From: Heliorestis convoluta | GTDB taxonomy: Bacteria; Bacillota; Desulfitobacteriia; Heliobacteriales; Heliobacteriaceae | Direction: 5' to 3' | Assembly (NCBI RefSeq): GCF_009649955.1 | Contig: NZ_CP045875.1 | Span: 434,001-498,000, forward strand | DNA: 64,000 nucleotides | Shown: positions 1 to 64,000 of the stretch, piece after piece | Layout: every line of letters starts with the position of its first letter | Numbering within the stretch: position 1 is the stretch's first letter | Notes under the pieces: generated by a model | What the model saw: only the letters and a program-made list of their open reading frames with translations | What the model was told of the DNA's origin: nothing | Databases searched by the model: none | Position numbers and translations under genes: made by a program

Positions 1-3
1 TTC

Positions 4-1674
4 GTGCAAGAAGAGCGTCTGCCACAAGGGATGGATTCTGTAAAAGAAATGGATTCACAATCCTTTAATTTTTCCCGTGATATCTTAGACCAATGGGCGC
101 AAGATCGTAACAAGCTGGCCATGCTCTGGGTTGATGACGAAGGTCGCGAAGTGCCTAAAACATTTTGGGAGATTGCAGAAGAGTCAAAGAAGCTTTGTAA
201 TGTTTTGCAAAACCAAGGTGTGGGTAGAAACGATGTGGTCATTGTGATACTGCCACGCTTTATAGAGTGGTGGATCGTTCACAGTGCCTGCTTGCGCATG
301 GGGGCAATTATTAGTCCGGGAACAGGTCAGTTAACGCCAAAAGATATTTTGTTTCGTTTACAAGCATCGGAAGCTACTTGTGTTATTACCGATGCTTCGG
401 TGGCACCGAAAGTCGATGCTGCCCTAGAAGAGTACAAAGCTCTACAGTGCAAAATTCTTGTCAGTGAGCCAGGTCAACAATTTTCTGATTATTCCGCCAT
501 TAATTCCACTTGGATTGATTATCATTCTGCCGTCGCGGCGGCTTCTGCCGACTTTGAAGCGGTAGATACACAAAAAGATGATAATGCATTGCTATACTTT
601 ACATCGGGAACAACGGGATACCCGAAAATGACGGTCCATACCCATGCCAGCTATCCTCTCGGTCATGAAGTAACAGGCAAGCACTGGCTCGATCTTACGG
701 AGAAAGATTTGCATTGGAATCTAAGTGATTCTGGTTGGGCGAAAGCAGCTTGGAGTAGCTTTTTCGGCCCTTGGATTTGTGGCGCAACCGTTTTTGTCCA
801 TCATAGCAATCGTTTTCATCCGCAAAAAACGCTTTCTTTGCTAGAAAAGTATCCGATTACAACGTTCTGTGGCGCGCCGACGATTTATCGCATGTTGGTG
901 CTAGAGGACTTATCAAAGTATCGCTTTCAAGCTTTGCGCCACTGCGTAAGTGCTGGCGAACCCCTTAATCCGGAAGTTATTGATTATTGGAAAAAGCATA
1001 CAGACCTTACGATTCGCGATGGCTATGGCCAGACGGAAACGGTTCTTTTGGTGGGCAATTTTCCTTCTTTTGAGCCTCGCCTTGGTTCAATGGGCAAGCC
1101 TTCGCCTTCTTTTGATGTACAAGTTATCGATGATGAAGGCAATATTTTGCCGCCCCACCGGGAAGGCGATATTGCTGTGCGGGTAGTACCAGAAAGGCCT
1201 GTTGGTTTGTTCAAGGAGTATTGGAAGGATCCCGAGAAGACCGCTGCTTCTTTTCGCGGGGATTGGTATCTGACAGGAGACCGCGCTTATTACGATGAAG
1301 ATGGTTATTTCTGGTTCGTAGGACGAGCTGACGATGTGATCTTGTCGGCTGGCTACCGCATTGGACCTTTTGAGGTAGAAAGCGCTTTACTAGAACATGA
1401 TGCCGTTGTAGAATCGGCTGTCGTCTCAAGCCCCGATCCTTTGCGCGGCGAAGTGGTGAAAGCTTTTGTTGTTCTTAAGTCTGGCTATGATCCAAGTGAT
1501 GAGCTGGTCAAAGAATTACAAGAGTATGTGAAGGTAACAACGGCGCCTTATAAATATCCTCGGCGCATTGAATTTGTTTCTTCTTTGCCGAAAACGGTTA
1601 GCGGAAAGATTCGACGCATTGAGTTGCGCGAGCAAGAGTGGCACAAAAGCAATGAGACTGCCGAAGGCGCCTAA
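4..1674 (+). CDS. AMP-forming acyl-CoA synthetase (medium-chain/acetyl-CoA synthetase-like)
   Basis: Adenylate-forming enzyme that would activate a carboxylic acid with ATP and transfer it to CoA. Visible motifs in order are the phosphate-binding loop YFTSGTTGYPK (about residues 197-207), GYGQTET (about 340), TGDRAYYDEDGYFWFVGRADD split around the hinge (about 423-443) and the C-terminal SGKIRR with the catalytic lysine (about 533). The length of 556 aa fits the medium-chain acyl-CoA synthetase group; substrate is not predictable. The 5' end is uncertain: GTG at 4 has no visible ribosome binding site inside the window and ATG at 31 has only a weak one, so the true start may lie upstream of the window. 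A strong terminator follows. Confidence 0.9.
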   Translation: MQEERLPQGMDSVKEMDSQSFNFSRDILDQWAQDRNKLAMLWVDDEGREVPKTFWEIAEESKKLCNVLQNQGVGRNDVVIVILPRFIEWWIVHSACLRMGAIISPGTGQLTPKDILFRLQASEATCVITDASVAPKVDAALEEYKALQCKILVSEPGQQFSDYSAINSTWIDYHSAVAAASADFEAVDTQKDDNALLYFTSGTTGYPKMTVHTHASYPLGHEVTGKHWLDLTEKDLHWNLSDSGWAKAAWSSFFGPWICGATVFVHHSNRFHPQKTLSLLEKYPITTFCGAPTIYRMLVLEDLSKYRFQALRHCVSAGEPLNPEVIDYWKKHTDLTIRDGYGQTETVLLVGNFPSFEPRLGSMGKPSPSFDVQVIDDEGNILPPHREGDIAVRVVPERPVGLFKEYWKDPEKTAASFRGDWYLTGDRAYYDEDGYFWFVGRADDVILSAGYRIGPFEVESALLEHDAVVESAVVSSPDPLRGEVVKAFVVLKSGYDPSDELVKELQEYVKVTTAPYKYPRRIEFVSSLPKTVSGKIRRIELREQEWHKSNETAEGA

Positions 1675-1680
1675 AAAATG

Positions 1681-1750
1681 AAAAAAAGCTCAATGTATGA
1701 TTGATAGTATGCTTCTATGGTATCAATCATCGTTGAGCTTTTCTTTTTCT
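1681..1750 (+). terminator. Rho-independent terminator after the acyl-CoA synthetase
   Basis: AAAAGCTCAA and TGATTGATA pair with TATCAATCA and TTGAGCTTTT in one long interrupted stem, followed by a T-rich run. It lies directly after the synthetase stop codon. Confidence 0.85.
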
Positions 1751-1849
1751 GTTTGCCGATTGCTACTTTCCACAAACTATGTGTTGAGCACTCTTTTTTC
1801 CTGTTACTTTAGAGGTAAACCACGCATTTATCTGCAAAGTATGATATAT

Positions 1850-2318
1850 TTAATACGAATATGCTACCTTGTGGTGGGGTCAGGCCTTATTCATTCCTTC
1901 CGAACGGACTCATCCCAGGCCATGAGCGGCAGCAAGCTGCCGATGGCTGAGGTCTGAAGTCCTCTCTCCAGGAAGTCATAACGCCTGCCCCAGGTACATC
2001 TTAATGATTGTGACTGCGTTTTGGCCTATTGCAAATACAAAAACAATAAGCAGTTGCGTATACATCGCAGAAAGTTGCGCAAAGCAATGTCAATGGAAAG
2101 AAACAATCAGCAAAAAGCTCTCTGGGACTGGGCATCACGCTTTCCGCAGCGGGACTTGGGACCTCAGCTGTCGCCAGCTTGCTGGCGGTAACAGCGTGGG
2201 ACCAGTCCAGAGCGGAGGAAAGCGTGATGACCTGGCCCCTGCACAAAGTAACCCCAACGTGATCAGGAAAATTTAATTTTCATCATTGGTTGTGCCCGAC
2301 GGACTATGAGGAGTTAGT
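1850..2318 (+). repeat. Double-hairpin repeat element, copy 1
   Basis: First of four near-complete copies of an intergenic element of about 470 bp. In order it has a 5' border resembling TTAATACGAAAATAG, hairpin A (1876-1991), a linker of about 130 bp, hairpin B (2123-2239), and a 3' border with ATTTTCATC and a TGCCC/GGGCA-type stem. In this copy the left arm of hairpin A has drifted (CCTTATTCATTCC against GGAAGTCATAACG), so the outer stem is weakened. Open frames cross the element on both strands, but I do not think they are genes. It fills the gap between the synthetase and the next lipoprotein gene. Confidence 0.85.
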
Positions 2319-2354
2319 ATGCACTGCCTTATTACTTACAAAAGAGGTGTAGGT

Positions 2355-2990
2355 ATGAAAAAAATAATGTCATTTCTATTTTTGCCCTTGTTGTTGCTGA
2401 TGCTATTGTTTGTAACAGCCTGCGGTTCTAGCCAGGATTCTACAGGGCAAACCGAGTTGCCCCAGTTCGATGTAGCGTCGGTAGAGCAGGCTTTCTCGAG
2501 CCGCTCATCAAGTGCTAGCCCTTCTGAAGAGATGGATGGTGACATCAATCAGGCTCTGCAAGATGAGGAAGATAGTAGGGATAAGTCGCTACAGCAACAA
2601 AAAGATCAGATAGTTGGCGATTACATATTTGCATTATCACTGGAGCAACAGCTCCATGGCTTGGCGGGCAAGTGGAAATCTCAAGAAGAAGTTTATCAGT
2701 TTTACCGCCAGGGCTTTTCCGATACCCTTGCTTTGAATTTGACAGACTATAGTTGGTCCGATAGCATGGGTTTGATCTCTACAGAGCCTTCTATGTTTTT
2801 ACCGGATAGTGATGTACATATTTTAGAAGTTGATTTGGACCATAATATTGCGTCTGTATGGCATCTCACTTCTTCTTCAGAGCAGCATGTCTGGGGAACT
2901 AGCGATTATACCGTTGCTACGTTGCACTATGAAAAGGGTCAGTGGAAGATTTATGACACTGATCATAGGAACCAGTTGCCCAAGCGCTAA
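2355..2990 (+). CDS. Predicted lipoprotein of unknown function
   Basis: A 211-aa protein with a lysine start (MKKIMSF), a leucine-rich hydrophobic core and a lipobox ending FVTAC, so it is probably lipid-anchored on the outside of the membrane. A charged, glutamine-rich, probably coiled stretch follows the anchor (about residues 60-90). The C-terminal part contains a YTVATLHYEKGQWKIYD segment resembling small beta-rich folds, but I do not recognise the family. I chose ATG 2355 over an upstream ATG at 2319 because AGAGGTG stands just before it and the signal peptide begins there. It is a single gene flanked by a repeat and a terminator. Confidence 0.75.
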   Translation: MKKIMSFLFLPLLLLMLLFVTACGSSQDSTGQTELPQFDVASVEQAFSSRSSSASPSEEMDGDINQALQDEEDSRDKSLQQQKDQIVGDYIFALSLEQQLHGLAGKWKSQEEVYQFYRQGFSDTLALNLTDYSWSDSMGLISTEPSMFLPDSDVHILEVDLDHNIASVWHLTSSSEQHVWGTSDYTVATLHYEKGQWKIYDTDHRNQLPKR

Positions 2991-3033
2991 AGTCCTAGGA
3001 TTCGCTTTTCTGAAAATTGTAGGGCTATAAACC

Positions 3034-3076
3034 AATCGGCACCACTTCTTTTTTAGTCGTGGTGCCGATTTTTTCT
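3034..3076 (+). terminator. Terminator after the lipoprotein gene
   Basis: AATCGGCACCAC pairs perfectly with GTGGTGCCGATT and is followed by TTTTTT. It sits between convergent genes; the T run favours termination of the + strand gene. Confidence 0.9.
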
Positions 3077-4436
3077 ATCTTTTTAAGGCTGTAGCAGCTT
3101 CTGATAAGTGATCTAGTATCATGGGCAAATCAGGATCTTTGCCTCGCTGAGGCACTGTTTTTGCTTCTTCTTCATAGCGCATCGGCAAAGCTTGTAGTTG
3201 TTCAAGCCATTGCTGAGCTTGTTCATCTTGCCCTTGGGATCGCGCTGCCAGGGCTGCATCTAGGTAGCCTTCTGCGAGCGCTTTGTAGGGCGATTCGCCG
3301 CGATAGGGTTCTAAAACGTAGGTGGCTACCGATTGTTCCTTCAGAGCTTGCGCCGATAAAGGCGGGGCGCTCCAAGGGCGACGGCGCAAAGCTTCTTCTA
3401 GGGCTGCAATGCCTGCTTCGAGCTGTCCTGACGCAATCAGATGACGTCCCCAGGCAATGGCAACGGCTGGGTCGCCGCGGTGGAGGTTGTATGCTTTTTC
3501 CAAAAGATAAGCTTTGTCTGGATCTGTTTGTGCAGAAGCACCCTTCATAGAGGCTAAAGCAAGTGCGTAAGAAGCGGAATAAGGATTCCAGCGATAGGCT
3601 TGTGCCATAAGACGTTGTGCTTCTAGGGTCTCGTTGGCTTCTGCTGCTGCCTGGGCTTTTGTTGCATAGTTTTTGGCAATGACCAAGGCGCTAGAAGGCA
3701 AAAGTAGAGCAAAGGCAAGGATGAGCAAAAAGCCAGCGAGGGCCCGTTTTTTTCTTTTTATCCTTTTAGAAAGGTTTCGGGAAAAGGCGTTGGCTTGCTG
3801 CAAATGGCTCACTTCGCTGCGATAGAGACCATACATGGCACCGAAGAAAGCCCAGAGCCAGAAAGAAAAAGCAGCAAAAGATAAATCGTAGTCAAAAAAA
3901 GCATGAACAAGCAAGGCGGCAAAGGCCACGGCTACGGTCCAGGATAGGGCTGCAAGAGGAGGATGACGCCAGCGCAAATAGAGCAATTGATAGAAAAATA
4001 AGAGCCACAGCAGTACAAAAACGGTTAGACCCAGCAGTCCCACTTCTACAGCTACTTGCAAGAAATGATTGTGAACTTCGGTTGTGAAATAGGGAAAAGG
4101 GCGGTACTGGGGATATAGGGCTTGCCAAGCACCTCCCCCGGCACCTATCCAGGGATAATCATTCCACATAAAAAAGGCATCACGAGCAAAGTAAAGTCGA
4201 TACTGAAAGCTCCGTTCATCGGCTGAAATGGTAGCAATTCTGGCTTGTACAGCTTCCGGCAGTATATTCAAAGGATTGATAGCCTGCTTGGTCCGATCCA
4301 TCGTAGTGACCAAAATGCTTTCTTCTTCGGAAGGCGTTCGAACTTCAATGGCTATCATAGAGGCGCTGAGCAACAAGATAAGTAGAAAGCTCCTAGTAAG
4401 ATTCCTTTTCGCCGCTTTAGAAAAAAGCGAAGCCAT
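3075..4436 (-). CDS. O-antigen ligase/TPR protein, downstream part (frameshifted)
   Basis: This is the C-terminal piece of a polytopic O-antigen-ligase-family protein (Wzy_C/WaaL-like). It contains the family's extracytoplasmic loop with WIGAGGGAWQ and the HNHFLQ motif (about residues 95-130), several membrane helices, then a soluble C-terminal half rich in Ala/Leu/Glu helices that looks like tetratricopeptide repeats. Family members with this arrangement are single chains of about 750 aa, and the N-terminal membrane half is encoded immediately upstream in the +1-offset frame (4355-5401). The two frames overlap by 82 bp. An ATG at 4436 exists but its ribosome binding site is weak. Either the gene is broken, or the frames are joined by -1 slippage, or a base is missing in the T6 run at about 4418-4423. 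Confidence 0.75.
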   Translation of the reverse strand: MASLFSKAAKRNLTRSFLLILLLSASMIAIEVRTPSEEESILVTTMDRTKQAINPLNILPEAVQARIATISADERSFQYRLYFARDAFFMWNDYPWIGAGGGAWQALYPQYRPFPYFTTEVHNHFLQVAVEVGLLGLTVFVLLWLLFFYQLLYLRWRHPPLAALSWTVAVAFAALLVHAFFDYDLSFAAFSFWLWAFFGAMYGLYRSEVSHLQQANAFSRNLSKRIKRKKRALAGFLLILAFALLLPSSALVIAKNYATKAQAAAEANETLEAQRLMAQAYRWNPYSASYALALASMKGASAQTDPDKAYLLEKAYNLHRGDPAVAIAWGRHLIASGQLEAGIAALEEALRRRPWSAPPLSAQALKEQSVATYVLEPYRGESPYKALAEGYLDAALAARSQGQDEQAQQWLEQLQALPMRYEEEAKTVPQRGKDPDLPMILDHLSEAATALKR

Positions 4437-5401
4437 TTATATTGGCTTTCTACTTCTTTTTCTAGCTCATAGGCATGATCAACCATCCTTTTCCCCCGCC
4501 TGTAAAAACGGGCTTGCCGAAGATCGTTCCATCGTTCTTGCAAGATTTTCAAGGCAAGAGAGAGCATAGCGGCCCCTACAGCGGCCGCTCCAAGAATGGC
4601 CCAAAGCTGCCAAAAAGCCTGCGCGTTCGGTGCTAGTAAGGGCTCTAAGATGGCTATAGACAGCGGCAAAATTATTAAAAATCGTAGTATGGGCGCCCCT
4701 TTCATTCCTTGGGGCAGTCCAAGTAGAAAAAGCAAAAGAAAGGGCAGAAAGAGCGTCAGTACACCGCGAGAAAAAGTGGCAAAGAGGGCTACGAGTAAGA
4801 CAACGGAACCGGCGGCGTACCCGGCAGCCCCTGCTCGCCCGGAAAAAGCACTGCCATAAAGGCCGAAAATCAAGGCCATCAGAAAGAAAATGGCGGCTGT
4901 GTTCGGGTATTCTAGGGTCGTACTTAAGCGCTCTGACACAACAGTCTGTGGCCAATAAAGATGACCCCAGTAGGCAGCAAGGCCTACAAGCGCTATTGTG
5001 ACAGCGGCGACGAAAAAAAGCCATAACAAGTAATAAAGATCAGCCTGACGACGAACCATGGTTGCCACCATAATAAAGACAAGAAAGTACGATAGGTGTT
5101 CGAGAAAAGATAGCAAAGCAGCTTCTTGATGGGCTGCTGTTCCGATAGCAATAAAGTAGATCAGCGGTAACGATAAAGGGATAAGCAAAGGTATTTTTAG
5201 CAGTGAGACTATCCCTTGAGAATCAGCAAGGGTCTGTCCCCTTACAAGCCATAAAGGAAGCCAGAAGATACAAAGCAGAGCCAAAAGAATTTGCCATTGT
5301 AACAGGCTTTGTTCGAAAAAAAGTCCCCGAAGCCATAGAGGCACCAAGAGCAAAATGGCCATGCCAATTTGCCAGATCAGCCTTGTTCTCTCTTCTATCA
5401 A
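4355..5401 (-). CDS. O-antigen ligase-like protein, upstream part (frameshifted)
   Basis: A 348-aa product with about nine hydrophobic helices. It supplies the N-terminal transmembrane half of the O-antigen ligase/TPR protein whose remainder is at 3075-4436. Its last 20 or so residues (KGILLGAFYLSCCSAPL) are out-of-frame noise: the same DNA read one base back gives the hydrophobic start of the downstream piece. The natural junction is in the sequence CGC TTT TTT CTA, where a -1 step continues into SKAAKRNLTR. The start is taken as TTG 5401, with GAGGGG about 12 nt upstream; it is not certain. Substrate unknown; such proteins polymerise or transfer cell-surface glycans. Confidence 0.7.
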   Translation of the reverse strand: MIEERTRLIWQIGMAILLLVPLWLRGLFFEQSLLQWQILLALLCIFWLPLWLVRGQTLADSQGIVSLLKIPLLIPLSLPLIYFIAIGTAAHQEAALLSFLEHLSYFLVFIMVATMVRRQADLYYLLWLFFVAAVTIALVGLAAYWGHLYWPQTVVSERLSTTLEYPNTAAIFFLMALIFGLYGSAFSGRAGAAGYAAGSVVLLVALFATFSRGVLTLFLPFLLLFLLGLPQGMKGAPILRFLIILPLSIAILEPLLAPNAQAFWQLWAILGAAAVGAAMLSLALKILQERWNDLRQARFYRRGKRMVDHAYELEKEVESQYKWLRFFLKRRKGILLGAFYLSCCSAPL

Positions 5402-5528
5402 AGGAAACCATTCCCCTCACCCGACTTAACTCGATTCGATTCTTAATCGCTCGACATTTCTCTGTGATTTATCCCAATTCTACCGACTTTTCCACACTAT
5501 TACAACCCCAACGGCTTTCTAAAAAATA

Positions 5529-5560
5529 CAAAAAAAGCCTCCCCTTGGGTAGGGAAGGCT
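5529..5560 (-). terminator. Terminator, minus strand
   Basis: On the minus strand AGCCTTCCC pairs with GGGGAGGCT and is followed by TTTTTTT. It lies downstream of the small gene at 5625-5990. Confidence 0.8.
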
Positions 5561-5624
5561 GCTTGTTGCTTTTTCTATTGCTTTGTTGGGATTGCTTTAA
5601 CACAAAAAGCCCTTGAGCCTTCTG

Positions 5625-5990
5625 CTAGACTCTTTGATCAACAAATAAACCTGATTTGGAGTGTTTCGCTTTTTGTGCAATATCAACAGCTATGTCAGCA
5701 GGAAAGGTTGCAACTTCATGACCTGTTCCTTGCATACGAATCGAATATTGCATTCTATTGCCAACTTCATTCACAACAAAGTTAACACTATAATTTGTCT
5801 TGTGAAATATTTCCCGTAATTCTTGATAGACTTGATTCGTTGCTTCTTGGGCAATCACTTTGCGCTTGGGATTGGCAATATTGGCTGAATGCTCTAGTTT
5901 TAGCTGCGCAGGTGTTTTCCAGTCATCGGGGTCGTGTCGAGGCTGCGTCAAAATCGGTGGTAGCATCTTGGTATTATGTTGAATCTGCAC
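5625..5990 (-). CDS. Small protein, weakly FlaG-like
   Basis: A 121-aa soluble protein. The C-terminal half (SVNFVVNEVGNRMQYSIRMQ, then a segment on variation of the bound groups and DIAVDIAQKA) resembles the beta-strand and helix pattern of FlaG-family flagellar proteins, but the match is only by eye and no other flagellar gene is present, so the name is tentative. Start choice: the minus strand reads GGAGG, TGATGATT, GTG; GTG at 5990 has ideal spacing (8 nt), whereas ATG at 5996 is too close to the ribosome binding site. Confidence 0.55.
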   Translation of the reverse strand: MQIQHNTKMLPPILTQPRHDPDDWKTPAQLKLEHSANIANPKRKVIAQEATNQVYQELREIFHKTNYSVNFVVNEVGNRMQYSIRMQGTGHEVATFPADIAVDIAQKAKHSKSGLFVDQRV

Positions 5991-6249
5991 AATCATCACC
6001 TCCAAAAATATCTATCTCTTTCCTACATTATACACTTTATTAACAACTTGTGGCTAAAAAAGTTTTTTGCGACATAGAAGAAGTGGGTAGCCGATGTAGC
6101 TCCTGTAGTTGCTCTTCAGAGGTACCAGGTCGTTTTTCTTTTTTCCTGTGAATTTTGTCCAAGGAAAGTAAATTTATTGCAGGATTTTAGCGGTTACCTA
6201 AAGAATAGTAGAACTATCTCACAGTAACACAGCGGAAAGGAGATTGGGT

Positions 6250-7248
6250 ATGTTAAAGAAGATCTATAAGTCCCTAGTCCTCCTGCCAGCGTTGGCACTT
6301 GTTTTGGCTGGATGTGGTGCCCAGGGGGACCCACAAGGACAAGCTCCCGGTGAATCTTCCCAAGAGTATCAATTGCTGATGGCCACAGGAGGTACGGGGG
6401 GTACTTACTATCCTCTCGGTGGTGCTATGGCAGAGACTTGGAAAAAACATATCGAAGGCTTGAATGTAACAGTGCAGTCTACAGGTGCATCTGTTGAGAA
6501 CTTGCGCCTTTTAGCAAGTGGAGAAACAGAGTTAGCCATGGCCATGAATGGACCTGCTGCGCAAGCGATTGCAGGTACGGGTGACTTTGAAGGTGCCCCC
6601 ATTGATTTTGTAGCCGTTGGTGTTATCTACCCTGAAGTTATGCAAATCATTGCACCTGCTGATAGAGGCTTCGTTGATGTGGCTGACTTAAAAGGCAAGC
6701 GCGTTTCTATTGGTCCTCCCGGTAGTGGTACTGCTTCAGCGGCTCGTACGATTTTAGCTGCCTATGACATTGATCCCGATCAAGATATTACATTGTTTCA
6801 AGATAACTTTACCGATGCAGCTCGAAAGCTGAAAGATGGCATGTTAGATGCTGCTTTTGCCGTCTTGGCTGTACCTGCTTCTAACGTTGAAGAAATCACG
6901 ACAGCAACGGATGTTACCATTGTAAATATTGATGGTGAAGGCCTAGAGAAGATTCTTGCTGATGATCCTACTTTCTCCCCCTATGAGATTCCCGGTGGTA
7001 CTTACAAAGGACAAGATGGCGTTAGCAAGACCATTTCGCAGTGGGCTGTTCTTTATACGACCAAAGACTTGCCTGATGATCTCGTCTATGAAATGACCAA
7101 AGTAATGTATGAAAAAGCCTCGGAAACTGCGCTCGCTCATGCTCGAGGCGATCAGATTTTGTTGGAAACAGCTCTTTTAGGTATTGAGCCTGTGCCTCTT
7201 CATCCAGGTGCTGAGAGGTTCTACAAAGATGTAGGTTTGCTAGATTAA
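6250..7248 (+). CDS. TAXI-family TRAP transporter substrate-binding lipoprotein
   Basis: Extracytoplasmic solute receptor of a tripartite ATP-independent periplasmic (TRAP) system of the TAXI class. The N-terminus has a signal peptide with the lipobox LAGC, so the protein is membrane-anchored, as expected in a Gram-positive. The TAXI hallmark TGGTGGTYYPLGGAMA follows at about residues 39-54, with the family's VSIGPPGSGT segment at about 155. AAAGGAG stands 7 nt before ATG 6250; the TTG two codons upstream is not needed. It is followed by a DUF1850 gene and the fused permease, the usual set. TAXI systems often carry dicarboxylates or glutamate, but the ligand here cannot be read from the sequence. 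Confidence 0.93.
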   Translation: MLKKIYKSLVLLPALALVLAGCGAQGDPQGQAPGESSQEYQLLMATGGTGGTYYPLGGAMAETWKKHIEGLNVTVQSTGASVENLRLLASGETELAMAMNGPAAQAIAGTGDFEGAPIDFVAVGVIYPEVMQIIAPADRGFVDVADLKGKRVSIGPPGSGTASAARTILAAYDIDPDQDITLFQDNFTDAARKLKDGMLDAAFAVLAVPASNVEEITTATDVTIVNIDGEGLEKILADDPTFSPYEIPGGTYKGQDGVSKTISQWAVLYTTKDLPDDLVYEMTKVMYEKASETALAHARGDQILLETALLGIEPVPLHPGAERFYKDVGLLD

Positions 7249-7268
7249 TTCATAGTCTTTTTTGGTAG

Positions 7269-7291
7269 TGAGCACCCTTTTTGGGTGCTCA
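7269..7291 (+). promoter_or_regulatory. Intercistronic stem-loop after the TAXI receptor gene
   Basis: TGAGCACCC pairs perfectly with GGGTGCTCA around a T5 loop, but no T-run follows. It probably acts as an mRNA 3'-end stabiliser or partial terminator, letting the receptor be made in excess over the permease. Confidence 0.6.
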
Positions 7292-7334
7292 TTGCATTCA
7301 AAATGAGGCTTATTATTTGCTAAAGGTTATAGCT

Positions 7335-7889
7335 ATGATTATGAAAAAAGTTCTTTTTCGAGTCCTTTTTTTGATACCTTTTTTGGCTTTGCTTGTTGCT
7401 TTTTTTGTGGCTGTTATGAATTCTTCTGAAAAGTTGGCTTCTACAGAGCCCTCTTTTTTAGAGGAAGGGCTTTTTCAGGTCCGACTTTTTCGGTCTGGGG
7501 AAGTTATTTTTGAGCGTTTTTTGCCTTTTGATTCTCTGGTTACGTTACATTATATTCATTCAGTTACGAAGCGACCTGTAGAGGAGGATTATGGGGTCCG
7601 AGTCGATGGGCGAATTTGCTTGCTAGAGATGCGTTTTGATGACTTTGGTGCGAATTTGCCTGTGGGGCCTGAGGTGACTGCGACGGAGAGAACGATTTTT
7701 CTAGTGGAAGATGACCATTATAAGGTGATTTATCCGAATCGTTGTTTTGAGCGAGTGCCCTTGCGCATTGGTCAAGTAATTGCGGATCATCGTCTGCTTT
7801 TTGAAGATGGTCAGACCCTACGGCTCCTTGATCTGGCACCGGGTGGATCCTATGTGGAGTTCTATTTTCACCCTTTTCCTTCATATTAA
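7335..7889 (+). CDS. DUF1850 protein of the TAXI-TRAP operon
   Basis: A 184-aa protein with one N-terminal hydrophobic segment (about residues 5-27) and a beta-rich domain containing LHYIHSVTKRPVEEDY, characteristic of DUF1850. This family is found almost exclusively beside TAXI-TRAP transporters, as here between receptor and permease; its molecular role is not established. Start chosen at ATG 7335, just after AAAGG and at the beginning of the hydrophobic segment. From here to about 11.8 kb the + strand becomes noticeably richer in G and T than in the receptor gene. Confidence 0.85.
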   Translation: MIMKKVLFRVLFLIPFLALLVAFFVAVMNSSEKLASTEPSFLEEGLFQVRLFRSGEVIFERFLPFDSLVTLHYIHSVTKRPVEEDYGVRVDGRICLLEMRFDDFGANLPVGPEVTATERTIFLVEDDHYKVIYPNRCFERVPLRIGQVIADHRLLFEDGQTLRLLDLAPGGSYVEFYFHPFPSY

Positions 7890-7915
7890 TATTGGTTGTA
7901 GAGAGGGGTGTAGCA

Positions 7916-10186
7916 ATGGCAGTAGATGAACGGGGAAAGAATCGGAGTCCTGTGGATCATGCAAGCACCGTAGATAGTGCAGATAAGATAGAAGAAACCA
8001 AAAAAGCTGAAGAGATTTTGGAGAAGTATGATAGCGGCAGTGCTTTTCGAAAAAACATTCCTTTTTATTGGAAGTGGGTTATTGGCGGTGGCGCCAGTAT
8101 TTTGAGTCTTTTTCATCTATATACGGCTATTTTTGGCACTTTGCCGAGCAATCAGCAGCGAGGATTTCATTTGGCCATTGCATTGGGTCTTGTTTTTTTG
8201 CTTTTTCCGGCCAATAAGAAAAATGAAGGTTTGGCGGAGGAATCTTCCCATACCTTTTGGGATGGCTTTATAGCTAGGATGAAAACGGTACCTGTAAGCA
8301 GTTGGGTACTTTTTGGGATCCTTCTTCTCTGTACAGGTTATGCTTATTGGAATGAATTGGTTCGTCCGACGACGGTGCTCGTAATGGCGGCGTTGCTTGT
8401 TCTTTTTCAAGTGGCTAAGTTGTATGGGCGTCGTTATCAGGGAATTCCTTTTCCCGATGTAATCTTGGCAATTCTAGGTCTTGGTGTAGGCCTTTATCAT
8501 TTTTTTGAGTATCAAGGGATTATTGCTCGTGTGGGCATTTATAACGATCTTGATTTTATGGTGGCCGGTGCTGCTGTGTTGCTTGTTCTAGAAGCGGCGC
8601 GGCGTGTTGTTGGAATGCCTATTGTGGTGGTCGCTGCATTGTTGCTTTTGTATGCCCACTTAGGTGCTTATATTCCCGGCTACTTTTCTCATCGCGGCTT
8701 TAGTGTGGAGCGGATTATTTCTCATTCTTTTTTGAGTTTGGAAGGTATTTTGGGGATTCCGATTTCGATTTCTGCTACTTTTATTTATCTTTTTATTATG
8801 TTTGGCGTGATTTTGCAGAAGACGGGGTTGGAGAAGTTTTTTACGAACTTGGCGCTTTCTTTGACGGGTTGGATGACAGGTGGAACGGCCAAGGTGGGTG
8901 TTTTAACGAGCCTTTTTTCAGGGACGATTACAGGTAGTTCCGTGGCCAATACGGTGAGCAATGGCGCTTTTACAATTCCTATGATGAAGCGCTCCGGTTA
9001 TAAGCCGGAGTTTGCAGCTGGTGTTGAATCGGCCTCTTCTACGGGGGGACAGATTATGCCTCCCATTATGGGTTCGGCTGCTTTTTTGATGATTGAGTTT
9101 ACGGGGTTGGCGTATAGTGAAATTATTAAGGCTGCTTTGATTCCGGCTTTGCTTTTTTTTATGGGTCAGTTTATTTATGTGCATTATGAGTCAAAGCGGC
9201 TGGGGATTATGGGCGTGCCGCGCAGTGAGTTGCCCAATCTGAAAGATCTTTTGTTGCGCAAAGGCTATTTGTTGTTGCCGATTGTAGCGATTATTGTAAT
9301 TCTTTCGATGGGCCAGTCGGCGATGAAAGCGGCTCTTTATGGAATTTATACGGCGCTGGCGATGAGTGTACTTGCGTTGATTTTGGCTTGGATTTTAGGG
9401 AAGCGCGATCAGTTGGATCATCCTTTTTCTTTTTCCATGCTTTGGGATATTCTTGTTACATCGGCTCGCACTGCTTTGCCTGTGATTATTGCTTGTGCGG
9501 CGGCAGGTATTATTGTGGGTGTGATTACGCTGACGGGCTTAGGCTTGCGCATTGCCGGTGGCATTCTTGAGCTGGCCATGAATCAGCTTTTGTTGACGCT
9601 CTTTTTCACGATGATTGCAAGTATTGTTCTGGGCATGGGTTTGCCCACGACTGCCAATTATGTGATTACGGCGACGATGGCGGCGCCTGCCCTTTTGGCT
9701 TTTGACAATGTACCGCTGGTAGCAGCCCATCTTTTTGTTTTCTACTTTGGAATTGTAGCCGATATTACGCCGCCGGTGGCTCTGGCTGCTTATGCCGGAT
9801 CGGGGCTGGCCAATAGCAATCCTTTTAAGACGAGTATTCAAGCGGTGAAAATTGCGATTGGTGCTTTTTTGATTCCTTATATGTTTGTACTTTCGCCGCA
9901 GTTGTTGTTGGGCGAGGCGCCTCTGTATTTGGTCGCTTTTTCGGTGACAACGGCAACGCTGGGAATGTTTTGCATTGCTACGGCTCTGGTGGGTTATATT
10001 GAGAAGCCTTTGCATTGGAGTGAGCGTTTGCTGTTGACGTTGGCTGGTTTGAGCCTTGTGTATGCGCACTTGGTGACGGATATTTTGGGCGTGGCTATTT
10101 TCTTGGCGATTTATGTTCATCAGAAGATGAGCGGCCGTAAAGGTAAGAAAGATCAAGGAACAGATGTGCCGCCTGTAGGGGTGTAA
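7916..10186 (+). CDS. TRAP transporter fused permease (4TM + 12TM)
   Basis: A 756-aa polytopic membrane protein combining the small (DctQ-like) and large (DctM-like) TRAP subunits in one chain, as is usual for TAXI systems. The large-subunit part shows the conserved GTITGSSVANTVSNGAFTIP and GGQIMPPIMG segments (about residues 345-395) and the second inverted-topology repeat near MGLPTTANYVI (about 585). It imports the ligand delivered by the receptor, driven by a sodium or proton gradient. ATG 7916 is preceded by GAGGGGTG; the first roughly 45 residues are hydrophilic and cytoplasmic. Codons end mostly in T or G. Confidence 0.93.
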   Translation: MAVDERGKNRSPVDHASTVDSADKIEETKKAEEILEKYDSGSAFRKNIPFYWKWVIGGGASILSLFHLYTAIFGTLPSNQQRGFHLAIALGLVFLLFPANKKNEGLAEESSHTFWDGFIARMKTVPVSSWVLFGILLLCTGYAYWNELVRPTTVLVMAALLVLFQVAKLYGRRYQGIPFPDVILAILGLGVGLYHFFEYQGIIARVGIYNDLDFMVAGAAVLLVLEAARRVVGMPIVVVAALLLLYAHLGAYIPGYFSHRGFSVERIISHSFLSLEGILGIPISISATFIYLFIMFGVILQKTGLEKFFTNLALSLTGWMTGGTAKVGVLTSLFSGTITGSSVANTVSNGAFTIPMMKRSGYKPEFAAGVESASSTGGQIMPPIMGSAAFLMIEFTGLAYSEIIKAALIPALLFFMGQFIYVHYESKRLGIMGVPRSELPNLKDLLLRKGYLLLPIVAIIVILSMGQSAMKAALYGIYTALAMSVLALILAWILGKRDQLDHPFSFSMLWDILVTSARTALPVIIACAAAGIIVGVITLTGLGLRIAGGILELAMNQLLLTLFFTMIASIVLGMGLPTTANYVITATMAAPALLAFDNVPLVAAHLFVFYFGIVADITPPVALAAYAGSGLANSNPFKTSIQAVKIAIGAFLIPYMFVLSPQLLLGEAPLYLVAFSVTTATLGMFCIATALVGYIEKPLHWSERLLLTLAGLSLVYAHLVTDILGVAIFLAIYVHQKMSGRKGKKDQGTDVPPVGV

Positions 10187-10201
10187 GTGACACAGGTTCA
10201 A

Positions 10202-10278
10202 TGGGACTGAGTAAGGATTTAGTGGGACTGGATGACGATTTAGTGACACTCGGTGACGATTTAGTAACACTCGGGAGC
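10202..10278 (+). repeat. 21-bp tandem repeat array
   Basis: Three consecutive 21-bp units (starting 10202, 10223 and 10244) end in GATTTAG, followed by a partial fourth beginning TAACACTCGGG. Units diverge from TGGGACTG to TGACACTCGG at their 5' ends. The array lies just after the permease stop. A similar single unit (TTTTAGTGACACTGGGAGGACGG-like) occurs near 26350. No function is evident. Confidence 0.7.
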
Positions 10279-10403
10279 GGTTCTGGTGCCTTAGAAAATG
10301 ACAAAAAAAGGACCCTTTCCTGCCCCCCTCCCTGTGTTATTACATACTTTTTTGGTGGCTGTAAAAGCTAAGGGTAGGTGTGCACTTGAGAGGAGGATGG
10401 CTT

Positions 10404-10466
10404 ATGAGTCAGCGTCCTGTTATGTCTGTTCGGGCTGCCTTGGAGCGATCTGATAAGGAAGGATGA
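10404..10466 (+). CDS. Possible 20-aa leader peptide upstream of the nitroreductase
   Basis: A short frame beginning ATG and encoding MSQRPVMSVRAALERSDKEG. It has a strong ribosome binding site (GAGGAGG, 7 nt spacing) and ends 7 bp before the nitroreductase start. Translation could help ribosomes reload on the next gene, whose own binding site (GGAAGG) lies inside this frame. No homology is recognised and it may be chance. Confidence 0.35.
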   Translation: MSQRPVMSVRAALERSDKEG

Positions 10467-10473
10467 TGGGTTG

Positions 10474-11034
10474 ATGAATGATACGCTGAAGACGATTTTT
10501 AATAGACGGAGTGTTCGAACTTTTAAGCCGGAGCAGATTGAGAATCAGGCTTTAGATAGTATTGTTTCTGCTGGTCAGTATGCGCCGAGTGGCATGAACC
10601 ATCAGCCTTGGCATTTTACGGTGGTGCAGAATCGGGAACTTTTGGCGGATATTAATACGCTTTGTAAGGCTGTTTATATGCAGTGGGACAATCCGGCTTT
10701 GCAGGAGCGAGTGAAGGCGGAGAATTTTAGTGCTTTTTATCATGCGCCTACGTTGATTGTTGTTTCTGGCGATGCTACTTCTTTGACGCCCCAGTTTGAT
10801 TGTGCGCTGGCTTTGGGTACTATGTTTTTGGCGGCTGCTTCATTAGGAATTGGTTCTTGTTGGATTCATGCGTTACAGTCTTTTCATGATCTGGCAGAAG
10901 GGCCGGCTATGATGAAAAAGTTGCAGGTGCCGGAGGGGTATCGGATTTTTGGTTCTGGCGCTTTTGGTTATAGTGCCCAAGAGTTGCCTTTGCCGAAGCC
11001 TCGTAAGGAGGGGGCTGTGACGATTTTGCGGTAA
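10474..11034 (+). CDS. Nitroreductase-family flavoprotein
   Basis: A 186-aa FMN-dependent oxidoreductase. The N-terminal RRSVRTF motif (about residues 10-16) and YAPSGMNHQPWHF (about 34-46) bind the FMN phosphate in this family, and ALGTMFLAAASLGIGSCWIH (about 110-129) is the conserved central helix. Family members reduce nitro compounds, quinones or flavins with NAD(P)H; the physiological substrate is unknown. Start at ATG 10474 rather than the TTG one codon earlier. It is monocistronic apart from the possible leader peptide, and ends at a strong bidirectional terminator shared with purC. Confidence 0.9.
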   Translation: MNDTLKTIFNRRSVRTFKPEQIENQALDSIVSAGQYAPSGMNHQPWHFTVVQNRELLADINTLCKAVYMQWDNPALQERVKAENFSAFYHAPTLIVVSGDATSLTPQFDCALALGTMFLAAASLGIGSCWIHALQSFHDLAEGPAMMKKLQVPEGYRIFGSGAFGYSAQELPLPKPRKEGAVTILR

Positions 11035-11082
11035 AAAAAGAAGGACCTTGCGCGATTGAGGGCGCGAGGTCCTTCTTTTTGT
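11033..11082. terminator. Bidirectional terminator between nitroreductase and purC
   Basis: AAAAAGAAGGACCT, with GCGC inside, pairs with the mirror arm ending AGGTCCTTCTTTTT. Runs of A and T on both sides let it work for both convergent genes. Confidence 0.92.
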
Positions 11083-11099
11083 CTATGGCTTAGACTGGC

Positions 11100-11780
11100 T
11101 TAGGCCATCATTTGTTTTTCGAGTTCTAGTGGTTCGATGTATTCGCCATTTTTATAGGCGCGCATGTTGCCGCCGGAGATTTCGTCGATGAGGACGATTT
11201 GGCCGTCTTCTACTCTGCCAAATTCGAATTTGATGTCGTAGAGGTCGATGTCTTTTTTGGCCAGTTCTTCTTTGACCACGTTGGCGATTTGTTGGGTTAG
11301 GTTTTTGAGGACTTTGTATTCTTCGTGGGAGAGGATGCCGAGCATGGCCAGACCGTCTTCGTTAATGGGGGGATCTTGGCGGGCATCGTCTTTAAGGGTT
11401 ACTTCTACGAAAGCATCGAGGGGTTGGCCTTCTTCTGCGTAGCGACCGTAGCGGCGCAAGAAGCTGCCGACGGCGCGATAGCGGCAGATGACTTCGAGGC
11501 CTTGACCGAAGACGGTGGCTGGCTTTACGGTCATGGTGGCTTCTTCTATGTTGGCATCGATGTAATGAGTGGGGATGCCTTTTTCTTTAAGTACTTCAAA
11601 AAAGAATTTGGTTAGACGAAGTCCCGCTCGACCGGCGCCTTCGATGGTGAGTCCAACGGTGTTGGCACCAGGGTCAAAGACTCCGTTTTCGCCGGTTACG
11701 TCGTCTTTGAAGGTGAGCAGGTAGTTGCCGTCTTCGAGTTCGTAGACGTCTTTTGTTTTTCCGGTGTAGACTAGGTTCAT
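11100..11780 (-). CDS. purC: Phosphoribosylaminoimidazole-succinocarboxamide synthase
   Basis: A 226-aa SAICAR synthetase that joins aspartate to CAIR with ATP in de novo purine synthesis. Recognisable family segments are YTGKTKDVYEL near the N-terminus, VICRYRAVGSFLRRYG (about residues 92-107), and the ATP-site stretch LIDEISGGNMR near the C-terminus. Length matches the bacterial short form. It stands alone here rather than within a pur operon. Its codons end mostly in C or A, opposite to the neighbouring + strand genes, so the + strand stays G+T-rich across the gene. ATG 11780 is preceded by AAAGGAA. Confidence 0.96.
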   Translation of the reverse strand: MNLVYTGKTKDVYELEDGNYLLTFKDDVTGENGVFDPGANTVGLTIEGAGRAGLRLTKFFFEVLKEKGIPTHYIDANIEEATMTVKPATVFGQGLEVICRYRAVGSFLRRYGRYAEEGQPLDAFVEVTLKDDARQDPPINEDGLAMLGILSHEEYKVLKNLTQQIANVVKEELAKKDIDLYDIKFEFGRVEDGQIVLIDEISGGNMRAYKNGEYIEPLELEKQMMA

Positions 11781-11943
11781 GGGTTGTTTCGTTCCTTTCC
11801 TTTGAGGTTGTTTCGTTTGATCTATGCACTTTCATTATGCACTATTTTTTCTAATATCCCAACTGTATTTTTAGTGGAGCGTTGGTGGCCAGTGGCATGG
11901 GGATGTTTCGTTTGGCAGCTGTGCCCTAGAGGGGTACGACTTG

Positions 11944-12420
11944 CTAGTACGAAAATAGTCCATTGTTACTTTGTGGTGGGGTCAGGCGTTATGAATTCCT
12001 TCCGAACGGACTCATCCCACGCCATGAGCGGCAGCATAGCTGCCGATGGCTGAGGTCTGAAGTCCTCTCTCCAGGAAGTCATAACGCCTGACCCAGATAC
12101 ATCTTGCTGGTTGTGACTGCGTTTTGGCCTATTGCAAATACAATAGCCAGTTGCGTATACATAGCAAGCAAATAGTTACGCAAAGCAATGCCAACGGGAG
12201 TAACAATCAGCAAAAACTCTCTAGGACTGGGCATCACGCTTTCCGCAGCGGGACTTGGGACCTCAGCTGTCGCCAGCTTGCTGGCGGTAACAGCGTGGGA
12301 CCAGTCCAGAGCGGAGGAAAGCGTGATGACCAGGCCCCTGCACAAAGTAACCCCAACGTAATCAGGAAAAGCTGATTTTCATCAAATGGTTGTGCCCAAC
12401 CGGGCATGGGGGGTTAACAC
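11944..12420 (+). repeat. Double-hairpin repeat element, copy 2
   Basis: Border AGTACGAAAATAG, hairpin A at 11978-12094, linker with the CTATTG/CAATAG stem, hairpin B at 12222-12338, 3' border with GATTTTCATC and TGCCC-AACC-GGGCA. Its linker is almost identical to that of copy 4 and clearly different from copies 1 and 3, so there are two subtypes. With the partial copy at 12414-12455 it fills most of the intergenic space between purC and the VTT gene. Confidence 0.88.
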
Positions 12421-12455
12421 GAATATAGCTACCTTGTGGTGGGGTCAGGCCTTCA
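12414..12455 (+). repeat. 5'-end fragment of a further repeat copy
   Basis: Immediately after copy 2 a new 5' border (TTAACACGAATATAG) and the beginning of hairpin A (GTGGTGGGGTCAGGCCTT) appear, then similarity stops. It is a truncated tandem copy that starts exactly one border after the previous element. Confidence 0.75.
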
Positions 12456-12529
12456 AATCCTATATCGTTTCTTTACATATCTTCGACTTTTATTACATAT
12501 CTCCTTGCAATTAAGACAGATGTCAATAG

Positions 12530-12559
12530 AAAAAAGCAGTCCCTTTTCAGGGACCGCTT
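12530..12559 (-). terminator. Terminator after the VTT-domain gene
   Basis: On the minus strand AGCGGTCCCT pairs with AGGGACTGCT and is followed by TTTTT. Confidence 0.85.
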
Positions 12560-13233
12560 GTAGCAGAAGAGCGATGCATTTTTTTTCGATAGTGATGAAC
12601 AAGAAAGGCAAATAGAATCATGGCTAGCGTAACGACAATGAGACGGGCTCCATTTTCTGTAATACTATATATATCGTGACCCATAAGGCCGTCGAAGAGA
12701 ACCATTGGTATTTTTCCAAGGGCTGTCGCTGCCATAAATGCCCAAAAGGAAGCTCCGCTAAAAGCTGCGGCCATGTTGATGACACCAGAAGGTACAAAAG
12801 GAGCGAGCCGTAAGAGTAAAATACTCATGAAGGCGTTCTTACTGATCCATTGGTCAAAGCGGTTTAGCTGCTTATGCTTGCTGAGCCAAAGGACAACGAA
12901 AGATCGGCCATAGTAGCGAAAGAAGGAAAAAGCGAGCGCCGCTCCTACCAGTTCGCCTATCCAGGCCAACAGCAAGCCTGTGGTCCAGCCAAAGACATGA
13001 ACAAAAGCACCGATAAGAAACAAACTCGGAACGACACTGATAAAGTTCTGTACTGTAGCGAGAAACAGTGCGATCGCCCAAGCTTTCCAGCCTAAAGACT
13101 GCAGATAGGCAGAAAGTGCCTGTATATCCGTCGTAAACGTATGAAGTAAAAAACTTCTACCCCACTCTGTTTGCCAGAGAACTAAGAAAGCCAAGAGCAA
13201 CACAGCAAGCACGAAAAGCTTTCTAAGTGGCAT
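12547..13233 (-). CDS. TVP38/TMEM64 (VTT/DedA-like) membrane protein
   Basis: A 228-aa membrane protein with an N-terminal anchor and the VTT-domain pattern: F-LIGAFVHVFGW, then a glycine-rich re-entrant region with FFRYYGRSF, then RLAPFVPSGVINMAAAFSG (about residues 140-158), which is the family's signature R-x-x-P-x-x-P-x-x-x-x-N-type segment. Relatives act as lipid scramblases or in membrane homeostasis; the exact role here is unknown. ATG 13233 with AAAGGAGG upstream is better than the earlier in-frame codon at 13260, which overlaps prfC. It lies 13 bp after prfC and probably shares its transcript. Confidence 0.85.
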   Translation of the reverse strand: MPLRKLFVLAVLLLAFLVLWQTEWGRSFLLHTFTTDIQALSAYLQSLGWKAWAIALFLATVQNFISVVPSLFLIGAFVHVFGWTTGLLLAWIGELVGAALAFSFFRYYGRSFVVLWLSKHKQLNRFDQWISKNAFMSILLLRLAPFVPSGVINMAAAFSGASFWAFMAATALGKIPMVLFDGLMGHDIYSITENGARLIVVTLAMILFAFLVHHYRKKMHRSSATSGP

Positions 13234-13246
13234 TGAAGGGCCTCCT

Positions 13247-14842
13247 TTATTTAGGCACAATCATAAAATTGACGCTTGGGTTCTGTTCTTTTGCCCAATT
13301 GTAAGACCATTCATTGCGGAAAAGGATAACAGGTCGATCTTTAATATCTCGAACTAGCATGGCACTATCAATACCCTTAATATTTGTCTTTAAGGCTTCG
13401 TCATTGATCCAGCGCGCCACACTATAGCCAAGATGATTCAGCTCAATATCAACACCATACTCATTTTTCAAGCGATATTCCAAAACTTCAAACTGCAATA
13501 ACCCAACAGCGCCAACTATATAAGACTCAATGGCCATTTCTGGTTGACGAAAGACCTGCACAGCCCCTTCTTGTGTTAACTGGGTCATGCCTTTGTTAAA
13601 TTGCTTTCGCTTCATCGTGTCTTTTGCTTGTACTCGTGCAAATAACTCCGGTGGAAAAACAGGAAAGTCTTCGAACTGAAAAGACAGTCCATCGCCACAG
13701 AGGCTGTCCCCAATGCCAAAAACACCGGGATCAAAAAGCCCTACAATATCTCCAGGATAAGCTTCTTCAATAATCGTTCGTTCTTGGGCCATAAATTGCG
13801 TAGGCTGAGAAAGCTTGATCGTTTTTCCTGTCGTGATGTGTTTTACAGCCATGCCTTTAGAAAATTTTCCGGAACAGATCCGCATAAAGGCGATGCGATC
13901 ACGATGGGTCGGATTCATATTCGCTTGAATCTTAAAGACAAAAGCAGAAAAGCGTTCATCATCGGGGGCCACGGCGCTGTCTACACCTTTTCGGGCCAGT
14001 GGCGGTGGTGCCAACTGTAAAAATTCTTCGAGAAAAGGACGAACGCCAAAGTTGCTGATAGCGCTGCCAAAAAACATCGGTGTCAGTTCACCAGCCGCTA
14101 CTTTTTCTTCATCAAATTCATCACCGGCTAGATCAAGCAATTCAATATCTTCTTGTAAAGCCTGGTAGACTTCTTCACCAAGCAATTCTGCAAAAGCAGG
14201 ATCATCAACAGAACCGACAGTAGAAGGAATCACTTTCTGACCATGAGCGCCCTCTGTATCAAAAAGTTCGATTTGCGCCAACTTACGGTTATAGACACCG
14301 AGATAGTTGCCTTCAATCCCAACGGGCCAGTTCATGGGGTAGGCACGAATGCCTAAGACATTTTCGATCTCTTCCATCAATTCAAAGGGATTTTTCCCGA
14401 AGCGATCGAGCTTGTTGACAAAAGTAAAAATAGGAATCCCTCGTTGCTTACAGACCCGAAAAAGCTTTTTCGTCTGATCTTCCACGCCTTTGGCCACATC
14501 AATGACCATAACAGCGCTGTCTGTAGCCATTAATGTCCGGTAGGTATCTTCACTAAAATCCTGGTGACCTGGCGTGTCAAGAATATTGACACGATAGCCA
14601 TCGTAGTCAAATTGAAGCACACTGGAGGTTACAGAGATACCCCTCTGCTTTTCAATCTCCATCCAGTCTGAGAGGGCATGCTTTTGAGATTTTCTAGCTT
14701 TTACTGAACCAGCTAGGCGAATGGCGCCGCCGTAAAGCAGTAGCTTTTCTGTAAGTGTTGTTTTACCTGCGTCTGGGTGAGAGATGATAGCGAAAGTACG
14801 ACGACGATTCACTTCTGTGGAGAGCGTTGAAGCAGTTGTCAT
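13247..14842 (-). CDS. prfC: Peptide chain release factor 3 (RF3)
   Basis: A 531-aa translational GTPase that recycles RF1/RF2 after peptide release. GTPase motifs are SHPDAGKTT (about residues 19-27), DTPGHQDF (about 91-98) and NKLD (about 145-148). The long effector region RLAGSVKARKSQKHALSDW is typical of RF3 rather than EF-G. Length equals the usual 520-535 aa. It is transcribed with the downstream VTT gene. Confidence 0.96.
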   Translation of the reverse strand: MTTASTLSTEVNRRRTFAIISHPDAGKTTLTEKLLLYGGAIRLAGSVKARKSQKHALSDWMEIEKQRGISVTSSVLQFDYDGYRVNILDTPGHQDFSEDTYRTLMATDSAVMVIDVAKGVEDQTKKLFRVCKQRGIPIFTFVNKLDRFGKNPFELMEEIENVLGIRAYPMNWPVGIEGNYLGVYNRKLAQIELFDTEGAHGQKVIPSTVGSVDDPAFAELLGEEVYQALQEDIELLDLAGDEFDEEKVAAGELTPMFFGSAISNFGVRPFLEEFLQLAPPPLARKGVDSAVAPDDERFSAFVFKIQANMNPTHRDRIAFMRICSGKFSKGMAVKHITTGKTIKLSQPTQFMAQERTIIEEAYPGDIVGLFDPGVFGIGDSLCGDGLSFQFEDFPVFPPELFARVQAKDTMKRKQFNKGMTQLTQEGAVQVFRQPEMAIESYIVGAVGLLQFEVLEYRLKNEYGVDIELNHLGYSVARWINDEALKTNIKGIDSAMLVRDIKDRPVILFRNEWSYNWAKEQNPSVNFMIVPK

Positions 14843-14951
14843 TCTATTTCCTCCAGGCTAAAATCAAAAATCATATCTTATTAGTATACATCTTATTCAG
14901 AATGAGAAAAAGAGATAGAACTGCTTTTTCCGTTGCTATATCTTGATGTTG

Positions 14952-16130
14952 TTAGATGGTACTTGGAAACAAGAGGATTTCTTCGTTTTCTTCTAAACCT
15001 TCTAAGACTTGTACGACTTCTTCGCCAAGGACGCCCAAGCGAATCTCTCTTCTCTCTATCACCCCATCTTGTAGAGCGTACACATAAGTCCCTTCCACAG
15101 TCGATAGAAGAGAGGTACGTGGTATTAACAAGCTTTCTTCACTGATCCAAGAAAAAGTAACATCGATAGGAAACCCTTCTAGCCAACTCTCAGGCTTTTC
15201 TTGTAACTCAATATAGACTGGTACCCGTCGTTGTTCCAGCCCAAGGGGAGAAAGCTTTGCTTCAGCTCTTGTCCCGATGTTTTTTACAATGCCTGAAATA
15301 GCAAGGTCTGTCCCACGATGACTCAGCAGAACTTCCTGTCCTTTTTGAACTTTATTGATTTCTTCGTGAAAGACAGGCACTTCTACTTCAAAAAGGCCTT
15401 GCCCGATAAGTTGTAGCAAAGGGCGAGAAGGATCAATCATTTTTCCTGGATGCACTTCCATTCCTAAGATAGTGCCTGCAAAAGGTGCTCTTACCTCTAG
15501 GGTAGATAGATCGCGATACAAACCTTGTTTTTCTTCTTCTAAAGCACGAAGGCGGCGGCTCCAATCGCCTTGATCTCGCAATACTTCCGCTTGCGTGAGC
15601 CGCGCTTGGGCCTGCGTAAGGCGGCTTTGTTCCATTTCCCATTCCTGCTCTATTTTTTCCAGTTCCACAGGTGCCTTAGCCCCTGCTTCAACAAGTTGAT
15701 AAATCCGCTCTCGATCCGCTTCAATTTCTGTCAGGCGAAGCTGGCGCTGTCCGATTTCTTCTTGTTCAATGGTCACTTGCCAGTAAGCCCCTTCTCGATT
15801 CATTTCTTGCTGAATTCCTTCTATTTGTGCTTCTATCTGTGCCAATCGCTCTTGCAAAGGTCTACCGTCTAAGCGCAGCAAAAGTTCTCCGGCTTGGACT
15901 TTGTCTCCGCTTTTCTTGTAGACTTCCAATACTTTGGTCGTTACCGGCCCATACAGGACCGTATCCTCTTGTGCCACCAGATAACCTTTTTCTTTCCAAT
16001 TCAATTCTATGCTATCATAGCGAACTTTAGCAAAAGCGTACTCTTCACCTGTCCTTGTCTGCCAATTAAAGAACAGAAGAAGCAATATCAACAAAGGAAC
16101 CAGCCCGTAGAGCCATTTTTTCCACTTCAC
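14952..16130 (-). CDS. HlyD/MacA-family membrane fusion (adaptor) protein
   Basis: A 392-aa single-pass protein: an N-terminal membrane helix (about residues 8-22), a barrel-sandwich/lipoyl half (SGDKVQAGELLLRLDG), a long coiled-coil hairpin (about 100-195), the second lipoyl half (VRAPFAGTILGMEVHPG) and a beta-barrel domain. It is the last gene of a three-gene ABC export operon and is separated from the permease by 5 bp. GTG 16130 is used, with GGGAGGG upstream. In Gram-positives such adaptors pair with MacB-like transporters; cargo unknown. Confidence 0.9.
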   Translation of the reverse strand: MKWKKWLYGLVPLLILLLLFFNWQTRTGEEYAFAKVRYDSIELNWKEKGYLVAQEDTVLYGPVTTKVLEVYKKSGDKVQAGELLLRLDGRPLQERLAQIEAQIEGIQQEMNREGAYWQVTIEQEEIGQRQLRLTEIEADRERIYQLVEAGAKAPVELEKIEQEWEMEQSRLTQAQARLTQAEVLRDQGDWSRRLRALEEEKQGLYRDLSTLEVRAPFAGTILGMEVHPGKMIDPSRPLLQLIGQGLFEVEVPVFHEEINKVQKGQEVLLSHRGTDLAISGIVKNIGTRAEAKLSPLGLEQRRVPVYIELQEKPESWLEGFPIDVTFSWISEESLLIPRTSLLSTVEGTYVYALQDGVIERREIRLGVLGEEVVQVLEGLEENEEILLFPSTI

Positions 16131-16135
16131 AATGA

Positions 16136-18484
16136 CTATCCCTCCCGATCCTTAAATACTTCAACCATATTAAAGTCTACCAGTTTCCGATAGAGCAGCC
16201 CATGAGCCACTAGAGCAAAAATCATTGCAGCCACCGTTGACCACAGAAAAATTTCTGCCGAGTAATAGAGGGGTACTTCATAAAAATCTGTGGCAACAGA
16301 ACGCAGGAGAGCGCCGACTAGCGCTGTGCTAAGAGGAATACCCAGGGCGATGGCACCCATAACTAAGAGGCCATTTTCTCCTGCCACCATGGTAACCATC
16401 TGCCTTTTCGAAAAACCAAGAACTTTTAAGGTAGCCAGTTCATTTCTTCGTTCTTCAAGATTGAGTGATGTCACAGCATAAAGACTTGTAACACCAGCTA
16501 TCATCGAGAAAATCAGAATTACCATGGAGGTATAGATCATCGTTTCTAGTAATTCCGCTACATTGTCACGCATGCGGATTTGGCTGTGGTAGACGCTGAT
16601 GCCTTTTGCTTCTTCTAACTTCTCCTCTAAGGACGAAAGCAAAAGAGGCTCAGCTTGAAGTAAGATGGAGGTAGCCACATCGCGCTCCCCCAAGAGCGTA
16701 CTTGCTCTTTGCCGTGGTAAAAAAGCATTATAACCAATATATTGAGGCACAATTTTGCTTACAACCCAGATCTCTTCCCATGGCTCAGTCAATAAAAATT
16801 CAACGGTTAGACTATCACCAACAGTTACATGAAGCTGGTTCGCCAAGCGCTCTGACAAAGTCAACCCTGTTGTTGGCAAGGTTTGCTCTCTGCCTTCTTT
16901 ATCAATGAGGCGATAGAGTCGTCCCTCTTCTTCGAGGCCTAGTAAGGAAGTCTCTTCTGTCCCATGATTGCTTTGTAAACGCAAGGGAATGTTAAGCTGG
17001 GCTTCACCGGCTCTAACTTCCGACCAAGCTTCTATTTCTCGAATCACATCGTAAGCCGGCATGGGTTGATTCAAAAAGATCTGATAATCATAGGGCTGGC
17101 TTTCCAAGTAGTACTCTTCCATCATGTAGTTGGCAGACTCTTCTAAGACTTGTGCTGTCACAAGTAAGACAAAAGCAAAAAGAAAACCGGTAAAAGTCAA
17201 TAAAGAGCGACCAGGGTTGCGCAGTAAATTCCGTAGCACAAGCTTGCCGGTAAAAGGCAAGACTGACCAAAAAGGCAACTTGTGCAAAGGCCAAGCTTGC
17301 CCACTTTGAGGCGCTTCTGCTCGCATCGCTTCTGCAGGTTCGAGGCGCAACAAAGACTTCGCCCCTTGATATCCTGCTAACAGGCCACCAAAAGCGGCTA
17401 ACATAAAAGCTACAAAAGCTCGCGTCCAGTCAAAACCGATATAAACATCAGGCAAGCGAAAATAGGTAATTAAGTATTCTGTTAAAAACATAGCTACGAT
17501 CGAACCAAAAAGAAGACCAAAAAGCCATCCAACGAAGGCTACGCCGAAAGCCCAGGTCATGTAATGCAAAAGTATCTGTCGACTCTGATAGCCAAAAGCC
17601 AATAAGGTGCCAATCTGCTTTCTCTGGCTTTTGACCAATCGGCGCAACAAGTTGTACAACATAAAACCAGATAGAAGTAAAAATACAACAGCCACTGACG
17701 TAGCCATCAATTCTAAACTTTCAATTTCTTGCATCAAAATGGCATGGCTAATTTGTTTGTCTCGATCATAGATGGTAAGAAGTCCGTAAGGTTTAAGTTC
17801 TTCTTTTAACCGTTCTTTTAGTACTTCTAGGGAAGCATCGCTATCACTGCGAAAAATGATTTCATTAAAAAGGCCCGCCATATTAAAAAGCTCTTGGGAC
17901 TGCTCATGAGAAAGATAGGCTATGCCAAAAGTCTCCGGATCAGGCGCCATTTCTGTGCCATCTCGCAAGGTAATGACATATTCGGCACTAATGGCTAGAC
18001 CTGTCACCTCCATCGATATCAACCGGCCCTCTACAATCAGTTCGATAAAGTCACCCATTTGCAACTGGTTTGCTTCTGCAAAAGCCGGATCGAGCACAAG
18101 ACCGGTTCCTGCTCGATCATGATTGCTATCTCCTACCGGGCGAATTCGATTTACCGTACCTCGGCGATCTTCTGGTATCGAGATAAGCCGTAAGGTTTTA
18201 CCTTCTTGTAATGATACATCTCGAACAATTCTTCCTTCCATCGCTGCAAGTCCCGGCAAAGATCGCAAGTAGTCCAGATCGGTTTCTGGAATTTGCCGTA
18301 CTTGTGTAAAAAGATGAGCAAAGGCCAAGTCTTCGTAATAGGATTCTTTGGCTTCGTAGAGGTTGCGACTGGTCGAGAAAAAGGCAATAAAAACCATAAC
18401 ACCAACAGCCATGACAAGAGCAGCTGAGAACAAGGTTCCTTTACGGCTTTGTATTTCACGCCAGAGCTTGCGCCAGAGAATCAC
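16136..18484 (-). CDS. ABC transporter permease with two FtsX/MacB domains
   Basis: A 782-aa permease with ten or so membrane helices: an N-terminal helix and an extracytoplasmic domain, an FtsX-type three-helix block at about residues 260-390, a second large outer domain, and another FtsX block near the C-terminus (about 665-775). This is the duplicated FtsX layout seen in lipoprotein- or peptide-export permeases. GTG 18484 fits AGGAGG with 7-nt spacing and overlaps the ATPase stop by 4 bp, so the two are translationally coupled; the longer frame to 18508 is less likely. Confidence 0.9.
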   Translation of the reverse strand: MILWRKLWREIQSRKGTLFSAALVMAVGVMVFIAFFSTSRNLYEAKESYYEDLAFAHLFTQVRQIPETDLDYLRSLPGLAAMEGRIVRDVSLQEGKTLRLISIPEDRRGTVNRIRPVGDSNHDRAGTGLVLDPAFAEANQLQMGDFIELIVEGRLISMEVTGLAISAEYVITLRDGTEMAPDPETFGIAYLSHEQSQELFNMAGLFNEIIFRSDSDASLEVLKERLKEELKPYGLLTIYDRDKQISHAILMQEIESLELMATSVAVVFLLLSGFMLYNLLRRLVKSQRKQIGTLLAFGYQSRQILLHYMTWAFGVAFVGWLFGLLFGSIVAMFLTEYLITYFRLPDVYIGFDWTRAFVAFMLAAFGGLLAGYQGAKSLLRLEPAEAMRAEAPQSGQAWPLHKLPFWSVLPFTGKLVLRNLLRNPGRSLLTFTGFLFAFVLLVTAQVLEESANYMMEEYYLESQPYDYQIFLNQPMPAYDVIREIEAWSEVRAGEAQLNIPLRLQSNHGTEETSLLGLEEEGRLYRLIDKEGREQTLPTTGLTLSERLANQLHVTVGDSLTVEFLLTEPWEEIWVVSKIVPQYIGYNAFLPRQRASTLLGERDVATSILLQAEPLLLSSLEEKLEEAKGISVYHSQIRMRDNVAELLETMIYTSMVILIFSMIAGVTSLYAVTSLNLEERRNELATLKVLGFSKRQMVTMVAGENGLLVMGAIALGIPLSTALVGALLRSVATDFYEVPLYYSAEIFLWSTVAAMIFALVAHGLLYRKLVDFNMVEVFKDREG

Positions 18485-19185
18485 CAGGTCACCTCCTCGG
18501 CCGCACAAGGCTGTGCGTTGACCCTGTTTTCTACGATACGTCCACTGCCCATCACAAGAACGCGGTGGGCCATTTTCGCAATGGCACCGTTGTGAGTAAT
18601 AATAAAGACTGTTTTTCCCTGTTCTTGGTTGATCTTTTGCAGAAAATCAAGCACTTTACGACCTATGACCAAATCCAGAGCACCTGTAGGCTCATCACAA
18701 AGTAATACATCAGGATTTTTTGCAGCCGCTCGAGCAATAGCCACACGCTGTTGCTCTCCACCGGACAATTGCGCTGGAAAGTGATGGGCTCGTTCCGCCA
18801 AGCCAACTCTCTCTAAGACTTCATCAATGGGCAGTGGCTCTTTCACCAGAGAAGCACCCATCTCAACATTTTCCCACACCGTCAAGGCTGGCAAAAGATT
18901 GTAAAACTGAAAGATAAATCCGACAGAATCTCTTCGATAAAGCGTCAACTCTTTTTCCGAAAATAAAGCAAGATCTTTTCCTCTATAATAACAATGGCCT
19001 GAAGTAGCTTGATCGAGGCCTCCGAGTACGTTCAAGAGCGTACTTTTTCCCGAACCAGAAGGCCCGAGAATAACCACCAGTTCACCCGATGGAATATCAA
19101 AAGTTGCATCTACAAGCGCCGGAACAGTAACTTCCCCCATTTGATAGAGTCTGCTTAGTTGCGTAGCACGAAAGATAGGAGCCAT
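18481..19185 (-). CDS. ABC transporter ATP-binding protein (LolD/MacB type)
   Basis: A 234-aa ATPase with Walker A GPSGSGKS (about residues 40-47), Q-loop in FIFQFYNLLPALTVWENVE (about 89-107), signature LSGGEQQRVAIARA (about 143-156), Walker B VLLCDEPTGALD (about 163-174) and the H-loop ITHN. The FQFYNLLP and DEPTGALD wording places it in the MacB/LolD group of exporters with FtsX permeases. ATG 19185, preceded by AGGTG, is preferred over GTG 19194. It is the first gene of the operon with the permease and HlyD protein. Confidence 0.95.
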   Translation of the reverse strand: MAPIFRATQLSRLYQMGEVTVPALVDATFDIPSGELVVILGPSGSGKSTLLNVLGGLDQATSGHCYYRGKDLALFSEKELTLYRRDSVGFIFQFYNLLPALTVWENVEMGASLVKEPLPIDEVLERVGLAERAHHFPAQLSGGEQQRVAIARAAAKNPDVLLCDEPTGALDLVIGRKVLDFLQKINQEQGKTVFIITHNGAIAKMAHRVLVMGSGRIVENRVNAQPCAAEEVTW

Positions 19186-19404
19186 TGGAATCACCTACTT
19201 TCCGAACAAAAGAAATGTCGTTGCATAATCTTATAGATTACAACATGGTACTTTTATGCTTACAATAATTATCAATGTTGTGCAAGTTTTTTTCAACACT
19301 TTTTCATTACCATTAAAAAAGGATTCGTTTAGATTGAAATAGAAAGAATATAATTACAAAAAGTTTCTCAACGATCCCGATAGGTAAAAGGAGGTAAGGC
19401 GATT

Positions 19405-19722
19405 ATGTTGATTACCAATACAGAGACCATTGCGGGTCGCGAAATTGTAGAATCACTAGGGCTGGTTAAAGGTAACAGCATTCGAGCCCGGCATATTGGT
19501 AGCGATATTGTCTCAGGGTTGCGTCAACTTGTAGGCGGCGAAATGAAAGAGTATGGAAAAATGCTACAAGAAGCGCGAAGCCTGGCTATGGATGCTATGA
19601 TTGAGGAAGCGGAAAAACTTGGCGCTGATGCTGTTGTTAACGTACGTTTTTCTACTTCTTCCATTATGCAAGGCGCCGCTGAAGTACTTGTCTTCGGTAC
19701 CGCTGTAAAGCTCGGCAAGTAA
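19405..19722 (+). CDS. YbjQ/UPF0145-family protein
   Basis: A 105-aa protein matching the UPF0145 (YbjQ) family over its whole length: MLITNTETIAGREI at the start, GGEMKEYGKMLQEARSLAMD in the helix and ADAVVNVRFSTSSI in the final strands. Members form oligomeric barrels of unknown function and are often annotated as possible heavy-metal binders; no metal-ligand cluster is evident here. AAAAGGAGG stands before ATG 19405. Single-gene unit with its own terminator. Confidence 0.92.
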   Translation: MLITNTETIAGREIVESLGLVKGNSIRARHIGSDIVSGLRQLVGGEMKEYGKMLQEARSLAMDAMIEEAEKLGADAVVNVRFSTSSIMQGAAEVLVFGTAVKLGK

Positions 19723-19733
19723 GCAAGTACGTC

Positions 19734-19773
19734 AAAAAAGCACTCCTCCTATGTCAGTGGGAAGAGTGCTTTG
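19734..19773 (+). terminator. Terminator after ybjQ-like gene
   Basis: AAAGCACTC and TCC pair with GGGAAGAGTGCTTT, with A-rich and T-rich flanks. Confidence 0.8.
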
Positions 19774-19796
19774 CTTTATTCTTTTTCTTTACTTTT

Positions 19797-20268
19797 CTAA
19801 CACGAAAATAGTTACCTTGTGGTGGGGTCAGGCGTTATGACTTCCTTCCGAACGGACTCATCCCACGCCATGAGCGGCAGCAAGCTGCCGATGGCTGAGG
19901 TCTGAAGTCCTCTCTCCAGGAAGTCATAACGCCTGACCCAGATACATCTTGCTAGTTGTGACTGACTTTTGGCCTATTGCAAATGCAAATACAATAGGCA
20001 ATTGCGTATACATCGCAGAAAGTTGCACAATGCAATGTCAACGGAAAGTAACAATCAGTAAAAAGCCCTCTGGGCCTGGGCATCACGCTTTCCGCAGCGG
20101 GACTTGGGACCTCAGCTGTCGCCAGCTTGCTGGCGGTAACAGCGTGGGACCAGTCCAGAGCGGAGGAAAGCGTGATGACCTGGCCCCTCTCCGAAGTAAC
20201 CCCAACGTAATCAGGAAAAGTTGATTTTCATCAAGTGGTTGTGCCCAACCGGGGGCATGGAGGGGTTA
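19797..20268 (+). repeat. Double-hairpin repeat element, copy 3
   Basis: The best preserved copy. Hairpin A (19825-19939) has a perfect outer stem: GGTCAGGCGTTATGACTTCC against its exact complement, ending CATAACGCCTGACC. Hairpin B is at 20071-20187. Inner stems are GCCAT-CGGCAGC-AA-GCTGCCG-ATGGC in A and GCTGT-CGCCAGC-AA-GCTGGCG-ACAGC in B. It occupies nearly all of the gap between the YbjQ gene and the UPF0104 gene. Confidence 0.9.
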
Positions 20269-20307
20269 ATAAGGAATTGGCTTGCGAAAAGACTTGTGCC
20301 CAAGAGA

Positions 20308-21264
20308 TCAATTTATAGTCATAGGCCAAGTAAAAGGCGCTAAGGTAAAAAGACAAGCCAAAAGGTGACAAAGCGAATGGCCAAAGCCAAAGCTAAACTT
20401 GCTTCCAAAGGTATATGAAAAGCGACTTAACAAAAGCATCATAGCACCTTCGAAGGTACCAAGGCCACCGGGTGTCAAAGGAACCATGGCTACCATATAA
20501 GATAGAAAAGTGACGACAGCAATGACAAGAAAAGAGATTGGCACTTCCATGGACAGGACGACGATATAGGCTTTGACAGCAAATAGTACCCATATCAGTA
20601 TAGAAAGAATGCTGTGCCCGATCCAGGTTATAGGGGGCCCTTTAACGTTTTGCGAAGCTTGACGAAATTGCTCCACACCGTTACTGATTTTTTCTTCCCA
20701 GCGATCGGAGAGCGGCACTTTGTAGAGCAAGGGAATTATCTTCTGAGAAGCAAGCAATAGAGCCATCAAAACAAAGACAACCGTAAAAAGAAAAAGAAAA
20801 CTTCCCACAAAGAGGGTTCCTTGGGGACCGCTTATTTTTTCGTTTGCCAGCAGCCAGCCTAGAGATGCTGCACTAAGCAGTAAAAAAGGAATGACACTAA
20901 TTACTTTTTGTATTGTAAGCAAAGCAATGGCTCTAGAGGCACTACATTGCATTCGTGTGCATAATAGCCAAACTTTTGCTCCTTCTCCGCCTGCTTTCAT
21001 GGCTGGTGTTACCGATTCGACAAAAGAACCTACCAGGTTCAAGTGGACCATATCTCGATAAGATACCTTTTCGCCCATTCTTCTTGCTAATAGATACCAT
21101 TGTAGTGCAATCATCGCCATGGTTACAATCTGTAAAAAGATAGCCAGATATAGCAAAGAGCGCTCTAGAGCTATTATTGTTGCCCATAAATCAGCGATAG
21201 GTACCCACCAAAACAGGCTCACGAGAATAGCCAGAGCCACGATATACAGCCACATTTTTTTCAA
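20308..21264 (-). CDS. UPF0104/lysylphosphatidylglycerol-synthase TM-region family protein
   Basis: A 318-aa integral membrane protein with about eight helices. The family pattern is visible in the second helix pair (WYLLARRMGEKVSYRDMVHLN), the GSFVESVTPAMKAGGEGAKVW loop and the C-terminal MVPLTPGGLGTFEGAM motif. Relatives are the flippase halves of lysyl-PG synthases and free-standing YbhN-like proteins. Its start (TTG 21264, after GGGAGAG; ATG 21255 is an alternative) overlaps the preceding gene by about 70 bp, so it is cotranscribed with the nicotianamine-synthase-like gene. A link to lipid or metallophore movement is speculative. Confidence 0.85.
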   Translation of the reverse strand: MKKMWLYIVALAILVSLFWWVPIADLWATIIALERSLLYLAIFLQIVTMAMIALQWYLLARRMGEKVSYRDMVHLNLVGSFVESVTPAMKAGGEGAKVWLLCTRMQCSASRAIALLTIQKVISVIPFLLLSAASLGWLLANEKISGPQGTLFVGSFLFLFTVVFVLMALLLASQKIIPLLYKVPLSDRWEEKISNGVEQFRQASQNVKGPPITWIGHSILSILIWVLFAVKAYIVVLSMEVPISFLVIAVVTFLSYMVAMVPLTPGGLGTFEGAMMLLLSRFSYTFGSKFSFGFGHSLCHLLACLFTLAPFTWPMTIN

Positions 21265-21835
21265 GGTTCTCTCTCCCTTTTTGTAAAAGGACTGTTCCTT
21301 TTAAAGTGGCGCTTTTTTGTTCTATCAATGTACAGGCTGAGCAATAAGGATTTTTTTCTTGCTCGAACAAAGATTTAAAGCTGCTAATATCAGGACAGCG
21401 TAACAGAACACGAGTCCCCTCTTTTGCTTTACGCCATATATTTTTTAGAATCAAATCATGGGGCTTGGCTTGCAAAGCCACATGAACGACACTGTATGAA
21501 GAAGTATCAATCGTTTGGCCCTGGGCGCAAAAAATCTTGACTTGATTCGACAAGTTCAATTTATGCACAAACTTTCTAGCACTATAGACGGCTCCTAGAT
21601 CGCTATCAATGACATGGACTATTGCACCGGTTCGCTTTGCAATTTCCAGTGCTGTACAAGGCAAAGGTCCTCCGCCAATACAGAGAACTGTGTCTTTCTC
21701 TGTAATGCTTCCTAGAACAATTTCTCGACCTACAATCTCTTCATAGTATCGCTTCTGAAGACGAAATAGACCTGGTGAGTATAGCGCTATCTTTTCTAGT
21801 AAGGGTGTGAGCATGCTAATAATTCTCATTTTCAT
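21191..21835 (-). CDS. Nicotianamine-synthase-like SAM-binding enzyme
   Basis: A 214-aa protein with a Rossmann fold of the class I SAM type. VLCIGGGPLPCTALEIAKRT (about residues 50-69) followed by VIDSDLGAVYSARKFV (about 75-90) closely resembles nicotianamine synthases, whose signature is G-x-GPLP-x-T, rather than ordinary methyltransferases; these enzymes condense aminocarboxypropyl groups from SAM into metal chelators. It follows feoB and precedes a membrane protein, and a Fur-box-like site overlaps its start. GGGAGG lies about 15 nt upstream of ATG 21835, a long spacing; ATG 21814 is an alternative. Assignment is by motif only. Confidence 0.6.
   Translation of the reverse strand: MKMRIISMLTPLLEKIALYSPGLFRLQKRYYEEIVGREIVLGSITEKDTVLCIGGGPLPCTALEIAKRTGAIVHVIDSDLGAVYSARKFVHKLNLSNQVKIFCAQGQTIDTSSYSVVHVALQAKPHDLILKNIWRKAKEGTRVLLRCPDISSFKSLFEQEKNPYCSACTLIEQKSATLKGTVLLQKGRENLEKNVAVYRGSGYSREPVLVGTYR
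21815..21833 (-). promoter_or_regulatory. Fur-box-like sequence at the start of the NAS-like gene
   Basis: The minus strand reads GAAAATGAGAATTATTAGC, matching 15 of 19 positions of the classical Fur box GATAATGATAATCATTATC. It overlaps the first codons of the gene at 21191-21835. It could be an operator for an internal promoter or a chance match in an A/T-rich start region. Confidence 0.4.
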
Positions 21836-21865
21836 CAGGGTTTGTGACGCCTCCCTTCTGATAGG

Positions 21866-21897
21866 GTGAATGAGAATCCCACTGGATTCCCATTCAC
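21866..21897 (-). promoter_or_regulatory. Stem-loop between feoB and the NAS-like gene
   Basis: GTGAATG-GGAATCC pairs with GGATTCTCATTCAC on the minus strand (14 bp with one mismatch, 4-nt loop). No T-run follows, so it may be a processing or stability element rather than a terminator. Confidence 0.55.
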
Positions 21898-21930
21898 AAA
21901 GTTTTATGTATTACCTATTAGCATTCGCAC

Positions 21931-23694
21931 TTAAAACAGGTTAACAATCTGTGTTCCTATCTGATTCACAATACCTGCAAAGAAAAAGGCACTGAAAATG
22001 GTCAATCCAGCAATAAAAATCGCTACTTTTATGCCAAACTCCTTAAAAAGCACGGCAAACACCGCAAGGCAAGGTACATAAAATAAAGCTACAACAGAGC
22101 CTACCAGCAACTGTAAGGTGGTTAAGTCCATCTCCAAAAGAGGCAATACACCCAGTTCCCGGCGAATGATACCCAGAACCAGAGCAAGGCTCGCTTCTTG
22201 CGGTAACCCTAGCCAACCACTGACAAGGGGCTTAATAAATTCACCAAAAGACTCTAAGGCGCCTGTCTCAACCATCAAAGCGGCCAAAGCAATCCCAAAA
22301 AACAGAGGCACTTGTGCGTCTACCATGAAGTTCTTCGTACGCAACCAGATCTTCCGCGTAACAGCTTTGCCATCAGGCAATAACAGGTTCGGTATCTCCA
22401 GTAGCATCGGATCGATTTTCCCTGGGATCAATCGTCCCATAATGTTACCGGCTACAATCAACGTGAACAGAGAGATGGCAAACATCATAAGCAATACTGT
22501 AATCGACCGCTCCCCTAACAAAGCGACAAAAGCACCGGTCTGAGAAGCGCAAGGGATGGCCAATGACACAAGGGTTGCAACGATGATTCGCTCTTTATAT
22601 GTCGTCGCCGCTCTCGTTCCCAAAATAGCCGGGGCTGCGCAACCATAACCCATAAACAAAGGAACAATGTTGCCACCTTGTAAACCCATACTACGTAACG
22701 TTCGATCTAAAAGCACGCCTAACCGAGGCATGTAACCACTGTCTTCAAGAAAAGCCAACACTATGTAAAACAAAAAGATATAAGGCAAAATAAGAGCAAA
22801 AGGCCATTCGACCATCTTAACGAGAACACCATATTCACCGACTAACAGATTAAAGACAAGGCCTTCCGTTACAAAAAGAGAGACAAAGGCCTTGATAGCA
22901 GGCACGATAATATCGTGGGTTACAGGTAAGAAAAAAACAGCGCGCAAGGCTTTACCGCCACCGACGACAAGACCAAGGGCTATTAATAGAACAAGAAAAG
23001 CGATGGGCAAACCGGGCATGGGTAAAAGCATCCAATCTCCCAAACGCTCTTGAAAAGTAGGATGACGATGATCGACACGCTGTACTTTTTCAGCGATACG
23101 ACCAATTTCTTTCCATCGCTCTTCTTGGGGAATTACCCCTGGCTGACATGACTTTAACTCTCTACTGGCGACTTTAAGAATCTGGTCTAGAACTTCTTTC
23201 AAGCCAATATTTCGAATGGCTATCATCGGCAAAACAGGCGCACCTAGTTCGCGAGATAGAGCTTCCGTATCAATGGTAATACCCTGACGTTCTGCCACAT
23301 CCATGAAGTTAACGGCAAAGACGATAGGAATGGAACACTGCTGTAATTGTAAAGCCAAATTCAAGTTGCGTTCTAAGTTCGTACCGTCTAATACACAGAG
23401 AACAACGTGCGCTCCTTCACCCAACATCTCAATGGCTACTTCTTCTGCTGGTGATGTTGTTTCTAGGGAGTAGGTACCAGGCACATCAATAATAGAAATA
23501 CTTTGACCTCGGTGCTCTGTCTTTCCACTGGTAAAACCAACGGTCGTACCTGTATAATTGGCCGATAGCACCTCTTTGTTCGTTAGTTTAGAAAAAATAA
23601 CGCTTTTGCCTACGTTGGGATTCCCCATTAAGAGGACTCTGATTTCATCGGATCTTACTGGAACAACTGATTCATCTTGTGAATGGCAATCCAC
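21931..23694 (-). CDS. feoB: Ferrous iron transport protein B
   Basis: GTPase-coupled ferrous iron permease. The cytoplasmic G domain has GNPNVGKS (G1, near residue 25), the TVGFTSG switch region, DVPGTYSL (G3) and NFMD (G4). A helical linker follows, then about eight membrane helices with the Gate-type core including GYGCAAPAILGTRA and the second half with RRELGVLPLL. At 587 aa it is shorter than the 700-770 aa of enterobacterial FeoB, as in many Clostridia. GTG 23694 sits 8 nt after AGAGG; the ATG at 23700 is too close to that site. feoA lies 66 bp upstream. Confidence 0.93.
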   Translation of the reverse strand: MDCHSQDESVVPVRSDEIRVLLMGNPNVGKSVIFSKLTNKEVLSANYTGTTVGFTSGKTEHRGQSISIIDVPGTYSLETTSPAEEVAIEMLGEGAHVVLCVLDGTNLERNLNLALQLQQCSIPIVFAVNFMDVAERQGITIDTEALSRELGAPVLPMIAIRNIGLKEVLDQILKVASRELKSCQPGVIPQEERWKEIGRIAEKVQRVDHRHPTFQERLGDWMLLPMPGLPIAFLVLLIALGLVVGGGKALRAVFFLPVTHDIIVPAIKAFVSLFVTEGLVFNLLVGEYGVLVKMVEWPFALILPYIFLFYIVLAFLEDSGYMPRLGVLLDRTLRSMGLQGGNIVPLFMGYGCAAPAILGTRAATTYKERIIVATLVSLAIPCASQTGAFVALLGERSITVLLMMFAISLFTLIVAGNIMGRLIPGKIDPMLLEIPNLLLPDGKAVTRKIWLRTKNFMVDAQVPLFFGIALAALMVETGALESFGEFIKPLVSGWLGLPQEASLALVLGIIRRELGVLPLLEMDLTTLQLLVGSVVALFYVPCLAVFAVLFKEFGIKVAIFIAGLTIFSAFFFAGIVNQIGTQIVNLF

Positions 23695-23760
23695 GGACAT
23701 CACCTCTTTGGTAGATAAAGCTTCGTAGCGTAGAAACAGCGTAGCGCGAGAAAACCGGAA

Positions 23761-23976
23761 CTAGTTCATCTCTCGTACTTCGATCTGATCGGCTAAATCT
23801 TTTGCAATGGCGATGTGTCGATTGCCAATTTTGATAACGATGGGCCCGCCGAGAGGCTGCTTGGAAAGCACCGATACAACAGCTCCCTGGCGCAATCCTA
23901 AGGACTTCAACAAGCTGACTTGAGGAAGACTTTCAATCTGACATAGGCTTTTTTGTTCTCTATCGTACAAGGGCAT
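23761..23976 (-). CDS. feoA: FeoA-family protein
   Basis: A 71-aa SH3-like protein typical of FeoA: SLLKSLGLRQGAVVSVLSKQ followed by GGPIVIKIGNRHIAIAKDLA. FeoA partners the FeoB membrane GTPase in ferrous iron uptake. AAAGGGG precedes ATG 23976. It is the first gene of the iron operon and has a Fur-box-like site about 55-68 bp upstream. Confidence 0.93.
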   Translation of the reverse strand: MPLYDREQKSLCQIESLPQVSLLKSLGLRQGAVVSVLSKQPLGGPIVIKIGNRHIAIAKDLADQIEVREMN

Positions 23977-24029
23977 ATCTTCATCCCCTTTCCTAATAAA
24001 TGATGTTGAAATTCATTATTCAATACCTA

Positions 24030-24044
24030 TGATACTCATTTTCA
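24030..24044 (-). promoter_or_regulatory. Fur-box-like operator upstream of feoA
   Basis: On the minus strand TGAAAATGAGTATCA, close to the 7-1-7 Fur consensus TGATAATNATTATCA (two mismatches). Its position upstream of feoA-feoB suggests iron-dependent repression. Confidence 0.65.
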
Positions 24045-24106
24045 TTTTATTGCCTTTTTTCGCGCCTGTAAAGATCTTTTTTTCAATAATGGACAAAAAA
24101 AGGATA

Positions 24107-24152
24107 AAAGAAAGAAGCCACAATTGCATAGGCATTGTGGCTTCTTTCTTTA
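24107..24152. terminator. Terminator after the isochorismatase-family gene
   Basis: AAAGAAAGAAGCCACAAT pairs with ATTGTGGCTTCTTTCTTT around a short loop. The A and T flanks would let it work in both directions; the gene upstream of it is on the minus strand. Confidence 0.88.
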
Positions 24153-24159
24153 TTATATT

Positions 24160-24708
24160 TTACTTCACAATGGGCGCTAAAGCACGAAATTCTTCCGTGG
24201 CAGCTCTTTCTAAAAGATCGAAAAAGACGGACTCGCTGTTCCAGATTTCTGCACCTAATTCTTTCATCATGGCCAGCCCGTTCTGATAGTTAAGTGATTG
24301 ACGAGAGCCAACAGCGTCACTGGGAATAATGACTCGATAGCCTTTTGACAAAAGATCGCGGACTGTTTGGAACACACAAACATGACATTCTGTTCCAACG
24401 ACAATGATCTCTTGTCGTTCCCTGTTCCTTAATTCTAAAAGCAGTTCATCGTTACAAGCGCTAAAAGTAATTTTCTCTAGAACTTTTGCTGTGGGAAGTT
24501 CCTCTTTTACGGCTTCTACTGTTTCCCCAAGCCCTTTGGGGTACTGTTCTGTAATTAGAGCTGGTATGGACAATCGATTTGCCGTTTTCGACAGGATAGC
24601 AATGTTACGCAGAATCCCCTCTTTTTTATCGATGGCTGGCAACAATCTTGCTTGCACATCAATCACCAGTAGCAACGCTTTCTCCCGACTTAGGCGTTCA
24701 TAAGGCAT
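24160..24708 (-). CDS. Isochorismatase-family cysteine hydrolase
   Basis: A 182-aa alpha/beta hydrolase of the isochorismatase-like group: LLVIDVQARLLPAI (catalytic Asp, about residue 18), the TEQYPKGLGET segment, a Lys in the EKITFSA strand (about 79) and the nucleophile Cys in GTECHVCVFQTVRDL (about residues 107-121). The second Cys of CHVC is the usual nucleophile position. It resembles YcaC/nicotinamidase-like hydrolases; substrate unknown. ATG 24708 follows GGGGTG. Single gene with terminator. Confidence 0.88.
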   Translation of the reverse strand: MPYERLSREKALLLVIDVQARLLPAIDKKEGILRNIAILSKTANRLSIPALITEQYPKGLGETVEAVKEELPTAKVLEKITFSACNDELLLELRNRERQEIIVVGTECHVCVFQTVRDLLSKGYRVIIPSDAVGSRQSLNYQNGLAMMKELGAEIWNSESVFFDLLERAATEEFRALAPIVK

Positions 24709-24838
24709 ACAGTCACCCCAATCTTACCTTTTCACCGTCCCAATAATTATGAACTTATAATGGACGTTGATCTTTTTTCTTCAAGGAATTGTAAATTCCT
24801 GCTTAAGACAGTGAAAAAGTAAAAAAAAGAAAGACCTT

Positions 24839-25780
24839 TTACAAGGGCGATTGATTCGCAGCAATGTTTTCTGGTTCTATAAAAAAAGAAAGGATATACT
24901 GTTGGATTTCTTGATGCTTCAGTATAAACATATGACCTGATAAGTCGCGATGAAAAAAACGACCGCCTGGGATCACATAGCCTTCTGTCAATGGTTCACC
25001 TTGATCATTAAAAAGGCAAGCTGTAAATGTAGGGACAACAACATCGCTTTTCGTAGAAAAAGTAGCCACTCGAAGACCTTCTGCTTGCAATGCTTCAATC
25101 ATCTCTCTCTTTGCTTCTACAAATTCTGGAGAGTCTCGAAACTCCCAGAGCAACTGTTTAACGACAGGCGCAGAAAAAATATGACCACCGAACTCTAGAA
25201 TTCGCATTACGAAGGCAGGAAGAGGTACATTCGAGCCAAGCAGTGGGGAGTTTAAGGTAATGACACCTTCTATCCGCTCCCGATTCTCTTGACTTGTCTT
25301 ACTTACAAAATCAAGAGCAATTCTTCCACCGAGGCTATGACCTACCAGTAAAAACTGCGCTTCAGGGTGAACACGAGAAAACTCACTGATCATCCATTCT
25401 AGAGATTGAACGCTTACTTGAATGGGTTGCCCTGTGTCTCTAGGGTTATACTTGCGAGGATACCACTGATCTTGACGAATTTGCCCTCCTAAATAACTAT
25501 ATTGAAGAAGACGATCGTCATAGTAACGATATCCTACCCTGGTTAATGCTTTTCGAATCTCATGAAAACCCATATTGTTAAAACGACTGCCATCAGAATA
25601 GCAACCCAGACCATTTAGAAAGACAATGTAAAGATTCTCTTGTCCCTTCATCTGTTGAGGGTCCATGCTTTCAAATTCCTCTTGAACGGGCAAGTCTCTA
25701 TCGTAATAGGGAAAGCCTTCCCAATAGAGCAACAGCACCAGAGGAAGTAAAAAAATTAGAAAGATAGACGCTTTTTTCAT
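24839..25780 (-). CDS. Membrane-anchored or secreted alpha/beta hydrolase (lipase-like)
   Basis: A 313-aa protein with an N-terminal signal/anchor (MKKASIFLIFLLPLVLLLYW) and a lipase-type fold: oxyanion-side NGLGCYSDG (about residues 55-63), nucleophile elbow GHSLGG (about 147-152), SDVVVP as the acid-side strand and a late GHMF histidine. I place the start at ATG 25780, where the signal peptide begins. The longer frame to TTG 25843 begins only 6 nt after a terminator and has no clear ribosome binding site. Substrate unknown; a lipid ester or surface glycolipid is possible. Confidence 0.78.
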   Translation of the reverse strand: MKKASIFLIFLLPLVLLLYWEGFPYYDRDLPVQEEFESMDPQQMKGQENLYIVFLNGLGCYSDGSRFNNMGFHEIRKALTRVGYRYYDDRLLQYSYLGGQIRQDQWYPRKYNPRDTGQPIQVSVQSLEWMISEFSRVHPEAQFLLVGHSLGGRIALDFVSKTSQENRERIEGVITLNSPLLGSNVPLPAFVMRILEFGGHIFSAPVVKQLLWEFRDSPEFVEAKREMIEALQAEGLRVATFSTKSDVVVPTFTACLFNDQGEPLTEGYVIPGGRFFHRDLSGHMFILKHQEIQQYILSFFIEPENIAANQSPL

Positions 25781-25848
25781 AGTCCTAGTTTTCAGAGAAG
25801 CATCAAGACCTATACTTGCGTCTTGATGGCTAATTTTCTCCAAAAAAA

Positions 25849-25884
25849 CAAAGACCTTCTTTCCTTGAAGAAAAAAGGTCTTTT
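25849..25884 (-). terminator. Terminator after the two-TM protein gene
   Basis: On the minus strand AAAGACCTT pairs with AAGGTCTTT (with extended partial pairing in between) and is followed by a T7 run. Confidence 0.8.
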
Positions 25885-25978
25885 CGTAAGGCTTATATTT
25901 TTCAATTCCCCACCAAAGGAAAGAGCCTCATTATGAACGACTTTAGGCTCGCAAAGCCTTTCCTCTTTCTAGTTGCTA

Positions 25979-26281
25979 TCAAGAAGAACTATCGGAGTCA
26001 AATGTTTTCTGCAGCAACACGGCACCACCGTAAAAAAAGATAAAAGCCATAACGCCCATGATGACATAAAACCACATCATCATAGCCAGTTCCCGTAAAG
26101 GCTCATCATCAAGTAAGATTTCTTCACCACGCATCTCTGCTTCCATGAGCACTTCTTCTGTAATTCCAAGCTCTTCCTTCACTTCATCTAAAGAACCAAG
26201 GACTTGGAAGCCGGCAAAAAAGCCCCATAGAAGAAGTATAAATCCTATTGTTTTTAAGATTTTGGGCGCCCATTGTTTCAA
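25979..26281 (-). CDS. Small two-helix membrane protein of unknown function
   Basis: A 100-aa protein with two hydrophobic helices (about residues 9-29 and 68-90) separated by a very acidic linker (EELGITEEVLMEAEMRGEE). It ends in a serine/aspartate-rich tail. No family is recognised. An AGGTG-like site precedes ATG 26281, and a terminator follows. Confidence 0.65.
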   Translation of the reverse strand: MKQWAPKILKTIGFILLLWGFFAGFQVLGSLDEVKEELGITEEVLMEAEMRGEEILLDDEPLRELAMMMWFYVIMGVMAFIFFYGGAVLLQKTFDSDSSS

Positions 26282-26402
26282 CTTTTACACCTCCAGCCTT
26301 GATTTATTCGTCAAAAGTAAGCTATTCCCTGCTTGGCTGGGGGCATTATTTTAGTGACACTGGGAGGACGGCTTGCGGACGCTGAATTAAAGTCTTGACT
26401 AT

Positions 26403-26869
26403 ATAGTACGAAAATAGCTACTTTGTGGTAGGGTCAGGCGTTATGAATTCCTTCCGAACGGACTCATCCCACGCCATAAGCGGCAGCAAGCTGCCGATGG
26501 CTGAGGTCTGAAGTCCTCTCTCCAGGAAGTCATAACGCCTGACCCAGATACATCTTGCTGGTTGTGACTGCGTTTTGGCCTATTGCAAATACAATAGCCA
26601 GTTGCGTATACATAGCAAGCAAATAGTTACGCAAAGCAATGCCAACGGGAGTAACAATCAGCAAAAACTCTCTAGGACTGGGCATCACGCTTTCCGCAGC
26701 GGGACTTGGGACCTCAGCTGTCGCCAGCTTGCTGGCGGTAACAGCGTGGGACCAGTCCAGAGCGGAGGAAAGCGTGATGACCAGGCCCCTCTATGAAGTA
26801 ACCCCAACATAATCAGGAAAAGTTATTTTCATCAGTGGTTGTGCCCGGACGGGCATGGGGGGTTCGTAT
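26403..26869 (+). repeat. Double-hairpin repeat element, copy 4
   Basis: Border AGTACGAAAATAG, hairpin A at 26431-26545, hairpin B at 26673-26789, 3' border with TTTTCATC and TGCCC-GGAC-GGGCA. The central linker is nearly identical to copy 2. It fills most of the space between the two-helix protein and the accessory operon, and its 3' end marks the beginning of a G+T-rich + strand tract. Confidence 0.88.
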
Positions 26870-26953
26870 GAAATGACACAGCAGAACCTTTCCCTCAGTG
26901 TTTTAGGTGGCAAACAAAACGTCCCTTTGGTTGCCTTTTACTTTGGTTGCCTT

Positions 26954-27451
26954 TTACAGCTTGTCCCAGTCTAGTGTGTCTTCGTTGCTCTCTTCGTAGA
27001 GTTCTTTTGCTGCTTCTAAAAAGGACATGATTTTTTTCTTGCTGAACCAAGGGTGGTTGATCTGGTAGGGTCTGCTGTTATATTTGCTGTAGATGTGGAT
27101 GGTGATGTCGTCATCGTCGCTGTCGTCGTATTCAATGAAGTCGATGTCTTCGTACAGGATCATGAAGGTGGAGTCTCTGTTTTCTAGGGCGCTGCAGTAT
27201 AGGGCTTTGTCTGTGAAGGCGAAGCCGGCTTTTCCTTTGTTAGAGAGGGATGTGTCTAAGAGTCCGATGATGTCGGAGCTGGAGACTTGTCCTTTGCAGA
27301 TTTTTTCCCGTCCGTTGGAGGCTACGGTGCTTGGAAGTTGGCGATCGTAGGCTGTGTGGGCCATGCCAGCTCGTAGGATGATGCCTTGGCGGCATGTTTC
27401 CATGAATCGTTGGCTGAGTTTTTCTTTTCGTTCTTGCGATGTTCTTTGCAC
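26954..27451 (-). CDS. PH-like domain protein of the accessory operon
   Basis: A 165-aa soluble protein. The central part (SNKGKAGFAFTDKALYC, then ILYEDIDFIEYDD) has the strand pattern of bacterial pleckstrin-homology-like domains in which a 'fire-up' strand is followed by a Tyr/Ile-rich strand and an acidic turn. The C-terminus is a helix with LEAAKELYEES. GTG 27451 is preceded by AAGGAG. It is the last gene of a minus-strand cluster with the glycine-rich proteins at 27503-30252. Function unknown; domain naming is by eye. Confidence 0.65.
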   Translation of the reverse strand: MQRTSQERKEKLSQRFMETCRQGIILRAGMAHTAYDRQLPSTVASNGREKICKGQVSSSDIIGLLDTSLSNKGKAGFAFTDKALYCSALENRDSTFMILYEDIDFIEYDDSDDDDITIHIYSKYNSRPYQINHPWFSKKKIMSFLEAAKELYEESNEDTLDWDKL

Positions 27452-27502
27452 AGTTTTTTGCTCCTTTTGGCTTATGTTGTGTTGATGGTGGGCGGCTTTG
27501 AT

Positions 27503-28120
27503 TTATTGCGCGTTCAGCATTTTTATGTATTGATTGCCTTGTTCTAAGACTTGGTTTGTTGCTTCGTCAAGTTCTCCGTTTTCTCTAAGTAAGGATGTGT
27601 CTAAGATTGATTTGATGAGTAGGGCCAGTTGGACGCATTGGTAGATGTTTTCTTGTTCTTTTTGGCTGTAGTTGTTCCAGTCTTGGCCTTTTGTTGCGAC
27701 TGTTTCTTTCATTTTGGCTACGTGAGGGATGAGGTAGCGGTCTAGTTTTTGGAGGAGTTGGGTGATTTGGTTGGCCCGGGTGTAGATGCTTTTTAGGGCG
27801 ATGGCAATGTTGCGGGCTTGGGCTTTGAAGGCTTTGGCTTTGTCCTGGTTGCTGTAGGCGTCGTTGAGGGCTTTTTTGGATTGGCTGGAAAGGATGGCGC
27901 CGCCGACTGCGAGGGCTGGTCCTACGACGAGTCCGCCAAGGACGGCCATGCCGCCTGCCATGCCCAGGCCGCCGGCACTTAAGGCGCCTCCACCGAGCCA
28001 GGCTAGTGTGGCTTTGGTGGCGGCGGCTCCCGATAGGGTGCCTAGGGCTGTTTTGGTGGTGGCTGTTACGATAAGACCGCCTAGGCCTGTTTTGACGACG
28101 CTGTAGGTTCCAAAGGCCAA
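27503..28120 (-). CDS. Glycine-rich membrane-active-like protein, downstream part (frameshifted)
   Basis: A 205-aa product with a long Gly/Ala-rich hydrophobic region (LSGAAATKATLAWLGGG, GGMAVLGGLVVGPALAVGG, about residues 28-77) that looks like glycine-zipper membrane helices, then an amphipathic helical domain. In related single-chain proteins this block directly follows a short helical N-terminal domain like the one encoded at 28135-28536. Here the two are in different frames, and reading upstream of the TTG start continues as VGSGALL, matching the family layout. So this is probably the 3' part of one gene broken by a single-base frameshift. Function unknown. Confidence 0.65.
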   Translation of the reverse strand: MAFGTYSVVKTGLGGLIVTATTKTALGTLSGAAATKATLAWLGGGALSAGGLGMAGGMAVLGGLVVGPALAVGGAILSSQSKKALNDAYSNQDKAKAFKAQARNIAIALKSIYTRANQITQLLQKLDRYLIPHVAKMKETVATKGQDWNNYSQKEQENIYQCVQLALLIKSILDTSLLRENGELDEATNQVLEQGNQYIKMLNAQ

Positions 28121-28134
28121 TAGGGCGCCGGAGC

Positions 28135-28536
28135 CTACGGAGCGAGGCCGTTGATAGCGATTTCTTTGGCTTGATAGGTTGCTTCTTGTAATTGTTTGAA
28201 ACTTTCACTGGAGGGATCGAAGTTTCTGAGTTCGTCGATGCCGGCGCTGTTTTTGGGGTTTATGTTTTTGATTTGGGAGTAGGTTGTTACGAAGTCGTCG
28301 ATGGAGGTGGTGAGTAAGCGGATTTTTTCTTGTCCTAGTTCTTCGATGGCGCCGCGTGTTTTTTCTTTGGCTAGTTCGATGAAGGCTTCTGCTTCTTGGG
28401 CTATGTTCTGGGCTCGTTCGTTGATGTTTTGGGCTTCGTTCATGTTCTTTTTGGCGTCGATGCCGTCTTTGATGCCTTTGGCGGCGGCTACGGCGGCAAT
28501 ACCTCCTAAGATGACGGGGATTAGGGGAAATGGCAT
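28135..28536 (-). CDS. Glycine-rich protein, upstream part (frameshifted)
   Basis: A 133-aa N-terminal piece: a hydrophobic start (LIPVILGGIAAVAAAKGIKD) and a long charged coiled helix (NEAQNINERAQNIAQEAEAF onward, to about residue 75), then a helical region ending at a TAG stop after AINGLAP. The next frame continues without delay as VGSGALLAFGTYS, so I read this as the first third of a roughly 360-aa protein interrupted by a frameshift. ATG 28536, preceded by GAAGGG, begins the conserved part; ATG 28554 is possible. Confidence 0.65.
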   Translation of the reverse strand: MPFPLIPVILGGIAAVAAAKGIKDGIDAKKNMNEAQNINERAQNIAQEAEAFIELAKEKTRGAIEELGQEKIRLLTTSIDDFVTTYSQIKNINPKNSAGIDELRNFDPSSESFKQLQEATYQAKEIAINGLAP

Positions 28537-28584
28537 GGGGATCCCTTCTTTCATTCTTATAGTAGGAAAGCAATGGGACAGTGC

Positions 28585-30252
28585 TTAAAAGTCTAGGGCT
28601 TTGCTTTTGTCTTGCATGAAGTTGTCAAAGTCGTTGAAGTTTTTGAATTGTAGGGTTTGTCCCATTTCTAGGGCAATTTTGTTCAGACCTAGGGTGAATT
28701 GGTCGAGGTTGGCGCTTTCGATGGCTTCGTCGATGATGGTGAAGGATTCTTGGAAGAGGGCTTGGCGGTTTTGGTAGAATTGGTTAATCTGTTTGTTGAG
28801 TTCTTGCCCTTGTTGGGTCATTGATTCGATGGCGGCTGTGGCGATGGCGTGGATTTTTTGGCGGCGCTGGGCTGATAGTTTTTCTTCTTGTAGGATTTGC
28901 AGGGAGGCGCTGTAGAGCATAGAGCTGGTCATGTAGCCGACCATGGCACCGACGGTTGTGCCGATACCAGGTAGAATAACGGTGCCGATGGCGGCGCCCC
29001 AGCTGGCGGCCATCATGCCGGTTCCTTTTTCGCCTAGTTCTTCGGCCAGTTGGAGGGCGTTGATTTCGCCGTTGGCGTAGCGGTAGAGGGATTTGCCGAC
29101 TTGCACGGTGGCGGTGGCGATCATGGCGGGTAGGTTTGTTCGTGATAGGTTGACGAAGACACTTCTGCCGCTGGAGGCCATGAGGCCGCGTATGGCTGTG
29201 TCACTAGCACCGATGATATAGGCTGTTCCGCTGCCGGCGGCTGTGTCGATGGCTACGTCTTTGAGTGCGTGCTTGATCTCTTTTTCTCCTCTTAGGACGC
29301 AGACGACGTTGCGGGAGGTGGAGATGGCCGAGGAGATAACGGCACCGGCTTTTGCTTGTTCGAGGCCTGATTGGTGGGCTGTTTTTGCTACATATTTGAA
29401 AGTGGCTAGTTTGGGGTGTTCTCGTAGGAACATCGCTTCTTGGGAGGAAATGCCGCTGTCGGTAATGTCTTCGGCCACTTGTTGGTATTTTTGGGCTTCT
29501 TTTTCTAGGTGTTGGGCTTTTTCTAGATGGCCTTGTTGGCGAAGGTGCTGGGCTTGTCTTTGTAGGTTTTGGGCTTCTGCTTGTGCTGCTTTCTGGGCGA
29601 GTTCGTATTGCTCTGAAGGGACAAGGACTTTGTTGCCTCGGTATTTATCCCATTTTTTACTGGTTAGTTTTTTGACGAGGCCTTGGGCACTTTTTTCGAT
29701 CTCTTCTTGGCTTTCGTATCGACCGATGAATTTCATTTGGGCGCTCCAGAGGGGTTCATTCTGTTGGAGTATGGGGTTGCCTTCTTGATCTACGGCGAGA
29801 ATATCGTAGAGGCTGTGGTTGCCGAGGCCGACGTCGTTGGAGCGGCTGAAACGCTGGTCTTGTTGGTTGATGATGCTTTCGGCGTTTTTTTGGTTGACGT
29901 AGTGAATTTCTGCGGAAAAGCCGGCTTGTTGTTTTAGGTTTTGGTATTGATAGTCGGGGTGGACTTTGGATTGGGAGACTTGTTTGAGCCCTTTTTGAAG
30001 GATTTCGCCGGTTTCAGTGACGTTGCCTTGATAGCCTTTTATGTATTCGGCGGCGGCGTGGCCGAAGCGTTGTACATTTTCTGTTGTGGTGGCGCCGATG
30101 AGGGTGTCAGTGAGGTGGTTGGGGGGGTTAGGGGCCTTAGAGACGTTAGAGGCGTTGGCGGTAGGTTGGGATTTTTGTTTTTTGGGGCTGCTTGGGGTGT
30201 TTTTTTGATTGTGTTGGTGAAGTTGTTGGGACTTCTTTTTTTCTATAGACAT
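28585..30252 (-). CDS. Large glycine-zipper protein of the accessory operon
   Basis: A 555-aa protein, first gene of the cluster. The N-terminal 50 residues are a low-complexity Lys/Gln/Pro/Ser tail. Then comes a soluble domain (TENVQRFGHAAAEYIKGYQG, then QNLKQQAGFSAE) and a Gln/Ala-rich coiled-coil hairpin (about residues 215-265). A hydrophobic core follows, with Gly/Ala segments (GSGTAYIIGASDTAIRGLM; GTVILPGIGTTVGAMVGYM, about 345-435), and then a C-terminal helical domain. I know similar proteins as uncharacterised, widely scattered families. The glycine zippers suggest membrane insertion. ATG 30252 follows AGGTG. Coding-strand codons are rich in C and A. Confidence 0.7.
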   Translation of the reverse strand: MSIEKKKSQQLHQHNQKNTPSSPKKQKSQPTANASNVSKAPNPPNHLTDTLIGATTTENVQRFGHAAAEYIKGYQGNVTETGEILQKGLKQVSQSKVHPDYQYQNLKQQAGFSAEIHYVNQKNAESIINQQDQRFSRSNDVGLGNHSLYDILAVDQEGNPILQQNEPLWSAQMKFIGRYESQEEIEKSAQGLVKKLTSKKWDKYRGNKVLVPSEQYELAQKAAQAEAQNLQRQAQHLRQQGHLEKAQHLEKEAQKYQQVAEDITDSGISSQEAMFLREHPKLATFKYVAKTAHQSGLEQAKAGAVISSAISTSRNVVCVLRGEKEIKHALKDVAIDTAAGSGTAYIIGASDTAIRGLMASSGRSVFVNLSRTNLPAMIATATVQVGKSLYRYANGEINALQLAEELGEKGTGMMAASWGAAIGTVILPGIGTTVGAMVGYMTSSMLYSASLQILQEEKLSAQRRQKIHAIATAAIESMTQQGQELNKQINQFYQNRQALFQESFTIIDEAIESANLDQFTLGLNKIALEMGQTLQFKNFNDFDNFMQDKSKALDF

Positions 30253-30452
30253 AGCATCACCTACTAGATTGTATTATTTTCTCTTTTTATCTTACCATAG
30301 GAAAAGCGCTTTTTTGTGAAAAAAGTTGTTTATGGTTTGGGTTTTGCTTGATGGAAAAAGGGGTGCTTTTACAAAAAAGAGCTGATATACTGCTTAAAAT
30401 ACAAATTATTGAAGAGATTATTGATAGGAACAAAGGAGATGGGTAAATTACG

Positions 30453-31448
30453 ATGACAACTCTTATTACAGGTGGTGCTGGCTATATTGGCAGTCACACG
30501 GCTTTAGCCCTCCGGGATGCTGGTCAAGATGTTGTGATTCTTGATGATATTAGTACAGGCTTTCATCAACTGCTCCCATCGGGTGTGCCTTTTATTGAAG
30601 GAGATATTGGGGATAGTACGCTTTTGCAAGAAGTATTTCAAAGTTACGGCATAAATAGTGTTATGCACTTTGCTGCTCGCAGTCTCGTAGGAGAATCAAT
30701 GCAAGAGCCGGGCACCTATTTTCTGGCAAATACAGCCAAAACAGCAACGTTGCTGCAGACAATGGCTCAAGTAGGCGTAAAGTATTTTATTCTATCTTCT
30801 ACAGCGGCTGTTTATGGCGAACCAAGGGCTCTTCCTATCGATGAAAATCATCCCCTTCAACCTACCAATCCCTACGGACTTTCTAAAAAACTTATCGAAG
30901 ACATGCTTCCCTGGTTTGAAAAAGCACAGGGCCTACAATGGATCTCCCTTCGCTACTTTAACGCGGCTGGCGCTGATTCCCAAGGGAGAAGCGGCGAAAT
31001 GCACGATCCCGAAACGCATCTAATTCCCAATATTTTGAAAGTTGCATTGGGAGAAAAAGAAGCTCTGCAAATCTTTGGCAACGACTACCCGACGCCTGAC
31101 GGCACTTGTATTCGCGACTATGTCCATGTTACCGACTTGGCAAAGGCTCACATGCAAGCTTTGGAGTACCTAAGAGCATCAGAAAAAAGCGGTTTTTCTA
31201 GAAATGACATATGCTCTGGACCCATGAACCTTGGCAGCAGCTCTGGTTATTCGGTCCTTGAAGTAATTGAAACGGCGCGCCGAGTCACCCAGCACCCCAT
31301 CCCTCTTCAATGGAGTCCTCGCCGCCCTGGTGATCCTGCTGTTTTGGTCGCTTCTAATGAAAAAGCGAAAGAAGTCCTTCAGTGGCAACCTGAACATAAT
31401 AACTTAGAAACGATTATTGAAACAGCTTGGCGCTTTGCTAGAAAGTAG
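30453..31448 (+). CDS. galE: UDP-glucose 4-epimerase
   Basis: A 331-aa short-chain dehydrogenase/reductase of the extended type. It has the NAD-binding GGAGYIGSH (about residues 7-15), HFAARSLVGES, the catalytic Ser/Tyr/Lys set in SSTAAVYGE and NPYGLSKK (about 124-155), LRYFNAAGAD and the CIRDYVHVTDLA segment. It interconverts UDP-glucose and UDP-galactose for surface polysaccharides. AAAGGAG lies 14 nt before ATG 30453, rather far. The gene is not G+T-biased, unlike its neighbours on both sides. Confidence 0.95.
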   Translation: MTTLITGGAGYIGSHTALALRDAGQDVVILDDISTGFHQLLPSGVPFIEGDIGDSTLLQEVFQSYGINSVMHFAARSLVGESMQEPGTYFLANTAKTATLLQTMAQVGVKYFILSSTAAVYGEPRALPIDENHPLQPTNPYGLSKKLIEDMLPWFEKAQGLQWISLRYFNAAGADSQGRSGEMHDPETHLIPNILKVALGEKEALQIFGNDYPTPDGTCIRDYVHVTDLAKAHMQALEYLRASEKSGFSRNDICSGPMNLGSSSGYSVLEVIETARRVTQHPIPLQWSPRRPGDPAVLVASNEKAKEVLQWQPEHNNLETIIETAWRFARK

Positions 31449-31490
31449 GAGCTGCAATGGGGGCAATATAACTTGAGGAGGTGTTGCCCA

Positions 31491-31628
31491 TTGAGTGAAG
31501 ATAAGAAACCGACGATTGCGCCGGGTGATGAAGATGGTGCTTTGGATGCGGGGGCCCGTCGTCGTGAGAAGAAGAAGGGCGATTTTACGAAAGTGATCAG
31601 ATTGTCCTGGGATGAGAATGAGTCGTAG
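31491..31628 (+). CDS. 45-aa charged protein overlapping the YkvI-type gene
   Basis: A frame from TTG 31491 (GGAGG, 9 nt spacing) encodes 45 residues that are mostly charged (MSEDKKPTIAPGDEDGALDA at the start, RRREKKKGDF in the middle). It overlaps the start of the next gene by 17 bp. The strong ribosome binding site and the overlap suggest a real small protein translationally coupled to the transporter, which lacks its own good binding site. No homologue is recognised. Confidence 0.55.
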   Translation: MSEDKKPTIAPGDEDGALDAGARRREKKKGDFTKVIRLSWDENES

Positions 31629-32706
31629 CGGTATTTCTTCTTGGAAAGTGGCCGGGGCTTATATTGGTACCATTGTTGGGGCTGGTTTTGCTACGGGGCA
31701 AGAAGTTTTGCAGTTTTTTGTTTTCTTTGGAACGTCCGGCATTGTTGCGATTGCTTTGGTTACGCTTCTGTTTATGTTTTTTGGTTATGTTATCTTGGAG
31801 TTGGGCCAGCGCTTGCGAGCGGATTCTCACCGTGAGGTGATTCAGTATGCCGGTGGGCGCTGGCTGGGGACTTTGATTGATGGCGTGATTACTTTTTTTC
31901 TTTTTGGGGCTCTTACGGCAATGGCGGCAGGGGCCGGTGCTGTTTTTAGTGAGCAGTTTGGCCTTTCTTCTTATCTCGGGAGTTTGTTGTTGTTGGGGCT
32001 GACTCTGGCCGTTGTGATGGTCGGAATTTCTGCGGTAATTTCGGCAATTAGTTATTTGGTGCCTTTGCTTTTGCTTTCGCTTCTGGGCATTTTTATAGCG
32101 ACTTTGTGGTTTCATCCTGTGGACTGGGCTGTTGTGGGGCAAGCTACGGATCCGCGGCAGGCGCCTGTGCCTTTTTGGCCTTTGTCGGCGATTAACTATG
32201 TTTCTTATAATCTGGTTCTGGCTGTGGCTGTTCTTGCGCCCATGGGGAAGCATGTGCTTGATCGATCGACCTTACGGCAAGGCGCATTTTGGGGCGGATT
32301 GGGCCTGGGCGTTGGTTCGCTAGCTATTTTTTTGACTGTGATTTCCTATCTTCCAGGTATTCTTGCTTATGAAGTGCCTATGGCTTTTATTGCAGCGCAG
32401 TTTACGCCTTTTGTGCAGATTGCCTATAGTATTATATTGCTTTTGCAGATTTTCACGACGGCTGTGGGGAGTCTTTTTGGCTTTGCGAGCCGTTTGACGA
32501 GTCAGGAAAGTCCTAGTTTTCGTTGGATCTTGCTTGGTACGGTAGCTGGCGCTTTTGTGGCGGGCCAGTTTGGTTTTACCAATTTGATTCGGATTCTTTA
32601 TCCGGCTGTTGGTTATGCTGGTCTTTTGATGCTGGCTGGTCTTCTTTTGGGTTATGGCCGGGAACGGTGGGTTTTGCTTCAGCCGGCTTTTCGGCGGAAG
32701 GATTGA
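31612..32706 (+). CDS. YkvI-family membrane protein (APC-superfamily-like)
   Basis: A 364-aa polytopic protein with about ten helices. The first helix has the discontinuous-helix signature AYIGTIVGAGFATGQE (about residues 15-30), characteristic of YkvI-type relatives of amino-acid/sodium symporters. Other family features are AGAGAVFSEQFG and NYVSYNLVLAVAVLAPMG. Substrate unknown. ATG 31612 (or 31618) lies within the small upstream gene, so translation is probably coupled. T/G-ending codons dominate. Confidence 0.85.
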   Translation: MRMSRSGISSWKVAGAYIGTIVGAGFATGQEVLQFFVFFGTSGIVAIALVTLLFMFFGYVILELGQRLRADSHREVIQYAGGRWLGTLIDGVITFFLFGALTAMAAGAGAVFSEQFGLSSYLGSLLLLGLTLAVVMVGISAVISAISYLVPLLLLSLLGIFIATLWFHPVDWAVVGQATDPRQAPVPFWPLSAINYVSYNLVLAVAVLAPMGKHVLDRSTLRQGAFWGGLGLGVGSLAIFLTVISYLPGILAYEVPMAFIAAQFTPFVQIAYSIILLLQIFTTAVGSLFGFASRLTSQESPSFRWILLGTVAGAFVAGQFGFTNLIRILYPAVGYAGLLMLAGLLLGYGRERWVLLQPAFRRKD

Positions 32707-32724
32707 AGGTTGGAAATTGGTGAA

Positions 32725-32787
32725 AAAAGGGGACGGTTCTGCTCTGTCGTTTTTTATGACAAAGTCAGAAACCGTCCCTTTGTGTTA
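32725..32787 (+). repeat. GGGACGGTTCTG-type hairpin repeat, copy 1
   Basis: AAAGGGGACGGTTCTG pairs with CAGAAACCGTCCCTTT around an inner GTC...GAC stem. The same unit recurs at 33768. Such ACCGTCCC hairpins are familiar dispersed repeats in Clostridia. It lies just after the YkvI gene. Confidence 0.75.
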
Positions 32788-32816
32788 GTTGAAATAGGAC
32801 TGCTTTGGTATTTATT

Positions 32817-33632
32817 TCAAAGGTCCCCTAGAAGCTCTTCTACCTGCGCTGCTGTTAGGTTGTCGGCGCTGATCCTAGGGATTTCTAAGGTGTTGGTTTG
32901 GTTTTTGATGACGTAGCTGCCGTTGCTTGTAAATCCAAATTGGTAACTCGTATGTTGAGCCGCTTCTACTACCTTTTGGTTATATATGCCAAAGGGATAG
33001 GAAATGGCGTGAACCCTTTTGTTGATATGTTGATTCATATGAAATCTTATGTAATGGCGAGCTCGAAAGAAATCGACATGAAGTTCTTCTTCTGTCATTG
33101 TAACGAGTCGTGCTTGCCCATTGTCAAAGTAATGGGCGTCATAGCTGTGGGACTGAATCTCGACGAGATTTGTCGCTTCTAGTTCGTTAATCTGTTCCCA
33201 GCTCAGTTTGGGAATGGCATCGGGTACTTCTTTGTCGATCTGGTCGACGATGATGAATTGTGTGGAAGGATAGTTATATTGCTGGAGCAAGGGGAAGGCT
33301 TTTTCATAAAAAGAAGCATAGCCATCATCAAAGGTGATAAGTACTGATTTGGAAGGGAGTGCAAAGTCGTCCTCCTCAATCCAACGGCAAAAGTCTTTAA
33401 AGTGAATGATATTACAATGGTTGTTTTGTAAGACTCTAAGGTGTTCTTCAAAATCATGGGGATGAATGGTGGAGCATGATTGCATTGTTTCAGAAAGATG
33501 GTGGTAGGCTAGGATAAGTACCTTTTCTTGTTCCACTTCTATCTCTATTTCTTGAGAGAAAGCACTTGGGGTTTTTGTTACGGTGAATAAAGGTACTGTA
33601 AGTAGAAGTGCTATGGCTTGGCGTCTATTCAT
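32817..33632 (-). CDS. Secreted polysaccharide deacetylase (NodB homology)
   Basis: A 271-aa protein with an N-terminal signal sequence (hydrophobic ALLLTVPLFTVT after NRRQ, probable cleavage after the SAFS region) and a NodB-type domain: LAYHHLSE, catalytic TFDDGYASF (about residues 100-108), and the metal-binding His pair in SHSYDAH (about 160-166). It would de-N-acetylate a cell-wall or capsular sugar. The N-terminal arginines are not a full twin-arginine motif. Monocistronic; flanked on both sides by GGGACGGTTCTG hairpins. Confidence 0.9.
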   Translation of the reverse strand: MNRRQAIALLLTVPLFTVTKTPSAFSQEIEIEVEQEKVLILAYHHLSETMQSCSTIHPHDFEEHLRVLQNNHCNIIHFKDFCRWIEEDDFALPSKSVLITFDDGYASFYEKAFPLLQQYNYPSTQFIIVDQIDKEVPDAIPKLSWEQINELEATNLVEIQSHSYDAHYFDNGQARLVTMTEEELHVDFFRARHYIRFHMNQHINKRVHAISYPFGIYNQKVVEAAQHTSYQFGFTSNGSYVIKNQTNTLEIPRISADNLTAAQVEELLGDL

Positions 33633-33767
33633 TTTTCACACGCTTTCTTGAATGGGATTTTCCAAAGGCTAAAAAGCTTTTTGTAAGGAAATCAGTAGGT
33701 TTTATGACGGGAATTATTTGTTAGTTCTACGTATTTTAAGGCTTTTCCTTCTGGTGGATACGACAAG

Positions 33768-33828
33768 GGGACGGTTCTGCTCGGTCATTTTTCATGACCT
33801 AGTCAGAAACCGTCCCCTTGTGTTACGG
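33768..33828 (+). repeat. GGGACGGTTCTG-type hairpin repeat, copy 2
   Basis: ACAAGGGGACGGTT pairs with AACCGTCCCCTTGT, with the inner stem GGTCAT/ATGACC. It matches copy 1 at 32725 except for inner compensated changes (GTC/GAC region). A degenerate third copy (ending ACCGTTCCTTTGTGT) may follow at 33860-33897. This and the palindrome at 33903 are what the 358-bp gap before the VanZ gene holds. Confidence 0.75.
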
Positions 33829-33902
33829 CGATGCCTTTGATCAAGGGCACAGCTTGTCCCTTTAGGTTCCTAGGAGAACACCGTTCCTTTGTGTTTCTTA
33901 CG

Positions 33903-33938
33903 TATACATATTATAGAGCATGTTCTATAATATGTATA
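33903..33938. promoter_or_regulatory. 15-bp perfect palindrome, candidate operator
   Basis: TATACATATTATAGA, six bases, then TCTATAATATGTATA. It lies between a divergent deacetylase/VanZ gene pair, 50 bp before the VanZ start, and includes TATAAT-like sequence on both strands, so a dimeric regulator bound here would cover a promoter. Confidence 0.5.
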
Positions 33939-33990
33939 AAGTTGTTTATTCTTGCTTCCTCTGTAGGTGAGAGAGGAGGAATCTTTTTTT

Positions 33991-34572
33991 ATGTCAAAAC
34001 CATCGGAGATGCCCCGCAAAGCGAAGGTTACAAAAGTTTTTATAGTGCTAAGCTGGCTCTTCCTTTCAATTTGGCTATTGGCATTGCTTCACACGAGCAA
34101 TCAATCTAGCTTTTCCGTACTTACCCATGAACGAGAGGCCGCTTTATATCAGGTAAAGCAACAAGAAGCCATTCAATGGGCCCTCGCGAAAGCGGGTGGC
34201 TTTCATAATATAGAGCAAAAATTGATGCAACAATTTGGCATGATCTACAATCGTCCCACTGAAAATATATCGAGGGAGTTTGTAGCTCGTAAAATTGGTC
34301 ATTTTTCCGTTTATTTTGTTTTTGGCTTTCTTTTGCGTCTAACGATAGGACGAATCGTATCGGGCAAGTTAGGCACTCCCATTGCAATCGGCATGTTGAT
34401 AGCGATCACAGATGAGTATATTCAAAACTTTGATCCAGGCCGCTCGAGCTTAGTTGGAGATATCGTTGTTGATACTTTTGGTGTACTTCTTGGTGTTTTC
34501 TTAGCCCACGGGTTGTCCAAAGTCTATCATTGGGTTGATGTAAAGAAGGTCCTTGTCAGTAAAGACTCCTAG
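33991..34572 (+). CDS. VanZ-family membrane protein
   Basis: A 193-aa protein: an N-terminal helix (about residues 15-35), a polar stretch, then the VanZ domain with RKIGHFSVYFVFGFLLR and the conserved TDEYIQNFDPGRSSLVGDIV (about residues 138-157) and a last helix. VanZ confers low-level teicoplanin resistance in enterococci; most homologues have no known role. ATG 33991 follows GAGGAGG; the longer frame to 33967 would start within the ribosome binding region. Confidence 0.9.
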   Translation: MSKPSEMPRKAKVTKVFIVLSWLFLSIWLLALLHTSNQSSFSVLTHEREAALYQVKQQEAIQWALAKAGGFHNIEQKLMQQFGMIYNRPTENISREFVARKIGHFSVYFVFGFLLRLTIGRIVSGKLGTPIAIGMLIAITDEYIQNFDPGRSSLVGDIVVDTFGVLLGVFLAHGLSKVYHWVDVKKVLVSKDS

Positions 34573-34614
34573 TAACTGGGTAGATGAAAAAGGTGTGGTG
34601 GCTTCGGCGTATCT

Positions 34615-36348
34615 ATGTTAGCACTTTTGAAATATTTAAAACCCCATCGCCTCTCTATTGTACTTATCCTTATCTTAACGTTCATAAGTACCTTACTCGA
34701 ATTGCTGTTGCCTACGTTGATGGCGAATGTTGTTGATGTGGGGATTGTGAATGGAGATATTCCTTATATTTTGAGAACCGGTGCGCTGATGATTGCTGTC
34801 TCGATTTTGGCGATTGCCTTTACGATTGCTGTTATTTACATAGCGGCGAAGGTTTCGCTGGAGTTTGGAAAAAGTGTTCGGCGAGATTTGTTTGTTCATA
34901 TCGAGCATCTTTCGTTGGAGAGCTTTCATCAGATTGGACCGGCGTCGTTAATTACGAGAACGACCAATGACATCAAGCAAGTGCAAGATGTGTTAAATAT
35001 GTTGCTGCGTATTATGACAAGAGCGCCTTTGATGCTAGTTGGAGGCATTGTTTTGGCGGTCACCAGAGAGGCCACTCTTTCTCTAATTTTCCTGGTGGCT
35101 TTGCCGCTTTTGATTCTTGTCATTTTTCTCATTGCCCGTAAGGCCATTCCTCTTTTTACGACGTTGCAGCAAAGGACAGACCGCTTGAATTTGGTGATTC
35201 GGGAAAGTTTAACAGGTGTTCGGGTCATTCGTGCTTTTAATAGGGTCGACGATGATAGGAAGCGGTTCGATGAGGCCAATGAGGCTTTTCGAGATACGGG
35301 GACCAAGGTGAATCAAATTCTCGCTTTTCTTTTCCCTATTATCTTGATCATCATGAATTTTACGAGTATTGCGATCATTTGGTTTGGTGCTGTTCGGATT
35401 GATCAGGGCTTGACACAGGTCGGGAATATGATGGCTTTTTTACAATATGCTATGTTGATTCTCATGTCTCTGATCATGTTGTCGATAACTTTTATTATGA
35501 TTCCCCGAGCACAAGCTTCCGCGAAGCGCATTCAAGAAGTTCTAGAGTTTACAGCGGTGATTAGAGACCCTGAGGTAGAGACATCGGATAGAGGAAAAAA
35601 GGGTTGGGTGGAATTAAGAAAGGTCACTTTTCGCTATGCTGGAGCAGAGAGAGCTGCCCTTAGGAACATTTCCTTTGTTGCAAAGCCGGGAGAAACGACG
35701 GCGATTCTTGGTGGTACTGGCGCGGGAAAGTCGACTTTAGTCCAGCTGATCCTTCGTTTTTATGACCCCGAATCAGGGACGATTCTCATCAATGGTGTTG
35801 ATACGAAGGAGATGACGCAAAAAAAGTTGCGACAAAAGATAGGCTATGTGCCGCAGAAAGTAGCTTTATTTGCTGGAACGATTGCAGAGAATATTCGCTT
35901 CGGAAAGCCGGAGGCAACCGATGAAGAAGTTCTCGAAGTGCTAGAAGTGGCCCAAGCGATTGATTTTGTCAATGAAAAAGAAAAGGGCATCTATAGCATG
36001 GTTCAACCAGCCGGTGGGAATTTGTCGGGTGGTCAAAAGCAGCGGCTGTCCATTGCTCGTGCTCTCCTTCGTAAGCCTGAGATCTATATTTTTGATGACA
36101 CTTTTTCTGCACTCGATTACCAAACGGAGGCCAAGCTACGCAAAGCATTGAAAAGGTTTATTCAGGATAGGACCATTATTTATGTAGGGCAACAGATTCG
36201 TACGGTAAAAAAGGCTGATCAAATTGTTGTGTTAGAAAAAGGTGAAATCGCAGGCATAGGGACGCATGCAGAACTGTTGCGAGAAAATAAAGTTTATCAA
36301 GAAATTGTAGAGTCGCAGCATGAGAAGGAGGAAGGGACCTATAGGTAA
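34615..36348 (+). CDS. ABC exporter half-transporter (degenerate-site subunit)
   Basis: A 577-aa protein: six-helix exporter membrane domain (about residues 10-310), then an ATPase domain with Walker A GGTGAGKST (about 365), signature LSGGQKQRLSIARALL (about 468) and Walker B IYIFDDTFSALD (about 491-502). The residue after the Walker B Asp is Asp instead of the catalytic Glu, as in BmrC-type subunits. It pairs with the next gene, which overlaps by 29 bp. Together they should form a heterodimeric exporter of the BmrCD/LmrCD type for drugs, lipids or peptides. Confidence 0.93.
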   Translation: MLALLKYLKPHRLSIVLILILTFISTLLELLLPTLMANVVDVGIVNGDIPYILRTGALMIAVSILAIAFTIAVIYIAAKVSLEFGKSVRRDLFVHIEHLSLESFHQIGPASLITRTTNDIKQVQDVLNMLLRIMTRAPLMLVGGIVLAVTREATLSLIFLVALPLLILVIFLIARKAIPLFTTLQQRTDRLNLVIRESLTGVRVIRAFNRVDDDRKRFDEANEAFRDTGTKVNQILAFLFPIILIIMNFTSIAIIWFGAVRIDQGLTQVGNMMAFLQYAMLILMSLIMLSITFIMIPRAQASAKRIQEVLEFTAVIRDPEVETSDRGKKGWVELRKVTFRYAGAERAALRNISFVAKPGETTAILGGTGAGKSTLVQLILRFYDPESGTILINGVDTKEMTQKKLRQKIGYVPQKVALFAGTIAENIRFGKPEATDEEVLEVLEVAQAIDFVNEKEKGIYSMVQPAGGNLSGGQKQRLSIARALLRKPEIYIFDDTFSALDYQTEAKLRKALKRFIQDRTIIYVGQQIRTVKKADQIVVLEKGEIAGIGTHAELLRENKVYQEIVESQHEKEEGTYR

Positions 36349-38200
36349 GCCGAAAGTTGCGCAAAAAGGCAATGAGGCAAAAGCAGATGAAGTAATAGAA
36401 GAAGAAAAAGAAGGGGCTAGTAAAAAGGTAGATTTTAAGAAAACACTGTTGCGTCTAGCGGGCTACTTAAAGCCAGAGAGCAAGAAGTTAGTGGCTGTTG
36501 CGGTTTTTGCTCTTTTGTCTACCCTTTTTAATGTGCTCAGCCCTGTTATATTGGGAAGTGCTACGACATCGATTTTTGAAAGTGTGACAAGGGGCCTCCC
36601 CATTGATTTTACCTTTATCGGCCAAGTTGTAATGATCTTGGTGGTTCTTTACCTTTTTGCCTCCTTTTTTGCTTTTATACAACAATATTTAATGGCGGGC
36701 ATTTCCCAGCGAACCGTCGCTACTTTACGAAGTGAGTTAAAAGGTAAGTTAACGCGGGTCCCCTTGCAATATTATGATCAGCATTCTACGGGCGATCTGT
36801 TGAGCCGCGCTGTTAATGATATTGATAACATCAACAATTCTTTGCAGCAAGGTTTGTCGCAAATCATTACCTCTTCTGTCACTGTCGTTGGCATTGTTGT
36901 AATGATGTTGCTGATTAGCCCTTTGTTAACGCTTGTTGTTTTTATCACGATTCCGCTCAGTTTGTTGGCTGTACGGTTCATTGCTTCTTATTCACAAAAT
37001 TATTTTCGCAACCAGCAAAAGGAACTGGGGCATTTAAACGGCCATGTGGAAGAAATGTTTGGAGGTCATCCTATCGTCAAAGCTTTTGGCTATGAGGAGC
37101 AAGCGATTGAACGATTTGATGAAATGAATGAACGTCTCTATGAAGCTGGTTGGCGTGCTCAGTTTCTTTCTGGCATTATGATGCCTTTGGTCATTTTTAT
37201 TGGAAATTTAGGCTTTGTCTTTGTGAGTATCGTTGGTGGCTTGATGGTCGTCAATGGCAGCATTTTAATCGGAAATGTGCAGGCTTTTATTCAATATACG
37301 CAACAAATTACGCAACCTATGGGGCAAATTGCCAGCATTGCGACGATGATTCAAAACGCCATCGCTTCTGCAGAACGGATTTTCTCTTTATTAGATGAAG
37401 CAGAGGAGAAAAAAGAAGAAGCTTCGGCCATTGATATCGAGGCGATTCGTGGGAATGTGTCCTTTCATCACCTAGGTTTTGGCTACGATGCTGATACCTT
37501 TACCGCTAGTGATGGCGATGGTTTGCTGATCAAAGATTTGCATCTAGATATCGAAGAGGGTCAAACGGTCGCAATTGTAGGTCCAACAGGAGCTGGAAAG
37601 ACAACACTGATCAATTTGCTGATGCGTTTCTATGAGATCAATCGGGGACAATTGCGAATTGGTGGCGTCGATTCGACGAATTTGTCACGAGAACAAGTTC
37701 GAAGTATCTTTGCCATGGTGCTGCAGGATACGTGGCTTTTTAGCGGTACGATTCAAGAGAATATTGGCTATGGGAAAAAGAATGCAACCGTCGAGGAGAT
37801 TCAAGCGGCGGCGCGGGCTGCCTATGCTGATGATTTTATTCGCGCCTTGCCTGATGGCTATAAGACGGTTCTCCAAGAAGAGGCATCGAATATTTCTCAA
37901 GGGCAAAAGCAGTTGTTAACGATTGCTCGGGCCATTATTGCTGATCCTAAAATTTTACTATTAGATGAAGCAACGAGCAGTGTCGATACACGAACAGAGC
38001 TTCAGATTCAGAAAGCGATGCAGCAATTGATGAAAAATCGGACTAGCTTTGTTATTGCTCATCGCCTTTCTACGATTAAAGATGCTGATGTTATTTTGGT
38101 GATGAATCAAGGGGATATTATTGAAAAAGGGACTCATCAAGAGCTTCTTGCTTTGAGAGGGTTTTATGCGGATTTGTATCAGAGTCAGTTTGCGGGGTGA
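36320..38200 (+). CDS. ABC exporter half-transporter (catalytic subunit)
   Basis: A 626-aa partner of the upstream subunit. After a charged 45-residue N-terminal extension come six membrane helices and an ATPase domain with Walker A GPTGAGKTT (about 420) and Walker B ILLLDEATSSVD (about 545-556), with the catalytic Glu present. Its signature is ISQGQKQLLTIARAI (about 524) rather than LSGGQ. So in the heterodimer the complete site uses this subunit's Walker motifs with the partner's LSGGQ, and the second site is degenerate on both sides. ATG 36320 lies inside the end of the previous gene, with GGAGG immediately after it, so the exact start is a little uncertain. Confidence 0.93.
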   Translation: MRRRKGPIGKPKVAQKGNEAKADEVIEEEKEGASKKVDFKKTLLRLAGYLKPESKKLVAVAVFALLSTLFNVLSPVILGSATTSIFESVTRGLPIDFTFIGQVVMILVVLYLFASFFAFIQQYLMAGISQRTVATLRSELKGKLTRVPLQYYDQHSTGDLLSRAVNDIDNINNSLQQGLSQIITSSVTVVGIVVMMLLISPLLTLVVFITIPLSLLAVRFIASYSQNYFRNQQKELGHLNGHVEEMFGGHPIVKAFGYEEQAIERFDEMNERLYEAGWRAQFLSGIMMPLVIFIGNLGFVFVSIVGGLMVVNGSILIGNVQAFIQYTQQITQPMGQIASIATMIQNAIASAERIFSLLDEAEEKKEEASAIDIEAIRGNVSFHHLGFGYDADTFTASDGDGLLIKDLHLDIEEGQTVAIVGPTGAGKTTLINLLMRFYEINRGQLRIGGVDSTNLSREQVRSIFAMVLQDTWLFSGTIQENIGYGKKNATVEEIQAAARAAYADDFIRALPDGYKTVLQEEASNISQGQKQLLTIARAIIADPKILLLDEATSSVDTRTELQIQKAMQQLMKNRTSFVIAHRLSTIKDADVILVMNQGDIIEKGTHQELLALRGFYADLYQSQFAG

Positions 38201-38228
38201 ACTGGCTTTATCCTTTATGGGCCTTCAG

Positions 38229-38465
38229 ACTTTTCCTGATTACGTTGGGGTTACTTTGTGCAGGGGCCTGGGCATCACGCTTTCGTCCGCTCTGGACTGG
38301 TCCCACGCTGTTACCGCCAGCAAGCTGGCGACAGCTGAGGTCCCAAGTCCCGCTCCGGAAAGCGTGATGCCCAGGCCCAGATGGCTTTTTGCTGATTGTT
38401 ACTTTCCGTCGGAATAGCTTGGCGAAACTTCCTGCTATACGCAACTACCTATTGTGTTTGCAAGG
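38229..38465 (-). repeat. Double-hairpin repeat element, copy 5 (inverted, half)
   Basis: Reverse-oriented partial copy: the 3' end, hairpin B (38263-38379) and the linker up to the CTATTG stem are present, but hairpin A is missing. The outer stem of B is perfect here (GGGCCTGGGCATCACGCTTTC with its exact complement), unlike copies 1-4. It breaks off abruptly at 38465, where three 54-bp units in + orientation begin. Confidence 0.85.
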
Positions 38466-38469
38466 GGGG

Positions 38470-38612
38470 TTAATACGAAAATAGATTTTTCATCATTGGT
38501 TGTGCCCGGGCGGGCATGAGGGGTTAGTACGAAAATAGCATTTTCATCTTTGGTTGTGCCCAAGTGGGCATGGGGCCTTAGCACGAAAATAGGTAATTTG
38601 TGGTGGGGGCAT
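38470..38612 (+). repeat. 54-bp tandem units (empty form of the repeat borders)
   Basis: Three units start at 38470, 38524 and 38578, exactly 54 bp apart. Each starts TTARYACGAAAATAG. The first two continue with WTTTTCATC-TTGGTTGTGCCC and a GGGCATG stem, and the third runs into a hairpin-A start (GTGGTGGGGG). The unit equals the 5' border joined directly to the 3' border of the large repeat, that is, the large element without its two hairpins. Confidence 0.8.
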
Positions 38613-38644
38613 GAGGAGTCAATACGATCTGTTGCAAAAAAAGA

Positions 38645-38673
38645 TTGACAGGATTTATTCTGTGTGCTACAGT
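38645..38673 (+). promoter_or_regulatory. Promoter of the M-box/mgtE transcript
   Basis: A perfect -35 TTGACA (38645-38650), a 17-bp spacer and -10 TACAGT (38668-38673) stand about 25 bp before the riboswitch. The spacing is ideal. Confidence 0.75.
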
Positions 38674-38697
38674 CAATTTGTTCAAAATATTAATATA

Positions 38698-38860
38698 ACC
38701 TCTGTTAGGTGAGGCTCCTGTACAGAGATACGTTACTGCCCAGAAATGTCGAGAGACGCCAATGTGGTTAACAAAGAGGATCGGCCTAAGGTCCTCTTTA
38801 ACGTAACCGGGCTTTTCAGCCCAGGCTGTACAGTGCCAAAGCTCAACGAGTGAGGTATGC
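38698..38860 (+). ncRNA. M-box (ykoK) magnesium riboswitch
   Basis: The sequence TGTTAGGTGAGGCTCCTGTA, then GAGATACG, CTGCCCAGAAATGTCGAGAG and ACGCCAAT, matches the highly conserved core of the M-box leader. This aptamer compacts on binding Mg2+ and favours termination. A terminator with ATCCTT and a T-run follows at 38882-38904, and the next gene is an MgtE-type Mg2+ transporter, as expected. Confidence 0.93.
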
Positions 38861-38881
38861 ATAACATAAGGTTGTCTGCGT

Positions 38882-38904
38882 AAGGATGGCAATCCTTCTT
38901 TTTT
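38882..38904 (+). terminator. Expression-platform terminator of the M-box
   Basis: AAGGAT-GGCA-ATCCTT followed by CTTTTTT. It should form when magnesium is abundant. Confidence 0.8.
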
Positions 38905-38975
38905 GCATTGCCCCTTTTTAATGATAGCACAAAGAGGCAGCAAAATTGAGACAATCTTATTTTTTCGTGAACGCA

Positions 38976-39008
38976 TTTAAACCCTCACTTTTTCTGTGAG
39001 GGTTTAAA
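38976..39008. promoter_or_regulatory. Perfect 13-bp stem-loop downstream of the M-box
   Basis: TTTAAACCCTCAC, 7-nt loop, GTGAGGGTTTAAA. No T-run follows on the + strand, so it is not a clear terminator. It separates the M-box terminator from the small leader frame at 39099. Confidence 0.6.
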
Positions 39009-39087
39009 TAGTATACAGTATATCTCAAGTTTCAAAATGACGTAATAATTCTTTGATTTCAGACAATGTTGTCATGACTAGTAGGAG

Positions 39088-39169
39088 GTGAGGACTTTAT
39101 GAGTACCGAGTCAGACCCGGCGAGGACACTGTTCTATAACTTCATAGGAACGTCTCATAAAGTCCTCAC
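39088..39169 (+). promoter_or_regulatory. 16-bp inverted repeat enclosing a leader frame upstream of mgtE
   Basis: GTGAGGACTTTATGAG (39088-39103) and its exact complement CTCATAAAGTCCTCAC (39154-39169) enclose 50 nt. The left arm includes the end of a strong ribosome binding site and the ATG of the 28-aa frame, so folding would hide that start, and its translation would open the stem. Confidence 0.65.
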
Positions 39170-39185
39170 GCCTATTACAGGATAG
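39099..39185 (+). CDS. Possible 28-aa leader peptide upstream of mgtE
   Basis: ATG with AGGAGG upstream, encoding MSTESDPARTLFYNFIGTSH plus eight further residues ending PITG, then TAG. Its start codon is inside the left arm of a perfect inverted repeat and its 3' portion carries the right arm. The arrangement resembles translated leaders that control a downstream gene, but no such leader is known to me for mgtE in Clostridia. Confidence 0.4.
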   Translation: MSTESDPARTLFYNFIGTSHKVLTPITG

Positions 39186-39240
39186 ATGTAAGTTAGGACG
39201 AGACCTTCCTGCTCGAAAAAAGACAGGAGGGGTGATTTTG

Positions 39241-40329
39241 ATGACAAAAGCGATTCCTTTTCACAGTCTTTCTTCTGCAGATCAGGATCGAGAAACTTTT
39301 CGTCACACTCACTTTACAGAAACCATTGATGCTACGAAGACAGCTGATACCTATGCCCCTGAATCTGTTGGCACCGTTATGCGCGACAACTTCTTGGCTG
39401 TGCCAGAAGAATTTACCGTAGCAGAAGCAACACAATTTTTGCGTCAAAATGAGATTGGTCAAAAAAGCAAGTACTATGTCTATGTTGTGGATTCATGGCA
39501 AGTACTAAAAGGCATCGTACCGATTCGTAATTTACTCACTGCTTCGGAAAATCAAAAGATTGCCGAGATTGCCTGTCCTGATGTGATCTCTGTGCATGTA
39601 AACGAAGACCGTGAAAAAGTTGCCCAGATCATTCAAAGTCGTGAGTTTCTCTCTGTGCCTGTTGTCAATGATCAAGGGAAGCTCCTTGGTATTATCAATA
39701 CCAAAGATATTCTAGGCATTGTAGAAGCAGAGGCAACAGAAGATTTTCATAAAATGGCTTCCGTGAGTGCCTTAAAAACAAGTCTAAAAACAGCCAGTGT
39801 TTCACTGCTTTTTCAAAAAAGAGTCGGTTGGTTGCTTGTCTTAGTTTTTATGAACATCTTTTCTAGCACAGGCATTGCTTTTTATGAAGATACCATTGCT
39901 TCCATGGTTGCCCTTGTATTCTTTCTTCCTTTACTGATCGGAAGTAGCGGCAATGCTGGGTCCCAATCGGCAACGATGATGGTTCGTGCTCTCGCCACAG
40001 GCGATGTAAAGCTACGCGATTGGGCTAGTTTCTTAGGTAAAGAACTTGCTGTTTCTGGCTTACTTGGTCTGGCCATGGGTCTTGCTGTTGCTGGCATTGG
40101 TTTCTATCGTGGTGGTGCAGAAGTGGCTGTCGTTGTTGCCTTAACGATGCAGATTGTCGTTATTGTAGGTAGCCTAATTGGTATGTCTTTGCCCTTTGCT
40201 TTGAATAAACTCAAGTTTGATCCTGCTACGGCCAGCGGTCCTCTTGTTACTTCGATTGCTGATATTGCGGGCATCATGATCTACTTCTCCATTGCCACAT
40301 GGTATCTTGGCTATGTTGGTATGATGTAG
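39241..40329 (+). CDS. mgtE: Magnesium transporter MgtE (CBS + membrane domain)
   Basis: A 362-aa protein with two CBS domains (about residues 40-170; VNDQGKLLGIINTKDILGIV is typical) and a five-helix MgtE membrane domain containing GSSGNAGSQSATMMVRALAT (about 235-254) and the late PLVTSIADIAGIMIYF pore helix (about 335-350). It lacks the N-terminal superhelical domain of full MgtE (about 450 aa) and begins directly with a short linker and CBS. ATG 39241 follows AGGAGGGG. It is preceded by an M-box riboswitch, supporting Mg2+ as substrate. Confidence 0.93.
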   Translation: MTKAIPFHSLSSADQDRETFRHTHFTETIDATKTADTYAPESVGTVMRDNFLAVPEEFTVAEATQFLRQNEIGQKSKYYVYVVDSWQVLKGIVPIRNLLTASENQKIAEIACPDVISVHVNEDREKVAQIIQSREFLSVPVVNDQGKLLGIINTKDILGIVEAEATEDFHKMASVSALKTSLKTASVSLLFQKRVGWLLVLVFMNIFSSTGIAFYEDTIASMVALVFFLPLLIGSSGNAGSQSATMMVRALATGDVKLRDWASFLGKELAVSGLLGLAMGLAVAGIGFYRGGAEVAVVVALTMQIVVIVGSLIGMSLPFALNKLKFDPATASGPLVTSIADIAGIMIYFSIATWYLGYVGMM

Positions 40330-40348
40330 CAAAGGATGAGATTACAAT

Positions 40349-40393
40349 ATAAATCCCTGCCTTTTTACAAGGGCGGGTTTTTTCTTTTTTATA
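40349..40393 (+). terminator. Terminator after mgtE
   Basis: AAATCCCTGCC pairs with GGGCGGGTTT and is followed by a T-rich run. Confidence 0.78.
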
Positions 40394-40534
40394 GCTTCTT
40401 TTTTCTCTAGTTTCAACATTCCTATGCCAATTCCCAGTTAAATCCCTTTTCTTATGCACTTTCAAGCAGGAGTCGATAGATTCAATGTCGAAAACTGCTA
40501 TAAAGTCAAGGACGAGGGGGCATAGGACGATTTT

Positions 40535-42025
40535 ATGAAAGATTTTAGCCGGCGCAAATTCCTCCTCTATGGAGGTCTTGCTGTTGTAACAGCTGGAACA
40601 GGCTTTGCCCTTGGAAAAGGCGCCTTTGCTTTTCAGGATCTAGGGGCCGTCAATCGCTCCAGAGCACCGGAACCAATTCCAGTGCAGTGGGATCATATAG
40701 TCTGGAACGGAAAGATTGTAGACGGTACAGGGGCGCCTCCTTATAGGGGTGCTGTAGCCATAGAAGGCGATCGAATTGTTGCTCTTTTTAGAGAAGAAAA
40801 TGATTTCTTCCATAGCCTCCAGCTTTCTGATACGAGTGGTCATCAAGACAACACCGATTCTACGCAGTCTATGGCCGGTCTTCATAACGAAAGCTTTACT
40901 TTTATGGCGAATGAAAAGGAACCTTTTCTGTTGTCCCCTCATTGCAAGATCATCAACGCGGAAGGTCGATGTATAACGCCTGGCTTTATTGATGTACATA
41001 GTCACAACGAAAGATATCTGGGCACCAATCCGCAAGCTGAAATCAGGCTATTACAAGGCATAACAACCCAAATCGGTGGAAACTGTGGTAATTCAGTTCC
41101 TTCCATTGCCAAATTCCAAAAAGAGCTTGGACCTCTTGGCCTCAACTACAGTCAACTTGTAGGCTATCGAAATTTGCGAAATCTTGTCATTGGTGAAGAA
41201 GATCAGAAAGCCAGCCCCTCACAAATTGAAGCCATGGCTTCTCTATTGCGCGATGCCCTCTCTGCGGGTGCACCTGGCTTTTCTGTGGCCTTAGAATATT
41301 ATCCGCAAACAGCGATAACGACAGAAGAGCTTGAGGTCTACGCAAGAGTCGTGAAAGAATTTGATAAAGTACTAGCAGTCCACCTGCGCAGTGAATCGGA
41401 TCAGCTTCTAGAAGCTTTTGATGAAGTAATCACTGTAGCACGCAAAACCGATGTAGCAATCCAATACGGTCATGTCAAAGCACTTTTTGAAAGAAACTGG
41501 CATAAGCATAAACCTTTGATGGAGCGCTTCCATGGGGCGATTGCCGAAGGCATTGACCTGTGGGGCGATGTCTATGCTTACGATTTTTCATCTTGGGACT
41601 TTGGTAGCAATCGTGTATCCATATCAGAAGCCAATCTGATTGATACACTACAGCAAGAACGTATATTTGTAGGCAGTGATAGTGGCCTTTATGAAGATGG
41701 CCGCGTAAATCACCCTAGAGCTTTTGGCAACTTTCCTCGCATTCTTGCTCGCTATGTTCGAGAGAAAGAAGTCTTGTCTTTAGAAGAAGCCATTGCCAAA
41801 ATGACCTCTCAGCCAGCCCAGCGCTTTCACTTCCACGATCGAGGCACCCTTGCTGTAGGAAAAAAAGCAGATTTGCTCGTTTTTGATCTAGAAAAAATTC
41901 AAGATCGTGCCACTCGTCAACAACCTGATTTGTTATCAGAAGGCATTGATTATCTTTTCGTCAACGGTGTAGAAGCAATCGCCGAGGGAATTCCTACAGG
42001 CGCACTAGCAGGGCAATGGCTATAA
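40535..42025 (+). CDS. Tat-exported D-aminoacylase-like amidohydrolase
   Basis: A 496-aa protein. The N-terminus has a twin-arginine signal (DFSRRKFLLYGG, then a hydrophobic stretch). The amidohydrolase barrel has CITPGFIDVHSHNER (metal-binding HSH, about residues 147-161), TTQIGGNCGNS (about 178-188) typical of N-acyl-D-amino-acid deacylases, AVHLRSESD (about 285-293), the GHVKA histidine (about 312) and a late SDSGLY metal Asp (about 386). It probably removes N-acyl groups from D-amino acids or dihydropyrimidine-like rings outside the cell. A 45-residue polar insert lies at about residues 88-130. Confidence 0.85.
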   Translation: MKDFSRRKFLLYGGLAVVTAGTGFALGKGAFAFQDLGAVNRSRAPEPIPVQWDHIVWNGKIVDGTGAPPYRGAVAIEGDRIVALFREENDFFHSLQLSDTSGHQDNTDSTQSMAGLHNESFTFMANEKEPFLLSPHCKIINAEGRCITPGFIDVHSHNERYLGTNPQAEIRLLQGITTQIGGNCGNSVPSIAKFQKELGPLGLNYSQLVGYRNLRNLVIGEEDQKASPSQIEAMASLLRDALSAGAPGFSVALEYYPQTAITTEELEVYARVVKEFDKVLAVHLRSESDQLLEAFDEVITVARKTDVAIQYGHVKALFERNWHKHKPLMERFHGAIAEGIDLWGDVYAYDFSSWDFGSNRVSISEANLIDTLQQERIFVGSDSGLYEDGRVNHPRAFGNFPRILARYVREKEVLSLEEAIAKMTSQPAQRFHFHDRGTLAVGKKADLLVFDLEKIQDRATRQQPDLLSEGIDYLFVNGVEAIAEGIPTGALAGQWL

Positions 42026-42070
42026 AGCCTATTCATCGTAAGCACGGTAGATGACAAAAGTAAAGTTAAC

Positions 42071-42115
42071 AAAAGCCTCCCCCTTTCTTTGCTATAGAAA
42101 GGAGGAGGCTTTTTG
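42071..42115. terminator. Bidirectional terminator between the amidohydrolase and chemoreceptor genes
   Basis: AAAAGCCTCC and CCTTTCT pair with AGAAAGG and GGAGGCTTTTT. The genes are convergent. Confidence 0.9.
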
Positions 42116-42129
42116 TTACGGGCTCAACA

Positions 42130-44199
42130 TTAATTCTTAAATTGCTTTAATAAATCTTGCAAATCATCAACTGATCGTACATTTTGTTCTGTTTTACCAG
42201 CAATAACACCGATGGCCAGCGTAATTTCATTGCTTTTATCGGCTATTTTTTCAATACTTGCTGTTCCATTGCCTGATGTTTGAGCAATTTCATTCATAGC
42301 TTGTGAGATATTATGAATGGACTGGTCGATCTCTTCAACTGTTTTGTTAAAATCCTCCATAAGTAGATTTGTTTTATTGCTATCTTGGTTGTATTGCTCG
42401 CTTACCTCAATGAGGCGCTGGTAATCGGCAAATACTTTTTCATCCATAAATTTCAATAGTTGTCCTGAGCTTGTAGAAAGTTCTTTAACCGATGCGTTCA
42501 CAAGATCGACAATCCTTTGAATATCTGTAGCTGTTTCTGAAGATTCTTCAGCCAATTTGCGAATTTCATCAGCTACTACAGCAAAACCTTTGCCGGCCTC
42601 TCCAGCTCTTGCCGCTTCTATCGCTGCATTCAAAGCGAGTAGATTCGTTTGATTGGTAATCTCTAGAATAGCGCCTGTTAATTGATTAATCTGGCTTACT
42701 TTCTGCGCTTCTACCATGGCTTCTTCTACTTTTTTCTTTACAGTACTATGAATTTGGCGTGCTTCTGTCGTTGCTTGTTGAGTCTGCTGTTGCATGACTT
42801 CTGCTTTTTTACGAATCTCACTCGATAGATTGCTACCTTCACGAACTTGATCTTGCATAACATGAATAGAATGTTCCATCGTCTGTATGGTTGCTGTAAC
42901 TTCTTCTGTAGCCGCTGCCGACTCTTGCATAACAGCTGATAACTCTAGCGTGGTTGAAGCTGTCTCTGACGTTTGCTCTTTCATCTGCTGTAACAATTGG
43001 TTGATAACAGATGCATTCTTTTCTACACCATCGGATAAGCCTCTTAACTGTCTGGTCATCATCTTCAATTGCTTTTGCGTCGTTAGAATCGCCCTAGCAA
43101 TCGTTCCAACTTCATCTTTGCGGTTACCGATATCTTCAATTTCTTGATCTTCTTTGAGATCAAGTTGAGCCATCCGATCTATCATCGCTGTAACTTTCAC
43201 AATCGGTGATGAAATTCTTTTCCCTACTAGGAAAGCGACGACAATACTAACTACAATGCCACCGACTGTTATAAAAAGCAAAAAGTATGTAAGACTGTTT
43301 AAGCCTGAAAAAACTTCGTTTTTGGGCGTTGTGATAACCAAAATGGCACCATTGGATAAATGTTCAAAGCTAGCAATTTTATCGATTGAATCAAAATGCC
43401 ACTCTACCATGCCCACAGTTTCACTGAGAAACGTATCGCAGACAAATTGAAAATAGCCATCTGCAATCGTTGCAAAATTATGATCAAGCGTAAAATTTTC
43501 ACTGACTAAAAAGTCTAAGTTTTTGTTAAGCATGAAGGCATCACCGGTCTCGTAAACATGAATACCTAAAACATGTTGACGAATGATTTGAAAATCAATC
43601 TCAATCCCTGCAAGTGCCACAAGTTTATAGTCTACGTAAATCGGACGAATAAACTGGATCACTTCTTGACCTGAGTATTTATCAACAAAAGAGTCACTCC
43701 ATAGCCCTTTGCGATCTATGGCAGGCAAGTCATTGGCAAAAAAGGAAGCGTCAAAGTTTCGTTCCTCCGTAAAGTTCAGCACCGTTAATTGGTTGTCAAT
43801 TCGAGTATATCCAATTCCATGGACCATTGAACCTGGTGTATGATCTGGCGCGAAGTAGACATAAGCATTGCGCAAACCTTCTGTATTCATACTGATTTCT
43901 CGGATCATTCCATCTAAGAGACCCAACCTTGAAGTAAGGTAGTCTGCATCCATCAATTGAGGCATACTCAAATTGACAAGAGTCATATTCGTAAGATCGT
44001 TGGCACTGCTTTCGGCTTCTTTGAAAATGTCATCAATGGTGCGGCTGTGATAGGCTGTTAGGTAGTACATCTTTTCTTCTGCTTCTGCATAAATGACATC
44101 CATACTTTTAAAGATAGCAATAGAACCGATCAGAACGGCAATAAGGGTGACACAAGAAGCGATTGCTACAATAATTTTTGTTTGTATTGATCGTAACAA
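42130..44199 (-). CDS. Methyl-accepting chemotaxis protein with Cache-type sensor
   Basis: A 689-aa transmembrane receptor: first helix (about residues 8-30), a long extracytoplasmic sensor of the double-Cache type (about 35-285), second helix (about 300-325), HAMP domain (about 326-380, [20 protein letters not shown]) and a cytoplasmic signalling domain. The highly conserved hairpin tip [20 protein letters not shown] (about 515-534) followed by [20 protein letters not shown] is the CheA/CheW contact region. Ligand unknown. No other chemotaxis gene is in the window. Confidence 0.95.
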
Positions 44200-44389
44200 C
44201 GAATAAAGCTCCCTTCTCTACTTTCTCTACTTCCTATGCCTTTATTTTATAACATGTTAGATCTTTTTCATATTGAAAAATAATGACATTAGCTGGTCCG
44301 CCTATCCTGTATTAAAGTTACTAAGAGGGAACTGTTCAAGACGGGCTTCTCGGTACGTGATGTTATGAAAAAGAAATAAGCACAAATAG

Positions 44390-44426
44390 AAAAACCCTCT
44401 GCAAATTAACTGCAAAGGGTTTTTCT
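44390..44426 (-). terminator. Terminator after guaA
   Basis: AAAAACCCT-TGCA pairs with TGCA-AGGGTTTTT, with flanking A and T tracts; it follows the guaA stop. Confidence 0.85.
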
Positions 44427-44435
44427 GATTCCTTA

Positions 44436-45977
44436 TTATTCCCACTCGATGGTGCCAGGTGGCTTAGAGGTAATGTCATAGCAAACACGATTGATACCCT
44501 CGACTTCGTTAACAATACGCGAAGAAATTCTCTCCATGAGTTCATAGGGCAGTCGAGCCCAGTCGGCTGTCATAGCATCGTCAGAAGTAACAGCTCGTAA
44601 GATGGCAGGGTTGGCATAGGTACGCTCATCGCCCATGACGCCGACCGTCTTAACGGTAGTAGGCAGAACAACGAAAGACTGCCAGATCTGGCGGTAGAGA
44701 CCTGCTTTTTTGATTTCTTGGAAGACGATATCATCGGCTAGACGAAGAGTGTCTAGGCTTTCTTTGGTCACAGCACCAAGAACGCGAATGGCCAATCCTG
44801 GACCTGGGAAAGGCTGACGCCAGACAATATCTTCAGGCAAACCAAGAGCTTGTCCTACAGCACGCACTTCGTCTTTAAAGAGAGCACGCAAAGGTTCGAT
44901 TAACTCAAACTGCATATCTTCTGGAAGGCCACCAACGTTGTGGTGGGTCTTAATCGTCGCTGCTGTAGAAGTTCCGCTTTCTACCACATCTGGATAAAGG
45001 GTCCCTTGGACAAGGTAGTCAACTTTGCCCAGTTTGGTAGCTTCTTCTTCAAAAACACGAATAAATTCGTTGCCAATGCTTTTACGCTTTGTTTCTGGAT
45101 CAGAAACGCCCGCAATTTTATTCAAAAACCTTTCAGAAGCTTCTACGAAAACAAGGTTCATACCGAGCTCTTCCCGGAAAGTCTTGACGACCCGTTCTGA
45201 TTCGTTCAGACGCATAAAGCCGTGATCAACGTAGACACATGTCAACTTGTCGCCAACAGCACGATGGACAAGCAAAGCAGCAACAGAAGAGTCTACACCA
45301 CCAGAAAGCGCACAAAGGACCTTACCATCGCCTACTTTATTGCGAATCAATTGCACTTGCTCTTCAATGAAGTTCTCCGTTGTCCAGTCGCCAGTGCAGT
45401 CACAAATATCAAAAAGAAAACGTCGTAACATGTCCATGCCTTGCGGTGTATGACGGACTTCTGGGTGAAATTGAACACCATAAAAACGGCGTTCGTTATG
45501 GCCAATGGCCGCAAAAGGCGCATGATCGGTCTTCCCAGTTACGACAAAACCCTCTGGGATGGCTTCTACTTTATCACCGTGGCTCATCCAACATTGAATA
45601 TCACCATTGATCTCTGCAAAAAGACCTTCAGAAGCTGTGATCGTTAAATCGGCTTTACCGTATTCACGCTTTTCTGCTTTCGATACTTTGCCACCCAATT
45701 GATGAGTCATTAATTGCATACCGTAACAGATTCCGAAAATAGGAATACCTAGTTCATAAATGGCCCGATCAACGGTAGGAGCTTGTTCTGCGTAAACGCT
45801 AGAAGGCCCTCCCGAAAAAATAATGCCTTTGGGATTCATGGCTTGAATCTCTTCGATGGGCATATTATAGGGATGCATTTCACAGTATACTTGCAGTTCC
45901 CGTACCCTTCTGGCGATAAGCTGGTTGTACTGGCCACCAAAATCTAAGACCAGTACCGTTTCATGAGATTGTGTCAA
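44436..45977 (-). CDS. guaA: GMP synthase (glutamine-hydrolysing)
   Basis: A 513-aa bifunctional enzyme converting XMP to GMP with glutamine as nitrogen donor. The class I amidotransferase domain has [21 protein letters not shown] with the nucleophile Cys, and GVQFHPE; the ATP-pyrophosphatase domain has [12 protein letters not shown] (PP-loop) and the dimerisation tail ending [17 protein letters not shown] 45977 with GAGAGGAG gives the same length as the Bacillus enzyme; the longer frame to 45995 overlaps the ribosome binding site. It follows hpt by 38 bp, forming a GMP-supply operon. Confidence 0.97.
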
Positions 45978-46015
45978 ATTTTTCGCTCCTCTCAATTCGG
46001 TAGAACTCTCTTGCT

Positions 46016-46555
46016 TTAACGTTCGTAGACTTCTCTCTTTAAGATAGCCACATAGGGAAAATGACGGTATTTTTCTGCGTAGTCCAAACCGTAGCCAACA
46101 ACAAACTCATCAGGAATGACGAAGCCGTTGTAGTCAGGTTCAATGGGAATGGTACGACGGTTGGGCTTGTCCAAGATGGTACATACTTTCACGGATGCAG
46201 CGCCTCTTGATCTCAAGTTATCGAGCAGATAGTTAAGCGTCAGACCTGTATCTACGATATCTTCTACAATTAAGATATGACGATCTTCAACAGCCCTATC
46301 TAAGTCTTTCAAAATCCGAACAGCACCTGAAGACGTAGCACCTTGTCCGTAGCTGGAGACGGCCATGAAATCTATGGTAACAGGAATTTGAATGGCACGA
46401 ATCAGGTCCGCCATAAAGACGAGAGCCCCTTTGAGGATACCTACTACCAATAAATCTTTTCCTTCATAATCCGCTGAGATCTGTGCGCCTAGTTCTTCAA
46501 CCTTTTTTTGAATTTCTACTTCCGTAAGAAGGACTCGCTCAATTACTTGATCCAT
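46016..46555 (-). CDS. hpt: Hypoxanthine-guanine phosphoribosyltransferase
   Basis: A 179-aa salvage enzyme turning hypoxanthine or guanine plus PRPP into IMP or GMP. The PRPP loop [13 protein letters not shown] is at about residues 97-109, the flexible loop [11 protein letters not shown] at about 71-81, and the purine-contact [17 protein letters not shown] near the C-terminus. ATG 46555 is preceded by GGAAAGGAAGG. A promoter and an attenuator-like leader hairpin lie upstream; guaA follows. Confidence 0.96.
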
Positions 46556-46589
46556 GAAAACGCCTTCCTTTCCTTATTGCATCTATCAT

Positions 46590-46617
46590 AAAAGAAGGCC
46601 GGCATGAACTACCGGCC
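46590..46617 (-). promoter_or_regulatory. Attenuator-like hairpin in the hpt leader
   Basis: On the minus strand GGCCGG, 9-nt loop, CCGGCC, then TTCTTTT. It stands between the hpt promoter and the hpt start. A smaller stem GCTAGGT-GA-ACCTAGC (46641-46656) precedes it. The leader does not match the purine riboswitch. Confidence 0.6.
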
Positions 46618-46665
46618 GTCAGCAACAAGTCTCATTTTACGCTAGGTTCACCTAGCTTTTAAAAA

Positions 46666-46695
46666 ATTATACCAAGGAAAGAAAAAAGCTGTCAA
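46666..46695 (-). promoter_or_regulatory. Promoter of hpt-guaA
   Basis: Minus strand TTGACA (46695-46690), 18-bp spacer, TATAAT (46671-46666): both hexamers match consensus perfectly. Confidence 0.85.
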
Positions 46696-46715
46696 TCCTT
46701 CGGGTAATTTGTCAC

Positions 46716-47420
46716 TTACTCTTCCTTCATCAAAGGAGGCAGTTGTATCTCCATTTTCTGATCATAATCCCAAAACTCTACGATAAGATGAAGTCGATCT
46801 TCTGGGGCATTGCGACTGGTTGCTTCTATTACAACTTTGTGAATCACTTCATTCCAGGGGTTAACCCAAATCCGATATTGAAAATCTTTCCAAAGCGTCG
46901 TCAAGAGTTTGTTGGCGGCTACTGCATCCAATTCAAGAATAAGGCAATCGGTTTCACGTATTTTTTCTCGACCTGAAATCATAGCTTCTTTGATCTCACT
47001 AATTTCTAGTAAGGAAAGCGGGCTAATCTCTTTCAATAATAGATCTTGCTGCCCCAGATCGCTTTTATTAACACGATACCAACCTTTCTTCAAGGGATCC
47101 CAAAGATAAAAGGCTTTGTCGTCAAGAAAGATTTCTGTTGGTGATTGTAGCATCACTCCTTTAAAATGAAAAAGCCCTTCTTCTGATTTCTCTCCGGAAA
47201 AACGACTTACCAGTTCATCTCTTCCGTCGACACGTATAAAAAATCTACTTTCAAAGCGAAAATCGGAACTTAGTAAAGTTTCTGTCATTGCTTTCACTGC
47301 GAGTGCTTGTGGATCTTCAGGATTCCATCGTTTGTGATAGATCCAGTATGTTGTAGCGCTCCCAGCGATTAAAGCCATAACTACAATTGCGATTAGCAAT
47401 TGTACCCACCAGCGCTTCAA
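46716..47420 (-). CDS. Membrane-anchored LolA-like protein of unknown function
   Basis: A 234-aa protein with one N-terminal membrane helix (about residues 6-27) and an extracytoplasmic domain with the repeated beta-strand pattern seen in LolA/LppX-like folds: FRFESRFFIRVDGRDE, GVMLQSPTEIFLDDKAFYLW, WYRVNKSDLG, YRIWVNPWNEVIHKVVIEA. Such domains often bind lipid or act in envelope homeostasis; no closer identity can be given. TTG 47420 is used; its AAGGGGG site is the foot of a leader stem. Confidence 0.65.
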   Translation of the reverse strand: MKRWWVQLLIAIVVMALIAGSATTYWIYHKRWNPEDPQALAVKAMTETLLSSDFRFESRFFIRVDGRDELVSRFSGEKSEEGLFHFKGVMLQSPTEIFLDDKAFYLWDPLKKGWYRVNKSDLGQQDLLLKEISPLSLLEISEIKEAMISGREKIRETDCLILELDAVAANKLLTTLWKDFQYRIWVNPWNEVIHKVVIEATSRNAPEDRLHLIVEFWDYDQKMEIQLPPLMKEE

Positions 47421-47424
47421 AACA

Positions 47425-47484
47425 AAAAAGCCCCCTTTCTTATAGCTCTTCCTTTACAGGAAAGATATTTGCTAAGAAAGGGAA
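47425..47484 (-). terminator. Terminator/leader hairpin after the molybdenum operon
   Basis: Minus strand CCCTTTCTTA pairs with TAAGAAAGGG, with an inner CTTTCCT/AGGAAG stem, followed by GCTTTTTTG. It would end the mog transcript. It also contains the ribosome binding site of the following LolA-like gene. Confidence 0.75.
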
Positions 47485-47512
47485 CTATGTTACTTTTAGC
47501 GCATTGCGCCTA

Positions 47513-48007
47513 TCACTCTGGTCTCGCGCACTCGCTTGCTTCTTCTTTTAAGATTGCTAGACCATGAGGTAGCGCTGGCATAATGACAGCTAAACATTCA
47601 GCAACTGCTTTAGGGCTTCCTGGTAAATTAATCAGAAGGCTTTTCCCGCGTAGTCCTGCTACACCCCTTGTTAACATAGCCCGATTTGTAATTTTCATCG
47701 ATTGGGCTCGCATGGCTTCAGCAATCCCCGGAACGAGCCTTTCTATCACATCTAAGGTTGCTTCTGGCGTTACATCTCGTGGTGAGAAGCCTGTTCCTCC
47801 TGTAGTAAGAATCAGATCGACCTTCTCATCATCAGCCATTTTTCGCATTGTTTCGGCAAGGATAGCTCGCTCATCGGGTACTATTTTATAGGTGACAACT
47901 TGGCCACCTATGGTTTTTACTTGCTCTGCAATAACTTGGCCAGACCGATCCTCTCGTTCCCCACGACTGCCTTTATCGGAAGCCGTTATAACACCAACAC
48001 TGATCAT
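47513..48007 (-). CDS. mog: Molybdopterin adenylyltransferase-like protein (MogA/MoaB)
   Basis: A 164-aa protein of the MoCF/MogA-MoaB family: [20 protein letters not shown] at the N-terminus, [20 protein letters not shown] (about residues 65-84) with the conserved Asp and TGGTG loop, and [15 protein letters not shown] (about 125-139). It activates molybdopterin by adenylation before metal insertion. Its start overlaps the stop of the moaC-MOSC gene by 4 bp. Last gene of the Moco operon. Confidence 0.92.
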
Positions 48008-48999
48008 TTCTTGATCACCTCGGGTCGCGAAAGGACAGTAACTGGATCGCCCACTTGGATCGAACCACCCTGTAGTACTTTAATAAAAATACCTTCTTTA
48101 GGCATAACGCAATCGCCTGCTTGATAGTATATGGCACAGCGTTGGTGGCATTCTTTACCTACTTGGCTTACTTCTCCTATAGCACTTTCACCAAGTTGAA
48201 TCTTGCTCCCGATGGGTAAGCGAAGAAGATCAATGCCTTCTGTCGTAATATTTTCTGCAAAATCACCAGGGTGGACATCAAGGCCAAGTTGACGCATTTT
48301 TTCAATGCTTTCTAAGGCCAATAAGCTAACTTGTCGGTGCCAGGGCCCACCGTGGGCATCGTCTTGCAAACCAAATTCAGGTACTAAGAAGCCTTGGTGA
48401 ATATTTTTTTTACGCATGCCTTTTTTCTCACTGCTACAAACAGCAACAATTCGTCCTTCCTCTCTTTCTGCGGATGGACCTGGACTGATCACTGTTTTAT
48501 TATTGTTATTTTCTTCAATGGCTTCTTTGTTTATAAAATGACCGCTCTTACCACCTTTTTTTTCAACCAGACGAATTTCACCGATGACCATGGCTTTGTC
48601 CATCGCTTTGGCCATATCGTAAATGGTTAAAGCGGCCGCCGAAGTCGCTGTTAAGGCTTCCATTTCTACACCCGTCTTGCCTGTTGTTCTGACCGTTGCT
48701 TCTATGGTAACAGCAAAGGCGGTTTCGTCGAAGGTGAAGTCTACATTGACACCTGTGAGCATGAGAGGATGGCAAAGTGGAATCAAGTCGCTCGTTTTTT
48801 TTGCAGCCATGATGCCAGCGAGACGCGCTACAGAGAGGACATCTCCTTTGTCTATGCGCCCTTCTCGAATTCGCTGGAACGTTTCTTTGGACATGCTGAT
48901 CCTACCTCGTGCAACAGCCTCGCGCTCTGTATCTGCTTTGGAGCTTACATCGACCATGTGAGCTCGCCCTTGTTCATCAAAATGCGTCAATTCTGACAA
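48004..48999 (-). CDS. moaC: MoaC-MOSC fusion protein
   Basis: A 331-aa chain with two domains. Residues 1-160 are cyclic pyranopterin monophosphate synthase MoaC ([32 protein letters not shown], the [11 protein letters not shown] segment). After an Asn-rich linker (ENNNNKT) comes a MOSC domain (about 180-325) with [39 protein letters not shown] and the conserved Cys of [22 protein letters not shown] domains bind or transfer sulfur and molybdenum cofactor; fusion joins an early and a late step. TTG 48999 follows GGAGGAG. Confidence 0.92.
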
Positions 49000-49023
49000 G
49001 TGAACTCCTCCAGTGTGATATAG

Positions 49024-50007
49024 TTAACCACCGATTTGTGACATCATGCGAGCTTGTCCTCCCCAGCCCTGATCAGACAGAAAGTGCTGATCAGGTTTAG
49101 AGCTTATGGCTTGCATAAAGAGAAGCTGTAGCTTCTTTTCTGTAGCCCCCAGTCTTAGAGGTGTCTTCAAGTCAATTTCTTTTGCACCATGTAAGCAGGG
49201 CCGCAATTGCCCTTCTGCAGTAAGTCGTAAGCGGTTACAGCTATTGCAGAAGTGCTTGGAAATTGCACTAATAAAACCGACTGTTCCTTGTGCTTTCTCT
49301 AAAGTATAGTACGTTGCCGGTCCACTCCCTTTAATCCCATCGTGCTTGTATAGCTTCTGGCCGGACTGGTTGATCTTGCTGATCATTTCTTCAATGGAAA
49401 CAAAGTGTCCGCGAAAAGATTGTTCACCTTCGCCAATGGGCATTAATTCGATAAAGCGAACATGGACAGGCCAGCGCTTGGTGAGACTGGCAAAGTCAGC
49501 GATTTCATCATCATTTATCGATCCCATAACAACGACATTAACCTTGACTGGATGAAAGTTCGCATTGAGAGCCGCTTCAATACCTGACCATACATCTTCT
49601 ATGGTACCGTTGCGCGTTATATCTCGAAAGCGATCCGAGCGCATGGTGTCTAAACTAATGTTTACACGGTCAAGACCGGCCTCTCGCAAGTCTTGTGCAT
49701 ACTGGGGTAGTAAGATACCATTGGTTGTTAAGGCAACGTCTTCAATACCTGGTATGGCTTTTAGAGCAGCTACAAATGAGGTTAAGTTTTTGCGAACAAG
49801 AGGTTCCCCACCGGTGATACGCACCCGTCGAATGCCAAGAGATGCGGCTACCTTGATCATCTTTTCCATTTCTTCAAAGGTCATGATATCGTCATGACCT
49901 AACAAGGAAATACCATCTTCAGGCATGCAATAGACACAGCGAAGGTTACAGCGATCGGTAACAGATACCCGTAAGTAGTGAATATCGCGAGAAAAACGGT
50001 CGAGCAT
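49024..50007 (-). CDS. moaA: GTP 3',8-cyclase (molybdenum cofactor biosynthesis)
   Basis: A 327-aa radical SAM enzyme that starts cofactor synthesis from GTP. The N-terminal 4Fe-4S motif is CNLRCVYC (C20, C24, C27), ITGGEPLVRK binds SAM, and the C-terminal cluster is in FCNSCNRLRLTAEGQLRPC (about residues 255-273). The protein ends in the Gly-Gly tail typical of MoaA. ATG 50007 with AGAGG at 8 nt is preferred to GTG 50016. Second gene of the operon after the 60-aa protein. Confidence 0.95.
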   Translation of the reverse strand: MLDRFSRDIHYLRVSVTDRCNLRCVYCMPEDGISLLGHDDIMTFEEMEKMIKVAASLGIRRVRITGGEPLVRKNLTSFVAALKAIPGIEDVALTTNGILLPQYAQDLREAGLDRVNISLDTMRSDRFRDITRNGTIEDVWSGIEAALNANFHPVKVNVVVMGSINDDEIADFASLTKRWPVHVRFIELMPIGEGEQSFRGHFVSIEEMISKINQSGQKLYKHDGIKGSGPATYYTLEKAQGTVGFISAISKHFCNSCNRLRLTAEGQLRPCLHGAKEIDLKTPLRLGATEKKLQLLFMQAISSKPDQHFLSDQGWGGQARMMSQIGG

Positions 50008-50046
50008 GAAGGGCACCTCTTTTCCTTTGAAGCTTTCGCTGATTAT

Positions 50047-50229
50047 TTAAAAGCAGCCTAATTGACAAGCACGTATCTTAATGCCTAACTCATCAGCCAT
50101 GGCACCGATTTGATCATAGGGAATCTGTAATTCTTCTGCAAGAGCCCTTGCTTTTTCACAGGTGATAGCCTGTTTAGAAGCTTCTTGTTGTAGTCGTTCT
50201 TTGAGTTTATCTTTGGTTAATTCGGACAT
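50047..50229 (-). CDS. 60-aa protein with C-terminal cysteine pair, first gene of the Moco operon
   Basis: Small helical protein (MSELTKDKLKERLQQEASKQ, then EKARALAEELQIPYDQIGAM, a possible helix-turn-helix) with a C-terminal RACQLGCF, a Cys-x3-Cys pair that could hold a metal. It starts at ATG 50229 after AAGGAGG; the longer frame to 50289 would run into the riboswitch terminator. It is first behind the Moco riboswitch, so a role in molybdenum or sulfur handling or its sensing is likely, but the family is not one I can name. Confidence 0.7.
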   Translation of the reverse strand: MSELTKDKLKERLQQEASKQAITCEKARALAEELQIPYDQIGAMADELGIKIRACQLGCF

Positions 50230-50276
50230 TTTATGAAGACCTCCTTCTATATTTATGTAAGCAAAATGACGCCTAA

Positions 50277-50315
50277 TCAAAAAGACCAACTCCTAGTAGC
50301 GATGGAGTGGTCTTT
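50277..50315 (-). terminator. Expression-platform terminator of the Moco riboswitch
   Basis: Minus strand AAAGACCA-CTCC pairs with GGAG-TTGGTCTTT, then TT. It lies between the aptamer and the first gene of the operon. Confidence 0.85.
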
Positions 50316-50321
50316 CATTAT

Positions 50322-50450
50322 CATGTAGACTGCTCCTTTCCAAAAAGGGAGGCTTGGTCGTTTCCCACCAAACCGTGTTCTTGCCTTTGACGGCAAGGAT
50401 GGCCCTGCTGTCGTAGAGTGAAATCCGTAGACAAGAGGGCTCGGAACATG
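50322..50450 (-). ncRNA. Moco (or tungsten-cofactor) riboswitch
   Basis: The minus strand has a CATGT/ACATG closing stem, a GCCCT-TGTC arm, a CTTGCC/GGCAAG hairpin, a GGTTTGGT/ACCAAGCC hairpin with a GAAA tetraloop, and the block GCCTCCC-TTTTT-GGAAAGG followed by TACATG. That last block closely matches the 3' half of the Moco motif upstream of E. coli moaA as I remember it. It precedes moaA, moaC-MOSC and mog, and an intrinsic terminator follows directly. Confidence 0.88.
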
Positions 50451-50602
50451 CGCTATTTAGATCTTTTGTTTATATAACAGATTAAGTCTTATTCTTCTTC
50501 AAGTCAAGAAGTAAAGACACTTTTCCAGAACCTTTTATCCTGTTTAGGCATAGTATAGCGTAGCAATATAAGTCTACTGGAACAGTTAAAGCAGGTGATC
50601 CT

Positions 50603-51604
50603 TTGAAGTGGGCTTTGGTTCTAAGCGGTGGCGGTTCTAAAGGTGCCGCTCATATTGGTGTTATTCAAGCTCTTGAAGAGGCGAAGTTAAGGCCTTCGAT
50701 GGTTATTGGAGTTAGTGCTGGTAGTTTTGTTGCTTCCTTGTATGGAACAGGCTATTCATCATCGGAGATGTTGTCTATTACGAGAAAGTATCATGATCAT
50801 TTTCTTTTTGACTTTGACTGGCGCTGGGCTTGGCATGCTCTACTTGGTCTTTTTTATAAAATCTGTGGAAAACCTTCTCTTTCCCTTTGGCCACGTATAC
50901 CGAACGGGATTTTGCGTGGGCGACAATTTGAACGACTTTTGGAGCGCATCTGGGATCAACAATGTCTTGATGGTACATCTCCGCCTGTTGTTATTACGGC
51001 TACCGATCTTGTGACTGGTTCTTCAATCTGCTTTTTACCAAAAGGGCTATCCCCTCTTCGTCCTTTGCCTTACCGGCGTTTCCTTTATGATGTACCTATC
51101 GCGAGGGCCGTTCGGTCGAGTTGTGGTGTACCTGGTGTTTTTCAACCTCTTTATATGGACTCTATGGCTCTTGTTGATGGGGCCGTTCGCTCCAATCTGC
51201 CTGCCGATATAGCCCAGGCACTGGGCGCCGAAAAAGTTATTTGTGTTAATTTGCGCAATCCTGATCTTCCCGGTCATTCTACAAAGAATTTGATTGAAAC
51301 AATGCTACGCTCCTTAGATATTCTAGGCTATGAAACAGATCTTCGCACACTTCAAGAAGGTGCTGACTTGGTTCTTGAACCTTCTGTAACGATGTCTGTT
51401 TTTGATTTTAGCCAAATTGATGGAGCCGTTCAATCAGGCTATAAAACGACTCTTTCTGCATTGCCAGAAATTCGACGAATCTTAGAAAGTCCAAAAAAGA
51501 AAATAGTAGAGAAAGAGCGGCCCCTATCATCTAATCACTTACAAGCACAGATACCATCGAAACCACAGATCCGTTTCAATGGCAGAAAAAAACCCCTGGC
51601 GTGA
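50603..51604 (+). CDS. Patatin-like phospholipase
   Basis: A 333-aa Ser/Asp hydrolase: oxyanion loop LSGGGSKGAAHIG (about residues 7-19), nucleophile elbow GVSAGS (about 37-42) and catalytic Asp in ALVDGAVRSNLP (about 189-200). These are the RssA/YlbK-type cytoplasmic lipases that hydrolyse acyl chains of membrane lipids. The C-terminal 60 residues are basic and Pro/Lys-rich. TTG 50603 is used with AGGTG upstream. Monocistronic, with a terminator after. Confidence 0.9.
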   Translation: MKWALVLSGGGSKGAAHIGVIQALEEAKLRPSMVIGVSAGSFVASLYGTGYSSSEMLSITRKYHDHFLFDFDWRWAWHALLGLFYKICGKPSLSLWPRIPNGILRGRQFERLLERIWDQQCLDGTSPPVVITATDLVTGSSICFLPKGLSPLRPLPYRRFLYDVPIARAVRSSCGVPGVFQPLYMDSMALVDGAVRSNLPADIAQALGAEKVICVNLRNPDLPGHSTKNLIETMLRSLDILGYETDLRTLQEGADLVLEPSVTMSVFDFSQIDGAVQSGYKTTLSALPEIRRILESPKKKIVEKERPLSSNHLQAQIPSKPQIRFNGRKKPLA

Positions 51605-51640
51605 TTTCGCTACATTAGCGATAGGCCGGGGGATTTTTTT
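51584..51640 (+). terminator. Terminator after the patatin gene
   Basis: AACCCCTGGC pairs with GCCGGGGGATT (one mismatch), with a second small CGCTA/TAGCG stem inside, then TTTTTTT. Confidence 0.8.
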
Positions 51641-52214
51641 ATGCACCATAGGCTAAAATAATAGACTGGGCAATAGACTTAATACTCGTTCGCTTGTTCA
51701 TAGCTTGCTTTTGTATTCTCCGGAAAGCTTCTGTTTCACTGAGCCCTTGATGATTCATTAACAAGCCTTTTGCTTTTTCCACAAGTTTACGTGTCATTAG
51801 GGTATCTTTAAGCTTGTTAATTTCTTGTTCAAGCTTGATTACTTCTCGATAACGACTTACAGCAATATTCATCATCGGTTCTAGTGTTGTAATATTTACG
51901 GGCTTTCGTAGATATGGAATGACCGTCTCGCTTTCTGATCGACCATACATTCCTATGTAGTTAGATTCTACTAATAGAATGACTGCACAAAGTCTTTCTT
52001 CTTCAATAATCTCAGCTACATGTTCTCCATCTCGTAACGAAGCGTTATGTGTGATAAAAGCAAGATCGGGGGTCAGTCGACGTAGGACTTTCAAAGTCTC
52101 TAAGCTACTCCTAGCTTCCCCCACTACAAAATGACCCAGTGTATGCAAAATTTTCTTTAGCTCTTTGCGTTGATTTTCATCGCTATCACCAATAATAACT
52201 TTCAAACTGTGCAT
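51639..52214 (-). CDS. ANTAR-domain regulator with a degenerate receiver domain
   Basis: A 191-aa protein: an N-terminal receiver-like domain (about residues 1-120) and an ANTAR RNA-binding domain (about 130-188; LMTRKLVEKAKGLLMNHQGL then SETEAFRRIQKQAM). The acidic pair (D10, D12) and switch Lys (LRKPV) are kept, but the phosphoacceptor position after PDLAFI is Thr (T55), so it cannot be phosphorylated in the usual way. ANTAR proteins act by antitermination at paired RNA hairpins. It has no partner kinase here. Confidence 0.88.
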   Translation of the reverse strand: MHSLKVIIGDSDENQRKELKKILHTLGHFVVGEARSSLETLKVLRRLTPDLAFITHNASLRDGEHVAEIIEEERLCAVILLVESNYIGMYGRSESETVIPYLRKPVNITTLEPMMNIAVSRYREVIKLEQEINKLKDTLMTRKLVEKAKGLLMNHQGLSETEAFRRIQKQAMNKRTSIKSIAQSIILAYGA

Positions 52215-52466
52215 AACTTCTCGCCCCCATCGTTATCACTGTAACATGTCTGTATAACTAGACATTACTACCACTGGAATTCCAGAAGCATATCAGGATT
52301 GTATTCTCTGTTTTGTAATTATATCCTATGATTTTTTTTCTTCTTGCTTTTATTGTAACGACAGAATAAGGAGACGTCAAAGGCTTCAGCTTATGTATAC
52401 ATAATTCTTACAGTATATCTTGTGATATAATTGTAGAATAAAGAATTATTTTTAGAGGAGAAAACG

Positions 52467-53267
52467 ATGGATTACCTCGTTCTTATAGTAATTGGACTTT
52501 TTGCCGGTGCTCTTGGTTCTCTCGTAGGTGTTGGAGGTGGCTTTGTTGTCATTCCTCTTTTACTTCTCTATTTTGATTACCCTCCTACTTGGGCGGTTGC
52601 AACTTCTTTAACCTTTATCTTTTTCAATTCACTGTCTAGTTCTTTAGCTTATAATCAGCAGAAACGTATCGATTTCAAAACAGGCCTTCCTTTTGCTATC
52701 AGTACCATTCCTGGTGCAATAGCTGGTGCTTTTATCATCCCATACTTTGGAGAGCGAACTTTTGACAATGCCTTTGGGTTCTTACTAATCGCAGTTTCTC
52801 TTTTTATGCTTTTTCGACCCCAAGGTCCTGCCAAAGATCGCTCTCCTGCTTGGATGGGCCCTAAAATGACTAGAGAGTTTATTGATGCTCGTGGCGAAAA
52901 GCATCAATATTCCTTTAGTCTTCGTTTTGGGATGCTTTTAAGCTTTGGCGTTGGTTTTTTATCCAGTCTTTTTGGCATTGGAGGTGGCATTATCCATGTG
53001 CCGGCCATGACCTTGTTATTGGGCATACCTCCTCATATTGCAACGGCTACCTCAATGTTTATTCTCACCATTTCCACCCTAGTCGCTTCTTTTGCCCATT
53101 TTACACAAGGGAATGTGCAGTGGATGACTGCTCTTTTTCTGGCACTAGGGGCTCTCGTGGGAGGACAGGTTGGTGCTCGATTGGCTCCCTTAATCAAAGG
53201 GGCTCTCTTGATGCGTATTTTTGCAATTTTGATGTTTATTTTGGCAATTCAGTTGTTGACGAAGTAG
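52467..53267 (+). CDS. TauE/SafE-family anion exporter/permease
   Basis: A 266-aa membrane protein with eight helices and the two-fold repeat of the family: GSLVGVGGGFVVIPLLLLYF (about residues 17-36) and SLFGIGGGIIHVPAMTLLLG (about 171-190). Members move sulfite, sulfonates or other small organic anions. AGAGGAG precedes ATG 52467 and a TATAAT box lies about 45 bp upstream; a terminator follows. Confidence 0.92.
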   Translation: MDYLVLIVIGLFAGALGSLVGVGGGFVVIPLLLLYFDYPPTWAVATSLTFIFFNSLSSSLAYNQQKRIDFKTGLPFAISTIPGAIAGAFIIPYFGERTFDNAFGFLLIAVSLFMLFRPQGPAKDRSPAWMGPKMTREFIDARGEKHQYSFSLRFGMLLSFGVGFLSSLFGIGGGIIHVPAMTLLLGIPPHIATATSMFILTISTLVASFAHFTQGNVQWMTALFLALGALVGGQVGARLAPLIKGALLMRIFAILMFILAIQLLTK

Positions 53268-53274
53268 GAAATAG

Positions 53275-53315
53275 AGAAAGAGCAAGCTCGATATTGGCTT
53301 GCTCTTTTTGTAGAA
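53275..53315 (+). terminator. Terminator after the TauE gene
   Basis: AAGAGCAAGC pairs with GCTTGCTCTT, then TTTG. It is followed by the convergent pyk gene. Confidence 0.85.
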
Positions 53316-53348
53316 AATTTTTGCTTGTTGTTACAGATGATTGGGACT

Positions 53349-55100
53349 TTAGAGCACTTGGGCTGTTCCTGCGTAGATTAGGCCTCGTTCTGAGTCTAAA
53401 GTTATTTCCATGCCTTCTTGAAGAGCTTCCATGGCATCTTGGACGCCTACAATTACGGGAATGTTGTAGTGAAGACCTACAATGGCCGCATGAGAGGTGA
53501 GTCCTCCTTCTACTGTGACAATGCCACTGCAGCGCTCAATGGCTGGAATATATTCTTTATCTGTTCCAAGCGTAACGATAATTTGACCTTCTTTTACTTG
53601 TTCAGCTTCTTTGGCGTTGCGACAAAGTGCGACTGTTCCAACAGAGGTCAATTTTCCAATACCCATTCCACGGGCTGCGATTTTTCCAGTGATATGGACT
53701 TTGACCATGTTGGTTGTCCCAGATACACCAACAGGTACGCCTGCTGTTATGATGACAAGATCGCCTGATTGGATACGCTTCTCTTTCTGTGCTGATTCTA
53801 TCGCTTCTGCTAGCATGTCATCGGTGCCCGTTCTTTCTCGTACTTTCATCGGCTCGACGCCCCAGACGATAGCCAATTGTCTCGTCACAGCTTCTTCTGG
53901 CGTCGATGCGATGATGTTACATCGGGGACGGTATCTTGAAACCATTCTTGCTGTAGAGCCTGATTTGGTAAGGGTGATGATCGCTTTGGCAGATAGGTCA
54001 GAAGCAATGACACAAGTGGCATGGCTGATTGAATCTGTCACATTTTTGAAGCTAGCATGTTTACAGCGCGATAGTTTTTCATCCTGGTATAGCATTTCTT
54101 CTGCTCTTTTGGCAATTCTAGCCATCATTTCTACAGCTTCAACAGGATATTTACCAGCTGCTGTTTCTCCGGAAAGCATAATGGCATCGGTACCGTCAAC
54201 GATAGCATTGGCAACATCGGTTGCTTCCGCTCGTGTTGGGCGCGGGTTGCGAATCATTGAGTCGAGCATTTGTGTGGCTGTTATTACCGGTTTGCCCCTA
54301 TTATTACATTTTTCGATAATTTCTTTCTGTACGATAGGCACGTCTTCTGTGGGAATTTCAACACCTAAATCGCCACGAGCAATCATGATTCCATCTGAAA
54401 CTTTGAGGATGCTATCAATGTTTTTGACGCCTTCATGATTTTCGATCTTGGCGATCAGTTGAATGGATGCACCATGTCTTTCTAGAATTCTGCGAATGGC
54501 AAGCACATCAGAACTATCACGGACAAAAGAAATGGCAATAAAGTCGACTTGATGTCTTACAGCAAAAGCCATATCGGCCAATTCTTTTTCAGAAATGGCG
54601 GGTATATTCAAGGACAACCCTGGTACGCTTACGCCTTTACGATTGGTGACTGCCCCACCTCCAACAACGGTACACAAGATCCGATTTCCTTCAATGCGCA
54701 AGACCCTCAGTTCAATGTTACCATCATCAATTAATATGGTAGTACCGATAAAAACATCCTGAGCCAAAGCAGCATAGGAAACAGGTAGGGCTTGTTCATT
54801 GCCTTTTCTACCATCATCTGGATAAAGCCATACTTCTTTATCTTTTTCTAAGATCGCTTTGCCCTCTTCAAGTACACCGATGCGCACTTCTGGCCCTTTG
54901 GTATCGAGTAAGATGCCAATGGGCTCATTCGTCTCTCGAGCTGCTGCTCTCACGGCATTAATTGCTTTTTCATGGTCTTTGTGGCTGCCATGAGAAAAGT
55001 TAAAACGAGCGACTCTCATTCCGGCTCTAATCATTTTTATAAGAGTTGCATGTTCTCCACTTGCAGGACCAATGGTACAGACGATTTTTGTACGTAACAA
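53349..55100 (-). CDS. pyk: Pyruvate kinase with C-terminal PEP-utiliser domain
   Basis: A 583-aa enzyme making pyruvate and ATP from phosphoenolpyruvate. The barrel has MRVARFNFSHGSHKDH, LLDTKGPEVR, SFVRDSSDV, MIARGDLGVEIP and the MLDSM-RNPRPTRAE signature (about residues 270-286). The last 110 residues form the extra domain found in Bacillus-type pyruvate kinases, with the phosphohistidine-like EGGLTSHAAIVG (about 540-551). TTG 55100 follows AGGGGG. It is close to pfkA on the same strand, as in other Clostridia. Confidence 0.96.
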   Translation of the reverse strand: MLRTKIVCTIGPASGEHATLIKMIRAGMRVARFNFSHGSHKDHEKAINAVRAAARETNEPIGILLDTKGPEVRIGVLEEGKAILEKDKEVWLYPDDGRKGNEQALPVSYAALAQDVFIGTTILIDDGNIELRVLRIEGNRILCTVVGGGAVTNRKGVSVPGLSLNIPAISEKELADMAFAVRHQVDFIAISFVRDSSDVLAIRRILERHGASIQLIAKIENHEGVKNIDSILKVSDGIMIARGDLGVEIPTEDVPIVQKEIIEKCNNRGKPVITATQMLDSMIRNPRPTRAEATDVANAIVDGTDAIMLSGETAAGKYPVEAVEMMARIAKRAEEMLYQDEKLSRCKHASFKNVTDSISHATCVIASDLSAKAIITLTKSGSTARMVSRYRPRCNIIASTPEEAVTRQLAIVWGVEPMKVRERTGTDDMLAEAIESAQKEKRIQSGDLVIITAGVPVGVSGTTNMVKVHITGKIAARGMGIGKLTSVGTVALCRNAKEAEQVKEGQIIVTLGTDKEYIPAIERCSGIVTVEGGLTSHAAIVGLHYNIPVIVGVQDAMEALQEGMEITLDSERGLIYAGTAQVL

Positions 55101-55180
55101 TCTTTTGGCCCCCTTTGTCTATTCCAATCTGTCCTTCACTACTATTGTTCCTCTTTGTAATCGGAATATTTTATAGGGCC

Positions 55181-55237
55181 ATAATAAAACCCGCAGGTCT
55201 TTGGTGGATAATTCCATCCAGTAAGACCTCCGGGTTA
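55181..55237 (-). terminator. Terminator between the zinc-ribbon gene and pyk
   Basis: Minus strand AACCCGGAGGTCTT pairs with AAGACCTGCGGGTT and is followed by TTATTA. It could end the upstream transcript or attenuate pyk. Confidence 0.75.
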
Positions 55238-55303
55238 CCTGGTTGATGTTACATTTTTAAGTTGGTTTTTTTGCTTCGTGATTGACGTCTTTCTAAATTA
55301 ACT

Positions 55304-55519
55304 TTAGCCTACTTTGCTATTCTGATAGAGAGGTTGATCGACATATACTCTATCTCGACATTGTGGGCAGGCAAATTCATCATGCCAGACAACTGGAATC
55401 TCGGGATTGACCAATAAATCATGCAAGACCAGTCTAGCACCACATTCTGAGCATGTCGCATCTATGTAGACAGGCCTACCGTCTGGTCTTGGATCATAAG
55501 CAGCAAATTCTTTCATCAT
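55304..55519 (-). CDS. Small zinc-ribbon-like protein
   Basis: A 71-aa protein with two Cys-x2-Cys knuckles (C23/C26 in CSEC and C51/C54 in CPQC), spaced as in zinc ribbons. The rest is short and polar. ATG 55519 follows GGAGGTGATGACC. It lies between pfkA and pyk. Function unknown. Confidence 0.75.
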   Translation of the reverse strand: MMKEFAAYDPRPDGRPVYIDATCSECGARLVLHDLLVNPEIPVVWHDEFACPQCRDRVYVDQPLYQNSKVG

Positions 55520-55641
55520 TGGTCATCACCTCCTCACGATGTACTATCAATTTCGAAAACATTATACCATGAAAAGCCAAAAAAATCTGTTAAGAAAGAT
55601 TAAACAAAAGTTTAAATCGTGTTATGACTGTTTCGATTCTG

Positions 55642-56637
<996 letters not shown>

Positions 56638-56702
56638 TTATCATGCCCTGCACCAAGATATTTCAGAACAGCTTCGTCATGACAGGAAATATTATGCATT
56701 TT

Positions 56703-57656
56703 TTAGATATCTAATGCATTTAAGCCCATACGGCGGTATTTTTCGTATCTTTTAGAGAGTAGATCCTCTTTGGATTGTAGCAATGCCGATAGCTCTTCTT
56801 CTAGGGCTTTTTCTAGTTCCTGGGCTGCACCAGCAGGATCACGGTGAGCACCACCTGAAGGCTCAGGAACAATGCGATCAATCACCTTTAGTTCATAAAG
56901 GCGCTCCGCTGTGATGCCCATCGCGCTGGCTGCTCTCGGTGCCTGTGTGGAATCTTTAAAAAGAATGGACGCCGCTGATTCCGGTGAAGCAACGGAGTAA
57001 ATAGCATGCTCCATCATCAAAAGCCGATCGCCTACGCCAAGGGCCAATGCGCCTCCACTACCACCTTCTCCAATGACGACAGAAATAATCGGTACTGGGA
57101 AAGTGGCCATTTCAAAAAGGTTGCGTGCAATGGCTTCAGCTTGTCCTCGTTCTTCAGCGCCAATACCACAGTAGGCACCGGGTGTATCAATAAAACAGAT
57201 AATAGGCCTGTTGAACTTAGCGGCTTGTCGCATCAAACGAAGTGCTTTTCTGTATCCCTCTGGATGAGGCATGCCAAAGTTGCGATATAAGTTCTCTTTC
57301 GTGTCTCTGCCTTTTACATGACCAATAACGGTTACGGGCCGATTGTGAAAAAGACCAATGCCGCCGAAAATAGCCGGATCATCTCCGTAAAGGCGATCCC
57401 CTTTTAGTTCAAAAAAGTTCTCCACGAGCAAGCGAGTATATTCGACACTGTTAGGGCGCAAAGGATGGCGTGCCAACTGGGCTTGTTGCCAGGGCGTAAG
57501 ATTCTGATAGATATTCTTTTTCAGTTCCTGCGCCTTTTTCTCTAAAGTAACAATCTCACCGACGAGATCGAGGTTTTTATCACGGGTAAAAGCTCGTAAT
57601 TCCTCTATCTTGGCTTCTAATTCATAGAGAGGCTTTTCAAAGTCCAGTGGTGCCAT
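56703..57656 (-). CDS. accA: Acetyl-CoA carboxylase carboxyltransferase alpha subunit
   Basis: A 317-aa subunit that with AccD transfers carboxyl from biotin to acetyl-CoA, the first step of fatty-acid synthesis. Typical segments are [59 protein letters not shown] and [18 protein letters not shown] 57656 has AAGGAGGG upstream and overlaps the end of accD by 20 bp, so the two are coupled. Confidence 0.96.
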
Positions 57657-58449
57657 CGCTGCTCCCTCCTTCGTTTCCTGCTCTATGTAAAGCAAGCAGG
57701 ATTGCCAGTTCTTTGCGCATCTCTGTTCGATTCATAATGAGATCGACCATGCCATGCTTTTGTAAAAATTCTGCACGTTGAAAACCTTCCGGCAATTTCT
57801 GGCGAATGGTTTGCTCAATGACGCGAGGTCCTGTAAAGCCAATTAAGGCACCTGGTTCGGCAATGATGACGTCGCCTAGCATAGCAAAACTTGCAGTGAC
57901 ACCACCCGTTGTCGGGTCGGTAAGTACTGAAAAGTAAGGTACACCTTTTTCAGCAAGACTACTTAGTGCTGCACTGGTACGAGCCATCTGCATCAAAGAA
58001 AGAACGCCTTCTTGCATTCTGGCGCCACCAGATGCGCAAAAAAGGATTAAAGGACAGTTATGGTCACGGGCGCCTTCGATGGCACGAACAATCTTTTCAC
58101 CGACTACGGTGCCCATGGAAGCCATAATAAAGCGAGGATCCATAATACCTACAACAACATTATGGCCATCTACCTTGCCTATCCCTGTAAGAATGGCTTC
58201 CGATAAAGATGTGTCTCGCTGCGATTTTGCTACTTTTTCTTTGTAGCCTGGAAACTCGAGTGGATCTTTTGACGTAATCTCTCGATCCCATTCCACAAAA
58301 GTATCGGTATCAAAAAGCATTTGGACTCGTTCATGAGCTGTCATCCGAAAATGAAAGTCACATTTGGGACAAACTTTATAATTCTTTTCTAGCTCTTTTG
58401 TCAAGAAAATTTCTTGACATTGGTTACATTTGATCCATAGACCATCCAT
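57637..58449 (-). CDS. accD: Acetyl-CoA carboxylase carboxyltransferase beta subunit
   Basis: A 270-aa partner of AccA. It starts with a four-cysteine zinc ribbon (C8, C11, C27, C30: KCNQC and VCPKC) and continues with the crotonase-like fold: [58 protein letters not shown]. This is the usual bacterial length. The N-terminus is close to the preceding small gene (50 bp). Confidence 0.96.
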
Positions 58450-58499
58450 TTGAACCGCGCCCTTCCTTACTGGAGTAGGAGCTTTCTCTACTAGAAATA

Positions 58500-58700
58500 T
58501 TAACTACCGAGGGCCCCACTAATAATTTCATGAGCTTCTTCTGCTTCTGATTCTGGCACAAGAATCTCAACTGAACCAGAGTCACCCAAGTGGGGGACTC
58601 CTACTGGCCTTAACATGACAAGCAGTCCTTCTGTCGTTAGGACGTTTTTCAATGTATCAGCAGTACTACGATTGGGCGCAATATATACTACAGTCCACAC
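58500..58700 (-). CDS. Small DUF2007-like (ferredoxin-fold) protein
   Basis: A 66-aa protein with a beta-alpha-beta-beta-alpha pattern ([20 protein letters not shown], then [19 protein letters not shown]), as in DUF2007 'signal-transducing' proteins, which often sit beside accD in Clostridia. GTG 58700, with GAGGTG at 6 nt, is preferred to GTG 58709. Function unknown. Confidence 0.75.
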
Positions 58701-58755
58701 AAGGTTCACCTCACAATAATTGGCTATATTTTACCGCTTGTCTTACCCTATTTTC

Positions 58756-58989
58756 TTAACTACCTGCTTCAACTTCTCCATGCTTGGTGTAAACCGTAGC
58801 TTTGCCTCGAATCTTCATGGCTGACGTATGTTCAGTGAATTGAACAACCATGACTTCGCCTTTGTCTAGTTTTTCAGAATGATGAAAACGAGTATCTTTG
58901 CCTCTCGTCAAGCCAATGATAGTTACACCATTTTCTAATGCTTTAACAACGAGGTAGTCGCCTGCAATAATTTGTTCCTTTTCTTGCAA
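58756..58989 (-). CDS. mtrB: Tryptophan RNA-binding attenuation protein (TRAP)
   Basis: A 77-aa protein closely matching Bacillus Mtr[21 protein letters not shown], then [20 protein letters not shown] and SAMKIRGKA. The residues that bind GAG/UAG triplets in Bacillus TRAP (K37, K56, R58) correspond to K40, K59 and R61 here. TRAP forms an 11-mer ring that, with tryptophan bound, wraps trp leader RNA. TTG 58989 follows AAGGTG at 8 nt; GTG 58998 is the alternative. No trp gene or anti-TRAP is in the window. Confidence 0.95.
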
Positions 58990-59092
58990 AGGGAACACAC
59001 CTTCCCTCTTAAATTGCTAGATCTTATTAAGAATAGCATGTTTTTGGTTTTTAATGCAAATTGAGCTGGAAAAAAAACTCTTTTTTCTTTTC

Positions 59093-62000
59093 CTATGCCC
59101 TTTTTTGGATCCTTTTAACCGTCATGACGTCGGAACCAATATATATTTCAAGCTCTCTTTTTAAGTGTATACTTTCCTGGATCCAGTAAGGTTGCGCTAG
59201 TTGAAAAGCTCTACAGTCTTTCAGGAAAAGAAGTTGAACGGGCGTAGATCCTTGGTATTTTTGAAGAATTTCCAATAGGCCCTCTGCGACTTTCTTATCA
59301 TAGGAAGCAAAAGGCAAACGCAAAACCACCACCTTCTCTGTTCTTTCTTGGGTTTCAGGACTTCCTAGGGCTTTTCTTGCTACTATCGATGGTTCTTCTG
59401 GTTGAAGACTATCTTTCTGTAGAAGCGTAATACGTTCAGAAAAGACTTTTCTATTTTCTTCTTCGTAATGAATCTTTCCTTCTAAAATTATAATTCCTTC
59501 TTCAATTAATTGACTGCTATAGCGGTTATAGGTGCGTGGAAAGACCAATACTTCGATTGCACTAGCCCAGTCTTCTAAAGTAAAGTACGCCATCACCTCA
59601 CCACGTTTGGTCGTTGTCCTGCGCAGTCCATGAATGGAGCCTCCTAGAATAACTCTCTTCTGATCCATTTCACGCTGAATCTGGGCAATCGCTAGAGAGG
59701 TTCTTCTTTCTATGTATGGACGCACTTCTTCTAAGGGATGTCCACTAAAGTAAAAGCCGAGCAATTCTTTTTCCATTGTTAAAAGATCGGCATGGGGAAA
59801 CTCTGAGACAGCAGGCAAAGGAAAGTAGTCACTGGTTTTTTGGTCTTCTTCCATACTTTTTTCAGCGCCAAAGTCAAAAAGGTTCATCTGTCCTGAAGCC
59901 AGGTCTCGCTGACGAATCTCAGCCACTTCTAAAGATTTATCGAGTGCCATCAGCAAAGGCCTTCTTTGACCGAGTGAAGACATGGCGCCTGCTTTGATTA
60001 AACTTTCGAGAACTCTTCGATTTGCTTGTCTACAATCAACACGAATGCAAAAGTCAAGGAGGCTACGAAAAGGACCCTCTTTTTCTCGGGCGAGTAAAAT
60101 GGCTTCGATAGCATTTTTGCCTACGTTTTTTACTGCAGCCAGACCAAAGCGGATTTGATCTTTTTGATTCTCTTCCCTTACTACAGTGAAATCTACTTCT
60201 GAAGCGTTTACATCAGGCGGCAATACTTTGATGTCTTTTTGTCGGCAGGCGTCAATATACTGCGCCACTTTCTCAGCACTATCAGCAGCACTTGTAAGCA
60301 AGGCAGCCATAAATTCAACGGGGTAATTGGCTTTTAAGTACGCTGTCTGGTAGGCAATCAAAGCATAGGCAGCAGAATGACTTTTGTTAAAACCATAGCC
60401 TGCAAAATATTCCATGAGGTCAAAGATTTGTCCTGCTGTCTCACTGGAGATGCTATTTCTTTCTGCTCCTTCGATAAATTGTCGACGCAATCCTGCAATA
60501 ACTTCCGGTTTTTTCTTGCCCATGGCACGACGAAGCATATCGGCTTCTCCCAGTGTGAAGCCGGCAAGGTCACTCGCAATGCGCATTACTTGTTCTTGGT
60601 AGAGGATTACACCATAGGTATCTTGTAAAATCGGTTCTAAGGCTGGGTGAAGATATTCTACGGCTTTACGAAGATGTTTGCGAGCAATGAAGTCTTCAAC
60701 CATGCCTGATTGCAGAGGACCAGGTCGATACAAGGCAACAAGGGCCACAATATCCTCAAAGTGTGTCGGCTTGAGTTCTTTGAGGATGGCTCTTAATCCT
60801 GCGCTTTCTAGCTGAAAGACACCTAGACTGTCGGCTCGCCCTAGTAAATGATAGGTCTTCTCGTCATCAAGAGGCAGTTTTTTGAGTTCGATATGATGGC
60901 CTCTGCTTTTGGCTATTTTCTTAACAACATCACCAAGTAAAGTTAATGTTTTGAGACCAAGAATATCTACTTTTAATAAACCAATCTCTTCGACTTGATC
61001 TTTGGCAAACTGCGTAGTCGCTCCTTCTTCTGAACCTCTTTGTACAGGCAAGTAATCGACCAGTGGCGTCGGTGCTATAACGACGCCTGCAGCATGGGTA
61101 GAAGCATGTCGCGGCATACCTTCTAGTGCCTTCGCTGTCTCAATCAGCTTTTCCACAGCTTCATTTTGCTTTAGTTTTTGTAGCTCTGGGCTAATCTGCA
61201 AAGCTTTTTCAATGGTCATGCCCAATTCAGCAGGGATGGCTTTGGCCACTTTGTCGACTTCAGAAAGAGGTAGGTTCAGAACTCGACCTACATCACGAAT
61301 GGCTGCTCGAGCTGCCATCGTTCCAAAGGTAATGATTTGTGCTACTCGCTCCGTACCATACTTTTGAACGACATATTCGATGACTTCGCCACGCCGTTCG
61401 AAGTCAAAATCAATGTCAATATCAGGCATGGATACTCGTTCTGGGTTAAGAAACCGTTCGAAGAGTAAATTGTAAGCCAGGGGATCTATGTCTGTAATAG
61501 CAAGAACGTAAGAGACGAGGCTGCCTGCAGCAGAACCACGGCCTGGTCCAACGAGAATGTTATTTTGACGCGAAAAGTTGCAAAAGTCTTGAACAATTAA
61601 GAAGTAGCCTGCAAAACCCATGCGACAAATGGTCTGTAGTTCAAAAGCCAGTCGTTCTTCATAGCCTTTTTTTCCTTCTAGGTCACGCCATATCATACCT
61701 TTTCGGCACAGGAAGAAAAGATATTTCTCTGTTTCTTCCCAGGGTAGTTCAGGCCAAGGTACTGCTTCATTTTGTCTTTTCCATTGTGTAAACTGTGGGT
61801 CTTGGGGAATCGGAAAAGGTGGTAAATGGTTGACGCCAAAGGTAAAGTCTACATTGCAAGCTTCGGCGATGACAATGCTGTTGCGTAAGGCTTCAGGATA
61901 GTCGCCAAAAAGATAGGCCATCTCTTGAGCACTTTTAAGATAAAATTCTTCTCCGTGAAACCGCATCCGTTCACTGTCTTGCAGTGTTTTGCCCATCTGT

Positions 62001-62674
62001 ACACACATAAGTACATCTTGAAGATAAGCATCTTTGCGCTCTACATAATGCACATCATTCGTTGCTACCAGTCCAAGCTCAAAACTTTTTGCGAGCTGGA
62101 TCAGTTGACGGTTCACCTTTTTTTGTTCCGGTAAGCCATGATCTTGTATTTCTATATAATAGTTGTCTTTTCCAAAAATCTGACTGTATAAGGCGACCCG
62201 TTCTTGTGCCTGCTTTTCTTGATCTCGTAGCAACAGGGACGGTACTTCACCAGCGAGACAAGCACTTAAAGCAATGAGGCCCTGGCTATACTGGGCGAGC
62301 AGTTCATGATCCACTCTTGGTTTATAGTAAAAACCTTCTAGGTGTGCTTTTGATACAAGGGTTGTTAAGTTCCGATAGCCTTGTTGATCTTTGGCCAACA
62401 AAACAAGATGGTGCTGTTCTCCATCTTTTTGTACTTCCCGATCTTTTCGATTTCTTGCGGCAACGTAAACTTCGCAACCGATAATCGGTTTGATCCCTTT
62501 CGCTTTCGCTTTTTTATAAAAATCGATGACACCATACATAACACCGTGGTCCGTAATAGCTAGAGCAGGCATCGCCAAGTCAACGGCTCGATCAACAAGC
62601 TTATTGATTCGAGCCGCACCATCTAAAAGACTATATTCTGTATGCGTATGCAAGTGTACGAAAGGCTGAGGCAA
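59093..62674 (-). CDS. dnaE: DNA polymerase III alpha subunit (DnaE1 type)
   Basis: An 1193-aa replicative polymerase. It begins with a PHP domain (HLHTHTEYSLLDG), and the palm has GPGRGSAAGSLVSYVL and the catalytic PDIDIDFDFERR (about residues 405-417). Then come YGTERVAQIITFGTMAARA, the finger segment YGFNKSHSAAYALIAYQTAY (about 765-784), a helix-hairpin-helix region and a C-terminal OB fold (about 1000-1080). TTG 62674 with GGTGGTG upstream. It begins a group running toward accDA, pfkA and pyk. Confidence 0.97.
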   Translation of the reverse strand: MPQPFVHLHTHTEYSLLDGAARINKLVDRAVDLAMPALAITDHGVMYGVIDFYKKAKAKGIKPIIGCEVYVAARNRKDREVQKDGEQHHLVLLAKDQQGYRNLTTLVSKAHLEGFYYKPRVDHELLAQYSQGLIALSACLAGEVPSLLLRDQEKQAQERVALYSQIFGKDNYYIEIQDHGLPEQKKVNRQLIQLAKSFELGLVATNDVHYVERKDAYLQDVLMCVQMGKTLQDSERMRFHGEEFYLKSAQEMAYLFGDYPEALRNSIVIAEACNVDFTFGVNHLPPFPIPQDPQFTQWKRQNEAVPWPELPWEETEKYLFFLCRKGMIWRDLEGKKGYEERLAFELQTICRMGFAGYFLIVQDFCNFSRQNNILVGPGRGSAAGSLVSYVLAITDIDPLAYNLLFERFLNPERVSMPDIDIDFDFERRGEVIEYVVQKYGTERVAQIITFGTMAARAAIRDVGRVLNLPLSEVDKVAKAIPAELGMTIEKALQISPELQKLKQNEAVEKLIETAKALEGMPRHASTHAAGVVIAPTPLVDYLPVQRGSEEGATTQFAKDQVEEIGLLKVDILGLKTLTLLGDVVKKIAKSRGHHIELKKLPLDDEKTYHLLGRADSLGVFQLESAGLRAILKELKPTHFEDIVALVALYRPGPLQSGMVEDFIARKHLRKAVEYLHPALEPILQDTYGVILYQEQVMRIASDLAGFTLGEADMLRRAMGKKKPEVIAGLRRQFIEGAERNSISSETAGQIFDLMEYFAGYGFNKSHSAAYALIAYQTAYLKANYPVEFMAALLTSAADSAEKVAQYIDACRQKDIKVLPPDVNASEVDFTVVREENQKDQIRFGLAAVKNVGKNAIEAILLAREKEGPFRSLLDFCIRVDCRQANRRVLESLIKAGAMSSLGQRRPLLMALDKSLEVAEIRQRDLASGQMNLFDFGAEKSMEEDQKTSDYFPLPAVSEFPHADLLTMEKELLGFYFSGHPLEEVRPYIERRTSLAIAQIQREMDQKRVILGGSIHGLRRTTTKRGEVMAYFTLEDWASAIEVLVFPRTYNRYSSQLIEEGIIILEGKIHYEEENRKVFSERITLLQKDSLQPEEPSIVARKALGSPETQERTEKVVVLRLPFASYDKKVAEGLLEILQKYQGSTPVQLLFLKDCRAFQLAQPYWIQESIHLKRELEIYIGSDVMTVKRIQKRA

Positions 62675-62721
62675 GAGGAGTCACCACCCATCTAGTTACC
62701 TTGTAAGAAATCTTAAATTGG

Positions 62722-63876
62722 CTATATCTTTTTCTTCATGTTCCAGCCTGGTTCCTGCTTTATATTTTTTCTTCCTTGTAGAAAGCTGTCGAATTGTTGA
62801 GCCGCTTTCAGAGCTTCTCTTTTGTCGATAAAGTATCCCAGTTCTACACTATATCCTCTCTGTTCTTGCCAGCCAATTCTTCTTTTATGGCCTTTTACCA
62901 TTACCTGAACAGCTTCTGGTAATAGAAATTCTTGAGACTCTTTCTTTCCCTCTGATTGCAACCCTACTTTTAAGTCGAGAAGACCAGCACCAACTTGTCG
63001 CGGTGGTGCATTAAGGCTACGGGTGTTGCGTAAAAGATGGGCAAATATTTCTGACTCTGTTAGCCTTCGGCCCAGTCTTCGTTCTTCTAAAGAAGTTAGC
63101 AAAGCTGCGGCACCGGCAACGTGTGGTGAAGCCATAGAAGTTCCTCGCAAAGAAGCATACCGTCGTCCCAACCAGCAGCTTAAGATATCAACACCGGGTG
63201 CCACTAGATCAATGGCATCGTTGGAATTGGAAAAAGGAGCTACTTTTTCATTCATATCAACAGCACCAACACAGACGGCTTCTGGAAAAGCGGCCGGATA
63301 GGACCGTTCAATTGTATTAGGATTGCCATCTCCTTCATTTCCAGCAGCACAGACAACTAAGATATTTTTATCTACGGCTTTACGAATGGCTTCGTGAAAT
63401 TCTTTATTGTATTTGGAAGTGCCGAGGCTAATATTGACGATTCGAACTTTTTCCCCTTCCGGTCCTTCCCAGTTAGAAATCCACTCCAGCCCTTTGATCA
63501 CACTTTTTACGCTGCCTTCTCCTTTTTTATCTAGCACTTTGCCGATAAGAAGTCTTACATCGGGTGCTACGCCAACGAGGCCTTTGCCTGCCGTGGCAGC
63601 AGCTACAATTCCGGCTACATGGGTACCATGGCCATTGTCATCTTCAAAATTCTCTGGTTTTCCATCTGTAAAATTCTTACCACCAATGATTCGCTTTCGC
63701 AAGTCAGGATGGTCTCGTTCAATGCCTGAGTCTAATAAGGCGATGACCATGCGATGTCCTTTGGTCCTCGGCCAGATTTCCGGTGCACCGATGAGTTTGA
63801 TGTTAGGTGGTATGCTCGTTGGACTTTCTATATTTACTGAAAGGGTTTTAAACAGGGGGATTCTAAAATTCTGCAT
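62722..63876 (-). CDS. Intracellular-type subtilisin-like serine protease (S8)
   Basis: A 384-aa subtilase with no signal peptide. Catalytic Asp in ALLDSGIERDH (D49), His in DNGHGTHVAG (H83) and Ser in GTSMASPHVAG (about residue 248), with the oxyanion AAGNEGDGN (about 180-188). The N-terminal 30 residues are too short for a full pro-domain. The last 65 residues (GYSVELGYFIDKREALKAAQ) look like a small domain resembling SPOR, which binds denuded peptidoglycan; that part is only an impression. It probably acts in the cytoplasm or is exported by another route. Confidence 0.9.
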   Translation of the reverse strand: MQNFRIPLFKTLSVNIESPTSIPPNIKLIGAPEIWPRTKGHRMVIALLDSGIERDHPDLRKRIIGGKNFTDGKPENFEDDNGHGTHVAGIVAAATAGKGLVGVAPDVRLLIGKVLDKKGEGSVKSVIKGLEWISNWEGPEGEKVRIVNISLGTSKYNKEFHEAIRKAVDKNILVVCAAGNEGDGNPNTIERSYPAAFPEAVCVGAVDMNEKVAPFSNSNDAIDLVAPGVDILSCWLGRRYASLRGTSMASPHVAGAAALLTSLEERRLGRRLTESEIFAHLLRNTRSLNAPPRQVGAGLLDLKVGLQSEGKKESQEFLLPEAVQVMVKGHKRRIGWQEQRGYSVELGYFIDKREALKAAQQFDSFLQGRKNIKQEPGWNMKKKI

Positions 63877-64000
63877 GCTTTACTCCCTTTCCTTTCCTTC
63901 TTTGTTACCTTTTTTCGTCGCTTTGTAATGCCTATTCTATTCCACCTTTTTCCACAAGGTGACCTTAAAGATAGTTTTTTTACAAAAATCTCTCCAAAGA

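Follow-up and report, generated by a model that had tools for sequence, protein, structure and literature searches.

Dispersed repeats whose hairpin arms change together raise the question of whether an RNA or the DNA itself is the folded molecule. This question is posed by a repeat at 19797-20268 of the window, the whole stretch of 64,000 nucleotides analysed here from the Heliorestis convoluta HH genome (one contig, 3,218,981 bp). The initial annotation described four full copies and a half copy of an element built from two inverted, covarying hairpins, and considered an RNA as plausible as a single-stranded DNA intermediate or a mobile element with folded ends. The analysis indicates that the element is probably a non-coding, non-autonomous mobile DNA of the MITE type, which belongs to a large-palindrome family with a conserved head dispersed in several families of Bacillota.

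Direct-repeat families (D1-D4) and inverted pairs (I1-I4) recover all four full copies, and the half copy, where they had been placed, and matches to the covariance model R1 confirm that each full copy possesses two hairpins of about 115 nt, A and B, in opposite orientations. Reverse-complemented hairpin B has the same design as A, and both the paired differences listed by the initial annotation and the unchanged internal-loop bases are real. The extent requires revision: a copy does stand at 19797-20268, but the dispersed unit extends further, from TTARYACGAAAATAG to ATTTTCATC..TGGTTGTGCCC..GGGCATG..GGGGTTARYAC. The parts of this copy and the other occurrences in the window are as follows.

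19798..19811, plus strand: left end module, which reads TAACACGAAAATAG in this copy and TTARYACGAAAATAG in the family form, and is conserved where the alignment of the copies begins on the left
19825..19939, plus strand: hairpin A, with the conserved head and a 22-bp lower stem (R1 match, 118 bits; fold)
19971..19999, plus strand: inverted repeat GGCCTATTG..CAATAGGC, small and lying within the spacer (sequence; DNA fold)
20072..20186, minus strand: hairpin B, homologous to A but inverted (minus-strand R1 match, 104 bits), which forms the hairpin pair of this copy with 19825-19939
20224..20272, plus strand: right end module, consisting of ATTTTCATC, the palindrome GTGCCC..GGGGGCAT and GGGGTTAATAA (core pattern; joins to other modules)
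about 1851-2305, plus strand: second full copy (repeats, alignment, R1), hairpin pair 1877-1991/2124-2238 (R1)
11962..12419, plus strand: third full copy (repeats, R1), hairpin pair 11979-12094/12223-12337 (R1)
26403-26868, plus strand: fourth full copy (repeats, R1), hairpin pair 26431-26545/26674-26788 (R1)
38229..38462, minus strand: right half alone, its hairpin B at 38264-38378 (repeats, R1)
38477..38583, plus strand: two tandem 54-nt units, the left end fused to the right end without the core (direct repeat D5; sequence)

No ORF of at least 100 aa overlaps the element at 19797, and its fold is stronger than that of shuffled sequences, with z values of -8.5 as RNA and -11.0 as DNA. The copy at 1851 is a mosaic, the arms of its hairpin A (1877) being two different stem variants. 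Across the H. convoluta genome, at least 40 copies were scored by BLAST (40 scored out of 112 candidates), R1 matched 150 of the 150 scored candidates (785 candidates in all), and A-type hairpins occupy at least 69 positions over the chromosome among the R1 matches listed. The core pattern of the right end module has 41 exact matches in the genome. All of the 40 full copies examined are intergenic, and the adjoining genes, read from ORFs and not from curated annotation, are convergent at 14, co-directional at 17 and divergent at 9, with the direction of the element random relative to the genes. With the replication origin placed near 0.8 Mb from the gene strand bias, the hairpins are distributed 30 v 39 between the replication strands (p 0.34), and this lack of bias does not support the strand-biased, IS200/IS605-like single-stranded intermediate.

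The comparison of occupied and empty sites proposed by the initial annotation was made in the rsmG-parA interval, because the synteny around the window copy is not preserved in H. acidaminivorans. In H. convoluta, this interval contains a truncated copy as well as two of the 54-nt units. The gene rsmG is present in all eight other family members, and the interval contains no such unit in any of the five relatives in which it was read, which indicates insertion in the H. convoluta lineage. The 54-nt units of the window start at 38477 and 38531, and the same build is found in loci L053 and L059; units of this kind were looked for in relatives and none was found. Two other features were observed around parA. 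At about 1463-1990 of L053 (H. convoluta 808500-811000), approximately eight tandem units of ~70 bp lie between rsmG and parA, each of which carries a parS-like palindrome, GTTCCACGTGGAACA, and the relatives possess one to several scattered parS-like sites in this region. The parA reading frame of both Heliorestis species is broken after GGTGGAGTAGG (about 2310-2340 of L053; L142 in H. acidaminivorans) by a sequence that begins GTGCGTCCGTAA and resembles the start of a group II intron, with no Rfam match over the stretch.

The modules of the element are joined in several ways. The right end is also directly joined to the GTGTCACGGGGACGTTTCGTTTG module, the spacer is deleted in the variant copy L055, and A and B are fused via a common apex in L056. 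One half of the core aligns with the other as an inverted copy (137/208), and a single unit of H. acidaminivorans can be aligned to each half; the core is probably an inverted dimer of such an ancestral single unit. The likeness between the outer ends that had been noted from the window was seen as a weak inverted similarity outside the hairpin, but for the inner and outer flanks the scores fall in the range of shuffled sequences. No target duplication was found in H. convoluta, where the flanks of a copy are no more similar than swapped flanks. The H. convoluta form is probably derived, an inverted dimer that has been amplified and at which no duplication is visible.

Searching related genomes with a covariance model, as had been suggested from the window, showed that H. 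acidaminivorans, H. chlorum, H. mobile and nine distant genomes carry homologous hairpins. The R1 matches number 14 in H. acidaminivorans DSM 24790 and five in each of Heliobacterium chlorum DSM 3682 and H. mobile DSM 6151, with none found in the remaining members of the class. Four copies in H. chlorum and four in H. mobile are located directly 3' of 23S rRNA, and the fifth H. mobile copy adjoins a 23S fragment. Most rRNA operons of these two species are without the hairpin, and the Heliobacterium copies whose position at 23S was read all have one orientation. Target duplication was not seen in H. acidaminivorans or Heliobacterium. A search of 398 Bacillota genomes found the same hairpin in nine further genomes (G163, G197, G156, G191, G115, G224, G411, G449, and G446) of five further families, with E values down to 1e-13; most of them have at least six matches, often at least nine. 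A DNA pattern scan of the species collection missed these nine genomes, the loop sequence of which differs from the pattern.

Several observations concern the surroundings of these hairpins. The family member G004 (L095, L104) possesses its own, different hairpins 3' of 23S rRNA, several of them in a row in L104, and the 23S 3' flank may be a site where hairpin repeats commonly land in the family. In H. mobile and H. chlorum (L063, L064, L072, L075), no 5S rRNA was detected in the stretch from 23S to the next tRNAs, which the hairpin occupies. In H. acidaminivorans, an OLE RNA gene (RF01071; L084 1837-2451) lies ~220 bases from a hairpin copy. The sequence GGTTTGATCGATCAAATT after 23S in H. 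modesticaldum suggested that the head might insert into palindromes already present and borrow their stems, an idea that was abandoned because the H. acidaminivorans copies resemble each other outside the stem as well. A plasmid or phage origin was rejected on finding no match to plasmid or phage records, and viral contigs scanned with two patterns gave no match.

In two of the distant genomes, G191 and G449, the hairpin is enclosed by CAGnnnGTnGACAAA inverted repeats, which are not recognisable in H. convoluta. The lengths between these same ends are 142, ~202 and ~265 bp, a 142-bp imperfect palindrome being typical. Immediately outside the unit stand direct copies of a stem-loop that differs at each locus, for example TCCCGCCGCCTGGCGGGA or AAAGGCCGGTTCCCCGGCCTTT. 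Such an adjacent repeat was found at 37 of 51 right ends, compared with 15 of 2003 (0.7%) when flanks were swapped between copies. The repeats are 12-34 bp long (median 22), and at p 0.05 the folding of 33 of the 37 exceeds that of shuffled versions of the same repeat. In 30 of the 37, a T-run follows the right copy or an A-run precedes the left one, compared with 16% at random positions; most of the duplicated stem-loops are therefore intrinsic terminators by sequence. The flanking copies are often identical, and the pair at L237 differs by paired changes. At L241 the palindrome continues past the duplicated part, so that the repeat need not span the whole stem. Stem-loop duplication at the joints was also seen in G115 and G163, in single or few cases. 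Both of the ~265-bp elements read (L217, L221) contain a different hairpin between the same ends, and the ends, rather than a particular head, may therefore define what moves. In some G191 elements (L237, L238, L229, L242), a ~60-nt insert around CAGGGGACACACCTCTTATGCATG..GTCCCC within the lower stem gives rise to the ~202-bp class. No transposase was found between the element ends in any locus read. The inverted repeats and the direct copies of stem-loops in these two distant genomes point to a non-coding MITE-like element that duplicates terminator hairpins.

The top of the hairpin is conserved, whereas the lower stem varies between copies yet remains self-complementary; it is maintained only as pairing, and each lineage has its own stem. 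Among 28 distinct Heliobacteriaceae sequences, 109 double-changed cells were counted compared with 35±4 after shuffling (0/500), and at most 30 with the pairing slid. When the distant genomes were added, the counts were 186 compared with 56±5 (0/500), and at most 44 with the pairing slid. These pair counts rest on structure-fitted alignments and are biased towards structure, a bias from which the arm-swap test is free. In that test, the 23-nt arms of H. acidaminivorans, which are only 44% identical (ungapped) between copies, paired with their own partners at a mean of -24.3 kcal/mol compared with -11.1 kcal/mol for swapped partners, a value reached by none of 20,000 permutations. The covariation claimed from the window therefore holds, but it is seen when A is compared with its paralogue B and when species are compared, not among recent copies. 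Recent changes in H. convoluta are mostly uncompensated, and at one stem pair 23 of the 47 H. convoluta A copies have an A-G mismatch; this scarcity of compensation indicates that the covariation pattern is old. Internal mismatches persist in the stems of H. acidaminivorans.

Covariation of this strength, together with the conserved internal loop, could be taken to mean that the element is a structured non-coding RNA gene or cis-regulatory RNA present in many copies, the function of which preserves the fold. The Heliobacterium copies in rRNA operons are surely transcribed, and those read next to 23S all point the same way. A strand that acts as RNA is expected to show more G·U than A·C departures on that strand, but the departures are equally frequent, with 11 v 9 events in H. 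convoluta and 11 v 10 genome-by-pair events in the wider set; a one-sided count of G·U against A·C over the stem arms alone was not upheld by these fuller symmetric counts. The sole hint of RNA in this respect is one head pair fixed as U·G in four distant genomes. No Rfam family matched the element at gathering or permissive thresholds, its direction relative to genes is random, and the duplication of a stem-loop on insertion in the relatives is a DNA event. The view of the initial annotation that an RNA is as plausible as DNA is not supported, and an RNA function appears improbable. Arm correction of quasi-palindromes is a known process, and template switching at replication could keep the arms complementary without selection. 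The stems, near-perfect and strongly different between copies, would fit such correction. Against it, the H. convoluta arms often disagree, as in the A-G mismatch and the mosaic hairpin at 1877, the mismatches inside the H. acidaminivorans stems have not been removed, and the conserved unpaired bases of the head are not accounted for by arm correction. Template switching therefore seems rather unlikely as the source of the pattern; it would explain only why the arms covary and does not conflict with a mobile element.

Two further explanations concern the manner of spread. The two inverted hairpins per element and the mosaic modules recall REPINs and BIMEs, and mobilization of the element as single-stranded DNA by a RAYT (Y1, HUH) transposase could be envisaged. 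However, no Y1 transposase (Y1_Tnp) was found in H. chlorum or H. mobile, both of which carry the hairpin, and the one copy in H. convoluta (136 aa) lies away from it. The even distribution over the replication strands and the direct duplications in the relatives also argue against this route, which is most improbable. As tandem terminators occur in bacteria, the flanking stem-loop repeats of G191 and G449 could instead be host terminators that attracted the element and not products of its insertion. Each pair is nevertheless unique to its own locus, abuts the element ends at an offset of 0-3, and is often identical letter for letter, which leaves very little probability for pre-existing host pairs.

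The MITE-type reading was also weighed against known systems. Like bacterial MITEs (PMC10969869), the element is short, non-coding and intergenic, folds into hairpins and, in G191 and G449, possesses terminal inverted repeats and direct repeats. In contrast to MITEs, a stem-loop of 12-34 bp forms the direct repeat, where theirs is a short fixed target; the loci read contain no parent insertion sequence, and the head is conserved between families of the phylum. IS1272 and TnSha1 of the IS1182 family are structure-targeted, choosing stem-loops that are often terminators, and delete the target stem-loop without target duplication (PMC5678879, PMC4923244); duplication of the whole stem-loop is drawn only as hypothetical pathway b in a model figure (PMC5678879). 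The element in G191 and G449 likewise targets stem-loops, often intrinsic terminators, without a common target sequence. Unlike IS1272 and TnSha1, it duplicates the stem-loop instead of deleting it, and is non-coding where they encode a transposase. It thus works like a stem-loop-targeted transposon but is not assigned to IS1182, since the deletion is not seen and no transposase is present in the loci read. REP, BIME and REPIN sequences with RAYT (PMC3116915, PMC3733652) share the intergenic palindromes, inverted dimers and mosaic modules, and compensatory stem changes have been reported there too. Their hairpins are 20-40 nt compared with ~115 nt here, no GTAG/CGTC tag is constant in the aligned copies, and the present hairpin occurs in genomes without a Y1 transposase match. 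IS200/IS605 elements similarly have hairpins near their ends, and differ from the present element in that it has no lagging-strand bias and yields direct duplications in relatives.

The points counted in favor of a MITE are the intergenic position without an ORF, the empty rsmG-parA interval in relatives, the discrete lengths, the homologues, the duplications and the covariation. Those counted against it are the lack of target duplication in H. convoluta, H. acidaminivorans and Heliobacterium, the lack of a transposase in the loci read, the confinement of the Heliobacterium copies to 23S rRNA 3' flanks, which is unexpected for a freely mobile element, and the extra terminal inverted repeats of G191 and G449 that H. 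convoluta does not recognisably share. The behavior suggested by the initial annotation, that of a mobile element with folded parts, is borne out by the dispersed copies and by the stem-loop duplication in relatives.

The manner of insertion is read from G191 and G449, and not from H. convoluta. As the flanks in these two genomes show, the inserting element takes an existing stem-loop, usually an intrinsic terminator, of which one copy ends up on each side. In the simplest mechanism, the palindrome may bring the two element ends together, to be paired by a transposase supplied in trans, which could then join them to both feet of the target stem-loop. Fill-in or repair would subsequently copy the target hairpin. 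The sequence of the head is conserved probably because it is read by a protein. In H. convoluta, an inverted dimer with end modules may have formed and then been amplified to about 70 dispersed copies, and since its joints are without target duplication, its last mode of spread may differ. A more specific version, put forward here only tentatively, is fold-guided transposition, in which a recombinase reads the head as folded donor DNA together with any target stem-loop and copies the target hairpin whole. If correct, it could explain how a different hairpin moves between the same inverted repeats, and would define an old, widespread class of mobile elements by DNA fold rather than by end sequence.

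No such element was found in the repeat-related text of the H. convoluta HH genome paper (PMC7143216). In targeted literature searches, neither the hairpin family nor an observed stem-loop duplication was found to have been reported, although such a negative is weak evidence that no report exists. A structured repeat that is apparently undescribed in heliobacteria is thus linked to a family in several Bacillota families. Its relatives show, at dozens of independent places, the product of a pathway that had been proposed on paper for IS1272, the duplication of a whole stem-loop, and provide a natural set of terminator duplications. The element also allows one to ask whether genomic covariation of such strength has to mean RNA.

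Other structured sequences were found in the window. An M-box magnesium riboswitch (RF00380) is located at 38694-38860 and a Moco/tungsten riboswitch (RF01055) at 50317-50458, both with Rfam scores well over threshold. A second palindromic repeat, GGGGACGGTTCTGCT..AGAACCGTCCC, is present at 32727-32787 and 33765-33825 and is unrelated to the hairpin element.

Follow-up and report, generated by a model that had tools for sequence, protein, structure and literature searches.

The closest points of comparison for the locus reported here are Juk, SNIPE, Bunzi, Eleos and the candidate system PDC-M09. JukA recruits diverse effectors to the site of infection; one effector recruited in this way, JukB, reportedly assembles into tetrameric pores (PMC13282480). 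SNIPE is described as a nuclease held at the membrane that is proposed to cut phage DNA during injection, and some of its homologues carry PH domains (PMC13190303). TerB is listed among the Bunzi domains (PMC10952713). PDC-M09 (PDC-M09A plus PDC-M09B) is a system of candidate status in PADLOC-DB 2.0, and we found no paper in the literature that names it.

In the 64,000-nt stretch of the Heliorestis convoluta genome that was analysed (the window), three genes, here called A, B and C, are adjacent on one strand between positions 26954 and 30252, as the preliminary description had stated; the strand is the minus strand. The genes, their sections and the neighbouring repeat are the following:

28585..30252, minus strand: gene A (555 aa), made up of a nuclease-like N-terminal domain, then a coiled-coil hairpin and, at the C-terminal end, a helical domain rich in Gly/Ala; a distant relative of PDC-M09B.
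29569..30003, minus strand: PD-(D/E)XK-like domain of A (residues 84-228; AlphaFold2 pLDDT 92.5); its structural neighbours are mostly PD-(D/E)XK nucleases, all with weak scores.
29731..29910, minus strand: putative catalytic residues E115, D150 and Q172-x-K174 of A, invariant in 76 of 76 aligned homologues.
29467..29616, minus strand: coiled-coil hairpin of A (residues 213-262), from the predicted structure.
28861..29382, minus strand: Gly/Ala-rich helices of A (residues 291-464), a presumed membrane-associated domain in the predicted structure; likeness to Tim17/22/23-type membrane bundles weak (Z up to 7.5), hydropathy marginal.
28135..28554, minus strand: N-terminal half of gene B (139 aa), in which residues 4-29 form a hydrophobic segment.
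27503..28120, minus strand: C-terminal half of gene B (205 aa), with a Gly-rich hydrophobic segment; matches PDC-M09A at 6.5e-23.
28135..28145, minus strand: frame change that splits B; the blastx frames meet at about 28141, and B is a single ORF at other loci.
26954..27451, minus strand: gene C (165 aa); its kinship is with the N-terminal part of BnzA.
26404..26864, unstranded: dispersed repeat of about 460 bp, directly downstream of the operon and not part of it.

Like PDC-M09, the core of this locus consists of two adjacent genes. The window half of B matches PDC-M09A at 6.5e-23 and an intact homologue does so at 2.6e-22; a core PDC-M09A member in G175 gives a far stronger match (1.5e-104). 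An A-like protein adjoining a B-like protein is itself PDC-M09B (6.8e-178). Window A matched none of the PDC-M09B profiles at E values up to 1; its homology to PDC-M09B is indirect and runs through L020, which is PDC-M09B and also matches the A profile at 1e-63. A-like proteins of the PD type (L020) and of the HNH type (L018) both match PDC-M09B. The clade of window A differs from PDC-M09 in having partners of its own: TerB-like, CxxCxxCC, PH/BnzA-like, JukA and WYL proteins.

The likeness to Bunzi comes from C, from the TerB domain and from a full BnzA homologue in L068, three genes after B, which is the one locus with BnzA beside A-B. C matches residues 38-145 of BnzA at 3.5e-9 (PADLOC profiles), with no Pfam match and no PDB relative by profile search, and this BnzA match is what supports the PH-like character given to C in the preliminary description. 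Relatives of C occur as fusions with a CxxCxxCC domain or with zinc ribbons. A and B, in contrast, match no Bunzi model, none of the scanned proteins matched BnzB, and of the full BnzA and BnzB that characterise Bunzi, the window holds only the BnzA N-terminal region, by way of C. JukA homologues stand beside A-B at five of the 78 related loci (L049, L058, L059, L039 and L066), either after B or after the CxxCxxCC gene that follows B, whereas JukA is absent from the window operon, and A and B gave no match to any JukB sequence model in PADLOC. With SNIPE, the locus would share the proposed logic of a nuclease held at the membrane that cuts phage DNA during injection. SNIPE, however, is one protein, a GIY-YIG nuclease with DUF4041, while A is PD-(D/E)XK-like and paired with B, and the four window ORFs have no Pfam match to DUF4041 or GIY-YIG. 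As for Eleos (LeoBC/LeoB), B is weakly similar to LeoBC (4e-4), but no dynamin-like GTPase is seen in the window operon.

Pfam holds no family for A, and sequence and profile searches of the PDB with A, B, C and the N-terminal domain of A returned nothing convincing, the best match of B being the coiled-coil protein PDCD10 (0.001). On the predicted order of its fold and the invariant E-D-QxK residues, we take the N-terminal domain of A to be probably of the PD-(D/E)XK type, a reading new here. In the model, these residues are placed on the first helix and on the second and third strands, as in PD-(D/E)XK enzymes, and the E, D and (E/Q)xK residues occur in that order in all 76 aligned homologues. 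The alignment comprises the window, 74 of the 78 scan loci (L058, L082, L096 and L099 were left out) and L101. The peptide patterns of the genome scan cover none of E115, D150, Q172 and K174, and L101 comes from a scan able to select QMKF as well. The invariance of N105-F112 is not counted as evidence, because the 78-locus scan selected for the motif N..QQAGF.

A VIA structure search with this domain gave PD-(D/E)XK nucleases, judged by their titles, in 18 of the top 21 rows, with Z below 5. The six best matches of a viral Foldseek search include five named proteins, all of the PD-(D/E)XK kind or labelled nuclease, at E 0.12 or worse. No single structural match of the domain was significant (E 0.9 or worse with Foldseek against the PDB), nor was there a convincing match to the Pfam nuclease families, where one member reached RE_Bsp6I at 0.056. 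The coiled-coil hairpin described earlier is a high-confidence prediction (helices 213-239 and 243-262, pLDDT of about 94-98). For full-length A, the best structural matches (Z 7.5), complex I B14.7-type and TIM22/TIM23 subunits, were set aside: the search is dominated by helices and the score is in the chance range for helical bundles. Hydropathy supports membrane segments in B; in A, the membrane threshold is reached in one hydropathy window only (1.68), which is marginal.

Some relatives carry an HNH nuclease domain instead of the N-terminal domain of A while keeping the C-terminal domain and B, which is likewise new. In L022/L178, a GmrSD_C (HNH) domain, found at 8.9e-8 and above the Pfam cut-off, stands in place of the A domain; the C-terminal domain is the same, and B adjoins. 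The HNH type comprises L018, L019 and L022, the first two near-identical and from one genus. Reading the distant A-like proteins by eye, we find E-D-QxK complete in L008, L016, L017, L020, L173, L174 and, for L023, in the second copy; in L010 and L015 the Q differs, and L185 (the same gene as L014) is cut off before the E. Profile hits of the A N-terminal domain on these distant rows were not used because the profile contains them, which makes the comparison circular.

B follows A in 76 of the 78 A loci, the remaining two contigs ending before it, and the pair is spread over at least 11 phyla. That the three protein types travel together in unrelated bacteria, as claimed earlier, is thus strongly borne out for A and B but only in part for C, a PH/BnzA-like gene being present at 10 of the 56 loci with enough downstream sequence. 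The partners of A-B come and go. A WYL regulator lies upstream in 26 of 71 loci, and CxxCxxCC or 4Fe-4S proteins are frequent; a TerB-like protein is present in all 41 loci with an A-B gap, a circular count in that the TerB-like models were built from those gap genes. B-like genes with no visible A-like gene occur in L172, L175 and L176. The partner counts used all 78 scan loci. The neighbourhood clustering excluded the window's own copies (L001, L002, L009), duplicates (L003, L006, L021, L012, L013) and distant or short matches (L004, L005, L008, L010, L014-L020, L022, L098, L101), and lost L056 and L079, where the greedy gene call missed the anchor.

Most A loci are chromosomal and A occurs in three plasmid records; L101 has prophage-type genes and integrase-like ORFs alongside. 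The phage records searched gave no match to A, viral contigs yielded no relative with a single-protein query and one with an alignment query, and E. coli genomes had no match to the Cedecea operon. Within the phylum, A-B is present in 9 of 299 genomes, that of H. convoluta counted, and it is absent from a same-genus genome. Because of this patchy distribution, a housekeeping role is unlikely. Separately, 136 of 329 flanking proteins match PADLOC models, including the mad, PD-T4-6 and MkoA families, a figure that has no control set and is not counted as evidence.

We lean, without strong conviction, towards A-B being the core of a membrane-linked anti-phage nuclease system with exchangeable sensors. 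The nuclease domain of A would be held at the inner membrane by the Gly/Ala-rich helical domain of A and by the hydrophobic, Gly-rich B, and be kept there inactive or spatially restricted. Exchangeable partners, be they TerB-like, CxxCxxCC or 4Fe-4S, PH/BnzA-like (C in the window) or the infection sensor JukA, would respond either to infection at the membrane or to a redox/iron signal, and when phage DNA is injected, the nuclease would cut it at the membrane. Computation shows which genes make up the set and how they are conserved, which residues are invariant, how the domains are ordered and exchanged, and that B is homologous to PDC-M09A and distant A-like proteins to PDC-M09B. That A is a nuclease and sits at the membrane, what triggers it, what it targets and that the pair serves in defence are inferred. 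The defence role, already raised as a possibility in the preliminary description, draws its support from association only: the PDC-M09A/B matches, the BnzA-like C, JukA (5 of 78) and WYL (26 of 71). More tentatively, one may picture a widespread membrane-tethered A-B core, with a nuclease plug-in (mostly PD-(D/E)XK, in some cases HNH) and a sensor plug-in, which cuts phage DNA at the injection site; Bunzi, Juk and PDC-M09 would then be linked as variants of a single architecture for membrane surveillance.

The same genes could be read as a membrane-depolarising or pore-forming abortive-infection pair, the Gly/Ala helices of which insert on activation, while the N-terminal domain of A would be no more than a sensor that binds a phage protein or nucleic acid. 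Such a pair would fit the Gly/Ala-rich helical domains found in A and B alike, the weak resemblance in sequence between B and LeoBC (4e-4), and the presence of JukA in five loci, given the tetrameric pores reported for JukB (PMC13282480); a mere sensor, however, would need neither four invariant putative catalytic residues nor an HNH swap. The Gly/Ala zippers noted earlier are present, but their excess over composition-preserving shuffles is only marginal (90 of 2000 shuffles as high for A, 177 of 2000 for the C-terminal half of B), so that they mostly reflect Gly/Ala content and count little in favour of pores. We therefore hold the pore-forming pair to be rather unlikely, and controlled membrane insertion, as first proposed, is not the best fit: it misses the nuclease-like domain of A, exchanged for HNH in relatives, and hydropathy favours B, A being marginal.

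An operon serving envelope, metal or redox stress instead of phage defence, in which the nuclease-like domain works on damaged DNA or RNA, would suit the frequent TerB-like and CxxCxxCC/4Fe-4S partners. We consider it improbable in view of the patchy distribution with absence from the same-genus genome, the defence-type neighbours (BnzA, JukA and WYL), the PDC-M09 homology and the spread over many phyla, during which partners have often changed. Nuclease domains that vary at the N-terminus while the C-terminal part is conserved are reminiscent of toxin swapping; yet the variable domain is N-terminal, and our impression of the loci viewed is that they lack both a module for secretion or delivery and a constant immunity gene, which makes a polymorphic toxin or contact-dependent competition module very improbable. 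The competition role suggested earlier found no support.

Were the membrane-linked nuclease reading correct, A-B, in at least 11 phyla and with no Pfam family for the window proteins, would offer a class of entry-stage immunity open to testing: candidate catalytic residues are named, and the nuclease swap found in nature supplies an internal control. A sensor role common to TerB-like, PH/BnzA-like and JukA proteins would be suggested too, each plugged into a membrane-bound cutting core.

The H. convoluta copy itself may already be broken. As described earlier, the middle gene is split. Its two halves align to a single intact Azospirillum protein, each is 72% identical to an Anoxybacillus protein, and the blastx subject runs from residue 132 to 133 across the break in three of four intact relatives. 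Of the split protein of some 360 aa with a helical N-terminus that had been described, the split stands, but the full length is about 344 aa. Programmed frameshifting was considered; no slippery heptamer was visible by eye at the break. Since the frame change splits B, the A-B system in H. convoluta is probably impaired, unless the change is a sequencing error.

This copy looks like a recent acquisition. The operon tract is compositionally distinct, as had been remarked, with C at third codon positions at 0.51-0.52; for 38 other window ORFs, the mean is 0.20 (sd 0.07). A comparison with the same-genus genome gave no clean empty site; the flanking genes sit there on two different contigs, so that the operon site is a breakpoint. 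The repeat adjoining the operon, also noticed earlier, has about 40 near-full copies in the same genome, at 87-95% identity.

The three genes of the operon lie side by side on the minus strand of a 3.22-Mb single-contig genome, from which the window (G000:C1:434001-498000) was taken. A small membrane-protein ORF borders one side of the set, and what we take to be a galE-like gene the other. In order, they are:

28585-30252, minus strand, gene A (555 aa)
28135-28554 plus 27503-28120, minus strand, gene B, in two pieces
26954-27451, minus strand, gene C (165 aa)

The three-gene operon of the preliminary description stands with corrections: its middle member is one gene split by a frame change, and the PH-like fold ascribed to C is putative. 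An intact 339-aa protein of Azospirillum ramasamyi, encoded next to an A homologue there, covers both B pieces, and the two halves share 72% and 72% identity with an Anoxybacillus B protein. In blastx searches against four intact B proteins, the window frames meet at ~28141; three of these proteins continue across the junction directly, residue 132 being followed by 133, while the two window pieces overlap on the fourth (from locus L024). Since both halves fit one intact protein and the frames meet at that point, B carries one clean frame change, which is either a recent mutation (this would leave the window copy defective) or an assembly error. The B genes of other loci are single ORFs.

PADLOC searches match B to PDC-M09A and C to the Bunzi protein BnzA, and the neighbourhoods of related loci contain homologues of BnzA and of the Juk infection sensor, JukA. 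An A-like protein adjoining a core PDC-M09A gene is a PDC-M09B match (6.8e-178). With B matching PDC-M09A, and the A-like neighbour of a core PDC-M09A gene matching PDC-M09B, the candidate defence system PDC-M09 is the nearest named relative of the A-B pair, and the set is a variant of it for which the mechanistic assignment is new: in searches of open-access papers, we found neither a mention of the name PDC-M09 nor a description of an A-B system.

With one genome scanned for each species, 78 A loci were obtained. In 76 of these, B comes after A, encoded on the same strand, and in the remaining two, the contig stops 297 and 750 bases past A. The A-B gap is at most 120 bp in 35 loci and exceeds 400 bp in 41, all 41 of which have a TerB-like gene in the gap. 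Representatives of these gap genes score 6e-5 and 3.6e-4 against the Pfam model of TerB, short of its cut-off, and the type found in L040, with no Pfam match, is called TerB-like from position and general likeness only; a downstream TerB-like gene in L186 scores over the cut-off (4.3e-6). A WYL regulator occurs upstream of A in 26 of the 71 loci with enough sequence; downstream, among 56 such loci, 32 have a CxxCxxCC gene and 10 a PH/BnzA-like gene, and JukA is present in 5/78. The extended A ORF of L099 additionally matches the C model, in which CxxCxxCC sequences dominate. Of the 81 A proteins placed on a tree, 76 have a named phylum (11 phyla in all). Partner states change frequently along it: 11 times for TerB-like, 13 for WYL, 10 for CxxCxxCC and three each for JukA and PH-like genes; the phylum label changes 17 times, versus 43 in shuffles.

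A PDC-M09A profile query for B matched in 20 of 299 genomes; a count by eye gave 11 places below an E of about 1e-14, seven of them with a good A-like ORF within the ±1.5-kb locus. As wider stretches around the B-like gene still contained no A-like ORF in L172, L175 and L176, and only a partial one in L171, B-like genes occur also without a visible A. On the Ruminococcus albus plasmid pRUMAL01 (L008, 8723-13272), a full-motif A homologue is placed after a HerA-like ATPase gene and B was not found at the locus, so the nuclease-like protein may work in another system as well. A viral contig (L101, 4838-10058) has a WYL-A-TerB-like set after tail-type and integrase-like ORFs (named by eye; the integrase-like ones overlap in two frames), an arrangement suggestive of a cargo site at the edge of a prophage. 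L023 encodes, besides its A-B-C set, another and distant A-like protein that has E-D-QxK (9350-10876), ~3.8 kb further downstream.

No Pfam family was found for the N-terminal domain of A. Five residues (E115, D150, Q172, K174 and Y204) are invariant in 76 aligned homologues, and the domain folded alone with AlphaFold2 reaches a pLDDT of 92.5. The predicted elements, in residues of A, are:

99-128, helix, holding E115
134-137, strand
151-154, strand, directly preceded by D150
170-173, strand, containing Q172 and directly followed by K174
182-197, helix
208-211, strand

In the model, the elements thus follow one another as in PD-(D/E)XK nucleases with the E...D...QxK pattern, which occurs in Mrr-type enzymes. 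Structure searches agree weakly with such a reading: the best Foldseek PDB matches are Holliday-junction resolvases (E 0.9 or worse); among the 21 best VIA rows, all at Z < 5, 18 are PD-(D/E)XK nucleases by our reading of the titles, including influenza PA, BsaWI, Hjc and AgeI, with several rows for the same enzyme; and of the six best viral matches (E 0.12 or worse), five have names, each with a nuclease or PD-(D/E)XK/VRR-NUC label.

Some proteins encoded beside B match the A profile over its later part only, and their N-terminal domain is different. That of L022/L178 matches Pfam GmrSD_C, an HNH nuclease domain (8.9e-8; 32.6 bits versus a cut-off of 23); a similar motif, D-H-I, was read by eye in L018/L180 and L019/L179, which have no Pfam match there, and L173 and L174 retain E-D-QxK on a very different sequence. 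The strongest argument for a nuclease at this position is the swap itself, in which one nuclease fold replaces another while the rest of the pair is kept. After B in the HNH-type locus, L178 encodes a Fer4_15 (4Fe-4S) protein (8988-10001; 1.8e-9), in the place that CxxCxxCC proteins occupy in other loci; these systems may share a redox or iron cue.

The operon had been likened to pore-formers on account of its Gly/Ala zippers. These are near chance given the composition, and the invariant residues and the domain swap make a membrane-linked nuclease system the improved interpretation. Two segments of B are hydrophobic (4-29 of its N half, 52-79 of its C half), and the protein is, therefore, likely membrane-bound. 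The hydropathy of A passes the usual threshold once, barely (1.68 at 420-438), and its helices at 291-464 bear a weak likeness to Tim17/22/23-type bundles; A may be held at the membrane by B together with its own Gly/Ala helices.

By analogy with SNIPE and Juk, A-B would form a cutting core that is linked to the membrane and served by interchangeable sensors; its activity, location, trigger and target we infer; gene content, conservation, residues and the domain swap are established by computation. SNIPE is a nuclease bound to the membrane and cuts phage DNA while it is being injected, some of its homologues having PH domains (PMC13190303); JukA brings effectors to the infection vesicle (PMC13282480), and WYL regulators are known to accompany defence systems (PMC9122601).

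Third-position C is 0.51-0.52 in the operon genes versus 0.20 ± 0.07 in 38 other window ORFs. A search of the same-genus genome G001 found no match to A, although that genome does have genes from both operon flanks, distributed over two contigs. A protein query found A in 4 of 150 relatives, and a four-row profile query in 9 of 299 phylum genomes, the source genome included in both counts. The codon use unlike the surroundings, the absence from G001 and the sparse occurrence together fit a recent acquisition of the operon.

An ORF at 11100-11780 (minus strand), presumably SAICAR-synthase-like (purC), also has C-rich third codon positions (0.53), as in the operon and unlike other window ORFs. 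At 26404-26864 lies a dispersed repeat of ~460 bp with internal inverted similarity and no match in an Rfam search; ~40 near-full copies (87-95% identity) occur in the genome, with short pieces only in the same-genus genome and one piece in another genus of the family.
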